Assembly: GCA_023954475.1 (NCBI GenBank)
Contig: JAMLHW010000002.1
Span: forward strand, 1 to 64,000
Length of the DNA: 64,000 bases
Reading direction: 5' to 3'
Origin: Anaerolineae bacterium
GTDB lineage: Bacteria > Chloroflexota > Anaerolineae > Promineifilales > Promineifilaceae
In this document: in pieces, positions 1 through 64,000 of the stretch
Position numbering within the stretch: position 1 is the first letter of the stretch
How the letters are laid out: each line of letters starts with the position of its first letter
Notes under the pieces: model-generated
Told to the model about the DNA's origin: nothing
Database searches by the model: none
The model's input: the letters and a program-made list of their open reading frames with translations, nothing else
Made by a program: the position numbers and the translations under genes

Positions 1-140
1 TATGCGCCGGCGGCGGGCATATCTGCTGCGACGGCGACCATTTCGGCTTCCCATTCGGCCGAAGTGGCAAATATCGAGTCTGTATCCCAGGTACGGCCGG
101 GATCAAGCTCGGCGCGGGTTGGTAAACTGGTTGTGCTCAT
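1..140 (-). CDS. pepF: Oligoendopeptidase F, N-terminal fragment (runs off window)
   Basis: Only the first 46 codons lie in the window; the rest is beyond the left edge. The ATG is read from 140 downwards and has a GAGGA ribosome-binding site a few bases upstream. The peptide starts MSTTSLPTRAEL and then has R-T-W-D-T-D-S-I-F followed by EWEAE. The order 'TR-E-(x)n-W-D-x-x-x-I-F-x-x-x-x-W-E-A-E' is the usual N-terminus of M3-family oligoendopeptidase F, a cytosolic zinc peptidase. The HExxH active site is not visible here, so the call rests on the N-terminal signature only. One TCGGCCGA copy encodes Ser-Ala-Glu in it. Confidence 0.65.
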   Translation of the reverse strand, partial: MSTTSLPTRAELDPGRTWDTDSIFATSAEWEAEMVAVAADMPAAGA

Positions 141-254
141 GATTCCTCACAGGTGAATAGCTGCGCCAAACAAGGCACAGCCCGGGTTGCGAATGTGTAT
201 TGTGATTTTAGTGGGAAACGGGGTGCAAAGCCATAAGAGCTACGTAGACACGGT

Positions 255-298
255 GCACGGCATCCGACTTATCCTGTCCGGGAAATCGGATGCCGTGC
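255..298 (-). terminator. Long hairpin without T-tract behind the protease gene
   Basis: GCACGGCATCCGA at 255-267 pairs perfectly with its complement at 286-298, giving a 13-bp stem and an 18-nt loop. It starts 11 bp past the stop codon of the minus-strand protease gene (stop at 310). No run of T follows in either direction, so it may be a 3'-end stabilising or Rho-assisted structure and not a classical intrinsic terminator. Confidence 0.5.
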
Positions 299-309
299 GT
301 TCCTGAACT

Positions 310-1386
310 TTAGCCCAAAGCTGCGAGTTGGCCTTTCTGTTCGATGTAGCGTCGGATAGGCACGATGGGAATCCCCTGGTTGTGCTTGCGGGCACCGAGA
401 TGGTGCAGGGCGATGAGGTTGAAGTTGCGGTCGTAGCAGCCGGAGCCTGATGAGCCGCCTTCTGTGTTGGCTTTGTAGCGAATCCGCGTACCGGCGTTGT
501 TGATACTTTCAATCGTATCAAAATCGAGGCTGAGTGGCGCCCCTTTCGGATGCTGGAAGACAAATACGGTGTCGTTTGCTGACATCTCCGGCGCTACGCG
601 CATTTTACTGGGATCCGATTCTACCCAACCGCGACGTGGTTCATCGCTAAAAGGATTATACGTTTTTTCTCCAACAGGCATATCGCCAACAGGCAGCGCG
701 AGTTTGAGCAACGCGAAGTCAAGATGTTGGTCGTCTGGATCGACTGTTGAAGCTGGATTTGTATCGTAATCACTGTACGGGCTGAAGCACAGGTTCCATT
801 CATCCCCGTCGACCAGTGCGAACGATGTGCCGGGTAAGGTGACTTCGTGACCGTCGTCATTGACGACTTTATAGTCGAAAACGACTTCGATCTGATTCGG
901 CTGATAACTGCCGTCCAGCACCGGTTTGACAACGTGATAGTTGGTCATAATTGCCTGCTTGCCGACCAAAAAGCCGGAACCGGCTGCCTTGCCGTCAATT
1001 TTGATTTGGCAGGTTTGTACTTCGATAGCCCCCAGCCGCTCGCGCCACAATGATACATTGAGCATGCTGCGACTGCGGGTGAGCAGCGTTTCAAGTTCGC
1101 CATCAGCAATATTGGTCGATGTGAAATTGTATTGCTGTGAAAAAGCATACAATTTGGCGTTAGTTGGGTTTGCCTCTCTTGCTCCTTGTAGGAACTTCAA
1201 CTCCAGGTCATATCGGTCAACCCATCGCAATACTTGATCAACTTGCGTTCTGAAATCGCCGTCGTTTGCGATGTTTTCGAGGCGTTCATCCATTTTTGCC
1301 AAGAGCATTCGGTCAAACTCGCTTCGACTGAATGCATCTAGCAAGGCCGCCAGAAAATCAGCATAGACTTGTCCTGAAATATCCAT
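310..1386 (-). CDS. EAD1-trypsin fusion protease (conflict-system type effector)
   Basis: Of 358 aa. Residues about 8-85 (ALLDAFSRSEFDRML, then LENIA, then VLRWVDRYDLELKFLQGAREANP) match the helical effector-associated domain EAD1, a death-like adaptor found in bacterial NTPase-regulated conflict systems. Residues about 115-350 form a trypsin-like serine protease: catalytic His151 in TNYHVV, Asp223 in LDFALLKL and Ser313 in GGSSGSG, all in the expected order. There is no signal peptide, so it should be cytosolic. In the known family, EAD1 proteins meet partners through homotypic EAD1 contacts; no second EAD1 protein is in this window. The start has an AGGAG site about ten bases upstream. The gene is transcribed alone, with a hairpin directly behind it. 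Family assignment is by motif reading; the target protein is unknown. Confidence 0.8.
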   Translation of the reverse strand: MDISGQVYADFLAALLDAFSRSEFDRMLLAKMDERLENIANDGDFRTQVDQVLRWVDRYDLELKFLQGAREANPTNAKLYAFSQQYNFTSTNIADGELETLLTRSRSMLNVSLWRERLGAIEVQTCQIKIDGKAAGSGFLVGKQAIMTNYHVVKPVLDGSYQPNQIEVVFDYKVVNDDGHEVTLPGTSFALVDGDEWNLCFSPYSDYDTNPASTVDPDDQHLDFALLKLALPVGDMPVGEKTYNPFSDEPRRGWVESDPSKMRVAPEMSANDTVFVFQHPKGAPLSLDFDTIESINNAGTRIRYKANTEGGSSGSGCYDRNFNLIALHHLGARKHNQGIPIVPIRRYIEQKGQLAALG

Positions 1387-1504
1387 GTTTGCAATGCTCC
1401 TATGTGGGTAACCAGATTTGACTCAGTGCGTTCAGTATAAGGGCGTAACGCGCAGATTGTCAACTGTATCGGCCGATCATTTTTCTGATAACAAAAGCGG
1501 CTGG

Positions 1505-2128
1505 TTATAACTGCTTGCGGTGACCGGCGTGGAGGAGAGCTTGTGCGGTGGCGTAGGTGGTAACGCGACCGCCAAAGCCACGCTGGAAGCGTTCCGCATC
1601 GGCCGCTGTGGCAAAGCAGATGGTGCTGGGAACACAGCAGAGCCGCACATCGGCGTCGATGACATAACTGGCGTCAAATGCGTTGACCATTCGGCCGAAT
1701 AGAAAATCCCGCGCCAAAGCCGCTTCGACATCGTCGAGATTACCCAACATCATCAAGCCGCAGTGGGGGCAGCAGGCGCACAATTTGCCGCGACTGCGCG
1801 AGTGGATCATCATGACCGAGCGGTCGCTGACCGGCAAATTGCACATCGCACAGGTCGCCGTCCTTGGTGCTGCCGGTTGAATCGCGTCGGTGGCAGGTAC
1901 AGCGCCACCCCGCACCTTGCGCACCAGTCCGGCAGCCGCCAGCGCGTCCAAATCGCGGTGAATGGTCATGCGCGAGACACCGAATCGCGTCACCAGCTTT
2001 TGTGTCACGACTCTTCCCTCATCTTGTACGAGCTGACCGATAGCATGCTGTCGTTCTTCGGCCGAAAACGGGTGGTTGGACTCAGATTGCTGACTGTTTG
2101 CTGGCATAAGCGTTTGCTTGTGATGCAT
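1505..2128 (-). CDS. DeoR-type HTH regulator fused to a NosL-like copper-binding domain
   Basis: Of 207 aa. Residues about 24-75 are a DeoR-type winged helix (QKLVTRFGVSRMTIHRDLDAL). Residues 93-123 hold a cysteine cluster, CAMC then CACCPHC, and residues about 139-192 resemble NosL (DFLFGRMVNAFDASYVID, then two adjacent Cys at 164-165, then ERFQRGFGGRV). NosL proteins bind Cu(I) and serve maturation of nitrous-oxide reductase copper sites. The normal sugar-phosphate sensor domain of DeoR regulators is absent. The gene is divergent from a copper-delivery operon (lipoprotein, SCO1, PCuAC) only 61 bp away. I infer a copper-responsive regulator of that operon. No strong ribosome site is visible; a second ATG at 2107 is an alternative start. 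The gene contains two TCGGCCGA copies. Confidence 0.8.
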   Translation of the reverse strand: MHHKQTLMPANSQQSESNHPFSAEERQHAIGQLVQDEGRVVTQKLVTRFGVSRMTIHRDLDALAAAGLVRKVRGGAVPATDAIQPAAPRTATCAMCNLPVSDRSVMMIHSRSRGKLCACCPHCGLMMLGNLDDVEAALARDFLFGRMVNAFDASYVIDADVRLCCVPSTICFATAADAERFQRGFGGRVTTYATAQALLHAGHRKQL

Positions 2129-2131
2129 TGC

Positions 2132-2190
2132 ACAATCGACTAAAATGATCTACAATGATACATATAACGCGATTGTAACATAATGTAACA
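2132..2190. promoter_or_regulatory. Divergent promoter region with nested repeats, candidate operator
   Basis: Between the DeoR/NosL regulator and the copper operon lie an inverted repeat, ACAATCG at 2132-2138 against CGATTGT at 2170-2176, and two pairs of direct repeats with exactly 10-bp period: ATGAT at 2145 and 2155, and TGTAACA at 2174 and 2184. The last base of the second TGTAACA is the A of the downstream ATG (2190). A one-turn period fits a dimeric regulator. Which repeat is the operator cannot be decided from sequence. No ribosome site precedes 2190, so a leaderless start is possible. Confidence 0.45.
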
Positions 2191-2612
2191 TGAAGCGCCA
2201 TGAACTGACAATTGCAATTATCATTTTTCTTTTCCTCCCCTTGATCGGGGCGGGGTGTGCCAGGAGCAGCAACCAGCACCGCAGCGATGTGGCGATCGAG
2301 TTGACTGCTCCTCTTTTTCCGCCAACTGTTGGTCGCTTCATGGTAAGCTTTCGCATTACCGATGCAGACGGCAACCCGCTGGACGGCGCAGCAGTAACAG
2401 CCAAAGGGGATATGAGTCATGCGGGGATGGCGCCGGTACTGGCTACGGCCGCCGCCGCAGGCGATGGTGTTTATGTCATCCCAGCCTTCGAGTGGACGAT
2501 GGCCGGCGACTGGAATCTGAACGTTGAAGCTGAACTGGCAGATGGTACGACCGCTACCACGCAGTTCGACATTCCGGTTGACCATGCGGCTATCTGTTCA
2601 GAATCTGATTGA
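2190..2612 (+). CDS. YtkA/FixH-like lipoprotein of the copper operon
   Basis: Of 140 aa. A signal peptide with lipobox L-I-G-A-G-C ends at Cys23, so the mature protein should be lipid-anchored on the outer face of the membrane. The body is a single beta-sandwich-like domain with GDMSHAGMAPV and a later W-x-L-x-V pattern, typical of YtkA-like/FixH-like domains; the Met/His-rich segment is suitable for copper contact. It lies upstream of SCO1 and PCuAC in the same direction, 111 bp before the SCO1 start. Role inferred from context: accessory protein in copper transfer to cytochrome c oxidase. Family match moderate, function inferred. Confidence 0.7.
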   Translation: MKRHELTIAIIIFLFLPLIGAGCARSSNQHRSDVAIELTAPLFPPTVGRFMVSFRITDADGNPLDGAAVTAKGDMSHAGMAPVLATAAAAGDGVYVIPAFEWTMAGDWNLNVEAELADGTTATTQFDIPVDHAAICSESD

Positions 2613-2723
2613 CATAGGGCGCTGCTCTGGAAAATTAGCAGACAGCACGAACACTACGCGGATTATGGCTGGTGACTTTGTGTCTTTGTGTGGGTTCTGT
2701 TCAATAGATTAACATACCTGACT

Positions 2724-3329
2724 ATGAAACGATTTGTACTGGTCTTACTTTTGCTTTGCCTGTCCTGGATAGTGATACTCACTGCGTGTAACAGCGAACC
2801 GTCGTCTGATCACACATTTGCCGGGGCGACGTACACCGAGCCAATCGAAATTCCCAATTTCACTCTGACAGGTGCTGATGGCCCGGTAAGCCTGGATGAT
2901 TTTGCGGGACAGTATGTCTTTGCCTATTTTGGCTATACGTTTTGCCCGGATGTGTGTCCGGCGACGTTGGCAGAATTGGCGCGGGTTCGCGAACAGTTGG
3001 GCGATGAGGCTGACAAGGTACAGGTGTTGATGGTGACCGTAGACCCGGAACGCGACACACCACAAAAAACGCAGGAGTACGCTTCCCATTTTGATCCGTC
3101 GTTTATCGGTTTATCGGGAACAAAGGCGGAAATCGATACAGCTGCACAGCCGTTTGGCATTTATTACGAAAAGCACGAGGGTTCGGCCGAATCGGGTTAT
3201 CTCGTCGATCATACGGCGCGGGCGTTTCTCATCGACACGGAAGGGCGGGCACGGGTCGCGTATCCGTTTGAAGCACGCGCCGAAGCGATTGTGACTGATC
3301 TGCAATACCTATTTGCGCAAGACGGGTAA
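2724..3329 (+). CDS. SCO1/SenC copper-metallochaperone lipoprotein
   Basis: Of 201 aa from the ATG at 2724; an upstream in-frame start at 2688 would add residues before the signal peptide and is less likely. The signal peptide ends in lipobox ILTAC (Cys22). The thioredoxin-like fold carries the copper ligands Cys74 and Cys78 in TFCPDVCP and His163 in VDHTARAF. All three SCO ligands are intact. Sco proteins deliver copper to, or reduce, the CuA site of cytochrome c oxidase subunit II. The PCuAC chaperone follows 43 bp downstream, the usual pairing. One TCGGCCGA copy encodes Ser-Ala-Glu. Confidence 0.9.
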   Translation: MKRFVLVLLLLCLSWIVILTACNSEPSSDHTFAGATYTEPIEIPNFTLTGADGPVSLDDFAGQYVFAYFGYTFCPDVCPATLAELARVREQLGDEADKVQVLMVTVDPERDTPQKTQEYASHFDPSFIGLSGTKAEIDTAAQPFGIYYEKHEGSAESGYLVDHTARAFLIDTEGRARVAYPFEARAEAIVTDLQYLFAQDG

Positions 3330-3372
3330 TGGGTAATGAACTGTTGAAAATTCTGTTGGAGACAAAGGGCGT

Positions 3373-3828
3373 ATGAACTATTCAAAGTGGGTGATTTTAA
3401 TTTTGCTGGTTGTGGGATTAGTCGCGTGTAGTACGGCAACGGGTGAACTCGAAGTTACGGATGTGTGGGGTCGCAATTCTCCAGCCGCAGCCGACAACGG
3501 CGCGTTTTACATGACCATCACGAATGAATCAGGTCAAGATGACAAGTTGGTGGCAGTTTCGGCCGATGTGTGTGATGTCGTCGAGTTGCACGAAATGTAT
3601 ATGAAGGAAAACGACGTCATGGGTATGCGTCCGGTTGAGGGAGGCGCCATTGTTATTCCAGATGGGGAAACGGTTGAACTGAAAGTCGGCGGTTTGCACG
3701 TGATGTGCCTCGGCAAAACTGAGTCATTTGAACTGGGCAACGAGTATCCGTTGACGTTGACATTTGAAAATGCGGGTGACATGGCAGTTACCGCAGCCAT
3801 TTTGCAAGCGCCTCCCGTGGCGCAGTAG
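3373..3828 (+). CDS. PCu(A)C-type periplasmic copper chaperone lipoprotein
   Basis: Of 151 aa. The signal peptide ends at lipobox LVAC (Cys19). The domain (about 25-145) has the His/Met copper motif: His73 in ELHEMYM, Met83/Met85 in DVMGMRPV, and His109/Met111 in GLHVMCL. PCuAC proteins bind Cu(I) and hand it to SCO or directly to the CuA centre. A GGAGA sequence upstream serves as ribosome site. It is the last gene of the copper operon and is followed by an intrinsic terminator. Confidence 0.9.
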   Translation: MNYSKWVILILLVVGLVACSTATGELEVTDVWGRNSPAAADNGAFYMTITNESGQDDKLVAVSADVCDVVELHEMYMKENDVMGMRPVEGGAIVIPDGETVELKVGGLHVMCLGKTESFELGNEYPLTLTFENAGDMAVTAAILQAPPVAQ

Positions 3829-3862
3829 ACGATTCGCTTGTTCACAATTCGCAAGAGTCGTT

Positions 3863-3887
3863 GCCGTAAAGGTCACGGCTTTTTTTT
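3863..3887 (+). terminator. Intrinsic terminator after copper operon
   Basis: GCCGT at 3863-3867 pairs with ACGGC at 3875-3879 and is followed directly by eight T (3880-3887). The T-run flows into a TCGGCCGA copy at 3887. It lies between convergent genes. Confidence 0.65.
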
Positions 3888-3903
3888 CGGCCGACGCACC
3901 GTT

Positions 3904-4467
3904 TCAAGCCTGGATGACGCCACACGTCGTACTGCGCCAATCGAGGGCGTTGTGTTGGTCGAGTAATGTTTGCAGTTGACGGGTCAATTCGGCCGAAAAC
4001 GGCGTCGTCCGTCGCAGTGCCAAATCTGCGTGCGAAGTCAAATCCTCCATCATCGACGCCGGGCGATTCGTCGTCTCATTGACCATATACATCACCACAT
4101 AGAGCCGCTTTGCCGTCAGTGACAACAACCGCGCATGAACGGCCACCGTGTCGCCGACGAGTACCTCGGCCAAATAGCGCACGTGCTGCTCCAGTGCAAA
4201 CAGCCCTGTTTGTGTGCGGCGGCAGTAGTCGAAATCCATGCCAAACCGGGCAAACAATTGCCACGCTGCCCGATCGTAAATCGCCATGTACCAGCGCACA
4301 TTCATATGCCCCATTTCATCGCGATAGGTTTCTGGAATTTCCTGTCGGTAGACGCACGCCAATTGGCGGATTTGCTCAACTGATTCCATGCCATGCTCCA
4401 GTTTACTTTTTGTCGCAAGCATATCCAATCCGGTCCTGTTTGTCACTGTCGATCGTTGATGTTGCAT
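3904..4467 (-). CDS. Hotdog-fold acyl-CoA thioesterase
   Basis: Of 187 aa. The core YRDEMGHMNVRWYMAIYDRA corresponds to the 4HBT/YbgC signature in which an Asp or Glu near 'D-x-M-G-H-M-N' and the central helix form the active site; later HVRYLAEVLVGDTVAVHARLL matches the hotdog beta-sheet. The substrate cannot be read from sequence. The first 27 residues are an extra N-terminal extension; internal Met codons at residues 16 and 27 are possible starts, but the first ATG has a GAGG site eight bases upstream. Divergent from the PAC2 gene. Confidence 0.75.
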   Translation of the reverse strand: MQHQRSTVTNRTGLDMLATKSKLEHGMESVEQIRQLACVYRQEIPETYRDEMGHMNVRWYMAIYDRAAWQLFARFGMDFDYCRRTQTGLFALEQHVRYLAEVLVGDTVAVHARLLSLTAKRLYVVMYMVNETTNRPASMMEDLTSHADLALRRTTPFSAELTRQLQTLLDQHNALDWRSTTCGVIQA

Positions 4468-4533
4468 AAAAATTGCCTCACAATGGGCGAGAACTGGTTA
4501 TAATGCAGGCAATCAGCAAGAGGAGTAAGTAGT

Positions 4534-5460
4534 ATGAGCGCAGCAGTCAACATTTGGGAAATGCCACAAAGTGCGGAAATCACGATGTTGGCCGGTTGGC
4601 GGCAGTGGGCCGATGCCGGTTCGATTTCGTCAGGGCTGCCGCAATACCTGATTGACCATCTCGATGCGCGCAAGATCGGCGATATTCGGCCGAATGGCTT
4701 CTACCTTTTCCAGATTCCCGGCACACATGACCTGGTTCGGCCCGAAATCAAGCTCGAAGACGGGTATCCGGTGCGCTATGAGGTGCGCCGCAATGACCTC
4801 TACTATGCCGGCGACGAACAGCGCGGGCTGGTCATATTCCTCGGTGACGAGCCGCATCTGGACGTCGAGCGCTATGCCGCAGCATTGCTCGATGCAGCAG
4901 CGCAACTCGGTGTGCGCCGCATCATTTCGTTTGGCGGTGTCTATGGCGAACTGCCGTATGATAAGGAACGAGCCGTCTCCTGCATCTACAGCCGGCGCGA
5001 GTTGCAGGCGGAACTGCAAGCGTATGCGGTGACATTTTCCGATTATCACGGTGGCTCCAGCATCGGTTCGACGTTGTGCAGTTTCGCTCGCGATCGCGAT
5101 GTCGAGTACGTCGGTTTGTATTCGTTTGTGCCGACTTATGATTTTTCGCAGTTGGGTGACATTCAATCCGCTATCCGGCTGGAAAACGATTTTATGGCGT
5201 GGTATGGCGTGATGCGGCGTGTCAACCGCATGCTCGATCTCAATCTCGATCTGGATGATTTGCGGCAGAAAAGTGAGAAGCTGGTCGCGTTGATGGATGA
5301 AAAAGTGGCTGAATTGGATGGTGCCGCACCGCAGTTGGGCGTGCGCGTGTACATGGATCAGCTTTCGGCCGATTTTGACGAGACGGTTTACGATCCACTG
5401 GACGCTATCTGGGAGGATGAGCTGCGCCAGTTGTTTGACGACTTTGACGATAACGCGTAA
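4534..5460 (+). CDS. PAC2-family protein (proteasome-assembly-chaperone fold)
   Basis: Of 308 aa. The sequence has the PAC2 family layout: an N-terminal GWRQWADAGS segment, a central IISFGGVYGELPYDKERAVSC strand-loop region, then DYHGGSSIGSTLCSFARDRDVE and a C-terminal helical tail rich in Asp/Glu. PAC2 proteins occur in archaea, actinobacteria and Chloroflexota; eukaryotic members assist proteasome assembly, the bacterial role is unknown. A GAGGAG ribosome site precedes the ATG. It is transcribed as a single gene. Confidence 0.8.
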   Translation: MSAAVNIWEMPQSAEITMLAGWRQWADAGSISSGLPQYLIDHLDARKIGDIRPNGFYLFQIPGTHDLVRPEIKLEDGYPVRYEVRRNDLYYAGDEQRGLVIFLGDEPHLDVERYAAALLDAAAQLGVRRIISFGGVYGELPYDKERAVSCIYSRRELQAELQAYAVTFSDYHGGSSIGSTLCSFARDRDVEYVGLYSFVPTYDFSQLGDIQSAIRLENDFMAWYGVMRRVNRMLDLNLDLDDLRQKSEKLVALMDEKVAELDGAAPQLGVRVYMDQLSADFDETVYDPLDAIWEDELRQLFDDFDDNA

Positions 5461-5478
5461 CGGCTGCTATGGTTCAAT

Positions 5479-6555
5479 TCACGGCAATGAAATGACAAAC
5501 TTGGCACCCTGCCCGCTTGCTGCATTGGCTACCGTCACTGTCCCGCCATGCGCTTCCACAATCGCTTTGACAATCGCCAGACCCAGCCCTGCACTGCCGG
5601 ACCCGCGATCCCGGCTGGCATCGCTGCGGTAGAAACGATCAAAGATGTAGGGCAGGTCTTTGGGGGCGATTCCGCTGCCCGAATCGGCAACGGAGATAAT
5701 CGGCCGATTACCATCCGTTCGCAATGAGAGCTGCACAGTGCCGTTGGTTGGTGTATGTCGCAGCGCATTTCCCAGCAGATTTTGCACTGCCTGTCGCAGT
5801 CGTGCCATATCGGTCGAAAACATCACCGCCTCATCTGGTACTTGCATGACAAGCACGATCCCTTCTTGTACGGCGAGCGGGTTAACCGTTTCGGCCGAAT
5901 CCCGCACCACTTGACGCAGATCGATTAGCTGCCGATTCAAAGGCAGTTCATGTGCCTCTGCCAATGCCAGTTCGTGCAAATCATCGACTAACCGCGTCAG
6001 ATGGTGTGCCTGTTCTGATAAAATCGCGATTTCTGCCAGTGACAACGGAAACACGCCATCCAGAACACCTTGCAAATTGCCCTGTAAAACATGTACCGGA
6101 TGGCGCAATTCGTGCGTCACGTCGGCTAACATGTTGCGCCGCAACGCTTCCTCACGCTCCAGGTCAGCAGCCATTTGATTGAATGAGCTGGCAACGGCTC
6201 GCATTTCGCTACTGCCTTTTTCCGGTATGCGTGTACCTAGTTCATGCTCACCGATCGCTCTGGTACCTTGCTCAAGCTCAGTCAAGGGTTTGCTCAGCCA
6301 GCGACTGAGGAGTATACCGCCACCGACACCGAGTACAGCCCCAACGATCAGGGTTCGCGCTACTGCTTCCCACACTTGGCGTTCAGACACTCGTTGAATA
6401 GCCTCAAGCCGTTCGGCCGAAATCGGTTCGCCAATATCCGGCCTCGGTAATGGGCGAGTCGGCGGATTGATCGTGCGCAGGGCAAATGGCAGTAGGCCGA
6501 TGAAAAGCGCTACGGCGACGATAACCAATGAGATACGCACCCACAGTCGATTCAT
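5479..6555 (-). CDS. Two-component sensor histidine kinase
   Basis: Of 358 aa. Two membrane helices (about 8-27 and 65-84) frame a short extracytoplasmic loop of about 37 residues, followed by HAMP (about 85-135), HisKA with phospho-acceptor His148 in DVTHELRHP, and an HATPase domain with N box, DSGSGI (G1) and the GSAGLGL (G2) loop. The short sensor loop suggests sensing in or at the membrane. Its ATG overlaps the TGA of the response regulator gene (ATGA). Last gene of the ABC-exporter operon, so it probably senses a compound handled by that exporter. Three TCGGCCGA copies. Confidence 0.92.
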   Translation of the reverse strand: MNRLWVRISLVIVAVALFIGLLPFALRTINPPTRPLPRPDIGEPISAERLEAIQRVSERQVWEAVARTLIVGAVLGVGGGILLSRWLSKPLTELEQGTRAIGEHELGTRIPEKGSSEMRAVASSFNQMAADLEREEALRRNMLADVTHELRHPVHVLQGNLQGVLDGVFPLSLAEIAILSEQAHHLTRLVDDLHELALAEAHELPLNRQLIDLRQVVRDSAETVNPLAVQEGIVLVMQVPDEAVMFSTDMARLRQAVQNLLGNALRHTPTNGTVQLSLRTDGNRPIISVADSGSGIAPKDLPYIFDRFYRSDASRDRGSGSAGLGLAIVKAIVEAHGGTVTVANAASGQGAKFVISLP

Positions 6556-7256
6556 ACAGGTGCTCCAAGACGGTAGCCGACACCGTACACGGTTTGAATG
6601 TAAGTTGGCCGCTTGAGGTCAGGTTCGATTTTGCGTCGCAGGTTGCGGATATGGCTGTCAACGGTGCGATCAATGCCGTCGAAGTCACTGCCGAGAGCGG
6701 TGCGAATCAACTCACCTCTTGTCCAGACATAGCCGGGATGTTGCAACAACACGCGCAGCAAATCAAATTCAGTCGCCGTCAACTCGATCTCATTGCCGGC
6801 CAGCATGACACGTCGCAAATCGACATCCATGATGAGTTCGCCGACGTGCAGGCGCAGCGGGTGTGTCAAGTGCTGCATGTCGCGCTGAATGCGCAGACGT
6901 GCGCGCACTCTGGCAACGACTTCGCGTGGATTGTAGGGCTTGGTCACGTAGTCGTCCGCCCCAAGTTCCAGACCGAGAATTTTGTCTACATCGGTGACGC
7001 GAGCGGTGACCATGATGATCGGCAAAGTAGCCAGGTATGGATCGCTGCGAACGGTGCGGGTGATTTCCCAGCCGTCGAGATCGGGCAGCATGAGGTCGAG
7101 CAGGACGAGGTCGGGACGTTCACGGCGAATGGTGTGGAGCGCGGTCTTGCCGTTGTACGCAACCAGCACTTCGTATTCGGCCGATTGCAGATACGCTCGC
7201 ATCAACCGAACCACGGCGTGATCGTCATCGACGACGAGAATGCGTTCATGTGTCAT
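6552..7256 (-). CDS. OmpR-family response regulator
   Basis: Of 234 aa. Receiver domain with acidic pocket Asp11/Asp12, phospho-acceptor Asp54 in LLDLMLPD, and the conserved Lys in YVTKPYNP. The C-terminal winged helix contains ELTATEFDLL, then DRTVDSHIRNLRRKI and YGVGYRL, the OmpR/PhoB DNA-binding signature. Pairs with the downstream overlapping kinase. No Shine-Dalgarno sequence is visible; TATCAT lies six bases before the ATG, so a separate leaderless promoter is possible besides read-through from the ABC genes. Confidence 0.93.
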   Translation of the reverse strand: MTHERILVVDDDHAVVRLMRAYLQSAEYEVLVAYNGKTALHTIRRERPDLVLLDLMLPDLDGWEITRTVRSDPYLATLPIIMVTARVTDVDKILGLELGADDYVTKPYNPREVVARVRARLRIQRDMQHLTHPLRLHVGELIMDVDLRRVMLAGNEIELTATEFDLLRVLLQHPGYVWTRGELIRTALGSDFDGIDRTVDSHIRNLRRKIEPDLKRPTYIQTVYGVGYRLGAPV

Positions 7257-7282
7257 GCTTTAATGATACTGAGTTGACCAGA

Positions 7283-7313
7283 GAAACCGAGTTTTTCCAA
7301 AAAACTCAGTTTC
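7283..7313 (-). repeat. GAAACCGAGTTTTT hairpin between lipoprotein and regulator genes
   Basis: GAAACCGAGTTTTT at 7283-7296 faces its complement at 7300-7313 with one mismatch that becomes a G-U wobble in the minus-strand transcript. It lies 10 bp past the stop of the lipoprotein gene and could partly terminate or process the operon mRNA. The stem is related in sequence to the hairpin at 35504-35535. Confidence 0.55.
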
Positions 7314-7322
7314 TAAGATTGG

Positions 7323-8297
7323 TTACTCCTGCGCTTGTCGATCGCGCACGCCAACACCTTCCGTCAGCACCGTTTCGACAAACTCAGCCAACGATGTGTC
7401 CTCCGGCAACTGCATGTCAGCCAACGCTTCACCTAGCGCAGTCTTGACTTGATCCAGATCGCCGCCATTTTCAGCAATAGTTTCGGCATACGTCTTGCCT
7501 TCTGCTGCTGCCGCCTGTAATTCGTCAACGGGAATGCCGCTTGCTTCACTGATTGCCAGCACGACAGCGCTGAAAGGACCGAAGGCTGGTGCCTCACCCG
7601 TTTTCTGTTGCAACAAACGAACGACCATGTTGAGTAGTAGCGTATCCTGGATGTCACCACCGGATGCTTCGGCGAATTGGGCTTGCCGGGTTGCAATAGC
7701 ATCGGGATCAGCATCGGCAATGCCGCCTGGGCCACCAAAACCACCGCCGCCGGAGCCGCCACCAGGAATGCCGCCACCGGGAATGCCGCCGGGAAAACCA
7801 CCGCCAAAGCCACCTGCGCCGGCTCCTTCGTTGTTTTCACTGCCGCGACCACGGCCAAAAAATGCGCCGGATTCCATCAGCTCTGTGACGCTATCGGCCG
7901 ATATATCCATCTCATTGATCGCTGCGATCTGTTCCGCAGTCAATCCGCTTTCTATCTGTTTGATAACGGCGTCGATCTCCACATCGGCGGCTGTGCCACT
8001 GGCTGTCAAACTGCTGACTGCCTGCCAATACGGTAACAGGTCTGCCGCCTGTGCTTCGTCCACGGCGAGACCCGTTTCTTCGAGTTGCAGGATGCCCAAT
8101 GCGAGCATGCCTGTCGGCGAAAAATCGTCTGAAATCTCAAGCGTTGCGTTGTTTTCTGCTGCTGTCTGGGTTGCCGGTTCGGCCGAACCGGCAGCCACCG
8201 ACGCATTACTGGCTTCCACAACCGGCTCCTCAGTGCCACCACATGCTGTCAACGCCAAAATGAGCAAAATACCGGTCAAAATAATCAATCGCTTCAT
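7323..8297 (-). CDS. Gly/Pro-rich lipoprotein of the ABC-exporter operon
   Basis: Of 324 aa from the ATG at 8297, which has GGAG six bases upstream; an ATG at 8309 would place that site inside the gene. The signal peptide ends in lipobox LALTAC. The mature part has an Ala-rich helical domain, a central low-complexity stretch of Gly, Pro and Phe (codons about 160-205), and a second helical domain. I do not recognise a catalytic motif. Similar lipoproteins with two helical domains around a Gly-rich linker can sit beside MacB-type exporters; here it lies between the permease and the two-component genes, so a role in signal presentation or substrate capture is inference. Unknown function. Confidence 0.7.
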   Translation of the reverse strand: MKRLIILTGILLILALTACGGTEEPVVEASNASVAAGSAEPATQTAAENNATLEISDDFSPTGMLALGILQLEETGLAVDEAQAADLLPYWQAVSSLTASGTAADVEIDAVIKQIESGLTAEQIAAINEMDISADSVTELMESGAFFGRGRGSENNEGAGAGGFGGGFPGGIPGGGIPGGGSGGGGFGGPGGIADADPDAIATRQAQFAEASGGDIQDTLLLNMVVRLLQQKTGEAPAFGPFSAVVLAISEASGIPVDELQAAAAEGKTYAETIAENGGDLDQVKTALGEALADMQLPEDTSLAEFVETVLTEGVGVRDRQAQE

Positions 8298-8354
8298 TGT
8301 TTTCTCCATACGTTACACTGTAGAGGCGACCCATAGATTGTCTCTACCAAGTTT

Positions 8355-9659
8355 TTATTCGTGGCGCAGCGCCTCAATCGGATCGAGCTGTGCTGCCTTG
8401 TTGGCCGGGAAAAAGCCAAACACGATGCCGACCACCGCTGCTGATCCAAATGCCAGCAATATTGAACTGGGCACGATCACGGTCGGCATATCACCCGTCT
8501 GCCCGAATAAAATCGAACCACCGACACCGAGAATGACGCCCAAAATGCCGCCGATCAGGCTCAACATCACCGCTTCAGTCAGGAATTGCAGCCGGATGTC
8601 GTTGGGCGTTGCACCGACTGATTGGCGAATGCCGATCTCACGCGTGCGTTCGGTGACGCTGACGAGCATGATGTTCATGATGCCGATGCCGCCGACGAGT
8701 AGTGACACACCTGCCACCCATGCCAGCAGACTGCGAAATGCTTCGGTTGCTGCGCCTTGGGTGTCGATGATGTCCTGCTGGGTTTGAATGGCAAATGGCA
8801 GTTCTTCCGGCGCGACGCCTTTGACTGAGCTGAGCTTGAGTTCGATCTGCAGCATCACGTTCTCAATATCAACCGATTCCTCGATTTGTGCGTAGATAAC
8901 CCGCACACGATCGCCGGCGAATTGACGGAACTGCGACGGCACAAACTTGTCAAATGCCAGCGTAATCGGCACGTACAATTGTGCGTCGAAATCAGTATTG
9001 CCGACGACGCCTTTCTCATCTGTGACGCCGATCACGGTCAGCTTTGTTGTGCCCACTGTAATCGACTGACCGATCGGATCGGTTTCGCCAAACAGGTCGT
9101 TGGCCAGTGATGGGCCGAGTACGGTGACTTTGGCGCTGCGATCTAGTTCGGTCTCGTTGAAAAAACGTCCCTCGTCGATACCGACGTCGCGTACCGACGG
9201 AAAATCGACCGTTGTACCGACCAGCGGGACGTCGGTTAATGTCGTGCTGCCTACGCGTACCGATTCGGCACTCGTCTGCTCGACTGCCGTGCCGACAACA
9301 CCGCCAACGCTCTTGACCACGTCCAGGTCACTGAATACAAGGCTTGGCGTGTTGTTGTCGCCACCGGGGCCGCCGCGCCCAAACGAATTTTGAATGAAGA
9401 TGAGATTGGCGCCTAACCCTTCGATTTGGGCAGCGATTTGTGCTTCGGTGCCGGCACTGATTGAGATCATCGTGATCACTGCCGCCACGCCGATGATAAC
9501 GCCGAGCATGGTGAGCAGGGATCGAATTTTGTTGCGGACAATGCCTTCCCACGCGATGCGGACGATCTCAATCGGGCTGATGATGCCACCGAAATCGGTA
9601 GTTGTGGTTTCGGCCGAATCAGCCTGTATAGCAGGTGTGTCTTGTGCGGTAACAGCCAT
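8355..9659 (-). CDS. MacB-type ABC transporter permease
   Basis: Of 434 aa. One N-terminal membrane helix (about 43-65, RSLLTMLGVIIGVAAVITM) precedes a large extracytoplasmic MacB core domain, then three C-terminal helices of the FtsX fold (SVTERTREIGIRQSVGAT motif before the second). This topology belongs to mechanotransmission exporters (type VII ABC), which drive efflux or envelope processes without moving substrate through the membrane helices. It lacks a fused ATPase; the ATPase is the upstream gene, two bases away. A GAGGGGAG site lies in the end of the ATPase gene. Confidence 0.92.
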   Translation of the reverse strand: MAVTAQDTPAIQADSAETTTTDFGGIISPIEIVRIAWEGIVRNKIRSLLTMLGVIIGVAAVITMISISAGTEAQIAAQIEGLGANLIFIQNSFGRGGPGGDNNTPSLVFSDLDVVKSVGGVVGTAVEQTSAESVRVGSTTLTDVPLVGTTVDFPSVRDVGIDEGRFFNETELDRSAKVTVLGPSLANDLFGETDPIGQSITVGTTKLTVIGVTDEKGVVGNTDFDAQLYVPITLAFDKFVPSQFRQFAGDRVRVIYAQIEESVDIENVMLQIELKLSSVKGVAPEELPFAIQTQQDIIDTQGAATEAFRSLLAWVAGVSLLVGGIGIMNIMLVSVTERTREIGIRQSVGATPNDIRLQFLTEAVMLSLIGGILGVILGVGGSILFGQTGDMPTVIVPSSILLAFGSAAVVGIVFGFFPANKAAQLDPIEALRHE

Positions 9660-9661
9660 GA

Positions 9662-10357
9662 CTAGAAACTCCCCTCGTCATCGATCTTGCCGTCGCGCAG
9701 GAAAATGGTGCGTTCCGTCTGGTCGGCTATGTAGGCTTCATGCGTGACCATGACGATGGTGCGACCGCGCTGGTGCAGTTCGTGCAGAACGCCCATAATC
9801 TCGTCGCCTGTCTTCGTATCGAGATTGCCCGTTGGTTCGTCAGCCATGATCAGTACCGGGTCGTTAACCAGCGCGCGAGCGATGGCGACGCGCTGCCGTT
9901 GACCACCGGACATTTCCTGCGGATGGTGATGTGCGCGATCCGCAAGACCAACCGTTTTGAGTGCTTGCATAGCCAGCGCTTCGCGTTCGGCCGGAGCCAG
10001 AGCAGATTTGCCGCGCTTGTAGACCAGTGGCAGCATCACATTGCGCAGAGCCGATGTACGTGGCAGCAGATTAAACGATTGGAAGACAAAACCGAGGCGC
10101 CGGTTGCGAATAGCGGCGAGTTGCACTTTGCTCATGTCGCTCACGTTTTCGCCAGTGAGAATGTAATGGCCTTCTGTTGGCCGATCGAGACAGCCGATAA
10201 TGTTCATCAGCGTGCTCTTTCCAGAGCCGGATGGGCCCATGATGGCGACAAATTCACCGGCGTTGATGTCGATTTCAACGCCGTCGAGCGCATTCACCTG
10301 AATATCGCCCATGCGATACACTTTGCGTAGATTGCGGGTTTGGATGATTGGATTCAT
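9662..10357 (-). CDS. MacB/LolD-type ABC transporter ATP-binding protein
   Basis: Of 231 aa, the normal length. Walker [11 protein letters not shown]-loop in [14 protein letters not shown], signature [14 protein letters not shown], Walker [14 protein letters not shown] and H-loop VTHE are all intact. The NLLPR and EPTGNLD sequences are typical of the MacB/LolD/FtsE group. Works with the downstream permease and upstream membrane-fusion protein. No clear ribosome site before the ATG. Confidence 0.95.
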
Positions 10358-10430
10358 GAGTCAGTTGTCAGTGGACAGTAGAAAGAGATCAGAAACTGCT
10401 GACCACTCACCACCGATCACTTTCGCCTAT

Positions 10431-11999
10431 TTACTGCGTTTCGATAATGCCAGTTGTAACCGTTTCGCCGAGTTCAACACCGGAGAGAATTTCGGCGAAC
10501 GTGAAATCTTTCAGACCGACCTCAACGAAGCGCAGTTCCGGTTCGCCGTCGACCATGACAAAGACGGCAAATTGACCAGGCGAGATTTCGCGCAGCGCTT
10601 CAACCGGGACGAGTAGGGCATTTACGGCACGCCCCCCGATGACATCAACGGTGGCATTCATGCCGATGGGCAGTGTCTGCTGCTTGTTAAAATTGTCGAG
10701 TTGTACCACGGCACGCACCGCTGTGATACCGCTTTCGTTGTACAATTGCGGATCGACCTGGACGACGGTTCCCGCGAATGTCTCGTCCGGTAGGGCGTTG
10801 AAGATCACGTCAACTTCGTAATCCATGCCGACTTTGTCGAGATCGGTTTCGTCGAGATATAGCTCAATCATCGGCCGATTCAAGTTCGCAACAGTGATAA
10901 ACGACCCGGCGCTGACCACTTCGCCGACATTGCCCGCAATCGAGAGCACGACACCGTCGCCCGGCGCGATCAGTGTTGTTTGCGCCAACGCCTCCTGTGC
11001 CGCTTCCAGATTGAGTTGCGCTTGTTGCAGATTGATTTCGTCTGCTTCTTCGTTGAGCAACGCCTGTTGATAATTCAATTCAGCTTGCCGCACAGCCGAT
11101 TCAGCAGCGGCGATCTCATCACTAGTGGGACCTTCAAGGGCAGCTTGCAGCGCCAGTTGCGCACTCAAGACATTGTTTTCGGCATTTTTGGAGCTGCTGC
11201 TGTTACTGCTGGAGACAGTGGAATTGTAGTTGGCCTGGGCAATGTCGAGATTGTCCTGAGCACGTTGCAGGTTGCGGACAGCGGCATCGCGTTCTGCTTC
11301 AAATCGGTCGGCTGTCCGCGAATCGACCAGTTCCCAGTCACGTGCCGGATCATACGCTGTGTCGTAGGCAGCCTGTGCGTCTTCAAGGTCGCGCTGCGCC
11401 TGTTCGAGGTTGATTGCCTGCACTTGAATGCTGTTGTAGCTGGCCGATTCCTGACCGAGCGCGGCATTGTAACCGGCTTGCGCGGCGGCTACTGCGGCTT
11501 CGGCGAGGGCGATTTCGTCTTCGTCCGGTTCCCAATTGCGCAATTCGGCGAGGGCGGCTTGCGCATCTTCAAGATTGAGCCGTGCCTGTTCGATGGCGAT
11601 GTCGTTGTAGCTGACACCGGCGGCAGTGGCGTCGCTTTCGGTTTGCATGATCGCCTGCGCGAGTTGCAATTCGGCCGAAACGACAGCGTGTTGTGCATCG
11701 GTGTCGTCCAGTCGTGCCAGCACGTCACCGGCTACGACTTCATCACCAACGCGGACGAGCAGTTCCTGCAAGATGCCGCTCGATTGGAAGCTGACGTCGA
11801 TTTCGGTGGCGGGGATGACGGTGCCTGCACCGGTGGCGGAAATGGTGATGTCTCCCTGGCGTACCGGGGATGTCTGGACTGCGTTGCTAGTTTCGGCCGA
11901 ATCTGCTTCGGCCGTTTGTGTTGTGTAAATGAAGTAGCCGCCAATGCCCACGAGGGCAATCACGACGACGGCGATCCAAAAGCCTTTTTTTCTCAGCAT
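10431..11999 (-). CDS. HlyD/MacA-type membrane-fusion (adaptor) protein
   Basis: Of 522 aa. One N-terminal membrane helix (about 6-24), a split lipoyl domain (TISATGAGTVIPATEIDV early, LIAPGDGVVLSIAGNVGEVV late), and between them an unusually long Ala/Gln-rich alpha-helical coiled coil of about 240 residues with internal repeats (QARLNLEDAQAALAEL, QAQRDLEDAQAAYD, AQLNLEAAQEALAQ). C-terminal beta-barrel follows. First gene of the exporter operon; GGAGAGAG ribosome site. In a single-membrane organism the long hairpin would reach across the cell wall, because no outer-membrane channel gene is present. Three TCGGCCGA copies. Confidence 0.9.
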   Translation of the reverse strand: MLRKKGFWIAVVVIALVGIGGYFIYTTQTAEADSAETSNAVQTSPVRQGDITISATGAGTVIPATEIDVSFQSSGILQELLVRVGDEVVAGDVLARLDDTDAQHAVVSAELQLAQAIMQTESDATAAGVSYNDIAIEQARLNLEDAQAALAELRNWEPDEDEIALAEAAVAAAQAGYNAALGQESASYNSIQVQAINLEQAQRDLEDAQAAYDTAYDPARDWELVDSRTADRFEAERDAAVRNLQRAQDNLDIAQANYNSTVSSSNSSSSKNAENNVLSAQLALQAALEGPTSDEIAAAESAVRQAELNYQQALLNEEADEINLQQAQLNLEAAQEALAQTTLIAPGDGVVLSIAGNVGEVVSAGSFITVANLNRPMIELYLDETDLDKVGMDYEVDVIFNALPDETFAGTVVQVDPQLYNESGITAVRAVVQLDNFNKQQTLPIGMNATVDVIGGRAVNALLVPVEALREISPGQFAVFVMVDGEPELRFVEVGLKDFTFAEILSGVELGETVTTGIIETQ

Positions 12000-12218
12000 C
12001 GAACTCTCTCCGTTTAATGGTTCGGTAAGAGTTTATCGGCCGAATATGCAGAACTGATGCAGAGAAGATGTAGGTCTTGTTAAGCTGCTCGAAACTACGT
12101 CCTATTTCGATTTGCTGTGTGATTGAAAGGATAAACACACTATAATCAATTGAGTTGGTTGTTTCAAAGAGTGCGTTGCATTGTATGTGCCACAATTGTG
12201 CCCACATGGTCAACGATC

Positions 12219-12509
12219 ATGCACATGAAAACATTAACCACCTTTATCAAACGGCAGTTTCTGCGCGAAATCGTAGCCGGAACGAAAACAATCGAATACC
12301 GGGAAATCAAGCCGTACTGGGATGAGCGCCTGCCCAATTATGAGCCGCCTTTCAAGCTCAGGCTGATCAATGGCATGGCACACGATGCCCCGGAAGCGAC
12401 AATGGTCGTTACCAAAGTCAGGAAAAACGTGTGGAGCGGATACTACGAACTGCATCTGGGCGAGATTCTCGATATGAAAGACCCATCCAATTTGCTGGGC
12501 GAGCGTTGA
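12219..12509 (+). CDS. ASCH-domain protein
   Basis: Of 96 aa from ATG 12219 (a second ATG follows at 12225; upstream in-frame codons look non-coding). FIKRQFLREIVAGTKTIEYR carries the ASCH/PUA-like signature G-x-K-x-x-E-x-R, followed by LRLINGM and ELHLGEIL strands. ASCH domains bind RNA or nucleotides; some hydrolyse modified cytidine. No ribosome site is evident. It is the first of a tight pair with a small unknown gene 13 bp downstream. Confidence 0.65.
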   Translation: MHMKTLTTFIKRQFLREIVAGTKTIEYREIKPYWDERLPNYEPPFKLRLINGMAHDAPEATMVVTKVRKNVWSGYYELHLGEILDMKDPSNLLGER

Positions 12510-12522
12510 GCTGGAGCGAATA

Positions 12523-12783
12523 ATGTCACTTGAAAAGAAATACCCGTTCATTGCCAGTTGGATTATCGACGGCGAAATACATCTCGGCCAGATTGAATCG
12601 TGGCAACCGTTTGGCATGGTCGCCGACCATGGCGGTATTGTTTGGGAAACAGACGAGGATTTGGGTTCGCTCGATGCGCTGTTCGACGCGATGGAACTGG
12701 CAATCGGCCGATGGTGCCAACAACACGGCATCGAACTCGTTGACCGCGCCGGCAACGTCATTCCTTTTTCGGCCGAATATTGA
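12523..12783 (+). CDS. Small uncharacterised protein paired with ASCH gene
   Basis: Of 86 aa. A GGAG site precedes the ATG. The protein reads like a small alpha/beta domain (WIIDGEIHLGQIESW, then a Trp/Asp-rich middle and an AIGRWCQQHGIEL helix). I do not recognise a family. Spacing of 13 bp to the ASCH gene implies co-translation. Two TCGGCCGA copies in only 261 bp, one ending right at the stop codon, support real coding sequence with this genome's habits. Confidence 0.6.
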   Translation: MSLEKKYPFIASWIIDGEIHLGQIESWQPFGMVADHGGIVWETDEDLGSLDALFDAMELAIGRWCQQHGIELVDRAGNVIPFSAEY

Positions 12784-12854
12784 TCCGCATCGTAAGCAAT
12801 TCATCACCAAACACACCATCTTCATGAAAACTGAACAATCTGTTGCTATAGTCC

Positions 12855-13676
12855 ATGGCTATGAAAAACAGATTTGTAACCCTACTCGTTTTGGCGGCGA
12901 CGATCTTACTCACCGCTTGTGCACAACCCGAATCGGCCGTAACGCCGCCTATCGCAGCGACGACTGCGACGCAGGTGGCGGTTGTTGCCGTTGAAGAATT
13001 GGTGGTAGAGGGTGATGGTGAATCGGCCGAGAGCGAACCGACACCGGCTCCTGCAACGCCTGAACCAACCGCGACAACTGATGTCCAATCCGTTACCGAG
13101 CCAACGCCAACCCTTGCACCGGTAGTCGAACCGATTGAGGTGACCTATTTCACACCCGCCCAGCAGGAAGGGCCATACTACACCGTCGACAAACCGGCCG
13201 ACCGCGACAACGATCTCGTCGAGCTGGCCGGTGCGACCGGTGTTCCCGCCGGTACGATTCTCGAATTCGGCGGCACAGTGTACGACGCCACCGGTATGCC
13301 GCTGGAAGGGCTCGTCATCGAAATCTGGCAGACCGACGACAGCGGCGCCTATCTCCATCCCCGCGATCCTGCTACCGACAACCGCGACAGAAACTTTCAA
13401 TTCTATGGCGAAGCGACGACCGACGCCGCAGGGCGCTACGATTTCCGCACCATCGTGCCGGGCGAGTACGAGCCGCGCCCCGTCCACATCCACGTCAAAA
13501 TCAAGGCGGACGGTGCCGAATTGCTGACGACACAGTTCTATTTTGAGGGCGATCCGGCGCTGCTAATCACTGTCACCGATGGCGTTGATGCGAACGGCAA
13601 CCCCATTCTGGTCGGTGAACGGGATGTAATTTTGCAGCAAGAATTGCCCGCGTATTATCCGGATGGGCTACAGTAG
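12855..13676 (+). CDS. Intradiol ring-cleavage dioxygenase-like lipoprotein
   Basis: Of 273 aa. Signal peptide with lipobox LLTAC (Cys22), then a Pro/Thr/Glu-rich linker to about residue 92, then an intradiol dioxygenase domain. The four Fe(III) ligands of the family are present: Tyr166 (SGAYLHP), Tyr205 (VPGEY), His211 and His213 (PVHIHVK). QEGPYY at 104-109 is also typical. Family enzymes cleave catechols between the hydroxyls; the short form with a lipid anchor is an extracytoplasmic variant whose substrate is unknown. No partner catabolic genes are nearby, so aromatic degradation cannot be claimed. Confidence 0.8.
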   Translation: MAMKNRFVTLLVLAATILLTACAQPESAVTPPIAATTATQVAVVAVEELVVEGDGESAESEPTPAPATPEPTATTDVQSVTEPTPTLAPVVEPIEVTYFTPAQQEGPYYTVDKPADRDNDLVELAGATGVPAGTILEFGGTVYDATGMPLEGLVIEIWQTDDSGAYLHPRDPATDNRDRNFQFYGEATTDAAGRYDFRTIVPGEYEPRPVHIHVKIKADGAELLTTQFYFEGDPALLITVTDGVDANGNPILVGERDVILQQELPAYYPDGLQ

Positions 13677-13847
13677 TTGGTTGACAGGCGGATTGTTAAT
13701 CCGACTTGCTGACTGATTGCGGAAACTGAATCAAACATTAAAACGACCCGCGATCGGACGACTTTTACAGTGCTTGTGTCGTCTAGATAGTGAAGCGTGG
13801 TTGCTTTACAATGACTCAATTCTGAAACAGAGAGGAACACGAAAACA

Positions 13848-14264
13848 ATGCAGCGTCAAGTTCTGCTGGCGAAAATTCACAGGGCCGTCGTCACCAATGC
13901 CGATCTTCATTATGTCGGTTCTATCACCGTTGATCCGGATTTGCTCGAAGCGGCCGGCATCATGCAGTGGGAGCGGGTTCAAGTTGTCGATGTCGAAAAC
14001 GGCAATCGACTGGAAACCTACACCATCGCCGGTGAACGGGGCAAAGGCGAAATCCAGCTCAACGGCGCTGCAGCACGTCTGGTGCATCCCGGTGATCACG
14101 TAATCATCATGGCGTATGCCTGGCTTGCTGACGATGAACTGCAAACCCATCAACCGCGCGTTGTCCACGTCGATGAAGACAATCGCATTACTGAGGTCAG
14201 GTGGCTGGTCCCGCCTTCGGCCGAATTAGCCGACAGTCCGTACTTGTCCCCGGCCCTGCCCTGA
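13848..14264 (+). CDS. panD: Aspartate 1-decarboxylase
   Basis: Of 138 aa. Pyruvoyl-dependent enzyme making beta-alanine for pantothenate and CoA. The self-processing site Gly24-Ser25 in HYVGSITVD is present, so the proenzyme should split into a 24-residue beta chain and an alpha chain with N-terminal pyruvoyl. Also conserved: [41 protein letters not shown]. The protein is about ten residues longer than usual at its C-terminus. GAGAGG ribosome site upstream. No other pan gene is adjacent. Confidence 0.95.
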
Positions 14265-14326
14265 CAACACGCGATTCAGCCATCCCACTGTGGTTGAATA
14301 ACCGGAAAACGAGAAGCTCGTAAGGG

Positions 14327-15301
14327 ATGGATTTCGTCAGACACGTCGCAACATGGCTTGCCGTACTGCTCTTGCTATTGGTAACAGGTTTCTTGCTCAT
14401 CGGCCTGGTGCCCGTTGCCAATGACAGCGACGAATCCAACCCTGATCTGACGCGAAGGTACAGCGATGCTGTCAACGCGATCGATCATCTCCAGGACGCA
14501 GAACGATCCACAGTCAACGCGAGTAGCCGCTCGATCTTCCTCACCCACGGCGAGAAAACCAAAAACGCCTATGTGCTGATTCACGGCCTCGGCAACGCGC
14601 CCAAAGAGTTTGCAGAATTAGCGCAGTTGTTGCACGAGCAGGGTGACAATGTGCTCGTCCTGCGCATGCCGTTTCATGGTCTCAACGGGTTGGATATGCA
14701 GGTGCTGGACGCGCTGACACCAGACATCGTGCGCGATTATGCGGACGAAATCGTCGATTTGGCGCACGGACTGGGCAACAATGTCACGGTTATCGGCATT
14801 TCCGGCGGGGGCACCGTAGCGGCCTGGATTGCGCAAAACAGGGCCGATGTAGCTCGCGTCGTACTGATCTCGCCTTTTTTTGGTATCAGGTACGTCCCTG
14901 CGTTTCTCGATCCGCTGGTGAAGAATGCGTTGACCCGTTTGCCCAAATTCGCGATCAACGGTGCGCCACAAGCTGACCGCAATTGGATGTATCGCGGCGT
15001 ATCGTCGAATGGGGTTGCCGTCTACATGACGGTGGGGCAATCGGTTTTCGCAATGGCACAGGCACACCCGCCGGCTGTCGAGGAGTTGTTTGTAGTGACG
15101 ACGGCAATTGATGCGTTTGTCGACAACCGTTGGGCGCAGCGGCTGGCCGCTGCCTGGCGGGCCGGCGGCGCTGATGTAAGAACTCACGAGTTTGAGAAAG
15201 CACTCGCAGTACCACACGCATCGGTCGATCCGTTTACAGACCCATCGAAACGACAACTGGTCTACGATCAAATTGCTGCTTGGCTGAATGACGCAGAATG
15301 A
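14327..15301 (+). CDS. Membrane-anchored alpha/beta hydrolase
   Basis: Of 324 aa. An N-terminal hydrophobic helix (about 10-29) without a lipobox anchors the protein outside. The alpha/beta hydrolase domain starts near residue 80 (AYVLIHGLGNAPKEF, oxyanion HG), has nucleophile motif GISGGG, and late Asp and His candidates in TTAIDAFVD and ALAVPHASVD. The pattern is like carboxylesterase or lysophospholipase families. Substrate unknown. Follows panD by 62 bp in the same direction but with its own AAGGG site. Confidence 0.8.
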   Translation: MDFVRHVATWLAVLLLLLVTGFLLIGLVPVANDSDESNPDLTRRYSDAVNAIDHLQDAERSTVNASSRSIFLTHGEKTKNAYVLIHGLGNAPKEFAELAQLLHEQGDNVLVLRMPFHGLNGLDMQVLDALTPDIVRDYADEIVDLAHGLGNNVTVIGISGGGTVAAWIAQNRADVARVVLISPFFGIRYVPAFLDPLVKNALTRLPKFAINGAPQADRNWMYRGVSSNGVAVYMTVGQSVFAMAQAHPPAVEELFVVTTAIDAFVDNRWAQRLAAAWRAGGADVRTHEFEKALAVPHASVDPFTDPSKRQLVYDQIAAWLNDAE

Positions 15302-15322
15302 ATGTGTCGGTGGTGAACCATT

Positions 15323-15340
15323 TCAGGCGTAGCAGCCTGA
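15323..15340. terminator. Small hairpin between convergent genes
   Basis: TCAGGC at 15323-15328 pairs with GCCTGA at 15335-15340. It lies between the hydrolase (plus) and kinase (minus) stop codons and directly abuts a TTCGGCCGAA copy. No T-run, so weak as a terminator. Confidence 0.3.
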
Positions 15341-15356
15341 TTCGGCCGAAAAGCAA

Positions 15357-16325
15357 CTAATCCGGTGCGCCAAATATCGCTGGTGCAAAGACTCGCTCTG
15401 TCATTTCTCGAATTGGATCATCCGTTACCAATGGTTCTGCGACAATGTGCGGCCACATCAACTGCATCGAAAACGTATAGAAGATGGTCGCCAGGCAGCG
15501 CCGTGCCAATCTTTCCGGTAAGCCATCTGGGTAATAGGCAGCCAGACACGCTTGCATCATCGGCCGATCAAACGTATAAGACCAGAACCAATGGGCGGCG
15601 ATGTCCCACGTCGCAGGACCAATCAGCGCTTCACCCCAGTCGATAAAACCAGTGACTTGTGGCGTCCCCTCGCGCCGTGCTACGAAGATGTGTGCATGAG
15701 AGAGGTCGGCGTGCGTCAACACGGGCGGCTCGTCAAAGAAGGTGTGTCCTTCCTCACTTACAAAGCGCAGGAACCGGTCGCGCTGCATGGTTGTCAGTGC
15801 TGATGTTGTTTTGATTTCTGCGATTCGCTTTGTTTGTTCCAGAGCGATTTCCGACTCAGCTCCGCCTTGCTCTGCTTCGACGGCTGTTAACTCATCGAGC
15901 GGCAAGTTGTGCAATTTGCGCGTGAGTGAGCCGATTTCGGCCGCTAATGACAACTTTTCACTATCCAAATAGCCAGTCCAATCTCGATCTGGCGCAGCTC
16001 CGCCGACTGCTGTCATAATCGAATAGGGGAAACTGTCAGGTCGCTCGGCGGCGGCGACCAGACGCGGTGCCGGGAAATGTGCATGATCGGCCAGCGTCTG
16101 CAGGACAGCCTGCTCAACATGGAAAGCACGCCGTTGGGTGGGACCAAACAGCTTGAGGATGAGACGGTCATCGATGCGCAGCACCGTGTTGTTGTGATAG
16201 GCGGTGCTATCCTCAAATTGTTGCTCCATTGTTCTGATTGGCTCAATTTTCTTCCAGTCGATACCGGCATCGGCACACGCATCAGCCGCTAGCGCCAGCC
16301 AGTCCGCACTCACTTTATTCTTCAT
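15357..16325 (-). CDS. Aminoglycoside-phosphotransferase-family kinase
   Basis: Of 322 aa. APH/choline-kinase fold: ATP-binding N-lobe (LRIDDRLILKLFG with the Lys), Brenner motif HADLSHAHIFV at about 205-215 and Asp-Trp-Gly metal motif FIDWGEALIGPATWDIA. In the Brenner motif the usual final Asn is His, a variant shared by many uncharacterised APH members. Substrate cannot be read; resistance should not be assumed. GGAG ribosome site before ATG. Confidence 0.8.
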   Translation of the reverse strand: MKNKVSADWLALAADACADAGIDWKKIEPIRTMEQQFEDSTAYHNNTVLRIDDRLILKLFGPTQRRAFHVEQAVLQTLADHAHFPAPRLVAAAERPDSFPYSIMTAVGGAAPDRDWTGYLDSEKLSLAAEIGSLTRKLHNLPLDELTAVEAEQGGAESEIALEQTKRIAEIKTTSALTTMQRDRFLRFVSEEGHTFFDEPPVLTHADLSHAHIFVARREGTPQVTGFIDWGEALIGPATWDIAAHWFWSYTFDRPMMQACLAAYYPDGLPERLARRCLATIFYTFSMQLMWPHIVAEPLVTDDPIREMTERVFAPAIFGAPD

Positions 16326-16549
16326 ATGTTACTCCACTCGTTTCAAGCACAAAACGCGCAACCAGTTTGCATCATCCTCACAACACCCTTGAAAGTGAGG
16401 TGATTTGTTGAGTTTCGGCCGAATTGACCTTGTCACCAAATTAACAATGATTTGCCGGTGCTGAATAAGCAGCAATTTCGTGACCATTTTTCCAATGGCA
16501 AAGGGTGTGGTCGAGGGATTGCCAATCGGCCGAACGCCATTCCCTAATC

Positions 16550-17605
16550 TCACACCACATCCTCCCAAATACGCAGCCCAACACGACTCAAATACGTCGG
16601 AATGTGCCGAAACAATGCGTTTTCCGCTTCAATAGCCGCGATCATTGCCCGTTTCTCATGCGACAACGCCCCGCACAATATCGTGATTGAACCGCCGTCA
16701 CCGCCGGCCCCGTTTACCTTCCAGCCCAGCGCCCCAAACGCCTGCGCAATGGCGATGACGCGGTCCGCATCCGCACTCACCAGCGCCGGATGCAAAGCAC
16801 GTTGCGCCTCTGTATTCGCGATCATCGTCCGCCCCAATGCGACAAAATCACCGGCGTAGACGGCGTCACGACTGGGTTTCGCCGTCCGGCGCAGCGGTTC
16901 CAGAGCCGCAGCCGATGGCCCCGCTGCTTCCAATCCACTAATCACCATCTCGTGAACCTGCGACGAATCGTGCGAATTGCCCAGGTAAACCAGCAGCAGA
17001 CGCCGTTCCAATTCCCACCACACCGCGTTGGGAATCTGAATCTGCGAAACGGTACAACGCGGATAGTCGAACATGTCGATGTAGTTGATACCACCATACG
17101 CCGCGCACAGTTGATCCTGAATGCCGCTTTGTTGGTTGAGCATCTCGGTTTCGATTGATTGCGCTAAATAAGCGACTTCGTGCGGCGCTAGCCGTCCTGG
17201 TGTCAGGCGGTCGAGTGCCCCGATCAGTGCCACACTGACTGATGCCGATGTGCCGGTTGAGGCACCGACCGGCGCTTCGGAGTGGATATTGACGCGGATT
17301 GCGATGTCGTCGGGCACGCCCATACGCTCAATGGCTGCTTCGAGCAGCGGATGGCGATCCCAACTGTCGTTGCCCAATTGTGGCGCATAGCGTTCACCGT
17401 AATTTTCGGCGTGGATGACGACGCGGTCGGGCAAGACGTCGCGTGGAAACAACTCGAGCTGTACTTCGGTGTAGGGGTAGACGCCGATGTTGAAGACGCT
17501 GCCGGTTCCGGCAAACCACGTATCGGTCCAGCCGCCGTTGTCGCAGATGCGGATGGGGGCGACGCTGTTGATGATGCGGGTCGGGCGGGGCTTGTCAACT
17601 GGCAT
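16550..17605 (-). CDS. GHMP-family sugar kinase
   Basis: Of 351 aa from ATG 17605, which has GGAG seven bases upstream; a GTG at 17626 would read through that site. N-terminal [15 protein letters not shown] is the substrate-side motif of heptose/fucose-type GHMP kinases, motif 2 is [16 protein letters not shown] (phosphate loop) and motif 3 is [15 protein letters not shown]. Likely phosphorylates a sugar at C1 or C7 (fucokinase or heptose-7-phosphate kinase group). Divergent from a sugar-metabolism gene run, which may act in the same pathway. Confidence 0.85.
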
Positions 17606-17629
17606 GTGTTTTCTCCAAACGGGCACAAA

Positions 17630-17693
17630 AGGTGACAGTCACTTCAGCACGAAAACCAGCCTGCAGAACTTTACGATTACGTGACTGTCACCT
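17630..17693. promoter_or_regulatory. Perfect 13-bp inverted repeat with palindromic arms in divergent promoter
   Basis: AGGTGACAGTCAC at 17630-17642 and its exact complement at 17681-17693, 38 bp apart. Each arm contains GTGAC-N-GTCAC, itself an 11-bp palindrome, so there are two potential dimer sites 51 bp (about five turns) apart. Location between the GHMP kinase (minus) and the flavoprotein (plus) suits an operator pair with looping; a mobile-repeat origin is the alternative. Confidence 0.5.
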
Positions 17694-17793
17694 CACTGCC
17701 TACAAAAAGAACTCTATTGGATTCGGCCGAAAACAATCATATCCATCTGCCAGCCATGTTACAATAGGTAGCTGCAATAACGGGAGCAACCGC

Positions 17794-18882
17794 ATGAGTA
17801 CGAATCATTTTAAACAGGTTGATGTCGCCATTGTTGGCGCCGGGCCGATTGGCATCGAACTCGCCGCCTGCCTCAGGCGTGCGAACGTCAATTACATTCA
17901 TTTCGATGCCCATCAGATTGGCTACACATTGACCTGGTGGCCGCGCAATACTCACTTTTTTAGCACGACCGAACGCCTCGCCATTGCCGGTGTGCCGCTT
18001 CAGAACAACCACCAACAGCGCATCACAGGCGAAGATTACCTCGCCTATTTGCGTGGCGTTGTCGAGCTATTTGACCTGCAGGTCAACACGTTTGAACGGG
18101 TGACCAGTGTCGAACGGTTGGCTGGCGGGTTCATTCTGACAACACAAAACCAGGCTGGAATGCGATATATTTCGTGTAGCAACGTTGTTTTAGCAATCGG
18201 CGACATGGAATACCCCAATCTGGTTGGTATTCCCGGCGAAGAATTGCCGCATGTCTCGCATTATTTTCGCGATCCGCACGATTATTTCCGGCGGCGACTG
18301 TTGATCGTAGGTGGCAAAAATTCGGCAGCGGAAACGGCGCTGCGCTGCTGGCGGGCAGGGGCTGAGGTCACGATCAGCTATCGACGGGCAGCGTTTGACG
18401 ACAAGCGTATCAAGCATTGGATTTTGCCCGATTTGCTGGCGCAGATCGAGGCCGGCACGATCAGCTTTTTGCCCGAGACGGTTCCGGTTGCAATCACGCC
18501 GACCCATGTCGTCTTGCAGCCGTGTGAGGAAGGTGAGATCGATGTTTCGGCCGAACCGATTATCCACGAAACCGACCACGTCCTCTTCCATACCGGTTTC
18601 CACGGCGACCAAAGCTTGCTCAGAATGGTCGGCGTCGAACTCGTCGGTGACAACCGCGTACCCGTATTTGATCCCGACACGATGGAAACCAACGTGCCCG
18701 GCGTCTATTTGGCCGGGACGGTGGCGGCAGGTGTGCAGCAGCGCTACACACTATTCATCGAAAACTGCCACGAACATGCGGGCAAAATCACGCAAGCACT
18801 TACCGGCCGGTGGCCGGAGGCGCTGGGCAATGTGCCGCAGCGCAATGTTGAACTGGATTTTTCACAAATTGAAGCGAACTGA
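17794..18882 (+). CDS. YpdA-like FAD/NAD(P)-dependent oxidoreductase
   Basis: Of 362 aa from ATG 17794 (GGGAG seven bases upstream; the reading frame is open further upstream but without a ribosome site). FAD motif [14 protein letters not shown] near the N-terminus, then [17 protein letters not shown], second nucleotide motif [16 protein letters not shown], and C-terminal VPGVYLAGT. The order and the 'FFST-E-L-I-VP' block resemble YpdA, the bacillithiol-disulfide reductase. No Cys-x-x-Cys redox pair of thioredoxin reductases is present. The substrate is inferred only by resemblance. Confidence 0.75.
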
Positions 18883-18897
18883 CAGAGGAACCCCATC

Positions 18898-19653
18898 ATG
18901 AAACCCATTGCCCTACAGCTTTACACCGTACGAGATGCCTTGGCCCAGGATTGGCAGGGTACGCTGGCCCGCATTGCCGACATCGGCTACGTCGGCGTCG
19001 AAACCGCCGGCCTGGATTTTGCACCGTCACCGGCTGCAGCCATTGCTGAATTTAAGCGGCTGGGTCTGCAAGTGACGTCAGCCCATGTGCCACTGCCGAC
19101 AGTGGACAATATCGCTGAATTGGCGCAGTTGGCGCGTGCTTTGGGCAGCGACCGCATCGTTCTGGGCGGAACTGGAGCCAATGAGTTTGGTGATGTGGCT
19201 GCCATTGCCCAACGCATTGCTGTGTTCAATACGGCGAATGCCGTTGCCCAGGCGCATGGTCTGCGTTTTGGCCTGCACAACCATTGGTGGGAGTTTGCCG
19301 ACGTAGCGGGTCGTCCGGCGTTTGATGTTTTGCTCGACGGTCTGCATACTGACATTTTCCTCGAACTCGACATATATTGGATCCAGACCGGAGGCGTTGA
19401 TGCCGCCGCCTATGTTGCACGGCACGCGCAGCGCACGCCGCTGTTGCATGTCAAAGACGGCCCGGCGCTGCTGGAAGCGGATATGGTGGCTGTCGGTTCC
19501 GGCGACATCGATGTGCCGGGCGTGATTGCGGCGGCGCATTCGGCCGAATGGCTGATTGTCGAACTCGACCGCTGTGCCACCGACATGTTGACTGCTGTTG
19601 CTGACAGTTACGACTATCTCGTCGGCAGCGGCTTGGCGCGGGGAAACAAGTGA
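18898..19653 (+). CDS. Sugar phosphate isomerase/epimerase (xylose-isomerase-like TIM barrel)
   Basis: Of 251 aa. [17 protein letters not shown] at the N-terminus, [23 protein letters not shown] (metal His), [13 protein letters not shown] (metal Glu/Asp), LLHVKDG and a late Glu (IVELDRC) follow the AP-endonuclease-2 superfamily of divalent-metal sugar isomerases and epimerases. GAGGAA ribosome site. Its TGA overlaps the next start, so it is translationally coupled to the Gfo/Idh dehydrogenase, the classic pair for inositol or rare-sugar catabolism. Confidence 0.85.
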
Positions 19654-20765
19654 TGAACATGACAGCGACGAAGATTGGTGTAATTGGAACCGGCACGATC
19701 AGCGGCATCTATCTCAAAAATGCAGCATGGCTTGACGGCATTGAGGTGGTGGGTGTTGCCGATTTGAACCGGGATTCGGCCGAAGCGCGGGCTGCCGAAT
19801 TCGACATTCCACATGTCTATTCGGTGGACGAATTACTGGCCGATCCTGACATCGACATTGTCCTCAATCTGACGACACCCAATGCACACGCCGCCGTGGC
19901 ACAGGTGGCGCTGGAAGCCGGCAAATCAGTCTACAACGAAAAACCGTTGGCATTGACCCGTGGCGAAGGGCAGGCGCTGCGTGCGCTGGCGGACGCACGC
20001 GGCTTGCGTATCGGCTGTGCTCCCGATACATTTTTAGGAGCGAGCCATCAGACGTGCCGCGCCTTGATCGATGCGGGTGCGATCGGCCGACCGGTAGCGG
20101 CAACGGCTTTTATGATGAGCTACGGCATGGAAATGTGGCACCCCAATCCAGCCTTTTACTTCCAGCCTGGCGGCGGCCCGATGTTCGACATGGGTCCGTA
20201 TTACCTGACAGCGCTGATCAACATGCTCGGCCCGGTCGCCAAGGTCAGCGGCATGGTGACAAAAGGACGCGAAGAGCGCACGATTACAAGTCAGCCTCTG
20301 GCGGGAACGACCATTCCCGTCGCTGTGCCGACCCATGTGGCCGGCCTGGTCAATTTTGCCAATGGGGTCGTCGGCACACTCATCATGAGTTTTGATATTC
20401 CGTCGGCCTCATTGCCTCATATTGAAATCCACGGTACGGAAGGGAGCCTGATTGTCCCTGATCCGAATTTCTTCGGCGGGTCAGTCACTGTCAAAAAACC
20501 GGGTGACCGGGGTGAGAATGAACCGATTGTGCAATCACACGCCTACTTTGGCAATGAACGCGGTCTGGGTTTGGCCGATATGGCCTGGGGCTTGCGCAAC
20601 GGTGTGCCGCATCGGGCGAATGACGAACTGAGCTATCACGTGCTCGATTTGATGTGGGCGTTTCACGATTCGGCCGAACAACAAACACACATTCAGGTTG
20701 CGTCGACGTGTAAACGACCCGAACCGTTCCCGCCGCAGCCGCTCTTTGGTCTGCCGGCACCCTGA
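19653..20765 (+). CDS. Gfo/Idh/MocA-family sugar dehydrogenase
   Basis: Of 370 aa from ATG 19653 (TGATG overlap). Rossmann motif [16 protein letters not shown], then VYNEKPLAL with the catalytic EKP, and the C-terminal beta-sheet domain with [20 protein letters not shown](P)-dependent oxidation or reduction of a sugar or cyclitol; substrate not readable. Coupled to the isomerase/epimerase upstream. Four TCGGCCGA copies lie between 19540 and 20670. Confidence 0.9.
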
Positions 20766-20785
20766 CATCGGCCGAAGTTAGTTTC

Positions 20786-22408
20786 CTATGTGTTGCGCAG
20801 CACCGCGTTGCGGATCTTCGTCATGTAATCTTCTTTCTCGATAGCTGAAATCGTCAGCACCCCAGCCATAAGTGCGCCGCCGACACCGGCAGTGACGATA
20901 TCCTGACCGGTCAGGTAAAGATTGGCAACCGGTGTGTGCGGACGCAGAAACTTCTGCGCAAAGCGATCCGGCGTATGCGCGACGCCGTAAATTTCACCGT
21001 GCCGGTAGTTGGCAAATTTGCGCGTTGAGAGCGGTGTTGACAGCTCATAATGCGCCACTTTGCCGCGTAGTTGCGGCTCATAGCGGTACAAAACGGCGAG
21101 CAAACGCTGACTTAATTGCTCCTTAAACGCTTCGTATTCGTCACCGCGCCGTTTCCATTTGGTGTCCTCCCATTGGCGGAACCATTCGTATGGTGCCAGC
21201 GTCAACACTTCGACCGTCGCTGTGCCCGGGTAACGGTTTTCCCAGTCAGGGTCTTTGGCGGACGGAAACGAAATAAACACCAGCGGGAAGTCGGCATTTG
21301 GATCGGCCAGGTAAGCGGCGGTTGTGGCGTCGTGATCGTATTGATCGTCGGGATAGACCCAGTAATTGGCTTTTTGCAGACCCAATTCGGCCGAACTTTC
21401 CTGCAACCCCACGTACAAATCGACATGGGATACCGATGGTTCCACTTTGTCGGCCATTGCCGGCAGATCAAACGCGTCACGAACACCTGCCGGGAGCAAA
21501 TAGCGGTACGTATTCTCGACACCGACGCTGCTGATCACAAGCGGGGCATGCAGTTCAGTGCCGTCTTCCATACACACGCCGACGGCGCGATTGTTTTCGA
21601 CCAGGATTTCGGCGACAGCGGCGTTGGTCAAGATCAGCCCGCCGGAAGCGGCAATGACAGGGGCAATGGTCTCAGCAATACGCGACGATCCGCCGACCGG
21701 AAACGCGCCACCGTACATGTAGTGGTTGGCGACCATAGCGTGCATGGCAAAGCTGCTCTGGCCGGGCGGCAGGCCGTAATCGCCGTATTGTGCCGTCAAT
21801 ACGCCGATCAATTTGATGTTGTCGGTCAACTCTTCGAGGACTTCGCGAGTCGTCTGGCTAGCGTAGCGCAGAAAATCGGCGCGCATGGCGTCACCCATCG
21901 CGGCGGCGATGTCGGGCGGCAGCGCCTTTTCATTGAAGTACATCAATCCGGCGCGCGACGCCTTGCCGACGAGTTCGACGTATTGCTCAATAGCCCGTTT
22001 ATCGGCCGAATCGGGAAAGCGTTCTTGCAGGTGGGCGATAAAATTCCGGGGCCGCTTGTGAAACTCATAGACCTCGTCGCCAAACACAACGCGATCATAC
22101 ACCTCGCCCATGTCTTCCCATTCTAACTCGCCATTGGTGATGTAGTCGAACAACACGCGCAGCATTGAGCGCGGATGCGACACACTGCCGATGTAGTGAA
22201 TGCCGACGTCCCATTCGTAGTCACTGCGCTTGAAAACGTGGGTAAAGCCGCCTGCTGTGTAATGGCGTTCCAAAACGAGGACGCGACGGCCTTCCTTGGC
22301 CAGAATTGCGGCACACGCCATGCCGCTGATGCCCGACCCGATGACGATAACGTCGAATGCGCCTTGCAGTCGGTGCTGCTTGTATGATTTGATGCCAACC
22401 GCTTTCAT
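20786..22408 (-). CDS. Phytoene-desaturase/retinol-saturase-like FAD oxidoreductase
   Basis: Of 540 aa from ATG 22408, which has GGAGG five bases upstream; the frame extends further but without support. Dinucleotide motif DVIVIGSGISGMACAAILAKEG, then LVLERHYTAGGFTHVFKR, and C-terminal NLYLTGQDIVTAGVGGALMAG form the CrtI/CrtISO/RetSat flavoprotein signature. Family members desaturate, isomerise or saturate carotenoid or retinoid chains. No phytoene synthase or other crt gene is adjacent, so the substrate is open. Convergent with the dehydrogenase gene (20 bp apart). Confidence 0.82.
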   Translation of the reverse strand: MKAVGIKSYKQHRLQGAFDVIVIGSGISGMACAAILAKEGRRVLVLERHYTAGGFTHVFKRSDYEWDVGIHYIGSVSHPRSMLRVLFDYITNGELEWEDMGEVYDRVVFGDEVYEFHKRPRNFIAHLQERFPDSADKRAIEQYVELVGKASRAGLMYFNEKALPPDIAAAMGDAMRADFLRYASQTTREVLEELTDNIKLIGVLTAQYGDYGLPPGQSSFAMHAMVANHYMYGGAFPVGGSSRIAETIAPVIAASGGLILTNAAVAEILVENNRAVGVCMEDGTELHAPLVISSVGVENTYRYLLPAGVRDAFDLPAMADKVEPSVSHVDLYVGLQESSAELGLQKANYWVYPDDQYDHDATTAAYLADPNADFPLVFISFPSAKDPDWENRYPGTATVEVLTLAPYEWFRQWEDTKWKRRGDEYEAFKEQLSQRLLAVLYRYEPQLRGKVAHYELSTPLSTRKFANYRHGEIYGVAHTPDRFAQKFLRPHTPVANLYLTGQDIVTAGVGGALMAGVLTISAIEKEDYMTKIRNAVLRNT

Positions 22409-22511
22409 GGCTCCTCCATTGATGTATCGCGCCTGAGTATAAGCGGTTAGACCGGTGCAGGCAATGGTACCCGGCAGGATGGGCAATGACACTGATGTCA
22501 TGGGATATAGC

Positions 22512-22546
22512 GAGAAGGAGCACAGAGTTGACCTGTGCTCCTTCTC
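22512..22546 (-). terminator. Perfect 14-bp hairpin behind the peptidase gene
   Basis: GAGAAGGAGCACAG at 22512-22525 pairs perfectly with 22533-22546 around a 7-nt loop. It lies 50 bp past the stop of the minus-strand peptidase frame. There is no T-run on either strand. Confidence 0.5.
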
Positions 22547-22596
22547 TTAGGAGGAGTTTGGCGCGTCTTATTGCGCCGAAGCAAACGAGGTTGGCA

Positions 22597-23322
22597 TTAC
22601 GGCATGTCGCACATACCCAACCGACAGATTGGTTCGGCCGATGTTTGCTGATTGTTATCATCGTTTTCGGCCGAACGACCCGGCGGCGCTCCCGGCAATT
22701 CCCACGCCGTCCAGACGAACGTCATGTGAAAGTCGTACATCACGTCCATATAGAACTGCTGTGATGTCTGTGCATCAGGTGCGTACGCATGCGCATACAA
22801 AGCCATTGCAATGACCAGGTCCTCTTCCGGGCCGGAGTCATGCGTCAGATTCACGAGTGCGAATGAACGCCGTTCGTCCTGTGGACCGCTTGCATCATCT
22901 GTATTCCATTGACGCATCTTGCGGTACTGCTGCAAGATGTCTGGCCGCGCATCGATTACGACGTGCATTAGTTCGTGCAACATCGTGATCTTGGCGCTGC
23001 CGTGTTCGTTGCGTACATCCAGTGCACCGGGTCGACTCGGAAATGGCACGCCGGTGTAATTCAAGCTGTCAAACGTTTCGTCGCCCAACAAGATTTGGAA
23101 TAGTGCGCCACCCTGGCGGTAGCTGGCACGGCCTTCACTGACTCGCGTAATTGAAAGTTGTTCCACGCTAACTGCATTGTTGCGACGGGCTGCTTCGATG
23201 AGCAGTTGGAGCTGTTCTGCACCGCCGAACATCGATGAGGCATCATCGAGTGCTGCGCGTAATAAGGCCAATTCGGCCGAGGACCAGTCACCTTCTATGT
23301 CTACGTTGTAAGCTGCTTCCAA
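22597..23322 (-). pseudogene. HExxH metallopeptidase-like domain, C-terminal part of frameshifted gene
   Basis: About 241 codons in this frame; MLHELMHVVIDARPD carries HExxH (zinc His-Glu-x-x-His), and a late Glu in GPEEDL could be the third ligand. The frame has no convincing start: the nearest TTG lacks a ribosome site, and the reading frame continues upstream (DDKFTTYAQQEAIVTLEAAY) to about 23370, where it meets the lipoprotein frame 23301-23561. The two frames together give one lipid-anchored peptidase of about 320 aa. Either a real frameshift mutation or a sequencing error. Contains three TCGGCCGA copies. Confidence 0.65.
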
Positions 23323-23561
23323 AGTGACAATCGCCTCTTGTTGGGCGTAAGTCGTAAACTTGTCGTCATGGGTTCGCTGCCGTTGAATTCTGCTGCTATC
23401 AAACTGTCTACATTAATCGGCCGATTCATATCGGTGCCGTTGTCCAGTTCGAATTGCGGGTCACCGTTTGCTGTTGGTACAGATGCACATCCGAGCAACG
23501 CTACTGCGCAGCCGATCAATAGAGCTGTGGTCTTCCAACGGATAGTTGTCTGGAGATTCAT
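23301..23561 (-). pseudogene. Lipoprotein signal and linker, N-terminal part of frameshifted peptidase
   Basis: Of 86 aa. AAGGAA ribosome site, signal peptide, lipobox LLGC (Cys25), then a polar linker with MNRPINVDSLIAAEF. After about residue 64 the frame turns basic (RLTPNKRRLSLWKQLTT) and ends, while frame +1 continues into the metallopeptidase domain. The switch must lie at about 23360-23375 because the peptidase frame is closed by a TAG a little further upstream. Confidence 0.65.
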
Positions 23562-24256
23562 GTCATTTTCCTTAACACTTGTATCGTAGTAGAGCGTACG
23601 ATGTATCTCTGGCTACGAGCTGATAGAGTTGTCTTCGTGCGTTTTTCTGTAGGTTGAATTGCTGTTTTCAATCTGGCACACACGAAGAGCATATCGTTCA
23701 CATGGCTTACACGGTTGGCAACCACATGAGGACGTCATTTTGCTCTATCACATGTGTCAAAGCTGTATATGACATGAGGCACCTCCTCTTACTATTGATG
23801 AGCGGTAAGATAGCTGATTCCAACGGTTGTCTGCTGTTGGCCAACACCTTTGGATAAGATCATCTGATCAGGAATGTTGGCGCTGTTTTATGTTGTATCG
23901 GCTGTCTAGCTGCGAGCTTTTAATAGGACGTCTGCGGCGCTACAATGCTTTCCTTAATTTCTGCAATGGAGAAACGCTACACGTTGTCATAATGTAAGTA
24001 TGAACGGTATTGGTGCTGCTTTCTACGTCTAAAACGGACTAAAACGGATTAAATTTCAGGCCATGTACCCGTTGACAAGATTAATTCGCGCTGTTGAGTT
24101 GCCATTTTGTGTGCGATCTGAGGGTTTTGGTATTCGGCCGAATCGGTCTCTTCAGTGGTGATGCAACTTTGTCACAATGTGGGCGGCGATTCGCCCAACG
24201 CAGGTTGGACGAATCTGCCGCTTGCACGAGAGAAAACCGGACTGAGCCATTAGTTG
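23562..24256. other. 695-bp stretch without a convincing gene
   Basis: No open frame here has a ribosome site plus protein-like composition. It contains one TTCGGCCGAA (24134), a tandem direct repeat of CTAAAACGGA (24029-24038 and 24039-24048, followed by TTAAA), and T/A-richer sequence than its surroundings. It may hold promoters for both neighbours or decayed coding sequence. I recognise no RNA gene in it. Confidence 0.5.
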
Positions 24257-24796
24257 CTAATCTGTAAACCGCAGATGACCTCTGTAAGGGTAGTTGCCTT
24301 CTTCGATGTCATCCTTGAAGTCCAGACGTCCCGTGACGCCTTCAAAGTCTCCTGTGCCTGTACCGGCAGTGATGGGATGTTGGCAGCGTCCGAAGATCTC
24401 GCCGGTCAGCGTTTCACAATCCTCGAACTTGGCTGAGAATCGGTACGTCGTGGCAAAGGTGCCGACTTCGCCGTTTGGCCCTTCGACCACGTAGATTTCA
24501 CTTCCCAGCTCCGTATAGACACCACTTGGCGTACAACTATAGGATTCGACAAATACGTACTGACATCCTTCCAGATCGCCCGTCATGATGGTTGCGAAAT
24601 CTGCCCCGGCGCCTTCCGGATCAGTACACGCACCAATGTCGTCAGAGTAACCGATTCCGCGTATTTGTTGCGCACCATTCGCGCTCGCTGAGCCGACAAA
24701 TCCCATAAAGACGGCTGTCGCCAAGAGGGCCGTGGCAATTGCGATTCGCAACCATTGATGTGACCAGTTTGTTGCTATGTTCTGTTGAGCATTCAT
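24257..24796 (-). CDS. Secreted protein, dirigent/AOC-barrel-like, unknown function
   Basis: Of 179 aa. Sec signal peptide with cleavage expected after ASA at about residue 38-40. The mature protein has four to six Cys (DIGACTDP, EGCQYVFVESYSC, EDCETLTGEIFGRC) suitable for disulfides, and GTGDFEGVTGRLDFKDD near the C-terminus, the 'G-T-G-x-F-x-G-x-T-G' loop of allene-oxide-cyclase/dirigent-like barrels. Family placement is tentative. It has no TCGGCCGA copy. Confidence 0.6.
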   Translation of the reverse strand: MNAQQNIATNWSHQWLRIAIATALLATAVFMGFVGSASANGAQQIRGIGYSDDIGACTDPEGAGADFATIMTGDLEGCQYVFVESYSCTPSGVYTELGSEIYVVEGPNGEVGTFATTYRFSAKFEDCETLTGEIFGRCQHPITAGTGTGDFEGVTGRLDFKDDIEEGNYPYRGHLRFTD

Positions 24797-24887
24797 GTGT
24801 TTCTCCTCGATGTAAGTAGGGTTTAGTAGACTGCTGTCCTGTCAAAGCCGTCTGTCTTAGTCTAGAGCAAATGTCTACCTCCTTCTC

Positions 24888-25085
24888 TCAACCTTGAGAG
24901 TCTGTCAGTTTGAGATGCAAGAATTCGGCTACTTCCAGCAAATTGACAAAGCCCCAACGCATGCCACTGTGGGGGTCTTCAAGTCGGTAGCGCCACAGAT
25001 TGTTTTCTGCCGCATCCTGACTGCGTTCCTGCCAGCAAACGAGCACAAATGATCGATAGTCTGGTCTGTCTTGGGCTTTAGCCAT
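24888..25085 (-). CDS. 65-aa conserved-type small protein next to SARP regulator
   Basis: SFVLVCWQERSQ, then LWRYRLEDPHSGMRWGF, then an amphipathic helix NLLEVAEFLHLKL. This 'FVLRxWxE ... WRxxLEDPxTGxRxGFxxLxxLxxFL' pattern is one I associate with short hypothetical proteins in Chloroflexota and actinobacteria, often near signalling genes. Function unknown. It is divergent from the SARP gene and shares its 142-bp promoter region with the heptamer repeats. Confidence 0.6.
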   Translation of the reverse strand: MAKAQDRPDYRSFVLVCWQERSQDAAENNLWRYRLEDPHSGMRWGFVNLLEVAEFLHLKLTDSQG

Positions 25086-25151
25086 GATGCTCTCTGCACA
25101 ATCACGCCTTTCTTGCTATACTTGACTTGTTGTTGCTAGTCTAAATGGCTA

Positions 25152-25180
25152 TCGTGACCTCTACGTTACTTAAACGTGAC
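25152..25180 (+). promoter_or_regulatory. Three SARP-type heptamer direct repeats
   Basis: TCGTGAC (25152-25158), ACGTTAC (25163-25169) and ACGTGAC (25174-25180) are 7-bp units separated by 4 bp, giving an exact 11-bp period. This is the architecture of SARP binding sites in actinobacteria. They lie 48-76 bp upstream of the SARP regulator start and on the shared side of the divergent 65-aa gene. Autoregulation is the simplest reading. Confidence 0.6.
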
Positions 25181-25227
25181 TTCTGCTGTTCATCTGTATA
25201 GATTCTGCTTTTGCCTAACAAGCGCAT

Positions 25228-28200
25228 ATGACCGAATTGAATATGACACTTCTGGGGGGACTGGGAGTCACGCAGAACGGTTCAGCTGTGCCAGGTTTCG
25301 GCACGCGCAAGGCGATGGCGTTGTTTTGCTATCTCGTCATCGGTCGAAAGTCGTATTCGCGTAGCGCATTGGCTGGACTGCTCTGGGGCGACATGCCGGA
25401 AGCCAACGCACGGATGAATCTGCGTCGCACCTTGTCGCGTTTACGCCCTATCAACTCCCATTTACACATCACGCCCAACGAAATCGGGTTCAACCACGAT
25501 AAACCGTACTACCTCGATGTGGAAGCATTTGAAGCAGCCACTAATGCGTCAAAACGGAGCGACACAGCTGACACAGCACCATTGCGCCAGGCAATCACCC
25601 TGTACAAAGGTGAATTTCTAGATGGTTTTTACGTGCGCAATGCACCGGCGTTTGAAGAATGGACACTGGGCCAACGGGCACGTCTACGCGATCTGGCTGT
25701 GCAAACATTGCACAAGCTCGTCGTCGATTGTGGACAGACAGGCGATTTAGCGGCTGGGATCGATTACGCCAAACAGTTGTTGGCCCATGATCCCTGGCGC
25801 GAGGAAGCGCACCGGCAGTTGATGGAATTGTTGGCGCGGAGTGGGCGGCGCAACGCTGCTTTGCTGCAATATGAAACGTGTCGGCGTGTGTTGTCGGATG
25901 AGTTGGGTGTCGAGCCGACGCCGATTACGCGTGATTTGCATGAGCGGATATTGCACAATCGGTTTGATGCGTTTCTACCGCCGCCGGTTGAGGCGGTTGA
26001 CGAAGTGCGTGTACGGGACGTTTCGGCCGAATCGCCTCCACGCAACGCCGCACCACCCAAACACAACCTCCAACTACCGCTAACCCCACTGTTGGGTCGG
26101 GAAAAAGAACTCGACCTGCTCGATCAACTGCTGGCCGACCCGTACGCACGCGCCATCACGATTCTGGGTCCGGGTGGCATTGGCAAGACACGCATGGCAC
26201 TCGGCATTGCAGAAAACCAGATTCAGGCCGATAGTTTTGCAGATGGGGTGTTCTTCGTCGGGTTGGCGCGGCTGAATTCGGCCGATGAAATTCTCGCTGC
26301 CATCGCCGATGCGCTCAACTTCAGCTTTCATCGGACAGCCGATCAACATGGACAATTGCTCGATTATCTGCGCAACAAAAACTTGCTGCTGATCCTCGAC
26401 AACTTCGAGCATGTGATGGCTGGTGTGACCTTGGTCGAGGACATTCTCAGGGCAAGTCCAAACAGCCAGGTAATTATCACCTCGCGTGAAAAGCTCAACC
26501 GGCAATGGGAGTATCTGTTTCCGCTTGGTGGCTTGAGTTACCCGGAGCTCAATCGGTACGAGGCATTTTCGGCCGAATCGTTACACATGCAATATGACGC
26601 CGTGCAACTGTTCTTGACCTGTGCACGGCGTGCGCGTCCCTCATTTGACGTAACGGCATCGTTGGAACCCATCTTGCGTATCTGCAATCTGATCGAAGGC
26701 ATGCCGTTGGGCATCATTTTATCTGCAACATGGCTGGAGGTGTTGCGACCTGATGAAGTGGTGGAGGAAATTCAGCGAGGACTCGATTTTCTCGAATCAG
26801 AATTGGGCGACATTCCCAGTAGACAGCGCAGTTTGCGGGCGACATTTGCCTATTCTTGGCGTCTACTGAGTGATCGCGAACGCCACATTTTTCAGCAACT
26901 GTCTGTCTTTCAAGGTGGATTTACACGAGTAGCAGCACACGAAGTGACTGGGGCCACGCTGCATGATTTACGGTCGCTGGTGGGCAAATCGTTGTTGACC
27001 ACGGAGTTGGACGGACGTTATCAGATTCATGAATTGTTGCGACAGTTTTCGGCCGAACGATTAGCACAAGATGAAGTAGAACAACAGGAGGCACGCAACC
27101 GCCACGCCACTTACTTCAGCGAATTGATCGAACAGCTCTACACGCGCGTAAAAGGCCCAGAACACAAGCAAATCATGGCGTTGTTTGATGCGGAAAACGC
27201 GAATGCTCGACTGGCATGGCACTGGGCAGTGGAAAATGAGAACAGCCATTGGATCGGACAGATGGTTGAACCACTAAGCCTTTACTATCAGTGGCGTGGA
27301 CTGGCAAACACATTTATCGATGACCTGAAACAGGCCGAAGCGGTGTTTGCGCCATGTGTCGCGTCTGTACCTGATAAGTTGATGTTGATCAAACTGCGCA
27401 CCCACATTGCTGCTCGTACGACGGATTCTGAGTATAAGAAGCAATTGCTGATGGAAAACATTGAATGGCTCAAGGATAGTGTGTTTGCCGACATAGATAC
27501 GAGTGTGATTGAAAGTGACTGCTGGTTTTATTTCGGGGGACTATATGGCCCGTTCGATACAGTTGAACAGAATCTGGCTACAAGAGAACGAAGTGTTCAC
27601 TTAAGCGAGTTGGCAGGAGACGAATGGCGTTTGGCCTTGACGCTGTCTCTGCTATCAACTGATTATTGTTGGTTGGCTGAGTTTGAGAAAGCGGCAGAAT
27701 GTGCCAGGCGAAGTCGGCCGATTGCCGAAAAACTGGGCGATCCATTCCTGCAAAAAGCACAAATGGCATATGAAGCCAATGTTTTGAACTTCATTACGCC
27801 AGCAGCAGAAATGGCCTTCGTCGAGAAAATATGTCGTCGGTATACTGAATTGAACTACGATTTGGGTTCTCTGTTTTCTCCTGCCCCTCAGCAACTCATA
27901 TTTTCCTTGTGTACACAAGGAAAGTATGATGAAGCTCGTGCGGAAATGTTAAAAGGGATCGCGACGATAGAAGCCAGCAATCAGCCGCGTCCGACTGACA
28001 GATCATTGTATGCTATTTCTTCGGTTCATTTTGATGACGGATCATTGACTCATTCTCTGTTGGATGTAGAGGCGCCAGATTCAGGCATGGTTGCGGGTTG
28101 GTTTGAGGCTGCCAGAGGGAGATTAGCCCTGGCCAACGAAAATCGAATTCAAGCGTGCAAGCACTTTGAGCAGAGCCTGACATTTTTACGCGAAGATAAC

Positions 28201-28575
28201 GATCCTTCTGACGAGATTTGGATTGCGGTCGATTCAGCACTTGCCACACGCAATAGAAAAAAACTCCACAATGCGATTGATGGGGTTCTCTCTAAAAAAA
28301 CGTATACATTCGTACAATGGCTACTGCCAGCAGCAGCTTTGACCGTTCTCGAAGCGGGCGATGTCGAAAGAGCGGTTGAGATCTACGCATTGGCGGAGAC
28401 ATATCCAGCAATTGCCAAATCGCTTTGGTATCAGAAGGTGGCGCGAGAGGAGATAGCAGCTTCGGCCGAAAAACTACCCGCACACGTCGTCGCAGCAGCA
28501 CAAGAGCGTGGCCGCAAGTTGGACACACTGCAAACACTCGACCAACTGCGATCAGAGTTGGCTTCAACTCTATAG
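25228..28575 (+). CDS. SARP/BTAD transcriptional regulator with NTPase and TPR domains
   Basis: Of 1115 aa. Domains: OmpR-type winged helix (about 5-90, ending MNLRRTLSRLRP), bacterial transcriptional activation domain BTAD (about 95-240, DPWREEAHRQLMELLARSGRR), STAND/NB-ARC NTPase with Walker A GPGGIGKT near 315 and Walker B LLLILDNFEH near 390, winged-helix relay (RSLVGKSLL), then TPR-like helices to the end. This is the AfsR-like large SARP architecture: a sensor-switch activator held inactive by NTPase/TPR until a ligand or protein binds. The following peptide-binding lipoprotein lies 30 bp downstream and is probably co-transcribed. Six TCGGCCGA copies, mostly Ser-Ala-Glu. Confidence 0.92.
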   Translation: MTELNMTLLGGLGVTQNGSAVPGFGTRKAMALFCYLVIGRKSYSRSALAGLLWGDMPEANARMNLRRTLSRLRPINSHLHITPNEIGFNHDKPYYLDVEAFEAATNASKRSDTADTAPLRQAITLYKGEFLDGFYVRNAPAFEEWTLGQRARLRDLAVQTLHKLVVDCGQTGDLAAGIDYAKQLLAHDPWREEAHRQLMELLARSGRRNAALLQYETCRRVLSDELGVEPTPITRDLHERILHNRFDAFLPPPVEAVDEVRVRDVSAESPPRNAAPPKHNLQLPLTPLLGREKELDLLDQLLADPYARAITILGPGGIGKTRMALGIAENQIQADSFADGVFFVGLARLNSADEILAAIADALNFSFHRTADQHGQLLDYLRNKNLLLILDNFEHVMAGVTLVEDILRASPNSQVIITSREKLNRQWEYLFPLGGLSYPELNRYEAFSAESLHMQYDAVQLFLTCARRARPSFDVTASLEPILRICNLIEGMPLGIILSATWLEVLRPDEVVEEIQRGLDFLESELGDIPSRQRSLRATFAYSWRLLSDRERHIFQQLSVFQGGFTRVAAHEVTGATLHDLRSLVGKSLLTTELDGRYQIHELLRQFSAERLAQDEVEQQEARNRHATYFSELIEQLYTRVKGPEHKQIMALFDAENANARLAWHWAVENENSHWIGQMVEPLSLYYQWRGLANTFIDDLKQAEAVFAPCVASVPDKLMLIKLRTHIAARTTDSEYKKQLLMENIEWLKDSVFADIDTSVIESDCWFYFGGLYGPFDTVEQNLATRERSVHLSELAGDEWRLALTLSLLSTDYCWLAEFEKAAECARRSRPIAEKLGDPFLQKAQMAYEANVLNFITPAAEMAFVEKICRRYTELNYDLGSLFSPAPQQLIFSLCTQGKYDEARAEMLKGIATIEASNQPRPTDRSLYAISSVHFDDGSLTHSLLDVEAPDSGMVAGWFEAARGRLALANENRIQACKHFEQSLTFLREDNDPSDEIWIAVDSALATRNRKKLHNAIDGVLSKKTYTFVQWLLPAAALTVLEAGDVERAVEIYALAETYPAIAKSLWYQKVAREEIAASAEKLPAHVVAAAQERGRKLDTLQTLDQLRSELASTL

Positions 28576-28605
28576 ACCGATTCGCGGTTTATCTGGAGGA
28601 TTACA

Positions 28606-30459
28606 ATGCAAAAGAAGTGGAGAATGAACAAGTTCCCCATTATTTTCACAGTTCTGGCAATCATTGTTTTGCTTGCTGTCGCATGTGACAGCACACAGCA
28701 GATGGTTGAAACAACTCCCGTTGAGCGTGGTGTCGTGACGAGTGAACCAATTATAGAAGAGGACACAAGCGTTGCCGCGAAACAAAATGGCATCACAGTC
28801 ACGCCAATACCAACCCCTGCCGCTCCAATCACACATTATGGTGCACCTAGCGGAGCCGTCTACACCTTTGATCCGCAGAAATCAACGGACGTTTATTCGG
28901 GTAACTATATCGAAAACCTCTTTGTCCATTTGACCGCTTTCGACTCTGCAACGGCTGAAATCTTACCTGAAGCGGCAACTGCGTGGGAGATCAGCGAAGA
29001 CGGGCTCATCTACACCTTTGATATTCGCACTGATATTCCCTGGGTTTATCACAACCCTGACACGGGTGAGACAATGCAGGAGGTGGACGGCGACGGAAAC
29101 CTACGTTTCGTTACAGCGCACGATTTTGTTTATAGCATTAAACGTGCCTGTCACCCTGAACACGGTTCGCCGGCGAGTAACGCAATCGCGCCACTGATAA
29201 AGGGGTGCGAAGAATTGCTGTATGTCGAGGATATTGAAGGTGTTTCGGCCGAAATGATCGATGCTGTCGGCGTGTCAGCACCGGTAGACGACAAGCTAAT
29301 CATTGAATTGGCTGAGCCTGCAGGCTTTTTTCTCTCTATGACACCGTTATCAGTTTTAGCCGCAGCGCCAAAATGGGCAATCGAAAAACACGGCGATGAT
29401 TGGGTCACTCCCGGACTAATCGTGACTAGCGGCAATTACATGCTGGAGAAATACGTTCCTGACATTCGCACTGTACTGCGGCGCAATCCGCTCATGCCCG
29501 AAGACATGCGTGGCAGTGGCAACATTGAGCTTTTTGTCAGCAATGTGGTTGAGGACTTAGGCACAGCCTATGCTTTATGGCAAAAAGGTGAAATTGAGCA
29601 ATCCGGTATCCCGGAAGGAGAAATAGAAGCCCATCTGGCAAACTTTCCGGATGAAGTAGTCTTCATTGGCAGTCTGGCTACGTCGTTCTTTGGATTTCGC
29701 ACCGATAAGCCACCTTTTGACAACGTTGATGTGCGCCGTGCTTTTTCAGCCGCATACGACCGCGAAGCCCATGTCGCTGTTTTGCTTGAGGGCCTGGGTT
29801 TGCCCATGATTCATTTGGCACCGCCGGGCATCTATGGGGCACCTCCAATCGACGAGGTGGGCGTTGGTACCAATATCGAATATGCACAGGAGCGGCTGGC
29901 CGCCGCCGGGTACCCGAATTGTGAAGGTTTTCCGCCGGTCACAATGTTGACTTATGATGGTGACCCTCCCGTGAGAATGGTCGAATTTGCCCAGGCACAA
30001 TGGTCAGAGAATCTGGGCTGTGAAATCGATCTGATACAAATCCAGCAACTGCAATTCTTGGAAATGATCACCGTTCTCGGCGATGATGATCCAACACTCG
30101 CCCCGCATATATTTACACTCGGCTGGGGTGCTGATTATGCCGACGAGAATAATTGGGTCGGTGATTTGCTGTCATGTACAGGGTTCAACCATGCCAAAAG
30201 GCTGTGTGACGAAATCGACGAGATGATTGAAGCGGCACGCATTGAAACTGCTCCGGAGAAGCGCATCGCACTCTACCGGCAAATCGAAGAAGCATTCTTT
30301 GGCAAGGAAGGCTTGTTTCCCATCATGCCGACCTCGACGAGCATCAATCAGTGGGCGCGACACACCTGGCTCGACAGCAGTTACGCGCTGATTGGTGGTG
30401 ATCAGTGGCAGAACTGGACCATTGATCGGGAGGCGCAGTTGGCAGCACGTGGAGAGTGA
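28606..30459 (+). CDS. Family 5 extracellular solute-binding lipoprotein (peptide/oligopeptide type)
   Basis: Of 617 aa. GGAGG six bases before the ATG. Signal peptide with lipobox LLAVAC, then an SBP_bac_5 domain (about 70-560): YTFDPQKSTDVYSGNYIENL, LPEAATAWEISEDGLIYTFDIR, DVRRAFSAAYDRE. These proteins bind peptides, nickel chelates or oligosaccharides for ABC importers. No permease or ATPase genes accompany it. Its position right after the SARP regulator suggests it may sense a peptide rather than import it; inference. Confidence 0.9.
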   Translation: MQKKWRMNKFPIIFTVLAIIVLLAVACDSTQQMVETTPVERGVVTSEPIIEEDTSVAAKQNGITVTPIPTPAAPITHYGAPSGAVYTFDPQKSTDVYSGNYIENLFVHLTAFDSATAEILPEAATAWEISEDGLIYTFDIRTDIPWVYHNPDTGETMQEVDGDGNLRFVTAHDFVYSIKRACHPEHGSPASNAIAPLIKGCEELLYVEDIEGVSAEMIDAVGVSAPVDDKLIIELAEPAGFFLSMTPLSVLAAAPKWAIEKHGDDWVTPGLIVTSGNYMLEKYVPDIRTVLRRNPLMPEDMRGSGNIELFVSNVVEDLGTAYALWQKGEIEQSGIPEGEIEAHLANFPDEVVFIGSLATSFFGFRTDKPPFDNVDVRRAFSAAYDREAHVAVLLEGLGLPMIHLAPPGIYGAPPIDEVGVGTNIEYAQERLAAAGYPNCEGFPPVTMLTYDGDPPVRMVEFAQAQWSENLGCEIDLIQIQQLQFLEMITVLGDDDPTLAPHIFTLGWGADYADENNWVGDLLSCTGFNHAKRLCDEIDEMIEAARIETAPEKRIALYRQIEEAFFGKEGLFPIMPTSTSINQWARHTWLDSSYALIGGDQWQNWTIDREAQLAARGE

Positions 30460-30460
30460 A

Positions 30461-30538
30461 CGACAATAATCCGGAATTGACAACTTTCCTGAGATTGTCA
30501 TCTTTGCTCACGTGATTTATGCTATTATATTATTGTCG
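30461..30538. repeat. 10-bp inverted repeat behind SBP gene
   Basis: CGACAATAAT at 30461-30470, immediately after the SBP stop, is complementary to 30529-30538. A smaller pair TGACAA/TTGTCA lies inside. Together they could fold into a long branched stem at the 3' end of the SARP-SBP transcript; the TA-rich inner flank (GATTTATGCTATTATATT) could also hold a promoter. Confidence 0.35.
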
Positions 30539-30670
30539 GTATTCGGCCGATACATATCATTCGCAGAGGATTGACAGTAACTTCCCAGAAAAGCGCGGCA
30601 GACCCCTGAGGTCTTTTCCCCGGAAATTTGAGAAGATACAATTTGCACGCTATCTGATAAGGCAAAAGCG

Positions 30671-31291
30671 ATGTTTTCTGAACTCACACCACCCAAACAA
30701 CGTGCCAACCAACCCACATGGGAGATTGCCGCACTCTATCCGACCCAGGGCAACTGGCCCGAAAGCGAGTACCTGCGATTGGAGGGTAATCAGCTCATCG
30801 AATACGATAACGGCTTTGTGGAGTTTCTCGAAATACCAACACCCTTTCATCAATTCATCCTTTCGCTGCTCAATGATTTGTTCAAAAGCTGGGTGTAGGC
30901 ACATGCGCGGGGCTACGTTCTCTTTTCACCGCTACCATTGCAAGTCGAGCCACGCCATTACCGCGAGCCGGACTTGATGTTTGTAGCAGCCGAACACGCT
31001 GACTGGATCGAAGCGCAGCGCCTGGTTGGGGCTGACCTGGTGGTGGAAGTGGTTAGCGGCGACCGCGAGCGCGACTTCGTCGACAAACGGGCCGACTATG
31101 CCCGGCTCGGCGTCGCCGAATATTGGATTGTTGATCCACGTGACGAGCAGATTCACGTGTTGACGCTGGCTGACGACTCGTATGCTGTTCACGGAGTTTT
31201 TGGCCGCAACGAAACTGCTTCATCTGTATTGCTCGCCGGCTTTTCGGCCGATGTCAATGCCGTTTTTGATGCAGGTCAATTGCCGTCGTAA
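30671..31291 (+). pseudogene. Uma2-family endonuclease-fold gene interrupted by an in-frame TAG
   Basis: Codons 1-75 (MFSELTPPK to LFKSWV) and codons 77-206 (AHARGYVLFSPLPL onward) are in the same frame, separated only by TAG at 30896-30898. Read through, the protein is about 205 aa with complete Uma2 (DUF820) features: YREPDLMFV, ADLVVEVVSGDRE, DKRADYARLGVAEYWIVDP, the PD-(D/E)xK-like core. Function of the family is unsettled. The single amber (for example from CAG) makes this a recent pseudogene, a sequencing error, or a suppressed stop. Confidence 0.8.
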
Positions 31292-31297
31292 CGTTGC

Positions 31298-32437
31298 CTA
31301 AATGTCTTGTGGACGCTCGCCGTAATATTGGTAATAGTTGGCTCGGATCGTGCCGTTGTACAATTTGCGCACGCGATCAGGACGAGAGCGGTGGAAATAA
31401 TCGGGGAATTTCTCGTCGGCCGTGAAGACGTAGATCGACCACCCCTTTTTCTTGCGGAACATTTTGTTGAGTGCAATATAGATTTGATTGATGTCGCGGA
31501 AGTCAGCCATGCGCATACCATAGGGTGGATTGGTGATGACAATGCCGTATTGCTTGTCGATCCACAGATCTTTGACGTCTTTTGGGGTAAAGACGATGTC
31601 GTCGCCGACACCAGCTAATACGGCATTGTGCCGGGCGATTTCGATAACGGTCGGATCCATGTCGTAGCCGAAGAGTTGGGGTTTATCGAAGGGGATGATG
31701 GCGGATTCCGCCGAATCCCGTGCTTGTTGCCACCGTTTTCGGCCGATGACCGGCCAACGTTCCGACGCAAACGTGCGCTGCAAACCAGGTGCACGATTGC
31801 GAGCCATCAGTGCCGCTTCAATCAGGATCGTGCCGGATCCGCACATCGGATCGATCAACAAGCGATCCCTATCCCAAAAACTGAGCTTGACCAGTGCGGC
31901 TGCCAATGTCTCCTTGAGCGGCGCTTCACCTGCATCTTCACGGTAGCCACGGCGATGCAGCCCACTGCCCGATGTGTCAATGGTCAACAACGCCGTGTCT
32001 TTCAAAAGCGACACCTGAATTGTGTATTCGGCACCGGTCTCGGCAAACCAGTCGATTTGATACCGTTCTTTGAGTCGCTCGACAACTGCCTTTTTGACGA
32101 TGGCCTGGCAGCTACGCACGCTGAACAGTTCTGATTTGACCGATTTGCCGGTAACTGTGAACTGACCGTCGCGGGTGATCCACGCCTCCCACGGCAACGC
32201 CTTCGTCTGTTCAAACAGGGCTTCAAACGTCGTGGCGGGAAACTCACCGACCTTGATGCGCACGCGATCGGCGCAGCGCAGCCATAAATTGGCGCGGGGA
32301 ATATCTTCCAATGTCGCGTCAAACTCGACGCGTCCCGGCAATACGTCGATATTGGCAAAGCCGAGATCGATCAACTCCAGTTTCACCAGTTTTTCGAGAC
32401 CAATTTTGGTCGTGGCAATTAAGCGGAATGAAAGCAT
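31298..32437 (-). CDS. THUMP-domain rRNA methyltransferase (RlmL N-terminal-like/YpsC)
   Basis: Of 379 aa. N-terminal ferredoxin-like/THUMP region (about 1-155), then a Rossmann methyltransferase with LLIDPMCGSGTILIEAAL (SAM loop), YDMDPTVIEIARHNA, and catalytic VITNPPYG. This is the layout of the enzymes making N2-methylguanosine in 23S rRNA (position 2445 in E. coli). The final residues GERPQDI are at the stop 7 bp from the Uma2 end (convergent). Specific position in rRNA is inferred by homology. Confidence 0.88.
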   Translation of the reverse strand: MLSFRLIATTKIGLEKLVKLELIDLGFANIDVLPGRVEFDATLEDIPRANLWLRCADRVRIKVGEFPATTFEALFEQTKALPWEAWITRDGQFTVTGKSVKSELFSVRSCQAIVKKAVVERLKERYQIDWFAETGAEYTIQVSLLKDTALLTIDTSGSGLHRRGYREDAGEAPLKETLAAALVKLSFWDRDRLLIDPMCGSGTILIEAALMARNRAPGLQRTFASERWPVIGRKRWQQARDSAESAIIPFDKPQLFGYDMDPTVIEIARHNAVLAGVGDDIVFTPKDVKDLWIDKQYGIVITNPPYGMRMADFRDINQIYIALNKMFRKKKGWSIYVFTADEKFPDYFHRSRPDRVRKLYNGTIRANYYQYYGERPQDI

Positions 32438-32552
32438 ACAGGACTATAGTCGATGTGGCCTGGTGTGTAAAGAGTGAAAAGGATGAGGGATGAAGGCGGA
32501 AGTTTGTGGTAAGGTAGTAGCTGCAATTGATAGTTGTGCATAATAATTTCTA

Positions 32553-32590
32553 TTGACAATACTGTATGTAATACAGTATAATATCAAACA
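32553..32590 (+). promoter_or_regulatory. Consensus promoter with palindromic operator; leaderless padR start
   Basis: TTGACA at 32553-32558 and TATAAT at 32577-32582, both perfect consensus, with an 18-bp spacer. The spacer and first part of the -10 form a perfect palindrome: ATACTGTAT (32559-32567), GTA, ATACAGTAT (32571-32579). The ATG begins at 32590, only seven bases after the -10, so the mRNA should be leaderless. A repressor on the palindrome would block RNA polymerase directly, fitting PadR autorepression. Confidence 0.85.
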
Positions 32591-32946
32591 TGGCAAAACA
32601 ACCGGACAAAGAAGCACTGTATGATAATCTGTCACTCGAACTACGCCGTGGAGCGCTGGTACTTGCCGTGTTGAGTCAACTGCGTCAGGAAGAGTATGGC
32701 TATTCGCTGAAACAGAATCTTGATGCGCGTGGCATGAGCATCAACGAAGGTACGCTGTATCCTCTGCTGCGCCGTCTGGAAAAACAGGGTTTGTTGAGCA
32801 GTGACTGGCGCGTGATCGACGATGCTCGCCCACGCCGCTACTATCAGATCAGTCCGGTCGGTGAAATGATGTTGAGCAATCTGACCCAGGAATGGCATAA
32901 TCTTGTGCAGACGATGGATCGATTGCTGCTGGCGAAAGGTGGGTGA
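32590..32946 (+). CDS. PadR-family transcriptional repressor
   Basis: Of 118 aa. LRRGALVLAVLSQLRQEEYGYSL, then NEGTLYPLLRRLEKQGLL and RPRRYYQISPVG is the PadR winged helix; a C-terminal helix pair gives the dimer. The ATG has no Shine-Dalgarno sequence and lies at the presumed transcription start. Its stop overlaps the start region of the HAAS membrane protein, so the two are coupled; PadR plus HAAS is a known pairing in Gram-positives and Chloroflexota. Confidence 0.92.
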   Translation: MAKQPDKEALYDNLSLELRRGALVLAVLSQLRQEEYGYSLKQNLDARGMSINEGTLYPLLRRLEKQGLLSSDWRVIDDARPRRYYQISPVGEMMLSNLTQEWHNLVQTMDRLLLAKGG

Positions 32947-32951
32947 ATACG

Positions 32952-33911
32952 ATGACGATGACTGCAAATGAAATGATCGAACGCTATGTCCATGAGGTGG
33001 GGCGGCAGTTGCCGCGCAAAGGCCGCAACGACATTGAACGGGAATTGCGCTCGCTGCTGCAAGATGCGGTTGATGAGCGGGCTGGTGATGGGCAGCCGAC
33101 TGAATTGACTGCGACAAAAGTATTGCTCGATTTCGGGCCGCCGGAACAAATGGCCGCGCAGTATCACGCGACTCAATACGTGATTGGGCCACAGCTCTAT
33201 CCGTTTTACCGTTTTGTCGCGACGATTGTGTTGAGCGTGATGGCAGTTTTGTACCTCGTATTGATGATCTTGACGCTCGTGACGGGCAATTCGGCCGATA
33301 CCGCTTCTGTCATCTGGAACTTCCTGCTCGAATTTGCCCAGGCCGCAGTTATCAGTCTCGGCGTGATCACATTGATTTTTGCCGGTATTGAGCGTGTCTG
33401 GGGCGGCGAAATTGTTATCGATGGCGATTCGGCCGAATGGGATCCGCACGATTTGCCGCCGGTCGATGATCCCGATCGTATCAATCGGTTCGAGCAGGTA
33501 GCCGGCATTATTGCCACCATTGTCTTCGTCGGCATATTCCTCGTCTTGATTCGGCCCGACGGTGTTTTGGCACCGTTCATCGCGCCGGGCTTCCGCTCAG
33601 TGATTCCGTTGATTATTGTCTCTACAGCTATCGAAGTGATGCTCAAGTTCATCGTCGTCTGGCAAGGGCGCTGGACGCGTATGACGCGTACTCTGGAAAT
33701 AGGGTCTGAGTTGTTTGGACTTTACGTCCTCGTGCAAATTTTGACCGTCGGTGCCATCACAACCATTGATTTCCTAAACTGGGTGATTCGACTGGCGTTG
33801 TTTGTTGCGCTGGTTGTCGATGCGATTGGCATTGTGGTCAAAGTTGTCAAGCTCATTTTCGGCCGAAAATTCCGGCCACAGTGGCATAACGCCGTCAAGC
33901 CGTCATCATAG
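32952..33911 (+). CDS. HAAS-domain membrane protein coupled to PadR
   Basis: Of 319 aa from ATG 32952; a GTG at 32943 overlapping the padR stop is the alternative. Residues about 5-75 are the helical HAAS signalling domain (IERYVHEVGRQLPRKGRNDIERELRSLL). Then about six membrane helices (for example 92-112, 128-150, 184-203, 215-233, 250-300) with a polar loop WDPHDLPPVDDPDRINRFEQ. Likely senses envelope or membrane state and relays to PadR by an unknown route; inference from pairing. Confidence 0.8.
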   Translation: MTMTANEMIERYVHEVGRQLPRKGRNDIERELRSLLQDAVDERAGDGQPTELTATKVLLDFGPPEQMAAQYHATQYVIGPQLYPFYRFVATIVLSVMAVLYLVLMILTLVTGNSADTASVIWNFLLEFAQAAVISLGVITLIFAGIERVWGGEIVIDGDSAEWDPHDLPPVDDPDRINRFEQVAGIIATIVFVGIFLVLIRPDGVLAPFIAPGFRSVIPLIIVSTAIEVMLKFIVVWQGRWTRMTRTLEIGSELFGLYVLVQILTVGAITTIDFLNWVIRLALFVALVVDAIGIVVKVVKLIFGRKFRPQWHNAVKPSS

Positions 33912-34045
33912 CGAGTAGATAAAGACGTCGTTTTCCAGCCCTCTTGTATGCGTATCATAAAAACTGCGTGATTGATTTCGTGTCGAGTTGCGCAGCCGGG
34001 TTGATGTGCTTATACTTAACCACGTTAACAACATAAATAGTTGAT

Positions 34046-34156
34046 ACTTATCCAGAGCAGTGGAGGGACCAGCCCGTTGAAACTGCGGCAACCCCCAGGC
34101 AAACAGTGATTTGTCGGGAAGGTGCTAATTCTGGCAGCGTTTGCTGGTAGATAAGT
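34046..34156 (+). ncRNA. SAM-I (S-box) riboswitch aptamer
   Basis: P1 strands ACTTATC (34046-34052) and GATAAGT (34150-34156) enclose the conserved S-box elements: AGAGCAGTGGAGGGACC, GCCCGTTGAAAC, GCGGCAACC, and AAGGTGCTAATTCTGGCAGC. All hallmark positions of the four-way junction aptamer are present. It sits directly upstream of an intrinsic terminator and metK, the standard arrangement in which S-adenosylmethionine binding stops transcription. Confidence 0.95.
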
Positions 34157-34176
34157 CAGGTAGTTATTTACACGAC

Positions 34177-34210
34177 GCCTCTTGCCCACCAGCAAGAGGC
34201 TTTTTTGTTT
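34177..34210 (+). terminator. Riboswitch-controlled intrinsic terminator before metK
   Basis: GCCTCTTGC (34177-34185) pairs with GCAAGAGGC (34192-34200) around a 6-nt loop, followed by TTTTTTGTTTG. It is the expression platform of the SAM-I riboswitch. Confidence 0.9.
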
Positions 34211-34251
34211 GTCCATAATCAATCTGCCGAGTGGCAGCGGAGGTTTTTTTG

Positions 34252-35481
34252 ATGAGTACGAATTTTATGAACGCACCCAGCTTGTTGTTTACATCGGAAT
34301 CGGTGACTGAAGGCCATCCCGACAAAATGTGTGACCAAATCAGCGATGCTTTTCTCGATGCTTGCCTGGAGCAGGATCCGATGAGCCGGGTCGCCGTTGA
34401 GACGGCAGTCAAGACGGGCTACGTCATGTTACTGGGCGAAGTGACAACTAACGCATTTGTCAATGTCGATGAATTGGTGCGTAAAGTTGTCAATGAAATC
34501 GGCTACGATGCCAGTGACAAGGGATTTGATGGTCAGACATGCGGTGTGTTATCCGCCATAGCTGCGCAAAGCCCGGACATTGCCCAGGGCGTCGATGCGG
34601 CGCTGGAATATCGCACGGAAGCCGATGCTGAACGCGCTATTGAGGCGATTGGTGCCGGTGACCAGGGCATGATGTTTGGCTATGCCTGCAACGAAACGGA
34701 AACGTTGATGCCGTTGCCGATTTTTCTGGCGCACAATTTGACGCGCCAGCTCACAGCGGTACGTCGGGCTGGTATCTTGCCCTGGCTGCGTCCCGACGGC
34801 AAAGCCCAGGTGACGATTGAATACGCGTATGGCAAACCATACCGCGTTCACACGGTGCTGGTGAGCACACAGCATGCGCCTGACGTGTCTCAGGAAGCGA
34901 TTCGCGCCGGCATTATTGAGCATGTTATCAAGCCGGTGTTGCCAATGGAGATGGTAGACGAAGACTTATTAGTCTATGTCAATCCGACTGGACGGTTTGT
35001 CATTGGTGGTCCGATGGGTGATGCCGGCGTGACCGGGCGCAAGATTATTGTCGATACGTATGGTGGTATGGGTCGTCACGGCGGCGGCGCGTTTAGTGGC
35101 AAGGATGCGACCAAGGTCGACCGCAGTGCGGCGTATGCGACGCGCTGGGTAGCCAAAAACATTGTCGCTGCCGGGCTGGCCGAGCGCTGCGAAGTGCAGG
35201 TTGCTTACGCCATTGGCGTGGCGCATCCGTTGAGCATTAATGTCGAGACGTTTGGTAGTAGCGACTTGACGGAAGAACAGTTGGTTGACCTCATCAATCA
35301 ACATTTTGATCTGCGTCCGGGCGCGATTATTCGCGATCTCGATTTGCGTCGGCCGATTTTCCGTCAGACAGCGGCGTATGGTCATTTCGGCCGAACCGAC
35401 CTCGATTTGCCGTGGGAGCGCACCGATCGCGCTGACGCGTTGCGGGAAGCGGCGGCACAATCGACAGCGCAGCCTGTATAG
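34252..35481 (+). CDS. metK: S-adenosylmethionine synthetase
   Basis: Of 409 aa from ATG 34252, chosen because GGAGG (34239-34243) lies eight bases upstream; a GTG at 34231 would put that site inside the gene. Makes SAM from methionine and [30 protein letters not shown] and [19 protein letters not shown] motifs are complete, with catalytic His and Asp/Lys residues. Slightly longer than E. coli MetK. Regulated by the upstream SAM-I riboswitch. Two TCGGCCGA copies are only 38 bp apart near the 3' end. Confidence 0.97.
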
Positions 35482-35503
35482 CTGCTCACATCTGAGACCT
35501 TGA

Positions 35504-35535
35504 GAAACCGGGCTTTTCTGACAAAGCCCGGTTTC
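35504..35535. terminator. Perfect 13-bp hairpin between metK and HAD gene
   Basis: GAAACCGGGCTTT at 35504-35516 pairs with 35523-35535 around a 6-nt loop, between convergent stops. No T-run follows. Sequence relates to the 7283 hairpin (shared GAAACCGxG(C)TTT stem), suggesting a dispersed intergenic repeat doubling as terminator. Confidence 0.6.
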
Positions 35536-35547
35536 CGGTTCGTCACG

Positions 35548-36150
35548 CTAAACGATTTTGTGCGCTGCGAGTGCTGCGTATAAGTCCAGTTGAGGTGTGT
35601 AGTGGATGGCGTGCATGCCCACCGCCTGCGCACCGGCGACATTGTGCGCAAAATCGTCAATGAAAATCGCCGCTTGTGGTGCAATCTCGAGTTGATCCAG
35701 GGTGTGCCGGTAAATGGCGGAATCGGGTTTCATGACACCAAATTCGGCCGAAATCACGATCAGGTTAAACGCATCAGCAATTCCCCACTTGTGAGCCAGA
35801 TCGACACGTAGATCATCCATTGCATTGCTGATAATCGCCGTTCTGCGCAGTTGTTTCTGGCGACAGATAAACGCGATCAGCACGTCATCCAGTTGATCAC
35901 CAGCCCAGAAATCAGTTTGCAATTGAGAGAGTGATTCGGCCGAAAGCCCCAATTCAGCCGCCACCCACGCCCAATGCTCAGTTGCACGAACGGTGCCGCA
36001 CTGCGCAGCTTGCCCGTGCTCGCTGTTAAACACCAGCCGCTCCACTGTGCCCGGTGCCAGCCCCAAACGTGCATCCCACGCTAGCCGCCGTTCCCACGAA
36101 ACGGTGCGCACCAAGACGCCGCCAAAGTCAAAAACTACTGCCTCGATCAT
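35548..36150 (-). CDS. HAD-superfamily hydrolase
   Basis: Of 200 aa from ATG 36150, which has GGAG eight bases upstream; the longer frame (to 36204) lacks support. Motif I VVFDFGGVLV (nucleophile position Asp then Phe-Gly, where the second Asp of the usual DxD is Gly), motif II IISNAMDD, motif III K in GVMKPDSAIY, motif IV IFIDDFAHNV. The D-F-G-G variant is common in a subgroup of HAD IA hydrolases (epoxide-hydrolase-N-like). Substrate unknown. Confidence 0.82.
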   Translation of the reverse strand: MIEAVVFDFGGVLVRTVSWERRLAWDARLGLAPGTVERLVFNSEHGQAAQCGTVRATEHWAWVAAELGLSAESLSQLQTDFWAGDQLDDVLIAFICRQKQLRRTAIISNAMDDLRVDLAHKWGIADAFNLIVISAEFGVMKPDSAIYRHTLDQLEIAPQAAIFIDDFAHNVAGAQAVGMHAIHYTPQLDLYAALAAHKIV

Positions 36151-36217
36151 GTAAATTTCTCCGCATGTGAGCACGCCAACCATACAATTGCGTACAGCAT
36201 ACACCTTTCACCGCGTA

Positions 36218-36246
36218 TTGCAAAATGGGGTGCCAATTGTTACAAT
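36218..36246 (+). promoter_or_regulatory. Promoter of the pyrophosphatase gene
   Basis: TTGCAA (36218-36223), 17-bp spacer, TACAAT (36241-36246). Transcription should start near 36253, giving a leader of about 110 nt before the ATG at 36364. Confidence 0.5.
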
Positions 36247-36295
36247 CTATGGTCTTGATTAGCCATTGACACACCGGGGGCGTCAACGAATTTCG

Positions 36296-36317
36296 AGCGG
36301 GTTCCTCCCGCTTTTTC
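36296..36317 (+). terminator. Terminator-like hairpin inside hppA leader (possible attenuator)
   Basis: AGCGGG (36296-36301) pairs with CCCGCT (36307-36312) with a TTCCT loop, then a run of T (36312-36316). It lies between the predicted promoter and the coding start, and the upstream gene is divergent, so it cannot terminate a preceding gene on this strand. A small alternative stem TTGAC/GTCAA (36266-36270/36282-36286) precedes it. Suggests transcription attenuation; no known riboswitch class is recognised. Confidence 0.55.
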
Positions 36318-36363
36318 TATGTTTCCTTGAGAAAACTCTTTTAGTTGGAGGGTTACCGACCTT

Positions 36364-38637
36364 ATGTATTTTGCTATTGGACAGTTTTCACACCTATTGC
36401 AGGAAGTGCGACCGGCAATTCCTGCCCTGTGGTGGCTTGGCCCTGTAGGCGCTGTTGCTGCCCTGTTTGCCGCATTCCTATTCTATCGGGATGTCAACAA
36501 GGAAGATGAAGGCACACCACTCATGGTGGAGATAGCGCAAGCCGTCCGAGAAGGTGCCATGGCGTACTTGAGCGCACAATTCAAGGCTGTATCCATTGTT
36601 TTTGCCGGCATGTTCATCTTCTTTTTGATCCTGGCATATGTTTTTGATCTTCAGAGCAGAATTTTGCCTGTTGCTTTTCTCACCGCTGGCGCATTTTCCG
36701 GGGCAGCCGGCTATGTCGGTATGAAAACGGCGACCAACGCGTCAGCGCGGACGGCCAATGCTGCTGGACGCAGCCTCAATGACGGCTTGCGTGTTGCGTT
36801 TCGCGCCGGAGCAGTGATGGGTTTGAGCGTCGTCGGATTTGTATTGCTCGATATGAGCATCTGGTTTTTATTGCTTTACTACGTCGTTCCGGCTGAGTTT
36901 TACGGTGGCGTAACGGCGTTTTTGCCGACGATTACGACGATCATGTTGGCGGCCGCTGTCGGTGCCTCGACGATGGCTTTGTTTGGTCGTGTCGGTGGTG
37001 GCATTTATACCAAAGCGGCCGATGTCGGAGCAGACCTCGTCGGTAAAGTTGAGGCTGGCATTCCGGAAGACGATCCGCGCAATCCGGCCACCATAGCCGA
37101 TAATGTTGGCGACAACGTGGGTGACGTTGCCGGCATGGGTGCTGACCTGTATGAATCGTACTCCGCTTCGATTTTGGCGACGGCATCGCTGGGTGTGGCT
37201 TACGCTGTCACCCAAAGATTTGATGTTGCCGACCAATTAAATTACATCGTGGCGCCGGTCATGTTGGCCGGTGTCGGCGTTTTGCTGTCGATTGTGGGTG
37301 TTTTTCTGGTGCGTGCACATGAAGGCGCGACAATGAAACAGTTGATCCATTCGCTGGAGCGCTCGATCCAGGTTATTGGCCTGCTGATCGGCATTCTCGC
37401 GTTTGGCATGCTTTATTTGCTCGGCATTGACAATTGGCTCAATATTGGCATTGCGGTTGCGACCGGTATTGTCGCCGGGATTTCGATTGGGCGTGTGACG
37501 GAGCGTTATACTTCGGCCGAATACGGCCCAACCAAACGTATCGTCAAATCGACTGAAACTGGACCGGCTACCGTAATCATCAGTGGTCTGGCTGTCGGTA
37601 TGGAATCGGTTGTCTGGCCCATCATCATCATTGTCGTTGCTTCCGGTCTGGCATTTTATGTCGGAGGTGGTGCAGAAAGCACCCTCGGCGGTCTATTTGC
37701 GGTAGGTATGGCTGCTGTTGGTATGTTGTCCACGCTCGGTTTGACACTGGCAACCGATGCCTATGGTCCGGTTGCAGACAACGCGGGCGGCAACGCTGAA
37801 ATGGCCGGTTTGCCGCCTCAAGTTCGCGAACGAACCGACCAACTGGATGCCCTGGGCAATACAACTGCTGCAACCGGCAAAGGTTTTGCGATTGGTTCGG
37901 CCGCTCTGACCGGGCTGGCGCTGGTCGCCGCTTACATCCAGACAGTCGGCGACAGCTTTGTCAAGCTGGGTGTCGACACATTGGACGGGGCTTCCATGCC
38001 GGTCGCATTGATGACGATTGATGATCTTGTGACTTATTTTGATGTATCGCCGCTCAATCCGGCTTTTCTCTTCGGTATGTTTATCGGTGCGATGACCGCG
38101 TTTTTCTTTTGTTCTCTGACGATGAGTGCAGTGGGACGCGCTGCCGGGGCCATGGTCGACGAAGTGCGTCGTCAGTTCCGCGAAATGCCGGGCATTATGT
38201 CGGGTCAGCAGAAACCAGACTATGCACAATGTGTGGAGATCAGTACACAATCCGCATTGAAAGAAATGCGCATGCCGTCTATCCTGGCCATTCTGGTTCC
38301 GATTATTGTCGGTGTTGTGTTTGGTGTACCGGGTGTTCTGGGTCTTCTGGTTGGTGGTCTGGGAACTGGTTTCGCGCTGGCAATCATGATGGCGAATTCC
38401 GGCGGTGCATGGGACAATGCCAAGAAGGCGATTGAAGCCGGTGCAGAGGGCGGTAAAGGGTCGGAAGCGCACAAGGCTGCCGTTGTCGGTGATACGGTCG
38501 GCGATCCGTTTAAGGATACGTCCGGCCCGTCGCTCAACATTTTGATCAAACTGATGTCTATTGTTTCGGTTGTCCTAGCTGCATTGACGGCTGCGATTGG
38601 GCAGGGATTCGGCCTGCTCGGCATGTTAGTTAATTAG
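36364..38637 (+). CDS. hppA: Membrane-bound ion-pumping pyrophosphatase (K+-dependent type)
   Basis: Of 757 aa, about 16 membrane helices. Catalytic loop DVGADLVGKVEAGIPEDDPRN, then ADNVGDNVGDVAGMGADL, later DAYGPVADNAGGNAEM and the C-terminal KGSEAHKAAVVGDTVGDPFKDTSG are intact. At the K+-determining site it reads GNTTAATGKG: Ala where K+-independent enzymes have Lys, so K+-dependent. Whether it pumps H+ or Na+ cannot be settled by eye. Couples PPi hydrolysis to ion export; fits the Na+/H+ antiporter genes further on. GGAGGG site 11 bases before ATG. Confidence 0.96.
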   Translation: MYFAIGQFSHLLQEVRPAIPALWWLGPVGAVAALFAAFLFYRDVNKEDEGTPLMVEIAQAVREGAMAYLSAQFKAVSIVFAGMFIFFLILAYVFDLQSRILPVAFLTAGAFSGAAGYVGMKTATNASARTANAAGRSLNDGLRVAFRAGAVMGLSVVGFVLLDMSIWFLLLYYVVPAEFYGGVTAFLPTITTIMLAAAVGASTMALFGRVGGGIYTKAADVGADLVGKVEAGIPEDDPRNPATIADNVGDNVGDVAGMGADLYESYSASILATASLGVAYAVTQRFDVADQLNYIVAPVMLAGVGVLLSIVGVFLVRAHEGATMKQLIHSLERSIQVIGLLIGILAFGMLYLLGIDNWLNIGIAVATGIVAGISIGRVTERYTSAEYGPTKRIVKSTETGPATVIISGLAVGMESVVWPIIIIVVASGLAFYVGGGAESTLGGLFAVGMAAVGMLSTLGLTLATDAYGPVADNAGGNAEMAGLPPQVRERTDQLDALGNTTAATGKGFAIGSAALTGLALVAAYIQTVGDSFVKLGVDTLDGASMPVALMTIDDLVTYFDVSPLNPAFLFGMFIGAMTAFFFCSLTMSAVGRAAGAMVDEVRRQFREMPGIMSGQQKPDYAQCVEISTQSALKEMRMPSILAILVPIIVGVVFGVPGVLGLLVGGLGTGFALAIMMANSGGAWDNAKKAIEAGAEGGKGSEAHKAAVVGDTVGDPFKDTSGPSLNILIKLMSIVSVVLAALTAAIGQGFGLLGMLVN

Positions 38638-38660
38638 CTGAGGATTGCTTTTACTCTCAG

Positions 38661-38694
38661 AAGGGCATGGCTGATGTGGTCATGCCCTTTTTTT
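38661..38694 (+). terminator. Intrinsic terminator after hppA
   Basis: AAGGGCATG (38661-38669) pairs with CATGCCCTT (38681-38689) followed by a run of T to 38694. Confidence 0.85.
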
Positions 38695-38796
38695 GTTGGC
38701 GCATTGCCGGGTTCGGCTTACAATGTGCGTAGATACGAGATGTGGAAACGACTGCAAGGTAATCGATTCGGCCGAATATTGCGGCATAGGGGTAGC

Positions 38797-39828
<1,032 letters not shown>

Positions 39829-40015
39829 GCTTGTGCTTGCATAATACCCATACGGTCAACCCGTAACAAAGACGTGAAATTCGTATCATTGGCGTGAGGA
39901 CACTGAACCGACAAGTACAGGTCAGGCATGTGTTAATCCACGATCTGACTAGACCGTTTGGCATTCGTTGCATAAGGCGAAATGGTCTCGCGCCGGATTG
40001 AATCAGGATTGTTCC

Positions 40016-41239
40016 ATGACAGGAAGTATTGACGAGTCAAAGCAATTTGGCCCAGAGCCAACGGACGATGAATTGGACGAAGCGCTGGACTGGCTTGCGC
40101 AGTTAGCGGCTGAGCGTGGCGCAGCCAATGTTGTGCCGCCCAGCCCGCCGATTCAATCTGTGGCACCGGCAATCGTGCTGCCTGATTGGCTTAAACGTGA
40201 CTTACGACGACAGCGCACGGCGACGCCCGGCAGTGCCGAGACACAAGCATCAGCTGCTGTGCAACGGCCAGGCTCACCAGATGATGAGCGGCTGGGATGG
40301 TTGGATGAGTTTACAGCAGAGTTGGGGGCACCCATTGAAGAACCGCCAACGCATCAGTGGGAAGAGTCTGCCAAGACGGATCAGGGTTTGGCGCAGGCTG
40401 TCACGCGTGTTGCTGTTTTGGGGGCGGCTGAAACGATTATTTCCTCAAGTGAGGATGAGGATGATGAGGACGAGGATATTGTTGAGGGTGAGCTGATTGT
40501 CGAGGTGGAAAGTGCGGCTGAGGATGACTCGGCCGATTTGATTTTTGATGATGAAGATGTGCCTTTACGTGCTGTCGATCCGCCATCGGCTACTCGTTTT
40601 CTGGAGGATTTTCCTGAAGATCCCGACGAAGCTGTCGGGTGGCTGGAAAAAATGGCTCATCAAGATGAGCCAACTAGTGCCGCAAAAGCGGGGGCACTCG
40701 CTGCCGCCAAAGGAATCGACCCTGATGACGACGATAATGCCGATGACATGAGCGCCGCTCTGGCCTGGGTAGAGCAGATTGTCAACGACAATACGGAGCA
40801 ACAGACGCAGCCGGAACCAGTGCCGAAACCGTCCGACGAGGTCGATGACCCGTTAGCGTGGCTGGAAAAGATGGAGCAAGAAGAAAGCACCATAGTCAGC
40901 ACGCTGCCCGGTCATAAATCCCAGTCACAGCCAAGCTCGGAATCCAAATTGGTAGAGTCGCCACAACCGGAGATGACGTTTTCAGGGCCTCATAGCGCCG
41001 AACGGCAGCAGGCATATAATGCATTTTTGGCGGGTGACGTAGCCGGCGCGGCTGAACAGTATCGCGCCTTACTGCCTCGCGATGATGCATTGGATGCTGT
41101 CATTGATGATTTGGTGCAGGTAACGTCTGTGCAGCCGGAAGCAGGCCCTCTCTATCGCGTTCTGGGCGATGCCTATATGCGCAGGGGTGAAGGGGCACGC
41201 GCGGCAGCCGCTTATCGTAGCGCAGTTCGCTACAAATAG
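40016..41239 (+). CDS. Acidic protein with five 'AWLE' motifs and C-terminal TPR
   Basis: Of 407 aa from ATG 40016 (AGGA eight bases upstream). A very acidic, probably disordered body carries five copies of a motif like D-D-x-L-A-W-L-E-x-M/L-A-x-E, centred on Trp26, Trp95, Trp209, Trp251 and Trp282, separated by Glu/Asp or Pro/Gln-rich linkers (SSSEDEDDEDEDIVEGE). A TPR-like pair follows (about 330-407: RQQAYNAFLAGDVAGAAEQY, YRVLGDAYMRRGEGARAAAAY). Similar repeats occur in Chloroflexota TPR proteins; function unknown. One base separates it from the PAP2 gene. Confidence 0.75.
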   Translation: MTGSIDESKQFGPEPTDDELDEALDWLAQLAAERGAANVVPPSPPIQSVAPAIVLPDWLKRDLRRQRTATPGSAETQASAAVQRPGSPDDERLGWLDEFTAELGAPIEEPPTHQWEESAKTDQGLAQAVTRVAVLGAAETIISSSEDEDDEDEDIVEGELIVEVESAAEDDSADLIFDDEDVPLRAVDPPSATRFLEDFPEDPDEAVGWLEKMAHQDEPTSAAKAGALAAAKGIDPDDDDNADDMSAALAWVEQIVNDNTEQQTQPEPVPKPSDEVDDPLAWLEKMEQEESTIVSTLPGHKSQSQPSSESKLVESPQPEMTFSGPHSAERQQAYNAFLAGDVAGAAEQYRALLPRDDALDAVIDDLVQVTSVQPEAGPLYRVLGDAYMRRGEGARAAAAYRSAVRYK

Positions 41240-41240
41240 C

Positions 41241-42284
41241 ATGGAGCCATTCTACGAGTTTGGACTCAATGCCACACAATGGCTACAGACGAACTATCCC
41301 GGCATGGAGCCGGTCATGCAGGTTTTTGTCTATTTCGGCCGATTTGAGTTCTACCTCCTGCTGCTTCCTCTCATTTACTGGTGTATCGATAAACGCCGTG
41401 GCGCACATCTCACCTATCTGATCATTTTCTCGCTGGCACTCAACGCATTCGCGAAACAATTGTTTCACGAGCCACGCCCTTATTGGTTAGACACAAGCAT
41501 AGGGCTGTCCGATGAACCGTCGTTTGGTTTCATCAGTGGACATGCACAGCTATCCACCGTACTCGTTTATTTTCTGGCGGCATGGATTCGGCGTAAATGG
41601 GCGTGGATTGTGGCCACAATCTGGGTCATCCTGATGGCGTTGAGCCGTGTTTATCTGGGCGTGCACTTTGTTCACGATGTGGTGGCAGGGATATTGCTCG
41701 GTGCGTTGACGCTGGGCGGATATGCCATTCTGATGCGCTATTTTGCTGACAGATTTCGCAATCGGCTCATGGGCCAGCGGCTCATGGTATTGGCCCTTGC
41801 GCCGTTGTTGTTCGCCATACTATACGTCGTCATGGTACTGATTCAAGGTGATTTGAACACGTCTGTTCCCTGGGCAGATTTTCTGGAATTAGGCAGGCAG
41901 GCCGCTGATCGTGACATGGTGATCAGTATTGCGTTGTTAATTGCGATTGGTATTGGGTTTACGCTGGAACCAGTCCGCGTCTGCTTCATGGTCGACGGCC
42001 CAATATGGATTCGTGTAATTCGGTATATCGTTGGTATGATGGCGGCGGTTATCGTTGCATATGGCGCAGATGCGTTGATCGAGTTGGTCACGCCGGAGAA
42101 TGCATTGTGGCTCCGGCGGTCATTGCAAGCGGTTCAATTCTTTATTGCCGGCTTGTTGTTGTCTTATTGGGCGCCGATATTGTTTACCCGACTGCGCCTC
42201 GCGCACAGTTCGAATGAGCCGGAGACGCCGTTTACGGTAAAAGGGGCGTTTGTGAAGATAAGGAAAGACCGCAAACGCAAATAG
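41241..42284 (+). CDS. PAP2-family membrane phosphatase
   Basis: Of 347 aa from ATG 41241, one base after the preceding stop. Phosphatase signature: motif 1 KQLFHEPRP (K-x6-R-P), motif 2 FISGHAQ, motif 3 SRVYLGVHFVHDVVAG with His and Asp. Membrane helices flank these; four more follow in a C-terminal extension that is not part of the core PAP2 domain. Likely dephosphorylates a lipid phosphate or undecaprenyl pyrophosphate on the outer face. Confidence 0.88.
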   Translation: MEPFYEFGLNATQWLQTNYPGMEPVMQVFVYFGRFEFYLLLLPLIYWCIDKRRGAHLTYLIIFSLALNAFAKQLFHEPRPYWLDTSIGLSDEPSFGFISGHAQLSTVLVYFLAAWIRRKWAWIVATIWVILMALSRVYLGVHFVHDVVAGILLGALTLGGYAILMRYFADRFRNRLMGQRLMVLALAPLLFAILYVVMVLIQGDLNTSVPWADFLELGRQAADRDMVISIALLIAIGIGFTLEPVRVCFMVDGPIWIRVIRYIVGMMAAVIVAYGADALIELVTPENALWLRRSLQAVQFFIAGLLLSYWAPILFTRLRLAHSSNEPETPFTVKGAFVKIRKDRKRK

Positions 42285-42287
42285 TGT

Positions 42288-43049
42288 TTACACAAGTTTG
42301 CGTGCGATGAGTAGCAGCCGTGGTGTATCTTCTGCGAACGGGCTGTCATCGTAATCTCCCCACATTGATTCGAGGCTGAAACCGGCGTGTTGTAGCATTG
42401 GCAGCCACTCGTGCGGATAGTAGTAGTGGTATGTTTCGGCCGATTCGACTTTCTCCAGTGTCCCATCCGGGTACGCCACATCAAAAAGCCAGTTAACCGT
42501 TACCACCTGCCGTGCTAAATCGGCGTAATTGGTCGTTGCCTGCGTTACCGTTGCTCCTGTCCAGGAGTCAATGAAGGTGCGCTCGACTTCCGGCATCGTT
42601 TGATCGCGCCAATCCGCCAATAAAAACGGATTGATGACATCGATGCAGAGGGCACCACCTGGCTGCATGTGGGCGGCCGACCGGCGTAAGGTCGCTATGA
42701 CCTGATTGGTTGTCAAATGCAGTGCCGTATTGTAACTGAGCAGGATGAGGGCAAAATCGGTTCGTTGTAGTGAAAAGCGCGTCATATCGGCCGATTCAAG
42801 CACAACGTGCTGTTGCAATCCCAGCAATTGCCGTCGTTCGTGCGCCAGGGCCAGCATATCGGCCGAATTGTCCAGCCCGGTCACATTGATGCCCGCCTGC
42901 GCCATGGGCCAGAGCAAGCGCCCTGTGCCACACCCCAGTTCCAGCACCGGGCCGCCAGCCGAACGCGCTAACGCCACCGAAAAATCGACATCTTCAGTTA
43001 ATTCTGCGTGAATCTCGTCGTAAAATCGGGCCAGCTTTGCGTACGTCAT
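42288..43049 (-). CDS. Class I SAM-dependent methyltransferase
   Basis: Of 253 aa from ATG 43049 (the stop of the upstream gene overlaps it as TGATG; a GTG one codon earlier is possible). PVLELGCGTGRLLWPMA (motif I), VTGLDNSADMLALA, and LILLSYNTALHL (motif IV) are standard. Methyl acceptor unknown. Last gene of a three-gene run with two paralogous membrane proteins. Two TCGGCCGA copies 72 bp apart. Confidence 0.85.
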   Translation of the reverse strand: MTYAKLARFYDEIHAELTEDVDFSVALARSAGGPVLELGCGTGRLLWPMAQAGINVTGLDNSADMLALAHERRQLLGLQQHVVLESADMTRFSLQRTDFALILLSYNTALHLTTNQVIATLRRSAAHMQPGGALCIDVINPFLLADWRDQTMPEVERTFIDSWTGATVTQATTNYADLARQVVTVNWLFDVAYPDGTLEKVESAETYHYYYPHEWLPMLQHAGFSLESMWGDYDDSPFAEDTPRLLLIARKLV

Positions 43050-43867
43050 CACGCCGCCAGTGTGCGCAGCGCAACGTTGCCGTCTGTGTGTTCCGCCAGC
43101 ATACGCTGCACTATCACTTTCAACGAGGTCATGTTCGGTACATAGGCAATCATAAAAGTGCCGAAGCGCACGGGATTGTTCGCTTGTTCAACCACAATGG
43201 TGCCGCGTTGGCGCGAAATGTCGAAGCGCACGACCTCGTGCCAGGGGCAGAAGGCATTGTGCGTCTGTAATCCTTCCCGGCTGACGACCAACGGACCAAA
43301 ATCGATGGCGCTGCCGGCTTCAAAAGCTGTCATCACATAGGGCGCAATCAGCGCAACGGTGTTTTCATCGATGGCGGCAGCTAATTTGTAAACATGGCGC
43401 AGCGTGTCATCAAACGCAAAGGTCTGTCCGTCCACGGTGCGGATTTTACAGAAATGGACTGGTTGCCCGGCATTGCGGTTGGAAAAGCGCTGCGCGGCGT
43501 AATGTTCCGGTGTATCGCAGAAAAATGAAGCGATTTCCTCCCAGTAGATGATCGTTTGTTGCTTGCCGGCGCGGTAAGTCAGACCGTCGCGATAGACTGT
43601 CACCAGTAATTGTTTGCGCCGCAGCGTTGAATAGATACCCCATGTTCCCAGCATGATGAGCACGATTCCGACGGTGGCGCAGAGTATGCCGGTCGTGTCC
43701 CATGCGCTGATACTCAAAATGGCGGCGGCGGCACCTGCGATAATGAGCGCAGCACCCGCGATTATGTTGAGTGTGAACCCCTGACGCGTTGAACCGTAGG
43801 TTGCAAGTCGTCGGCCGAGTTGTGGTTCGGCCGAATCGTTCACCGGCAATGTCGTCGATTTGCTCAT
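43049..43867 (-). CDS. Two-TM membrane protein with PH-like domains, paralogue 1 (DUF6585-like)
   Basis: Of 272 aa. Two adjacent hydrophobic helices (about 33-52 and 57-77), then two similar beta-rich segments, YRDGLTYRAGKQQTIIYWEEI and SREGLQTHNAFCPWHEV, each like a short PH/bPH2 module. Aligns over its length with the next gene upstream: AGSAIDFGPLVVSREGL matches AGETINFGRIEVNQQGI there. Duplicate genes, function unknown. Overlaps both neighbours by one base, so tightly co-translated. Confidence 0.7.
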   Translation of the reverse strand: MSKSTTLPVNDSAEPQLGRRLATYGSTRQGFTLNIIAGAALIIAGAAAAILSISAWDTTGILCATVGIVLIMLGTWGIYSTLRRKQLLVTVYRDGLTYRAGKQQTIIYWEEIASFFCDTPEHYAAQRFSNRNAGQPVHFCKIRTVDGQTFAFDDTLRHVYKLAAAIDENTVALIAPYVMTAFEAGSAIDFGPLVVSREGLQTHNAFCPWHEVVRFDISRQRGTIVVEQANNPVRFGTFMIAYVPNMTSLKVIVQRMLAEHTDGNVALRTLAA

Positions 43868-44694
43868 CAGGTTGGGATCGTGCCGTATTCAACAGCTATT
43901 GGTAACTGATCTTCTGCAATCTCCAGAAACAGTTCCAGATTGCCAATGTGCGCCAGATCAATTTTGCCCCATTTGACCGGGTTATCTTTTTCTTCGATGA
44001 TCAGGCGCGTGCGTTCCCACTCAACGAGCATGACGCTGACGTTGTTCCACGGCAGCAGCGACTTCTTGGGAATGGTGATACCTTGCTGATTGACTTCGAT
44101 TCGGCCGAAATTGATTGTTTCACCCGCTGCAAAGCGCTGTTGAATAATCGGCCGCAATCGTGGTACCGTTTCCCGTTCGATGATGTTACCGAGTTGGTTG
44201 GCACGCAAAATCTGGTCGTCGAATTTGAATGTCTGTCCGCCGGTGGTTTGCAGGCGGTAGAAATGGTAAACGCCCATTGAGGATTCTTTTTCGCGGTTGA
44301 AATTGAACTTGTTGCGGCTGAACCGCTCGAATTCCATGCTGTAGAAAACGGCGATGTTGTCCCAGGCGATGGGATTAAGCACGCCGTCTTCCGTGATGAC
44401 GATGCCATTCTGGTACACTTCATAGCCGTCGTGCGACTGCCGCCGGGTCGTGCGGTAGCCCCAAATGCCGATCGGCACCAGGATGAAACCGACAGAACCG
44501 CAAAAAATGGCCCAGCCCCCTTGCAGCACGCCGAGCAAGCCGGCCAGAATAAAGAGGATACCGACGACAGGCAGCACGACACCTGCTGCCAGATTGATTT
44601 TCTGACCCTGGCGCATCGGCTCGAATGTGTCGATCAGGGGGCCCAATTCGGCCGAATCACTCATTATATCGTCATGCTGGTCGGATTTCATCAT
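43867..44694 (-). CDS. Two-TM membrane protein with PH-like domains, paralogue 2 (DUF6585-like)
   Basis: Of 275 aa (ATG at 44694 or 44691; an ATG at 44664 is also possible). Two membrane helices (about 34-52 and 56-76) and two beta-rich modules, YQNGIVITEDGVLNPIAWDNI and VNQQGITIPKKSLLPWNNV, the same plan as the downstream paralogue. A C-terminal segment LIIEEKDNPVKWGKIDLAHI matches VVEQANNPVRFGTFMIAYV. Function unknown. First gene of the trio ending in the methyltransferase. Confidence 0.7.
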   Translation of the reverse strand: MMKSDQHDDIMSDSAELGPLIDTFEPMRQGQKINLAAGVVLPVVGILFILAGLLGVLQGGWAIFCGSVGFILVPIGIWGYRTTRRQSHDGYEVYQNGIVITEDGVLNPIAWDNIAVFYSMEFERFSRNKFNFNREKESSMGVYHFYRLQTTGGQTFKFDDQILRANQLGNIIERETVPRLRPIIQQRFAAGETINFGRIEVNQQGITIPKKSLLPWNNVSVMLVEWERTRLIIEEKDNPVKWGKIDLAHIGNLELFLEIAEDQLPIAVEYGTIPT

Positions 44695-44758
44695 TCAGCA
44701 GTATAGCATGGGCAGCGGCAGTGACAATGACGCTTGCAGTTTTGCGACGACTTCTGCG

Positions 44759-46588
44759 CTAAATCGTTGCCGCTTCGACTGCCAGACCTTGCCTAAACTG
44801 CTTGTCATACAGTCGGCGATACAGACCATCGCCGCTACCCAGCAAATCAGCGTGTGTGCCCTGTTCGACGATGACGCCGTTTTCCAGCACCAAAACCCAG
44901 TCTGCGTTGATCACCGTGCTGAGGCGGTGGGCGATGACAAACGATGTGCGTCCCTGCATCAGGCGTTCCAGCGCTTCCTGCACCAGGCTTTCACTTTCGC
45001 TGTCGAGTGACGATGTCGCTTCGTCGAGGATCAAGATGCGCGGGTTTTTGAGAATGGCACGGGCAATGGCGACGCGTTGTCGCTGCCCGCCGCTGAGTTT
45101 GACGCCGCGCTCGCCGACCGCCGTTTCGTAGCCGTCGGGCAGGTCGTTGATGATGAAATCATGCGCATTGGCAGCCAGAGCAGCAGCTTCAACTTCGGAA
45201 CGCGTTGCGTCGAGCTTGCCGTAGAGGATGTTGGCGTAGACAGTATCGGAGAACAATATCGTTTCTTGCGGCACAATGCCGATTTGTTCGCGCAGACTGT
45301 GCAGTGTGACATCGCGGATATCGACATCGTCGATGGTAATCGCGCCTTCGCCGACGTCGTAGAAGCGTGGAATGAGGTTGACCAAGGTCGATTTGCCTGC
45401 ACCGCTGGGGCCGACAAGCGCGATGATTTGTCCTGAATCGGCCGAAAACGACACATCATTCAGCACAGCGACGTTGGGATTGTACTTGAACGACACCTTT
45501 TCAAACGCTACGTTGCCGACAACCGGCGGCAGTGGTTGTGCATCCGGCTTCTCCACAATGGTCGAAGGCGTATCCAGTAAACCAAAAACGCGTTCCGTCG
45601 CGCCCAATGCCGATTGAAACTGCGAATACAAGCCGGCAATCGATGCGATGGGTGTCGCGACCATCATTGTATAGACGAGGTACGCTACCAGATCGCCTGC
45701 AGTTAGCTTACCGTTGAGCACTTGCATGCTGCCAAACCACAGTGTCACCGTGATCGCGCCGAACGCCATAAAGCCGATGATCGGTCCCAGCGTGGCGCTG
45801 ATTTTGGCGCGGTGCATGGCGGCGTCAAACACGTCGATGACACGTGCCGAATAGCGTTCCAACTCGTAATCTTCGCGGGCAAATGATTTGACAATGCGAA
45901 TACCGGCAGTCGTTTCCTCGACGACGTTGGCGGCTTCAGCCAATGTGTCCTGAACAGCTCTGGATGCACGGCGTATCATTCGGCCGAGAAACACCATTGT
46001 CAACGTTATCACCGGAATGCCGATCAAAATGAGCAGCGTCAACTGCCAATCGAGGAAAAACAGCAGCATGGCAGCGCCGATCAGCGTCAATCCCTGGCGC
46101 AACAGGCCAACCAATGTTTCCGTAATCGCTGTTTGCAACTGGGCAACGTCATTAGTCAGGCGCGAAATGACTTCGCCGGTGCGATAGTCGGCGTAAAATT
46201 GCAGCGGCAGCTTCTGAATGTGGCTGTAGACCTGAATGCGTATATCCTTGACGGCATTTTCACCGACATAGGCCAGTGTAAGGCGATGGATAAAGCTGAA
46301 GATGGCCTGGATGATGAAGATGATGAAGAGGGCGATGACGAGTTGGTTGAGCAGTTGTCGGTCGTTTTGGACGAGGACAATGTCGACCAGCGTGCCAATG
46401 GCATAGGGTAAAATCAGGCCGAGGGCAACGCTGACGATCAGTGCCAGGATAGAAATGACCATCCATTTGGCATAGGGACGGACATATTGCAGCAGGCGTC
46501 GATAGGTGACGACATTCTCTTTTGTGATGGGTTCGCGTTTGGCATCGTTATCGGCCGAACGTCCTCTGAAACGGCGAAATACAGTCAT
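44759..46588 (-). CDS. ABC exporter, fused membrane and ATPase domains
   Basis: Of 609 aa from ATG 46588. Six-helix exporter domain (about 40-330), then ATPase with Walker A GPSGAGKST, Q-loop VPQETILF, signature [15 protein letters not shown], Walker B ILILDEATSSLD and H-loop IAHRLST. Typical homodimeric exporter of the MsbA/BmrA type; exports lipids or drugs. One gene, no partner half-transporter nearby. Three TCGGCCGA copies inside and one just upstream. Confidence 0.94.
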   Translation of the reverse strand: MTVFRRFRGRSADNDAKREPITKENVVTYRRLLQYVRPYAKWMVISILALIVSVALGLILPYAIGTLVDIVLVQNDRQLLNQLVIALFIIFIIQAIFSFIHRLTLAYVGENAVKDIRIQVYSHIQKLPLQFYADYRTGEVISRLTNDVAQLQTAITETLVGLLRQGLTLIGAAMLLFFLDWQLTLLILIGIPVITLTMVFLGRMIRRASRAVQDTLAEAANVVEETTAGIRIVKSFAREDYELERYSARVIDVFDAAMHRAKISATLGPIIGFMAFGAITVTLWFGSMQVLNGKLTAGDLVAYLVYTMMVATPIASIAGLYSQFQSALGATERVFGLLDTPSTIVEKPDAQPLPPVVGNVAFEKVSFKYNPNVAVLNDVSFSADSGQIIALVGPSGAGKSTLVNLIPRFYDVGEGAITIDDVDIRDVTLHSLREQIGIVPQETILFSDTVYANILYGKLDATRSEVEAAALAANAHDFIINDLPDGYETAVGERGVKLSGGQRQRVAIARAILKNPRILILDEATSSLDSESESLVQEALERLMQGRTSFVIAHRLSTVINADWVLVLENGVIVEQGTHADLLGSGDGLYRRLYDKQFRQGLAVEAATI

Positions 46589-46647
46589 AATAGTTCCGTT
46601 ATGGCACAAGCTGCCTGGCGCACATCATACAATTCGGCCGAAGCCTA

Positions 46648-47469
46648 TCAAGAAAAGGAAGAAAGCTGATTTTCGAGGGTGGCAATGTCGGACCTGTAGC
46701 GTTGTATCTCGTTTTGCAACTGCTGACGCACCTCATCCCACCATGCCAGGCCGTCCGCTTCCAGTTGTTGCGCGCGCCGCCACAGTTGGGCTGTGTTTTC
46801 GCGGCGCAGCGCCTGTAGCTGCTGTGCAGCCCGGCGCTGCCGACGTTTGCAGCTCAAAATCGCCTGGCGTAGCTGACGGATTTCCCGCGTTTCGCCGCCG
46901 CTGTAAGCGGCAACTGTGGCCGGATCGAGTTCGCCGGCCAATTCGCGCAGCGTCTGCATGTCGTGATTGGCGTAGGCGTTGTTGATGGTAGCCATGATCG
47001 ACGTGCTGTAGGCGCGTTCGGCCGTTCCGGCCGACAAATCGGGATGGAAGCGACGGGCTAACTCGCGGTAGAGACGTTTTTCGGCGTTGCGGTCATTTTC
47101 GGTTCCGGCTAATTCGTTCAGGAGTGTGGGATCAATCGCTTCGGCCGAATTGATTTCCGGTTCTGACCATGCTGCATCTTGCCAAAACGGGGCGTCATCG
47201 TCGTATTCAATCCCGTAATCGACGGCCTGCTGCTCCAATTGCAACCGGGTCAGCAATGTTTGCTTTTCCGAGCGCAAGTCGAGTAAATCGTCGATCCATT
47301 CGCCCAATTTGAGCCGACACTGCATCCGAAACGCGTTGATCGTTGCTTGTTCCGCGCCCAGCGCAGCTTCTGCATCACGCAAATCGCGTCGCGCGTTGCC
47401 CAGTTCCTCGCGCAATTGGTGCATGTGCTGCGACGCTTCGCGCACAGGCTGAATTTGACGGTTATGCAC
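46648..47469 (-). CDS. J-domain protein with flanking coiled coils
   Basis: About 273 aa if it starts at GTG 47469 (AGGA nine bases upstream); the frame is open to 47523, overlapping the CoA-transferase gene. An N-terminal coiled coil (about 5-85), then a J domain around 125-175 with HPD at 142-144 (LARRFHPDLS, NNAYANHDM), and a C-terminal coiled coil (about 195-270). J domains stimulate Hsp70 ATPase; the coiled coils would recruit clients or a partner. Not a classical DnaJ (no Gly/Phe or zinc region). Confidence 0.75.
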   Translation of the reverse strand: MHNRQIQPVREASQHMHQLREELGNARRDLRDAEAALGAEQATINAFRMQCRLKLGEWIDDLLDLRSEKQTLLTRLQLEQQAVDYGIEYDDDAPFWQDAAWSEPEINSAEAIDPTLLNELAGTENDRNAEKRLYRELARRFHPDLSAGTAERAYSTSIMATINNAYANHDMQTLRELAGELDPATVAAYSGGETREIRQLRQAILSCKRRQRRAAQQLQALRRENTAQLWRRAQQLEADGLAWWDEVRQQLQNEIQRYRSDIATLENQLSSFS

Positions 47470-47486
47470 GTCGACCGTGATCCTGT

Positions 47487-48401
47487 TTAAGCATAGCGGC
47501 CATAGTTGACCGGTTCTGCCCACAAATCGCCGGGCGCGAGCTGGTCGATCCGCTCTTGCCCCAGTTTAGCCAGATAGGCGGCGCGGTCGGCGACTCCGTA
47601 AACCCATTCGTCGAGCCACGCTGCCGTCGTCGCTTCGTTGCGTGAGATGGTGTCCCATGCCAGATAATCGACATTGTCGCGATCATAATAACCCTGTACA
47701 TAACTGGGATGCGCCCCGTACGGCTCGACGACAACGGCATCGACGACCAGCCCGGGAATCAAGGTGCGGTTGGGGTCTTTGCGGATAACTGTTTCATCGA
47801 CCAGTTCTTCAACGACAATGATGACGTGTTCGGCCGAAAATGCCACTTCCTTTTGCATACCGAGCAAGCCCCACAACTGCGTGTTGCCTGCTTCGTCGGC
47901 GCGTTGCGCATGCAATATGGCGACATCCGGCTTGATGGGAGGCACGACCGCAATCGGGCCGGAACCGTACGGATCATCGACAAATTGAATGCGTTCATTG
48001 GCTGCCGGCATATCGCTGCCGGTATAGCTGCGTAAAGGGAAAAACGGCATGTTGCCGGCTCCGGCAATGTAGCGCCCGACCATACCGAAATGGGAGTATT
48101 CTTCAATTTCGAGCGGTCGCGGAATGCTTTTTTCGACGGCGCGACGGATGCAGTGCAGACTGCCGACGCCGGGATTGCCCAAATAGCTGAAAACTAGTTT
48201 GCGTGCTACTCCGGCAGCAATCATCTGATCGTAGACGAGATCGGGTGTCATACGCACCAATGTCAAATCCCGTTTGCGCTGGCGAATAATCTCGTGCGCT
48301 GCCGCGAAACAAATAAATGCCGTAAACCCTTCGATGGCAACCGACGCACCGTCGTGCACGTACCGGTTAATAGCCGTTTGCATGTCGAGTAACTTAGTCA
48401 T
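47487..48401 (-). CDS. Family I CoA-transferase subunit A (glutaconate-type), orphan
   Basis: Of 304 aa. GASVAIEGFTAFICFAAAHEI, then LTLVRMTPDLVYDQMIAAG, FSYLGNPGVGSLHCIRRAVE and EPYGAHPS follow the GctA/IpdA alpha subunit. In two-subunit enzymes the catalytic Glu sits in the beta subunit; no beta subunit gene is present in this window. Partner may be elsewhere, or the protein acts alone. GGAG eight bases upstream of ATG. Confidence 0.82.
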   Translation of the reverse strand: MTKLLDMQTAINRYVHDGASVAIEGFTAFICFAAAHEIIRQRKRDLTLVRMTPDLVYDQMIAAGVARKLVFSYLGNPGVGSLHCIRRAVEKSIPRPLEIEEYSHFGMVGRYIAGAGNMPFFPLRSYTGSDMPAANERIQFVDDPYGSGPIAVVPPIKPDVAILHAQRADEAGNTQLWGLLGMQKEVAFSAEHVIIVVEELVDETVIRKDPNRTLIPGLVVDAVVVEPYGAHPSYVQGYYDRDNVDYLAWDTISRNEATTAAWLDEWVYGVADRAAYLAKLGQERIDQLAPGDLWAEPVNYGRYA

Positions 48402-48423
48402 ATTATTTCTCCGCCTTCCGCCT

Positions 48424-49833
48424 TTACTCCAGCGTCAATGTGCCCCAACTGGTGGGATCGAGCCAACGGCGACCGGCCACGTGTGAGAGCATCAATTCCT
48501 GTTTGGCTGTGCCGGGATCATCATTGTCATTGATGCTCAAAGCGGCACCGATGGTCATGCCGGGCGTTGCATTGACGCCAATGTCTGTCCAGGGAATGGC
48601 AATTTCCAACGTGTAGCCGTTGCTTTGTTGGACGGCGGCAACTCGTGCAGTTGTGCCGGGTGCATCGCTCATCAATCCGTTGCCATCTCCCTGAAAACGG
48701 AAAATGCCGGGCGCGATTCGGCCGAAATCACCGGCCGATACCACATATTGAAAGTCATCCTCGCTGATTTCCCGACCATAATCAGCTTCGATATCTGTAT
48801 CAAATTGCAATTCGATGCTGTCGCCGAGATAAGCAGATTTTGCCTCTTGCGTTTGGACGTGCGTGTCATCGAAGACACGTACAGCCAGGTAGAAGTGTTC
48901 GTCATCCCATGCCAACTGCCACGCCGAATCGATGTCCATCGACCCATCCCAACTATCTTCGCGTTCAGCCACAAACGGAGCCGCATAGACAATTTCGGCC
49001 GACCAGTCGTCCAGATTGCCATCAATAGCCAGCGGTGTTGTAACCCGTTTGGCGATGACATCCGGTGTCGTCACAGTTGGCGTTTCGGCTGTCGGCTCGG
49101 TCGCTAGGGTGACAGTCGGGGCGGGATCGGCGTCTGAGGTCGCCGTGGCAGCCGGTTCATCAGTTGCATCAGAAATCGATGAGATCGCTGTCGGGAGCGG
49201 AGCCGGATTGAGTATGGAGGCAAAGTTGTTGTAGGCGATAATGGTGATGCCGGAGCAGGCGAACAACACAGCGGCCAGCACCAGAGCAACGATGATCCAT
49301 CCTGAGGGTCGCTTGCGTTGTTTTGTTGCCGATGGTGGTGTAGTCGTTGCGGCAGGCTGCACGGATGCGGGTTTTGGCGGTGGTGCGCTGATCGCTTTGG
49401 GTTGCAGCGGCATTTGTTGTGCCCACAATTCCAGTTCGCGCCCGTCGACGAGATCGATAGGGATGTTAGTTGACCAAGTTTCCGTTTCGGCCGAAAAGCG
49501 TCCTGTCGTGATCGCGGCAGCCTGCTGTGCCTCGTTGTGTATCATCGTGCTGTACAAATCAGTTAGCACGAGTTGTTCCACTATCTCCAGACCCGGCAAA
49601 CATTCGACAACGGTGACTTGTGGCCCATCGCGCAGCAGCAAGTCGACACCGCCCGTTTCCGGTGGCCAGGCACGATAAACAGTGTAGCCTGACTGCTGGT
49701 AGAGATGACCGCAAAACAAGACGAATTGTTCGGCCGATAATCCGGCAATGGCATCGGCCGAACGGATAGTCGCAAAGAAATTGCGCTGTGTCTCGCTCAG
49801 TTGCAGCAGGTGAAACTGTTTTTTCTCGGTCAT
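48424..49833 (-). CDS. Membrane protein: degenerate restriction-endonuclease-like domain, TM, CBM9-like domain
   Basis: Of 469 aa from ATG 49833. Residues about 32-145 look like an Mrr/PD-(D/E)xK fold (FVLFCGHLYQQSGYTVYRAW, GGVDLLLRDGPQVTVVECL): Asp64 and Glu77 are present but the catalytic Lys after E-x is Leu79, so probably inactive. A Pro/Thr linker, one membrane helix (about 180-200), a Ser/Thr/Ala-rich extracellular linker, then a CBM9/DOMON-like beta-sandwich (about 270-469: LAIDGNLDDWSAEI, WDDEHFYLAVRVFDDTH, ALSINDNDDPG). The intracellular fold and extracellular sugar-binding-type module suggest a transmembrane sensor; inference. Four TCGGCCGA copies in the N-terminal half plus two later. 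Confidence 0.7.
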   Translation of the reverse strand: MTEKKQFHLLQLSETQRNFFATIRSADAIAGLSAEQFVLFCGHLYQQSGYTVYRAWPPETGGVDLLLRDGPQVTVVECLPGLEIVEQLVLTDLYSTMIHNEAQQAAAITTGRFSAETETWSTNIPIDLVDGRELELWAQQMPLQPKAISAPPPKPASVQPAATTTPPSATKQRKRPSGWIIVALVLAAVLFACSGITIIAYNNFASILNPAPLPTAISSISDATDEPAATATSDADPAPTVTLATEPTAETPTVTTPDVIAKRVTTPLAIDGNLDDWSAEIVYAAPFVAEREDSWDGSMDIDSAWQLAWDDEHFYLAVRVFDDTHVQTQEAKSAYLGDSIELQFDTDIEADYGREISEDDFQYVVSAGDFGRIAPGIFRFQGDGNGLMSDAPGTTARVAAVQQSNGYTLEIAIPWTDIGVNATPGMTIGAALSINDNDDPGTAKQELMLSHVAGRRWLDPTSWGTLTLE

Positions 49834-49889
49834 CTGTTTGTTACAAGGCAGCGCTTTACCAGCCAATCGCCGTCAAAATTCATTGCGGA

Positions 49890-51446
49890 CTACGACACGA
49901 TCGTGTGGCTTTGTTCCCGCATGTATTGTTGCAAATAGTAGTGGCTTCCTGCCGCTTTGCTGGTGCCTGTGCTGCCTTTCCAGCCGCCAAACGCCTGATA
50001 ACCGGGCCACGCGCCTGTTGTCGCGCCTGCCGGTCGGTTAATGTACAACACACCGGCTTCAATGTGATTCAGGAACCAGTCGATCTCCTCTTCATCCTCA
50101 CTGAACAAACCAGCCGTCAAGCCTAGCGGAATGTCATTGGCGCGTGCCATCGCCTCATTGCGATCGGTAAACGTCGCAACTTTGACAATGGGTAGAAACA
50201 ATTCCGTTTTCCACAACGGATGATCGTCCGGCAGATCGGTGACGATGGTCGGCGTGACGTAATAGCCGTTCATGTCCAATGTCTTGCCGCCCGTGAGGAT
50301 CGTGCCGGACTCCGCCAGTTGCCCGACCCATTTCTGATAGTTCTCGTAGGCAGTGGCGTTGATGACCGGTCCGATGTAGTTGGCTTTGTCGGTGGGATCA
50401 CCGACGTTGATGTTTTCGGTGAGCACCAGTAACTTGCTCAGGAATTCATCCTTGACCGATTCATGGACGAAGACGCGGGAGCAAGCGGAGCATTTTTGAC
50501 CGGACAAACCAAATGCTGAGCGCATGACGCCAATAGCGGCTTTATCGAGATCGGCATTTTCGGTGATGATGGTCGGATTTTTGCCACCTAATTCGAGAAT
50601 TACCGGCCGATTGTACGTGCCGGCAGCACCGAAGCTACGCAGGATGCTCATGCCGACGTTGTAGCTGCCGGTAAATGTGATGCCGGCTACGTCAGGGTTG
50701 GCAACCAGCGCTTTACCGGGGCCTTCCGCGCCGGTGACGAAGTTGAAAACGCCTGTTGGCAGACCGGCGTCGACAAAGCACATGTCGATGAGCCAACTGG
50801 TGTAGGGGGAGTCTTCGGCCGGTTTGTGGACGACCGTATTGCCGGCGACGAGGGCAGCGCCGCATGGCCCGGCCGATAGCGCTGCGGGGAAGTTGAATGG
50901 TGAAATGACCCCCCAGACGCCGAATGGCTTGAGCACGCTGCGGTTATGGACGTTGTCGCTGGGGCTGTTCATCTTGTGGAGAAAGCCTTGATGTTCTTCG
51001 AGTGCGTCGCAGCAGTACCGGATGAGATCAGCCGATTCTTCCACGTCTCCCAGTGCTTCCAGCCTGTTTTTGCCGACTTCGATGCTGAGTACAGCACCGA
51101 TTTCGAAGACGCGCTCACTGATCAAATCGGCGACTTGACGCAACAACGCGACGCGCTCTTGCCACGAAGTCGCGCTCCAAGCAGGAAAAGCAGCTTTGGC
51201 GGCGGTGACGGCGTCGTTTACATCGGCTGCGCTGCCTTCGTAGAATGTGCCCATGTGCAAATCCAGATCGGTGGGGCTGACTTTCTCAAAGGTTGTGCCG
51301 GACGTGCGTTGTTCTCCGTTGATGTAGAACGGGAACGTACCGCCGAAGTTGGCTTTGACGCGTGCGACTGTTTCTTCGAACAGGCGATCAACTTCGGGGT
51401 TAGGACTGGCGAAGGTTTGGTAGGTGATTTTGAATTTCTGTGCCAT
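49890..51446 (-). CDS. L-glutamate gamma-semialdehyde (1-pyrroline-5-carboxylate) dehydrogenase
   Basis: Of 518 aa from ATG 51446 (GGAG seven bases upstream). Aldehyde dehydrogenase fold with general base Glu285 (ILELGGKN) and nucleophile Cys319 (GQKCSACSR). The ISPFNFPAAL, GSYNVGMSIL and C-terminal AWPGYQAFGGWKGSTGTSKAAG segments fit the RocA/PruA group that finishes proline and arginine degradation. No proline dehydrogenase gene is adjacent. No TCGGCCGA copy, unusual for its length. Confidence 0.88.
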   Translation of the reverse strand: MAQKFKITYQTFASPNPEVDRLFEETVARVKANFGGTFPFYINGEQRTSGTTFEKVSPTDLDLHMGTFYEGSAADVNDAVTAAKAAFPAWSATSWQERVALLRQVADLISERVFEIGAVLSIEVGKNRLEALGDVEESADLIRYCCDALEEHQGFLHKMNSPSDNVHNRSVLKPFGVWGVISPFNFPAALSAGPCGAALVAGNTVVHKPAEDSPYTSWLIDMCFVDAGLPTGVFNFVTGAEGPGKALVANPDVAGITFTGSYNVGMSILRSFGAAGTYNRPVILELGGKNPTIITENADLDKAAIGVMRSAFGLSGQKCSACSRVFVHESVKDEFLSKLLVLTENINVGDPTDKANYIGPVINATAYENYQKWVGQLAESGTILTGGKTLDMNGYYVTPTIVTDLPDDHPLWKTELFLPIVKVATFTDRNEAMARANDIPLGLTAGLFSEDEEEIDWFLNHIEAGVLYINRPAGATTGAWPGYQAFGGWKGSTGTSKAAGSHYYLQQYMREQSHTIVS

Positions 51447-51618
51447 GTACGGTCTCCTTGGAATGGTCACGTTGCTGTCGTGTGAGCTATCTGACAGGTG
51501 AAAATGTGCGCGGCGCCTTGCAGAGCACCGACTATCAATTATACCGTACCTACGGATGGCGTGCAGTTGTAGAATGAGTAAAAAATGTAAGTGGTTGGTG
51601 GTGTTTTCGGCCGAATCG

Positions 51619-51966
51619 TCACTCAGTCGAACGTCCGTCCTGATGCATCATTGCCTGCAAATCGTCGCGATGGGGAGATTGCATGGGAACGCCCAGCCGG
51701 TACGCAGCAGAACTGAGCGCATGAGCAGTCACCGGGCCTACGATGAGTAGCAAGGCGATTAGGACCAGCACCTTGCTCCATGCGCCTGACGTAACCAGCG
51801 CAGTTGCACTCAACAGCAATACCACGCCGAACACGCCTACTTTCCCGGTTGCGTGCAGCCGCGTGTACACATCGGGCAACCGATGAAACCCGATGACACC
51901 AATCACGGTAAATGCCGTGCCAATCGTGATGGCGATGATCGCTAAAATTTCAAGTATCGTTGTCAT
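51619..51966 (-). CDS. mrpG: Mrp-type Na+/H+ antiporter subunit G
   Basis: Of 115 aa, three membrane helices; GFHRLPDVYTRLHATGKVG is the MnhG/PhaG signature. Last gene of the Mrp operon, 19 bp from mrpF. Confidence 0.9.
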   Translation of the reverse strand: MTTILEILAIIAITIGTAFTVIGVIGFHRLPDVYTRLHATGKVGVFGVVLLLSATALVTSGAWSKVLVLIALLLIVGPVTAHALSSAAYRLGVPMQSPHRDDLQAMMHQDGRSTE

Positions 51967-51984
51967 ATTGTTATTGCTCTCTGG

Positions 51985-52260
51985 TTAGAACATCCGGCGA
52001 TCGGCCGCATAGCGGGCAAAGGCAATGATGCCGATGAAGCTCAACGCCGCCAGACCAAGCGCAACGTCGAGGAATAGATTGCTGCGCTCGATGAGTGTTA
52101 TCAATACCAGCACACTGAGAACGAGCGTGCCGACCAGTTCGCTGGCCAGTAGCCGATCAATCGGATTTTCGCCATTCCAGACGCGCCAGATGGCGTAACT
52201 CAACAAGACAGTATGGATTCCGAGCGAGATGTATGCAACGATCAGTAAGAGCTCTGTCAT
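51985..52260 (-). CDS. mrpF: Mrp-type Na+/H+ antiporter subunit F
   Basis: Of 91 aa, three membrane helices; WRVWNGENPIDRLLASELVGT is the MnhF/PhaF pattern. Its ATG overlaps the mrpE stop by one base (TGATG). Confidence 0.9.
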   Translation of the reverse strand: MTELLLIVAYISLGIHTVLLSYAIWRVWNGENPIDRLLASELVGTLVLSVLVLITLIERSNLFLDVALGLAALSFIGIIAFARYAADRRMF

Positions 52261-52742
52261 CAGGCGGTAATTTCCTCCAGTTGGTGAACGCGATCGGCCT
52301 GACTTTGCGCTGATTCGTTGAGCGTTACTTTGACATCGAGTGTGTGCGTGTACAAGGTGCCATCACTGCCTATCTCGACGACAAGTTCGCCCGGTGTCAG
52401 GGTAATGGCTTCGGCGCTAACCGTTGTGATCCATTCCTGGTCGGTCTGATCGGGTATGGCGATGATGCCTTGCTGGATATCTAGGCGGGGCTGTAGCACG
52501 AGACGCGCTACTTGCAGGCCGCTGACTATCAAATCCCACAGAACGGTGAGGACAAAAGTGGTGCCTGTGATTGCTGCATGCGGTAGATTTCGCCAGGCAA
52601 TGTGGGAAGGATTCGGCCGAATCAGAACGACCACACCCATCGCGATGAATACTCCCAGTATCCAATTTAGCGGCTCAGCGTTAGCTGTCAGTGCAACATA
52701 CATAAGCGTCAGAACGACGATCCACTTCAAACGTCCGATCAT
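52260..52742 (-). CDS. mrpE: Mrp-type Na+/H+ antiporter subunit E
   Basis: Of 160 aa. Two to three N-terminal membrane helices and a cytosolic tail; WDLIVSGLQVARLVLQP and ITLTPGELVVEIGSDGTLYTH are MnhE features. Four-base ATGA overlap with mrpD. Confidence 0.9.
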   Translation of the reverse strand: MIGRLKWIVVLTLMYVALTANAEPLNWILGVFIAMGVVVLIRPNPSHIAWRNLPHAAITGTTFVLTVLWDLIVSGLQVARLVLQPRLDIQQGIIAIPDQTDQEWITTVSAEAITLTPGELVVEIGSDGTLYTHTLDVKVTLNESAQSQADRVHQLEEITA

Positions 52743-54244
52743 GGTACCTCCGTCAAGACAAACCCGTTACCGATGACCGCTTCAATGTAAGTGCTTGGGT
52801 TTTCCAGCCAGGTAGCTGTATCGGTTGCCAGTGCCACCAGTGGTTCTGCCCACAAGCCGAGTACGAGGACGAGCAGAATCAGCAGCGCCGGTGCAATTAG
52901 CAGGTCGCCTTTTTTCGATTTGCCTGGCGTTGCAGGTGCAACAAACCAGACGCGCATGAACGCGCGTATCGTGTAGATCAGCGTCAAAATGGCGGCGACG
53001 CCGATGATCAGGAGTGAGACGTATTCTGTGCCGACAATGCCGCTGTTAAAGAGCAGCATTTTGCTGATAAATCCGTTGGTTGGTGGAATACCTGCCAGAC
53101 CAAGTGCGCCGATAAAGAACAGGACACCCATGAACGGGAACTGTTTGCCGACACCGGTGATGATGTTGAAATCGGCCGATTTGACCGGTGCACGACTGGC
53201 AATGGCGCCGGCCAGCATTAGCATGGCTGCCTTGATCAGCGCGTGATTAAACGCGAAAACCAGAGCAGCAGCCAGCGCAAGTGGCGTTCCCCAGCCGATG
53301 CCGACTAAAATGAAACCAAGTTGGGCGATCGTTGAATAGGCCAACATGCGCTTGGCATTATGCGTGCCGATAGCGGCCAGGCCACCGTAGACGATGCCAA
53401 TGACACCGGCCACCAGCAGCACCATCTGAATTTGCGGCGCCTGATCGACATACAGCAGTGTCGTCAAGCGCAAGAAGCCATAAATACCGAGTTTGACCAC
53501 GACGGAAGACAGTGTGGCGCTCACCGGCGTCGGCGCTGCGGCGTGGAAGTCGGGTTGCCAGAAATGGAAGGGAACTGTGGCTGATTTTGCCATAAATGTT
53601 GCCAGCAGCAAGCCGAGGGCAATGAGGGCGAGTGGTGTGGTTTCGGCCGAAATTGCCACTCCCAATTGAGCCATATTCAGCGTACCGTAGCTGATATACA
53701 ATACACCGCAGGCCAGCAGCAAAAAGGCAGCCGCCAGCAAGCTCATGTAGAAATACTTGAACGCCGCCTCCGTGCCGAAACGATCATCGGCAATGGCCGT
53801 CAAGATTGTGCCAGAAACGACGAGCAATTCGGCAAATACAAACAGATTGAACAAGTCTCCTGTGAGAAAGGCGCCACTCAGTCCAACGGTCAACATGAGG
53901 AAAACCGGATAGAATGTCGGGTATGTCGTTACCTGGTCATTGCAGCCCAGCGCATAGACAAAGCCAAGTGTCAGCACCAACTGCGCCATCAGCACCATGA
54001 AGGCAGCTAATTGGTCTCCGACAAGCGTGATGCCAAATGGTATGTTGTCTGTCACCCAGCCACCAACATGATACACTTGGGCTTCGCCGGTGGTTGTTAC
54101 TGTCCAGAGGAGTAGGGCGCTGGCCGCCAAACTGATTGCCATCAAGCCGACTGCCATCCAGCCACGCACGGTACGTGGCAGCAGTAGCAGCAGGAGTGCG
54201 CCAGCAAACGGAATGAGAATCGGTAATATCGTGAGATTATTCAT
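52739..54244 (-). CDS. mrpD: Mrp-type Na+/H+ antiporter subunit D
   Basis: Of 501 aa, about 14 membrane helices, homologous to complex I subunits NuoM/N. Proton-path residues visible: the Glu in FVFAELLVVSG and Lys in ATFMAKSATVPFHFWQPDFH, plus AFNHALIKAAMLMLAG. Required with A for ion transport. Two TCGGCCGA copies. Confidence 0.93.
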   Translation of the reverse strand: MNNLTILPILIPFAGALLLLLLPRTVRGWMAVGLMAISLAASALLLWTVTTTGEAQVYHVGGWVTDNIPFGITLVGDQLAAFMVLMAQLVLTLGFVYALGCNDQVTTYPTFYPVFLMLTVGLSGAFLTGDLFNLFVFAELLVVSGTILTAIADDRFGTEAAFKYFYMSLLAAAFLLLACGVLYISYGTLNMAQLGVAISAETTPLALIALGLLLATFMAKSATVPFHFWQPDFHAAAPTPVSATLSSVVVKLGIYGFLRLTTLLYVDQAPQIQMVLLVAGVIGIVYGGLAAIGTHNAKRMLAYSTIAQLGFILVGIGWGTPLALAAALVFAFNHALIKAAMLMLAGAIASRAPVKSADFNIITGVGKQFPFMGVLFFIGALGLAGIPPTNGFISKMLLFNSGIVGTEYVSLLIIGVAAILTLIYTIRAFMRVWFVAPATPGKSKKGDLLIAPALLILLVLVLGLWAEPLVALATDTATWLENPSTYIEAVIGNGFVLTEVP

Positions 54245-54249
54245 GCTTT

Positions 54250-54582
54250 CTAATGTTTCAGGTTATCGATCTCATCGAGATTGCCTGTTTGGTAGCGTGC
54301 CGAAATGATGTAGAGCATGGCAAGAATAAATGCCAGCCCACCCATGCTAATGACGATTGCGGTTAGCACCAATGCCTGCGGCAATGGATCGACCTGCGTT
54401 TCGGTAACGGTGCTGTAGGCTGGTCCTGTGCCGTTACTATTTCCGGCGGTCAGCAAGAAAAGATTGATGGCGCTTCCAAGCAGAATGACGCCAATAGCGG
54501 AGCGAATGACGTTGCGTTGCAGCATCTGGTACAAAGCGATGCCAAACAGCGTGCCGATTCCAATGGCAATAATCAATATCAT
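54250..54582 (-). CDS. mrpC: Mrp-type Na+/H+ antiporter subunit C
   Basis: Of 110 aa from ATG 54582 (GAGG eight bases upstream; the longer frame overlaps mrpAB). NuoK-like, three membrane helices: GIALYQMLQRNVIRSAIGVILL and DPLPQALVLTAIVISMGGLA are the MnhC motifs. One base after the mrpAB stop. Confidence 0.92.
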   Translation of the reverse strand: MILIIAIGIGTLFGIALYQMLQRNVIRSAIGVILLGSAINLFLLTAGNSNGTGPAYSTVTETQVDPLPQALVLTAIVISMGGLAFILAMLYIISARYQTGNLDEIDNLKH

Positions 54583-54583
54583 G

Positions 54584-57469
54584 TCAATTACCTCTGTTTT
54601 CTGGAGCAGGTGGCTCTGCCAGCAGATCAACATCGACTGCCGGGCGTCCCAGTGTGTCAAGCATTAGCCCCACGCTGCCCAGCACAGACAATGCGATGGC
54701 GATTTCGTATAGGAAGCCGGAACTGAGCTTCACGCCAGTTGGTAACGGCAAAGAAAGCATTTCTCCGTAGTCAACCGGAGAAAGGAAGCTGCCGGTCATG
54801 ATTGTTGTAGCAGCACCGCTAACGATGGCAATTGAGATACCGATGGCGATGAGTATATTCGGCCGAAGCCACCATAGTCGTCGCCTGGTTTCCTGAAAAC
54901 CAAAGACGACATACTTGAAGCCGATAGCCAGTCCGATAATCACACCTGCGGTAAAACCGTCTCCGGGTTGATCATGACCATACAGCACATGGATGCTGCC
55001 AATGACCAGTGCGACCGGCAGCAGGATGTCGCCCATAGCCCGAATATAGGGCGATACGCGGAACCCACCTATGCCGAGCGTCTGCAGCGGATGTGGAGCC
55101 AATGGTGTTTGGGCGTCGATGGCCTGTCCATGATCGGCATGTTTGATGGCAGCAAAGCGCAACAGTGTGTAAACGCCCAACCCAGCCAGACTGAATACGC
55201 CAATCTCGACCAATGTATCGAGTGCCCGAAAGTCGACGATAATTGCGCCTACAATGTCGCTGGCGCCGGTCAGGATTTTGGCGTTAGCGCGATAAAAGGG
55301 TGTGACGAGGCTGGGGCGGGGGCGTGAAGCCAGGGCGCTATAGCTGATCCATGTAACGAGAAAGCCACCAGTAACGGCTATCAGCAGTGTGGGCCATTGG
55401 ATGCCTGTTCGCAGTTTTTGGGCAGTTTCACGAAGACGGAGCGGTAATCGGCCGATAGCCAACACCAAAATCACCGTCGCCAAAATATCGACAACAATTT
55501 GCACCAACGCCACATCAGGTGCAGGCTCAACAATCATGTACACGGCTACGCCTAATCCCGTGGCACTGAGCGCCAGCACGGCAAAAAAGTCGCGTTTAAT
55601 GACGACAGTGGCCACTGCGCCGCCGACAATTGCCACCAAAGCCAGCAACCGGATAATGTCAAATTGCATGTGCAGACCCGATGTACCACCCTGACCGGTT
55701 GGTAACGTCCAGGCTGAACCGCTTGTCAGCGCAACCAGGCCCAGCATCGCCAACAGGAACGTGGCGAGATAGAAACGCAGTTTGCCCGTTTGTATGCGTG
55801 TTGCTGCCCGCGCTCCTTTGTCGATTGTCGCCAGCACAGCGGCGTACAGTTGGTTGAAAGACCAGCCGTCCAGTTGACGCTGCCATGTGATCAGACGCTG
55901 CCGTTGCCAGAACAACAGCATGCCACTCGCAATCGCAACGGCCGATAGCGCCACTGGAATGGACAAGCCTGTCCACAGCGCAAATGACACTTTCACCGGT
56001 GCACCATAACTAGCCGCCGCCGCTTCGCCAAAAAACTCAGCCAGTTGTTTTGGCTCAGGTAAAATGCCGAGAGCGAGTGACAGCAAGGCAGGTACGGCAG
56101 GTGCAAACAACATCCCTTTGGGTGCTTCGTGTGCATGAATGGCAGGATCACGCGGCTTGCCCGTGAACACATCAATGGTCAACAATCCCGCTTGCACCAA
56201 TTTGAACGCCGCTGCTATGACGATGGCAACGGCAAACAGCCATGTCATCAGAAGAGGCAGGGAAGGGTGTACCGCAGTAGCCAGTAGTGTTTCCTTGGCG
56301 AGAAAACCGAACAGGGGTGGTAAGCCACCCAGTGACAGCGCGGCAATGACGACGATGACAAATGTGATCGGCATCGCTCGGCGCAAGCCACCAAGACGCG
56401 ACAACAAACGCGTGCCGGTTTCGTGGTCGATGATGCCCACACTCATAAACAGCGACGATTTGTAAAGCGCATGGGCTACGATGCCGATGATCAATGCTTT
56501 GAAGGCGATCTCCGTATCCTGACCGATCAGCATCATCAAAATGCCGAGTTGGGAAATAGTTGAGTAGGCCAACAAGGCTTTCAGATCGTTTTGTTTTGTG
56601 CCGAGATACGCACCGACAACCATCGTCGTTAAACCGGCGATACTGAGCAGCCAGAACCACGCTTCTGTCTCGCCGAGTGCGGGGTTGAGACGGGCCATCA
56701 TATAGATGCCGGCTTTGACCATGGTGGCGCTGTGGAGGAAAGCGCTTGCCGGTGTCGGCGCACTCATGGCATCCGGTAACCAGATGTGGGCGGGGAATTG
56801 TGCTGATTTCGTGAATGCACCAAAGGCGACGAGGCTGAGTACGACTAGGTAGATTTCGCTGTTACGCAGCAGATCACCGCTATTCAGGATGGTTGCATAT
56901 TCTGTGCTGCCGACGATGTTGCTGACAAACAGCAGTCCGGCCAGCAAGGCAATGCCACCGCCGCCGGTAATAAACAATGCCTTAAATGCCCCGCGTCGGG
57001 CGGCCTCATCTTTGTATTTGTAGGCGACGAGTAGAAAGCTGGTAATGCTCGTTGCTTCCCAAAATATGAAGAGTGTGATTACGTCTCCGGCGAGGACGAG
57101 ACCGAGCATCGACCCCATAAAGAGGAACAGATAGCTGAGAAAACGCCAGGCGCTTTTGTCATTGGCGAAGTAATAACCGGTATAAATGATGATCAGTGTA
57201 CCGATGCCGGTAATGAGCATGCCAAACAGGGCCGCAAGTGGATCGAAGTAGAGTGAAAGACTGAGGTCGAGTGTGGGAATCCAGGGAATAGATAGGGTTT
57301 CGGCCGAATCTCCCAGTTCAAGCGTTTGCCACAGCAACAATCCAAAGCTACCTGCAGGAAAAAGCGCCAGCATCCAGCCCCGCAACGGTGTGGCTGTCAG
57401 ATAATGACGCAATGCCCACACGAAGAAGGCAGCAACAAACAGGAGAAGAATCGTACTCAGTAAGATCAT
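54584..57469 (-). CDS. mrpA: Mrp-type Na+/H+ antiporter subunits A and B fused
   Basis: Of 961 aa. NuoL-like MrpA part (about 1-590; FWEATSITSFLLVAYKY, KSAQFPAHIWLPDAMSAPTPASAFLHSATMV, HALYKSSLFM), then the MbhD/DUF4040 segment (about 610-690, VKRDFFAVLALSATGLGVAVY-type), then an MrpB domain (about 790-940; LYGHDQPGDGFTAGVIIGLA). In many bacteria mrpB is a separate gene; here A and B are one polypeptide. First gene of the operon A/B-C-D-E-F-G, so all seven subunits are present. The complex exchanges cytosolic Na+ for H+. Confidence 0.93.
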   Translation of the reverse strand: MILLSTILLLFVAAFFVWALRHYLTATPLRGWMLALFPAGSFGLLLWQTLELGDSAETLSIPWIPTLDLSLSLYFDPLAALFGMLITGIGTLIIIYTGYYFANDKSAWRFLSYLFLFMGSMLGLVLAGDVITLFIFWEATSITSFLLVAYKYKDEAARRGAFKALFITGGGGIALLAGLLFVSNIVGSTEYATILNSGDLLRNSEIYLVVLSLVAFGAFTKSAQFPAHIWLPDAMSAPTPASAFLHSATMVKAGIYMMARLNPALGETEAWFWLLSIAGLTTMVVGAYLGTKQNDLKALLAYSTISQLGILMMLIGQDTEIAFKALIIGIVAHALYKSSLFMSVGIIDHETGTRLLSRLGGLRRAMPITFVIVVIAALSLGGLPPLFGFLAKETLLATAVHPSLPLLMTWLFAVAIVIAAAFKLVQAGLLTIDVFTGKPRDPAIHAHEAPKGMLFAPAVPALLSLALGILPEPKQLAEFFGEAAAASYGAPVKVSFALWTGLSIPVALSAVAIASGMLLFWQRQRLITWQRQLDGWSFNQLYAAVLATIDKGARAATRIQTGKLRFYLATFLLAMLGLVALTSGSAWTLPTGQGGTSGLHMQFDIIRLLALVAIVGGAVATVVIKRDFFAVLALSATGLGVAVYMIVEPAPDVALVQIVVDILATVILVLAIGRLPLRLRETAQKLRTGIQWPTLLIAVTGGFLVTWISYSALASRPRPSLVTPFYRANAKILTGASDIVGAIIVDFRALDTLVEIGVFSLAGLGVYTLLRFAAIKHADHGQAIDAQTPLAPHPLQTLGIGGFRVSPYIRAMGDILLPVALVIGSIHVLYGHDQPGDGFTAGVIIGLAIGFKYVVFGFQETRRRLWWLRPNILIAIGISIAIVSGAATTIMTGSFLSPVDYGEMLSLPLPTGVKLSSGFLYEIAIALSVLGSVGLMLDTLGRPAVDVDLLAEPPAPENRGN

Positions 57470-57536
57470 CCGAATCCAGCGAGCGTTTACATCCTAAAGA
57501 TTTAAGATTGTACCATGCTTATCATGCGGATTTGTG

Positions 57537-58457
57537 CTAAATAAAATCCGCGATCCATCGTATCGCATTGACGCCAACCAGCAAACCGCCTTCGAGGCGA
57601 GTCAGTCGCCAGCCCGTGCGCATCAGGATAACGACTACAATGACTAATCCACAAAGTACGATAAGACTGCCATAAGCAGCTTCGCCGACGGTCAACGACG
57701 ATATCATCGCAGCCAGTCCCAATACGCCAAGCAAATTGAACAAATCGGAACCAATTAAATTGCCGACTGAGATGGCATGTCTGCCCCGCAGAACGCCAAC
57801 GAGCGAGGTTGCCAGTTCCGGTGCCGATGTCCCTGCTGCAACGATGGTGACTCCAATAACCCATTCGCTCACGCCAAAGAAACGGGCAATGACGATTGCC
57901 GATTCAACCAGATAGTGGCCGCTGACGATGATGAGTGCGATGCCTCCAATTAGTAATGGAATGTCGCGAAAGCTAAAGTGACCGGCAGGAATCTCATCGG
58001 CCGAATCGCTTCTGTCACGTTTGATGATCAAATAGCTCAAATAGATGATCAACGTTGCCAGCATGATCGCGCCTTCCCACCACGCAAGACGTAAATCAAG
58101 CATGAAAACCAACAGCATCACGGTTGCACCGATCAGCATCATGCCGTCACGCCAGACAAGTTTACGCGTTGTCGGAATGCCGGCCACTAGCGCCACACCA
58201 CCGAGAATAAAGCCCAGGTTGAAGATATTTGAGCCGACCACATTGGCAACTGAAATATCCGACTGGCCGTTGAGGGCGGCCGCAATGGTGACTGCAAACT
58301 CGGGTGCCGATGTGCCGATAGCGACTATAGTCAGCCCAATAACAAGCTCTGACATACCAATTCTGCGTGCAATCCGTGCTGCTGAGTCGACGATCCATGA
58401 GCCACCAAGCCAGAGACCGATGACACACACGGTCAAGATCAAGAATTCAACCCACAT
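57537..58457 (-). CDS. CaCA-family Na+/Ca2+ (K+) exchanger, YrbG-like
   Basis: Of 306 aa, about ten membrane helices, internal duplication. Both alpha-repeats carry the ion-binding motif: GLTIVAIGTSAPEFAVTI (about 41-58) and GVTIVAAGTSAPELATSL (about 207-224), and the following GSNIFNLG / GSDLFNLLG. Exports Ca2+ against Na+ or H+. GGAG upstream of ATG. Lies between Mrp and CPA2 antiporter genes on the same strand. Confidence 0.92.
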   Translation of the reverse strand: MWVEFLILTVCVIGLWLGGSWIVDSAARIARRIGMSELVIGLTIVAIGTSAPEFAVTIAAALNGQSDISVANVVGSNIFNLGFILGGVALVAGIPTTRKLVWRDGMMLIGATVMLLVFMLDLRLAWWEGAIMLATLIIYLSYLIIKRDRSDSADEIPAGHFSFRDIPLLIGGIALIIVSGHYLVESAIVIARFFGVSEWVIGVTIVAAGTSAPELATSLVGVLRGRHAISVGNLIGSDLFNLLGVLGLAAMISSLTVGEAAYGSLIVLCGLVIVVVILMRTGWRLTRLEGGLLVGVNAIRWIADFI

Positions 58458-58518
58458 TGTATTATCTCCAGATGACTTTCAGTTTGAAACGGTTCTGTGG
58501 CAAGTTACAGAAGCGAAG

Positions 58519-60432
58519 TCAATAGCCCAACTTGAGCATCGCATTGTTGAGGTCGGGCGCTCGGCCGATCAGCGTTACTTCATCGCCCTGTTTGAGGCGC
58601 GTATACCCGTTGGGCAGGATGACGTTGCCGTCGCGTGTGACATCGAGAAAAAGTACGTCTCCCGGTAGACGCAAGTCGCGAACCAGTTGCCCATCGACAT
58701 CGGGATTGTCAATGGTTATTTGTACCATTTCCCGGTCAGAATCTTGGTGCAGCAGTATGGCGGCTGTCTGTGGCGCACGCACGGTTTGTTCGAGCAGGTT
58801 GACCATGGCTGATGTCGGATCGACGATCAGCGCCCCGAACTCACCGAGTTCTGCGCTGTTACCGAGGTCATTCGGCCGAACGACCTGGCGCGTCACGCCT
58901 CTTTTGTAAGCGATCTCCAATGCATTGTAATTGGCATCATCATTTGCCAGCATCGTTACGATTGCGTCTGTGCGCGTCGTGATCAGCCCGCTCATCGATG
59001 CTTCATCAATGGCCGGGATGTAGTGAACTGCCAGTGAGCTGCCGTGATATCCGGCCACATGATCGCGATCGGTATCGGCCAGCATCACCTGCCAGCCGTT
59101 GCGCTGCAATGTCCGAGCCAGTTCCAGCGATTGGTCTTCAATGCCCAGAATGAGGACATCGCGTACAGCATCGGCCGAATGTGCTTCCGGCAGATTGGCT
59201 TCACCGACACGTTTCAGCGCCGACTTCAGGAACATAGGACCAAAGATCTCATTCAATACGACGACTGAGATCACCATCGTCGCAAATGCATCCCCTAGTA
59301 CCGGGAATTCCACAGCCACTTCGCGCGCCAAACCCAGCGCAATACCTGCCTGCGTGATCAATGCGAGTCCGGCGTAGAGGGCAAATTTAGGTGACTCGCC
59401 CGCCAGTTTACTGCCCAGAAACGCACCGGCACCGATATTCACAAAGCGCACTGCAAACAAGATCAGGGCAATCGGCAAAATTGCGATGAGGATGTCCAGC
59501 TTGAGACCGATGCCTGTTAATGTGAAAAAGACAAGATAAACAGGCGGACTGATCTTGTGCAGCATTTCTTCAAACGGACGCCGATACGAGGTGTAATTGG
59601 TGATATAAAAACCGGCGATCAGTGCGACAAGCAACGGTTCTGCATGCAGCTCGATCAGCGATCCCTTGGTCAATTCTGTCAGCAAATGTGATCCGGCAAA
59701 GATAGCATAGCCCAGTGCCAAAATAGCACCCATCTTGATCGTCGCGTGGAAAGGTGTTGCCAAAATGCCTTTAAGGAGTAAACCGGCAAGGATACCGGCA
59801 ACGATGGCTAACCCCAAATCTGCCAACAGCAGCAGGGCAAACGTGGCATTGAAGCCGACGCCGGTTAGCAACGCTGACGCAACGGCAACAGCCACAGCAA
59901 AGAGAACGACAATCATGACATCCATCGAAACGGTGACGCCGAGCATGGTGCGCGTGAAGCTCCCTTTGGCTTTGACTTCCTGAATCACAGCTATTGTCGA
60001 AGCAGGGGAGAGGGCCAACAGGATTGTGCCGCCTAACAGCGCCACAGCGATGCGACTGATCAAAGGCATGTCAGCCGTAAATGGGATGAAGGCAGTCAGG
60101 ATAAATAAACTGACTGCTCCCAACGGCAACGCAATGAGTATCACTAAACCCACAATCCAACTGATGCTGCGCACGCGTGGGCGAATCTCTTTCAGATACA
60201 GTTCGCTGCCGGCAACAAAAGCGATGATGCCCAGCGAGATTTCATCGATGAAGCGCAAATCAGTTGCGGCACTATCGGGAAAGAGCTTTAAGACAAAAGG
60301 TCCCGCGATCATGCCAGCCAGCAAATAGCCGGTTATGTACGGTAAACCGACAGCAGAAAACCATTGCCCGATTTTTTTGGCGGCAATGGCAATGAGAAAG
60401 AAGCTTGTGACAAGGATTAAAAACTGTGACAT
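58519..60432 (-). CDS. CPA2 monovalent cation/H+ antiporter with RCK (TrkA) domains
   Basis: Of 637 aa. N-terminal CPA2 transporter (about 1-395; PSTIAVIQEVKAKG in the functional core), an RCK-N/TrkA-N nucleotide domain (about 425-545; DVLILGIEDQSLELARTL, MLADTDRDHV) and RCK-C (about 560-637). Architecture of KefB/KefC/YbaL-like K+ or Na+ efflux systems. GGAA ribosome site. Three TCGGCCGA copies all in the C-terminal half. Confidence 0.92.
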   Translation of the reverse strand: MSQFLILVTSFFLIAIAAKKIGQWFSAVGLPYITGYLLAGMIAGPFVLKLFPDSAATDLRFIDEISLGIIAFVAGSELYLKEIRPRVRSISWIVGLVILIALPLGAVSLFILTAFIPFTADMPLISRIAVALLGGTILLALSPASTIAVIQEVKAKGSFTRTMLGVTVSMDVMIVVLFAVAVAVASALLTGVGFNATFALLLLADLGLAIVAGILAGLLLKGILATPFHATIKMGAILALGYAIFAGSHLLTELTKGSLIELHAEPLLVALIAGFYITNYTSYRRPFEEMLHKISPPVYLVFFTLTGIGLKLDILIAILPIALILFAVRFVNIGAGAFLGSKLAGESPKFALYAGLALITQAGIALGLAREVAVEFPVLGDAFATMVISVVVLNEIFGPMFLKSALKRVGEANLPEAHSADAVRDVLILGIEDQSLELARTLQRNGWQVMLADTDRDHVAGYHGSSLAVHYIPAIDEASMSGLITTRTDAIVTMLANDDANYNALEIAYKRGVTRQVVRPNDLGNSAELGEFGALIVDPTSAMVNLLEQTVRAPQTAAILLHQDSDREMVQITIDNPDVDGQLVRDLRLPGDVLFLDVTRDGNVILPNGYTRLKQGDEVTLIGRAPDLNNAMLKLGY

Positions 60433-60563
60433 AAAATTCCTTTTTTTGCGTTGCTATAAACCTTCATGAATAGTAATAGATGTGGCAATTCAGCAAAAGC
60501 GTCATGCTGCTGTTGCTACGCCCGTATTCTGCACATGCCAAGCGAGAAGATGGCGTGTTGAAA

Positions 60564-60583
60564 AATGCGCCATATGGCGCATT
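60564..60583. promoter_or_regulatory. Perfect 20-bp palindrome in divergent intergenic region
   Basis: AATGCGCCAT followed by its exact complement ATGGCGCATT, with no spacer. It lies between the CPA2 antiporter (minus, start 60432) and the response regulator (plus, start 60707), 131 and 124 bp from the starts. Good candidate operator. A second palindrome CGAACGTTCG lies at 60670-60679, closer to the regulator start. Confidence 0.6.
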
Positions 60584-60706
60584 GAATCGACGCGTTTCGA
60601 GCGTAGACAAGGGGTGTGAACTGAGTTATCTTTAAGATAGTGTTTGCAAGTCAATCTTCTGTAGTGGGTCGAACGTTCGGCAAATGTCGAAAAAGTGAAG
60701 TGCGGT

Positions 60707-61369
60707 ATGACGGAAAAAATAACAGTTGTTCTCGTAGATGATCATGATTTGGTGCGCGCCGGTACGCGTCAATATCTGGAACGTGCTGATAGCATCGCTG
60801 TAGTTGGTGAGGCTGCCGATGGCTTCGCTGCACAACGCGTGATCGATGATTTGAGGCCTTGTGTGGTTCTGGTCGATATCAAAATGCCTAATCAAGGCGG
60901 TATTGATCTGACGCGTTGGGTGCGTCGTACGCTGCCGCAAACAAAAGTGATCGTCTTGTCAGCCTACGATGATGATCCTTATATCATGGCGGCTCTGGAA
61001 GCGGGTGCAAATGGTTATGTTCTTAAAAATACATCACCAGCAGCGTTGATTCAGGCTGTCGAAACTGTCATCAAGGGTGGATCGGCGCTCGATCCTGCGA
61101 TTACGACGAAGGTGTTGGGCTTGTTGACGAGCAGCCGGCAAGGTGATGAGTTTTCGGCCGAATTGTCTGACCGTGAACTGGAAGTACTGCAACTTACCGC
61201 CCGTGGCTTGACAAACAAAGAGATTGGCAACATGTTACATATTAGTAATCGCACCGTGCAGGGTCATCTGCGGAAGATTTTCACCAAACTCGATGTCAAC
61301 AGCCGGACAGAAGCGGTGACAAAAGCGATGGCTCTGGGCATATTGGATGTAGAGTATGACCAACAATAA
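60707..61369 (+). CDS. NarL/FixJ-family response regulator
   Basis: Of 220 aa from ATG 60707. Receiver with DDHD acidic pocket, phospho-acceptor in VVLVDIKMPNQGG and Lys in GYVLKNTSP, then a LuxR-type HTH: LSDRELEVLQLTARGLTNKEIGNML and VQGHLRKIFTKLDV. Overlaps the kinase gene by 14 bp. No strong ribosome site. One TCGGCCGA in the inter-domain linker. Confidence 0.93.
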   Translation: MTEKITVVLVDDHDLVRAGTRQYLERADSIAVVGEAADGFAAQRVIDDLRPCVVLVDIKMPNQGGIDLTRWVRRTLPQTKVIVLSAYDDDPYIMAALEAGANGYVLKNTSPAALIQAVETVIKGGSALDPAITTKVLGLLTSSRQGDEFSAELSDRELEVLQLTARGLTNKEIGNMLHISNRTVQGHLRKIFTKLDVNSRTEAVTKAMALGILDVEYDQQ

Positions 61370-62297
61370 GCGTCAAGCACGATTTGAACTGGTTTTGTTG
61401 GGTATCATCGCACTTGTCATTGTCATCTTGGAATTGTATGTCGATGTATTTGAGCGACTGGTCACCTGGGCGGCAATGAATGAATCGTTACTGATAACCG
61501 AGATAGTGACACTCGCGATTGTCTTATCGATCGGCTTATCGATATATGCGTGGCGACGCTGGCGCGAAGCCGTTTCTTTGGAGATAGACAAAGCCCAGTT
61601 ACAACAAACCGTTACCGACGAACAGGATGCCAATCGCTTGATGCGCTCGTATGCTGATGCCGTGACTCGTGGGCAGGAAGCGGAACGTCATCGGTTAGCG
61701 CGTGAATTGCACGACGACACGATTCAACGGCTGATTGTCATCAACCAAACAGCGGCATTGGCCGCATTTGATCACGCCGATTCTCCGGCTGCGTCTGATT
61801 TGCAGGAAATCCAGTTGTTGCTAGACGAGACGATTGACCACGTGCGTCACTTTATCACAGAATTGCGCCCGACTTATCTGGATGAGTTGGGCCTCGTGAC
61901 TGCGTTGCGCACATTGATTAAAGAGACACGTGATCGTACAGAGTTGTTGATCGAGTTTGAGGCAAAAGGGGAATCGTGCCGCTTGCGCGAGTCGATTGAG
62001 TTGGCGCTTTATCGTATTGTTCAGTCGGCGTTGAGCAATGTCGTTTCCCATGCGGAAGCATCGACAGCCGAGGTGGTGCTGGATTTTCGGCCGAATGCAG
62101 TCTACCTCGATATCACCGACGATGGCAACGGCTTTTTGCCGGTCGATGAAACTGCGCTTGTGGCAAGCGGTCATTTCGGATTGATTGGGATGCGTGAGCG
62201 TGCAGAATTGATCGGTGCGACCTATCAGATTGACGCGCAGCCTGGCCGAGGTACGAAGATCGCCGTGTGTGTGCCGCTCGATTCAACCTCCGGCTAG
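61356..62297 (+). CDS. NarX-type sensor histidine kinase (HisKA_3)
   Basis: Of 313 aa. Two membrane helices (about 11-31 and 46-65) with a very short outer loop, coiled-coil linker, phospho-acceptor His in ARELHDDTIQRL, and HATPase with DDGNGF and GLIGMRERAELIG. Small sensor module suggests membrane-state or partner sensing. Translationally coupled to the regulator upstream. Confidence 0.92.
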   Translation: MTNNKRQARFELVLLGIIALVIVILELYVDVFERLVTWAAMNESLLITEIVTLAIVLSIGLSIYAWRRWREAVSLEIDKAQLQQTVTDEQDANRLMRSYADAVTRGQEAERHRLARELHDDTIQRLIVINQTAALAAFDHADSPAASDLQEIQLLLDETIDHVRHFITELRPTYLDELGLVTALRTLIKETRDRTELLIEFEAKGESCRLRESIELALYRIVQSALSNVVSHAEASTAEVVLDFRPNAVYLDITDDGNGFLPVDETALVASGHFGLIGMRERAELIGATYQIDAQPGRGTKIAVCVPLDSTSG

Positions 62298-62333
62298 ACC
62301 ATCAACCCTTACGAGCCGCAGCGCAAGCGATTT

Positions 62334-62921
62334 TTATGGCTGTAGCTTGAGTCCCCCATTGGCGACCAGTTTTTTATCATACCAGTCAATGACCAGATAA
62401 GCCGGCATACCGAATTGCTGGATGCGCAGCCAGAGTTCATGCGGCGTTATTCCTGCGAATGGTGCTGCAAACAGTGCCATCACAGTGCCATGAGTCACAA
62501 CAGCGACTCTGGATACTGATTGTTGACCGAGTAACCGCTCAACCCCGTCCGTAAAACGTCGTTGGGCTGTATCGGCCGATTCGGACCCCAAAACGACCTG
62601 GTCAGGATGCGCAAAAAAATCGGCGACAGCGGCATGGAACGCTTCGACTGAATCAAACCACGGCACACGGCTGCGTTCATGTTCATTGAATGCCGGGTTG
62701 GAACCGGAGATGGTCAGTCCCAACGCGCCTGCGAGCAACTCGCCCGTTCGTATTGCCTTGGGTTCGGTGCTGGTGACGATCACATTCGGCCGATAGGGTC
62801 GCAGCACATCAGCCAGTTGAATAGCGCGATTTTCGCCTTCGGCCGAAAGCTGCCAGTCGTGAGCCGGAACACCGGCAACAGGTTGGGAATTACTGTGTCG
62901 CACCAGGATTAGCGCATTCAC
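62334..62921 (-). CDS. Histidine-phosphatase (phosphoglycerate-mutase-like) family protein
   Basis: Of 195 aa. N-terminal VRHSNSQ places catalytic His at residue 9 with Arg8 (the usual RHG is RHS here); LSAEGENRAIQLADVL, VTSTEPKAIRTGEL and the second His in VVTHGTVMALF complete the family. Substrate unknown. ATGA overlap with crcB upstream. Three TCGGCCGA copies. Confidence 0.87.
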   Translation of the reverse strand: MNALILVRHSNSQPVAGVPAHDWQLSAEGENRAIQLADVLRPYRPNVIVTSTEPKAIRTGELLAGALGLTISGSNPAFNEHERSRVPWFDSVEAFHAAVADFFAHPDQVVLGSESADTAQRRFTDGVERLLGQQSVSRVAVVTHGTVMALFAAPFAGITPHELWLRIQQFGMPAYLVIDWYDKKLVANGGLKLQP

Positions 62922-63292
62922 GAAAAGAGACGGGCTGTTTGAAACCCCAGCACCACCGCCACGATGCCCAATACAGAGCTAATGGCAATATTGACAGCAG
63001 CATGGGTATAATCACCGCGCTGGAGCAAGAGCATATTGTCGAGACTGTACGTCGAAAAGGTGGTAAATGCGCCGAGCAGACCGGTAAAGACAAACGGACT
63101 CAGCGCCGCCGGCACAATACCATGATCGACCAGAAACCACATGAAGCCGATGACAAAGGAACCGACAATATTGACTATGAGTGTGCGATAGGGGAACTGA
63201 ATGGGGATGATGTGTGGCGGAATGTTGAAAATTGCATGGCGCAACAATGCACCACACATGCCACCGGCTGCAACTGCAATGATTTTCCACAT
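62918..63292 (-). CDS. crcB: Fluoride ion channel CrcB/Fluc
   Basis: Of 124 aa, four membrane helices, the standard dual-topology Fluc size. GGMCGALLRH, the pore Asn in VNIVGSFVIGF, and GLLGAFTTFSTYS with the Phe-box/Na+ site are present. Only one crcB gene here, so homodimer expected. No ribosome site; TATAAT (complement at 63301-63306) lies eight bases before the ATG, so the message is probably leaderless and has no room for a fluoride riboswitch. Confidence 0.93.
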   Translation of the reverse strand: MWKIIAVAAGGMCGALLRHAIFNIPPHIIPIQFPYRTLIVNIVGSFVIGFMWFLVDHGIVPAALSPFVFTGLLGAFTTFSTYSLDNMLLLQRGDYTHAAVNIAISSVLGIVAVVLGFQTARLFS

Positions 63293-63300
63293 GGTGGTGG

Positions 63301-63306
63301 ATTATA
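63301..63306 (-). promoter_or_regulatory. Perfect -10 box for leaderless crcB
   Basis: TATAAT on the minus strand, eight bases from the crcB ATG; a weak TTGCTC lies 16 bp further upstream, inside the hairpin arm at 63339-63349. Confidence 0.55.
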
Positions 63307-63314
63307 CGGACTAA

Positions 63315-63349
63315 ACGGCAAGGAGCAATGACACGGTACTCCTTGCCGT
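63315..63349 (-). terminator. Hairpin behind the C39-TPR gene
   Basis: ACGGCAAGGAG at 63315-63325 pairs perfectly with 63339-63349 around a 13-nt loop, starting 11 bp past the stop of the minus-strand gene. Only TTTAG follows, so a weak intrinsic terminator. It overlaps the crcB promoter region. Confidence 0.5.
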
Positions 63350-63360
63350 CTGTTTCATGC

Positions 63361-64000
63361 TTAATTCAATGAGTCGATGGCCCACTGTGCGTAATAGAAG
63401 TTTTCGTTGATCTTTAACGCTTGTTCGTATGCTTCTATGGCACCGCTGACATCGCCGTTCAGTGTGAGCGCGTTACCGAGCCAATAGTAAGTTTCCTCGA
63501 CATTTTGCCCACCGGACGATTCGGCCGTTGCTTCGGCGAGATCAATCACATCCTGCATTCGGCCGACTTTGTAATAAGCCAGATAAGGCCGGAATTGATA
63601 CCATAACATGCGTTGCGGCAAACCGATGGTCCGCGCTTGATCAAATGCAGCGGCACCCTGTTGGTAATCGACCTGTTGGCCGTTCAAGCGTCCCAACTCT
63701 GTGTAAGCTGTACCGAGATTAAACCAGGCAAACGGATCTTCCGGATTTGCGGCAATGTCGCGATTGGCAACTTCGATCGTTTTCTGCCACATGCGCTGCT
63801 CATCCAGCAATTCTTCACCGACAATGTCGAAGACAACTTGTTCTTCTTCCGGTGGATAGACGACGTAGAAGGTGTAGTTGAATGCGCGCCACGAATCCCA
63901 AATGTCTTCGTAAGTGAATTCGCTGCCGTTTGGTGCCCAGGGAACGGCGTACGTGTCCATTGCCATAAATGTCTCTTTCTCGTCGTCGTAACCGAACAAG
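63361..64000 (-). CDS. C39-like peptidase with C-terminal TPRs, partial (N-terminus off window)
   Basis: About 213 codons to the window edge. MFGYDDEKETFMAMDTY, then YEDIWDSWRAFNYTFYVVYPPEEE is the end of a papain-fold peptidase C39-like domain (active-site Asp/Asn region), followed by TPR units NPEDPFAWFNLGTAYTELGR, MLWYQFRPYLAYYKVGRMQDV and YYWLGNALTLNGDVSGAIEAY. This C39-plus-TPR arrangement is frequent in Chloroflexota secreted or lipid-anchored proteins. The catalytic Cys and any signal peptide lie outside the window. Confidence 0.75.
   Translation of the reverse strand, partial: LFGYDDEKETFMAMDTYAVPWAPNGSEFTYEDIWDSWRAFNYTFYVVYPPEEEQVVFDIVGEELLDEQRMWQKTIEVANRDIAANPEDPFAWFNLGTAYTELGRLNGQQVDYQQGAAAFDQARTIGLPQRMLWYQFRPYLAYYKVGRMQDVIDLAEATAESSGGQNVEETYYWLGNALTLNGDVSGAIEAYEQALKINENFYYAQWAIDSLN

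Follow-up and report, generated by a model that had tools for sequence, protein, structure and literature searches.

A YcnK-like DeoR-HTH/NosL fusion protein in Chloroflexota as a candidate copper-responsive repressor of a YtkA-SCO1-PCuAC operon

Introduction

In Bacillus subtilis, the ycnKJI operon for copper uptake is controlled by a copper-responsive repressor, the DeoR-family protein YcnK (PMC10991351, PMC8424229, PMC12154828). The Bacillus YcnK gene has 573 bp and encodes 190 aa (PMC10991351, PMC8424229), and YcnJ, a target of YcnK, carries a YtkA domain (PMC12154828). Expression of the ycnKJI genes rises under copper starvation and falls when copper is in excess (PMC12154828, PMC10991351). 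The literature on YcnK is divided: copper has been proposed to antagonize the repressor (PMC13344008), while other papers describe it as copper-dependent. A precedent for the general plan is archaeal CopR, which has a TRASH domain and comes off DNA in gel shifts when copper is added (PMC7830388). The NosL protein binds Cu(I) tightly (PMC6530538), and NosL and MerB have a common fold that goes back to a duplication of TRASH-like treble clefs (PMC4999995). Regulators of copper export are well known, but few have been described that govern the supply of copper to respiratory oxidases. Our search of the literature on Chloroflexi for a regulator like the one below returned nothing relevant. Here we describe a YcnK-like gene and its divergent operon in the window, a 64,000-nucleotide stretch of DNA from an Anaerolineae bacterium.

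Results

The regulator gene lies on the minus strand and encodes a protein of two domains.

1505-2128, minus strand: HTH_DeoR-NosL fusion regulator (YcnK-like), 207 aa (Pfam, 40-sequence alignment, AlphaFold2 model, structural match to NosL)
1898-2053, minus strand: DeoR-type winged HTH, residues 26-77 (Pfam, alignment)
1523-1867, minus strand: NosL-fold domain, putative sensor, residues 88-202 (alignment, profile comparison, structural match)

HTH_DeoR (PF08220) matches the fusion protein at residues 26-77 (E 4.4e-14), and S52, M54, T55, I56, H57, and R58 of the HTH are invariant in the 40-sequence alignment. PF05573 (NosL) matches residues 146-193 with E 7.6e-6 and 26.7 bits, versus a curated cut-off of 24, and does so through the C-terminal half of the profile alone (77-124 of 131). 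Since Pfam covers only this second half of NosL, we checked the sensor domain in two further ways, by profile-profile comparison and by structure. A profile of the domain, built from the 40 sequences, gave an hhalign alignment of 114 columns to plain NosL (E 6e-13). The AlphaFold2 model of the fusion protein has a mean pLDDT of 90.4, and its residues 88-202 match the NosL crystal structure 7og7 with a Z score of 15.2 at 1.9 Å over 112 aligned residues; a Foldseek comparison of the model with 7og7 gave 2e-6. Judging from these profiles and the model, the whole 88-202 region is a complete NosL fold. The preliminary description of this DNA had proposed a DeoR-HTH/NosL fusion, and both domains are indeed present, with hhalign and the structural match upholding the C-terminal part as NosL. 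It had also held that the DeoR sugar sensor is replaced by a metal-binding module. In agreement with a replacement by a NosL-type domain, Pfam finds no DeoRC sugar-phosphate domain in the fusion protein at E up to 1, and matches of NCBIfam DeoR models are confined to its HTH. The HTH forms the N-terminus, and we found neither a signal sequence nor a lipobox in the protein. Pfam likewise gives no match to a TRASH-type domain in it; NosL itself is held to be TRASH-derived (PMC4999995).

We considered whether this could be a MerB-like mercury or organomercurial protein and not a copper regulator. The N-terminus of MerB is winged-helix-like, and a profile comparison of MerB with the fusion protein spans both domains (E 1.3e-4, probability 54%); in addition, a structural alignment pairs 109 residues of the sensor domain with MerB 3f0o (Z 9.1). 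NosL is much closer, however, by structure (Z 15.2) and by profile (E 6e-13). PF03243 (MerB) has no match in the fusion protein at E up to 1 and none in the window's own genome, and there are no mer genes among the identified neighbors. We therefore regard a mercury-related function as very improbable. A residue match of the fusion cysteines to the MerB active site was dropped, because the profile alignment is weak and runs one residue off the expected pairing.

As the preliminary description had noted, the regulator gene is divergent from a copper-delivery operon, which lies on the plus strand.

2190-2612, plus strand: YtkA-like lipoprotein, first gene of the divergent operon (Pfam YtkA, 2.3e-8)
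2688-3329, plus strand: SCO1/SenC copper chaperone (Pfam, 3.8e-45)
3373-3828, plus strand: PCu(A)C copper chaperone, written PCuAC below (Pfam, 4.8e-33)

The PCuAC gene is the only one we found in a search of the 5.1-Mb genome. The same genome has one other NosL gene, whose product is exported and carries the usual CxxCGM motif. On the other side of the regulator, the downstream neighbor on the same strand (310-1386, minus) combines Effector-associated domain 1 (EAD1) with a trypsin-like peptidase, a pairing typical of bacterial conflict systems.

Full-length HTH-NosL fusions occur in Anaerolineae, other Chloroflexota, and Desulfobacterota; in a spread sample of Chloroflexota, 10 of 400 genomes carry one. 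A PCuAC gene is present at 24 of 40 distinct fusion loci, nearly always as the immediate divergent or downstream neighbor, and PCuAC, SCO1, or YtkA occurs somewhere in the fetched stretch at 30 of the 40. An identical search of 68 ordinary DeoR loci, mostly from other phyla and with 20 Chloroflexota controls that have shorter flanks (3 kb), found PCuAC, SCO1, or YtkA at none (Fisher p about 1e-13 for PCuAC). Fusion genes elsewhere thus mostly have copper-related neighbors, as the preliminary description would predict, with about nine of the 40 loci showing no evident one, some of these at contig ends. The neighbors in Desulfobacterota differ from those in Chloroflexota yet remain copper-like: an exported plain NosL is encoded downstream of the fusion in locus L031, and a TonB receptor with TonB is divergent from it in L029, a TonB receptor being present in L034 as well. 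In L028, a PepSY_TM gene and then SCO1 lie downstream of the fusion. At loci where the fusion is followed by YtkA, a conserved membrane protein with the cysteine motif FCMSCPF or FCMNCPF is encoded next (L014, 3028-4434; L020 and L022, 7013-8404). On plasmid CP031730.1, filed under Stenotrophomonas, a 190-aa fusion has CopC/CopD genes on one side and, on the other, a gene pair for a DsbD-like protein and a cupredoxin. There (L161, 4992-7230), the HTH-NosL regulator is followed by the DsbD-like membrane protein and the cupredoxin, with a cadA-type ATPase and CopC/CopD nearby; this plasmid cluster is a mobile copper module. Like the Desulfobacterota loci, it provides a copper context of independent make-up.

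The readable Desulfobacterota matches to the sensor-domain profile are mostly exported NosL-like proteins without an HTH, so the profile alone cannot count fusions in that phylum. Exported proteins of this sort in L172, L177, and L181, some in tandem copies, have features in common with the sensor domain, and the one in L172 carries CPLCGM...CCAHCG...ACAPS. They are a possible source of the sensor domain. Elsewhere, what comes after the NosL domain is an apparent c-type haem motif (L184, 1366-2208, 281 aa) or a long C-terminal region (L183, 1357-2709, 451 aa).

The preliminary description had pointed to CAMC and CACCPHC cysteine clusters, and these lie at residues 93-96 and 117-123 of the fusion protein. 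Five cysteines of the clusters (C93, C96, C119, C120, and C123) and two further ones (C164 and C165) are conserved without exception across the 40 aligned sequences, the relatives having identities of 30-49% to the window protein. In the hhalign alignment with plain NosL, the CxxC of the CxxCGM site is paired with C93 and C96, and the Met of the PMG motif with C165. The conserved CXM methionine of NosL is lost in the alignment, where the fusion protein has L98, so its metal site would differ from that of the chaperone.

The same cysteines can be read in another way, with a structural zinc on C93-C96-C120-C123, the ancestral treble-clef set, and with redox state or another soft metal read by C119, C164, and C165. 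The invariance of all seven is compatible with such a division, and the CxxC...CxxC spacing resembles that of TRASH-like treble clefs, which are held to be ancestral to NosL/MerB (PMC4999995). Yet the neighbors are specifically copper-delivery genes, and NosL itself binds Cu(I) tightly (PMC6530538), which leaves structural zinc as a quite improbable reading. Copper is the ligand we infer.

The preliminary description had also listed repeats in the shared promoter, two direct repeats of 10-bp period and an inverted repeat. All are present, the direct repeats at 2140-2159 and 2174-2193 and the inverted repeat at 2132-2147 / 2161-2176.

2146-2160, plus strand: predicted operator arm 1, TGATC-N5-TGATA, with a 10-bp offset between its degenerate half-sites, inside direct repeat 2140-2159
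2176-2190, plus strand: predicted operator arm 2, TAACA-N5-TAACA (TGTTA-N5-TGTTA on the minus strand), inside direct repeat 2174-2193
2132-2176, no strand: imperfect inverted repeat ACAATCG...CGATTGT (2132-2147 / 2161-2176, 75% complementary)

Arm 2 ends at 2190, the position where the YtkA start codon begins. The operator of E. coli DeoR, TGTTAGAA-TTCTAACA, has the half-site TGTTA (PMC5326754). We counted half-sites, defined as TGTKA or its complement TMACA, upstream of 40 fusion genes, the window's included. These regions hold 96 half-sites versus 34 in dinucleotide shuffles, which leave in the kinship among those upstream sequences that are related (identities to the window protein, only 30-49%). 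A same-strand spacing of exactly 10 was found in 18 pairs versus 0.07 expected, and a spacing of 20 in 7 pairs, while spacings of 9 or 11 were absent from the 40 upstream regions. Mirrored pairs with starts 9, 19, 29, and 39 bases apart numbered 7, 7, 11, and 5, with about 0.05 expected for each where computed. Since this phasing is kept among distant relatives, the promoter repeats are not due to chance; on sequence grounds, they are part of a conserved predicted operator. Of the two arms in the window, the right one (2176-2190) is ideal and the left one (2146-2160) degenerate, and the mirrored starts are separated by 20, 30, and 40 bases, where most relatives have one base less. When one mismatch is allowed, a 15-base operator pattern finds one locus in each of five of eight relatives' genomes, always the fusion promoter, and has no match beyond fusion promoters in the eight. 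In the window's own genome, TGTTA-N5-TGTTA occurs 7 times versus 20 for the reversed control, so this pattern alone is not specific; among the 7 sites, only 2176-2190 lies in a copper-gene promoter. In the window, the arms overlap putative hexamers that resemble consensus -10 elements, in both divergent promoters. The half-site array of many relatives overlaps promoters of the TTGACA...TATATT type. This overlap with promoter elements favors repression.

Discussion

These data suggest that the fusion protein is a YcnK-type cytosolic copper-responsive repressor of its own gene and of the YtkA-SCO1-PCuAC operon, with derepression most likely at low copper. The comparisons establish the identity of the domains, the fold, the invariant cysteines, the recurring gene neighborhood, and the kept geometry of the operator, and they give good support to a role as copper regulator. 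Based on sequence, model, and analogy, we consider the full account probable. The protein would act as a cytosolic dimer or higher oligomer, with HTHs that bind phased TGTTA half-sites, one helical turn apart and mirrored. Once bound, it would overlap the putative -10 elements and block both divergent promoters, and both its own gene and the operon would be repressed. The NosL-like domain would serve as the copper sensor, its conserved cysteines standing in for the Cys/Met site of the chaperone, and copper on this cysteine-rich domain would set the affinity for DNA. The copper-loaded protein most likely represses, and copper scarcity would lift the repression, as it does for ycnKJI in vivo. 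The operon would then supply copper to the CuA centre of a heme-copper oxidase. Since PCuAC/SCO1-type genes deliver copper to CuA sites (PMC7558416), derepression at low copper would be an economical logic.

The logic could also be the opposite: the apo-protein would repress, Cu(I) would release it from DNA, and the chaperone operon would be copper-induced, in a CsoR/CopY-like manner. CsoR, CopY, and ArsR-type copper sensors act in this way (PMC7558416), archaeal CopR with its TRASH domain is freed by copper in gel shifts (PMC7830388), and Cu+ has been proposed to antagonize YcnK itself (PMC13344008). However, the genes controlled here supply copper and do not export it, and ycnKJI is up at copper starvation and down at excess (PMC12154828, PMC10991351). 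We think copper induction unlikely, although it is the most serious competitor of copper-dependent repression. The window gene would tie a YcnK-type sensor to CuA chaperones in a phylum, the Chloroflexota, for which accounts of copper regulation are scarce, and the predicted operator is precise and testable.

Several known systems resemble this regulator in part. E. coli DeoR and the sugar-sensing DeoR family have the HTH family and the TGTTA half-site in common with the fusion protein, but carry the DeoRC sugar-phosphate domain that it lacks. The NosL copper chaperone (PF05573) shares the complete NosL fold and the CxxC site with residues 88-202; the fusion protein differs in having no signal peptide or lipobox, in being joined to an HTH, in the loss of the CXM Met, and in its extra invariant cysteines 119, 120, 123, 164, and 165. 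Archaeal CopR/CopT (HTH plus TRASH) likewise join an HTH to a treble-clef-type metal domain and are divergent from copper genes, but they have a single TRASH domain instead of a duplicated NosL fold, and CopR is reported to be divergent from the copA exporter gene. MerB shows the same domain order, with a winged-helix-like N-terminus followed by a NosL/MerB-fold core, but is an enzyme with only weak profile similarity to the fusion protein. This order, together with the full CxxC...CxxC set, which resembles the ancestral treble-clef one, raises the idea that HTH-NosL sensors are a living intermediate from which MerB arose, a copper sensor turned enzyme; we hold this to be a doubtful speculation.

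YcnK is the closest system. Compared by description, it resembles the window protein as a copper-responsive protein of about 190 aa with a DeoR-family HTH, encoded beside copper-acquisition genes; YcnJ, its target, has a YtkA domain, and YtkA is likewise the product of the first gene in the operon divergent from the window regulator. In a control search, PF05573 matched over the cut-off in B. subtilis, in what we take to be the C-terminal domain of YcnK. Given this precedent and the NosL matches in B. subtilis, the preliminary description's proposal of a new type of copper-sensing regulator does not hold. The two regulators belong to different phyla. The partners of YcnK form a CopC-CopD importer, whereas those of the window regulator are free-standing YtkA, SCO1, and PCuAC (CuA chaperones), and its predicted operator consists of mirrored, 10-bp phased TGTTA half-sites. 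By sequence and analogy, we assign the window gene to the YcnK kind, as a member from Chloroflexota: the type itself is known, and what is new is its taxonomic spread, its link to CuA chaperones, and its unusually clear predicted operator.
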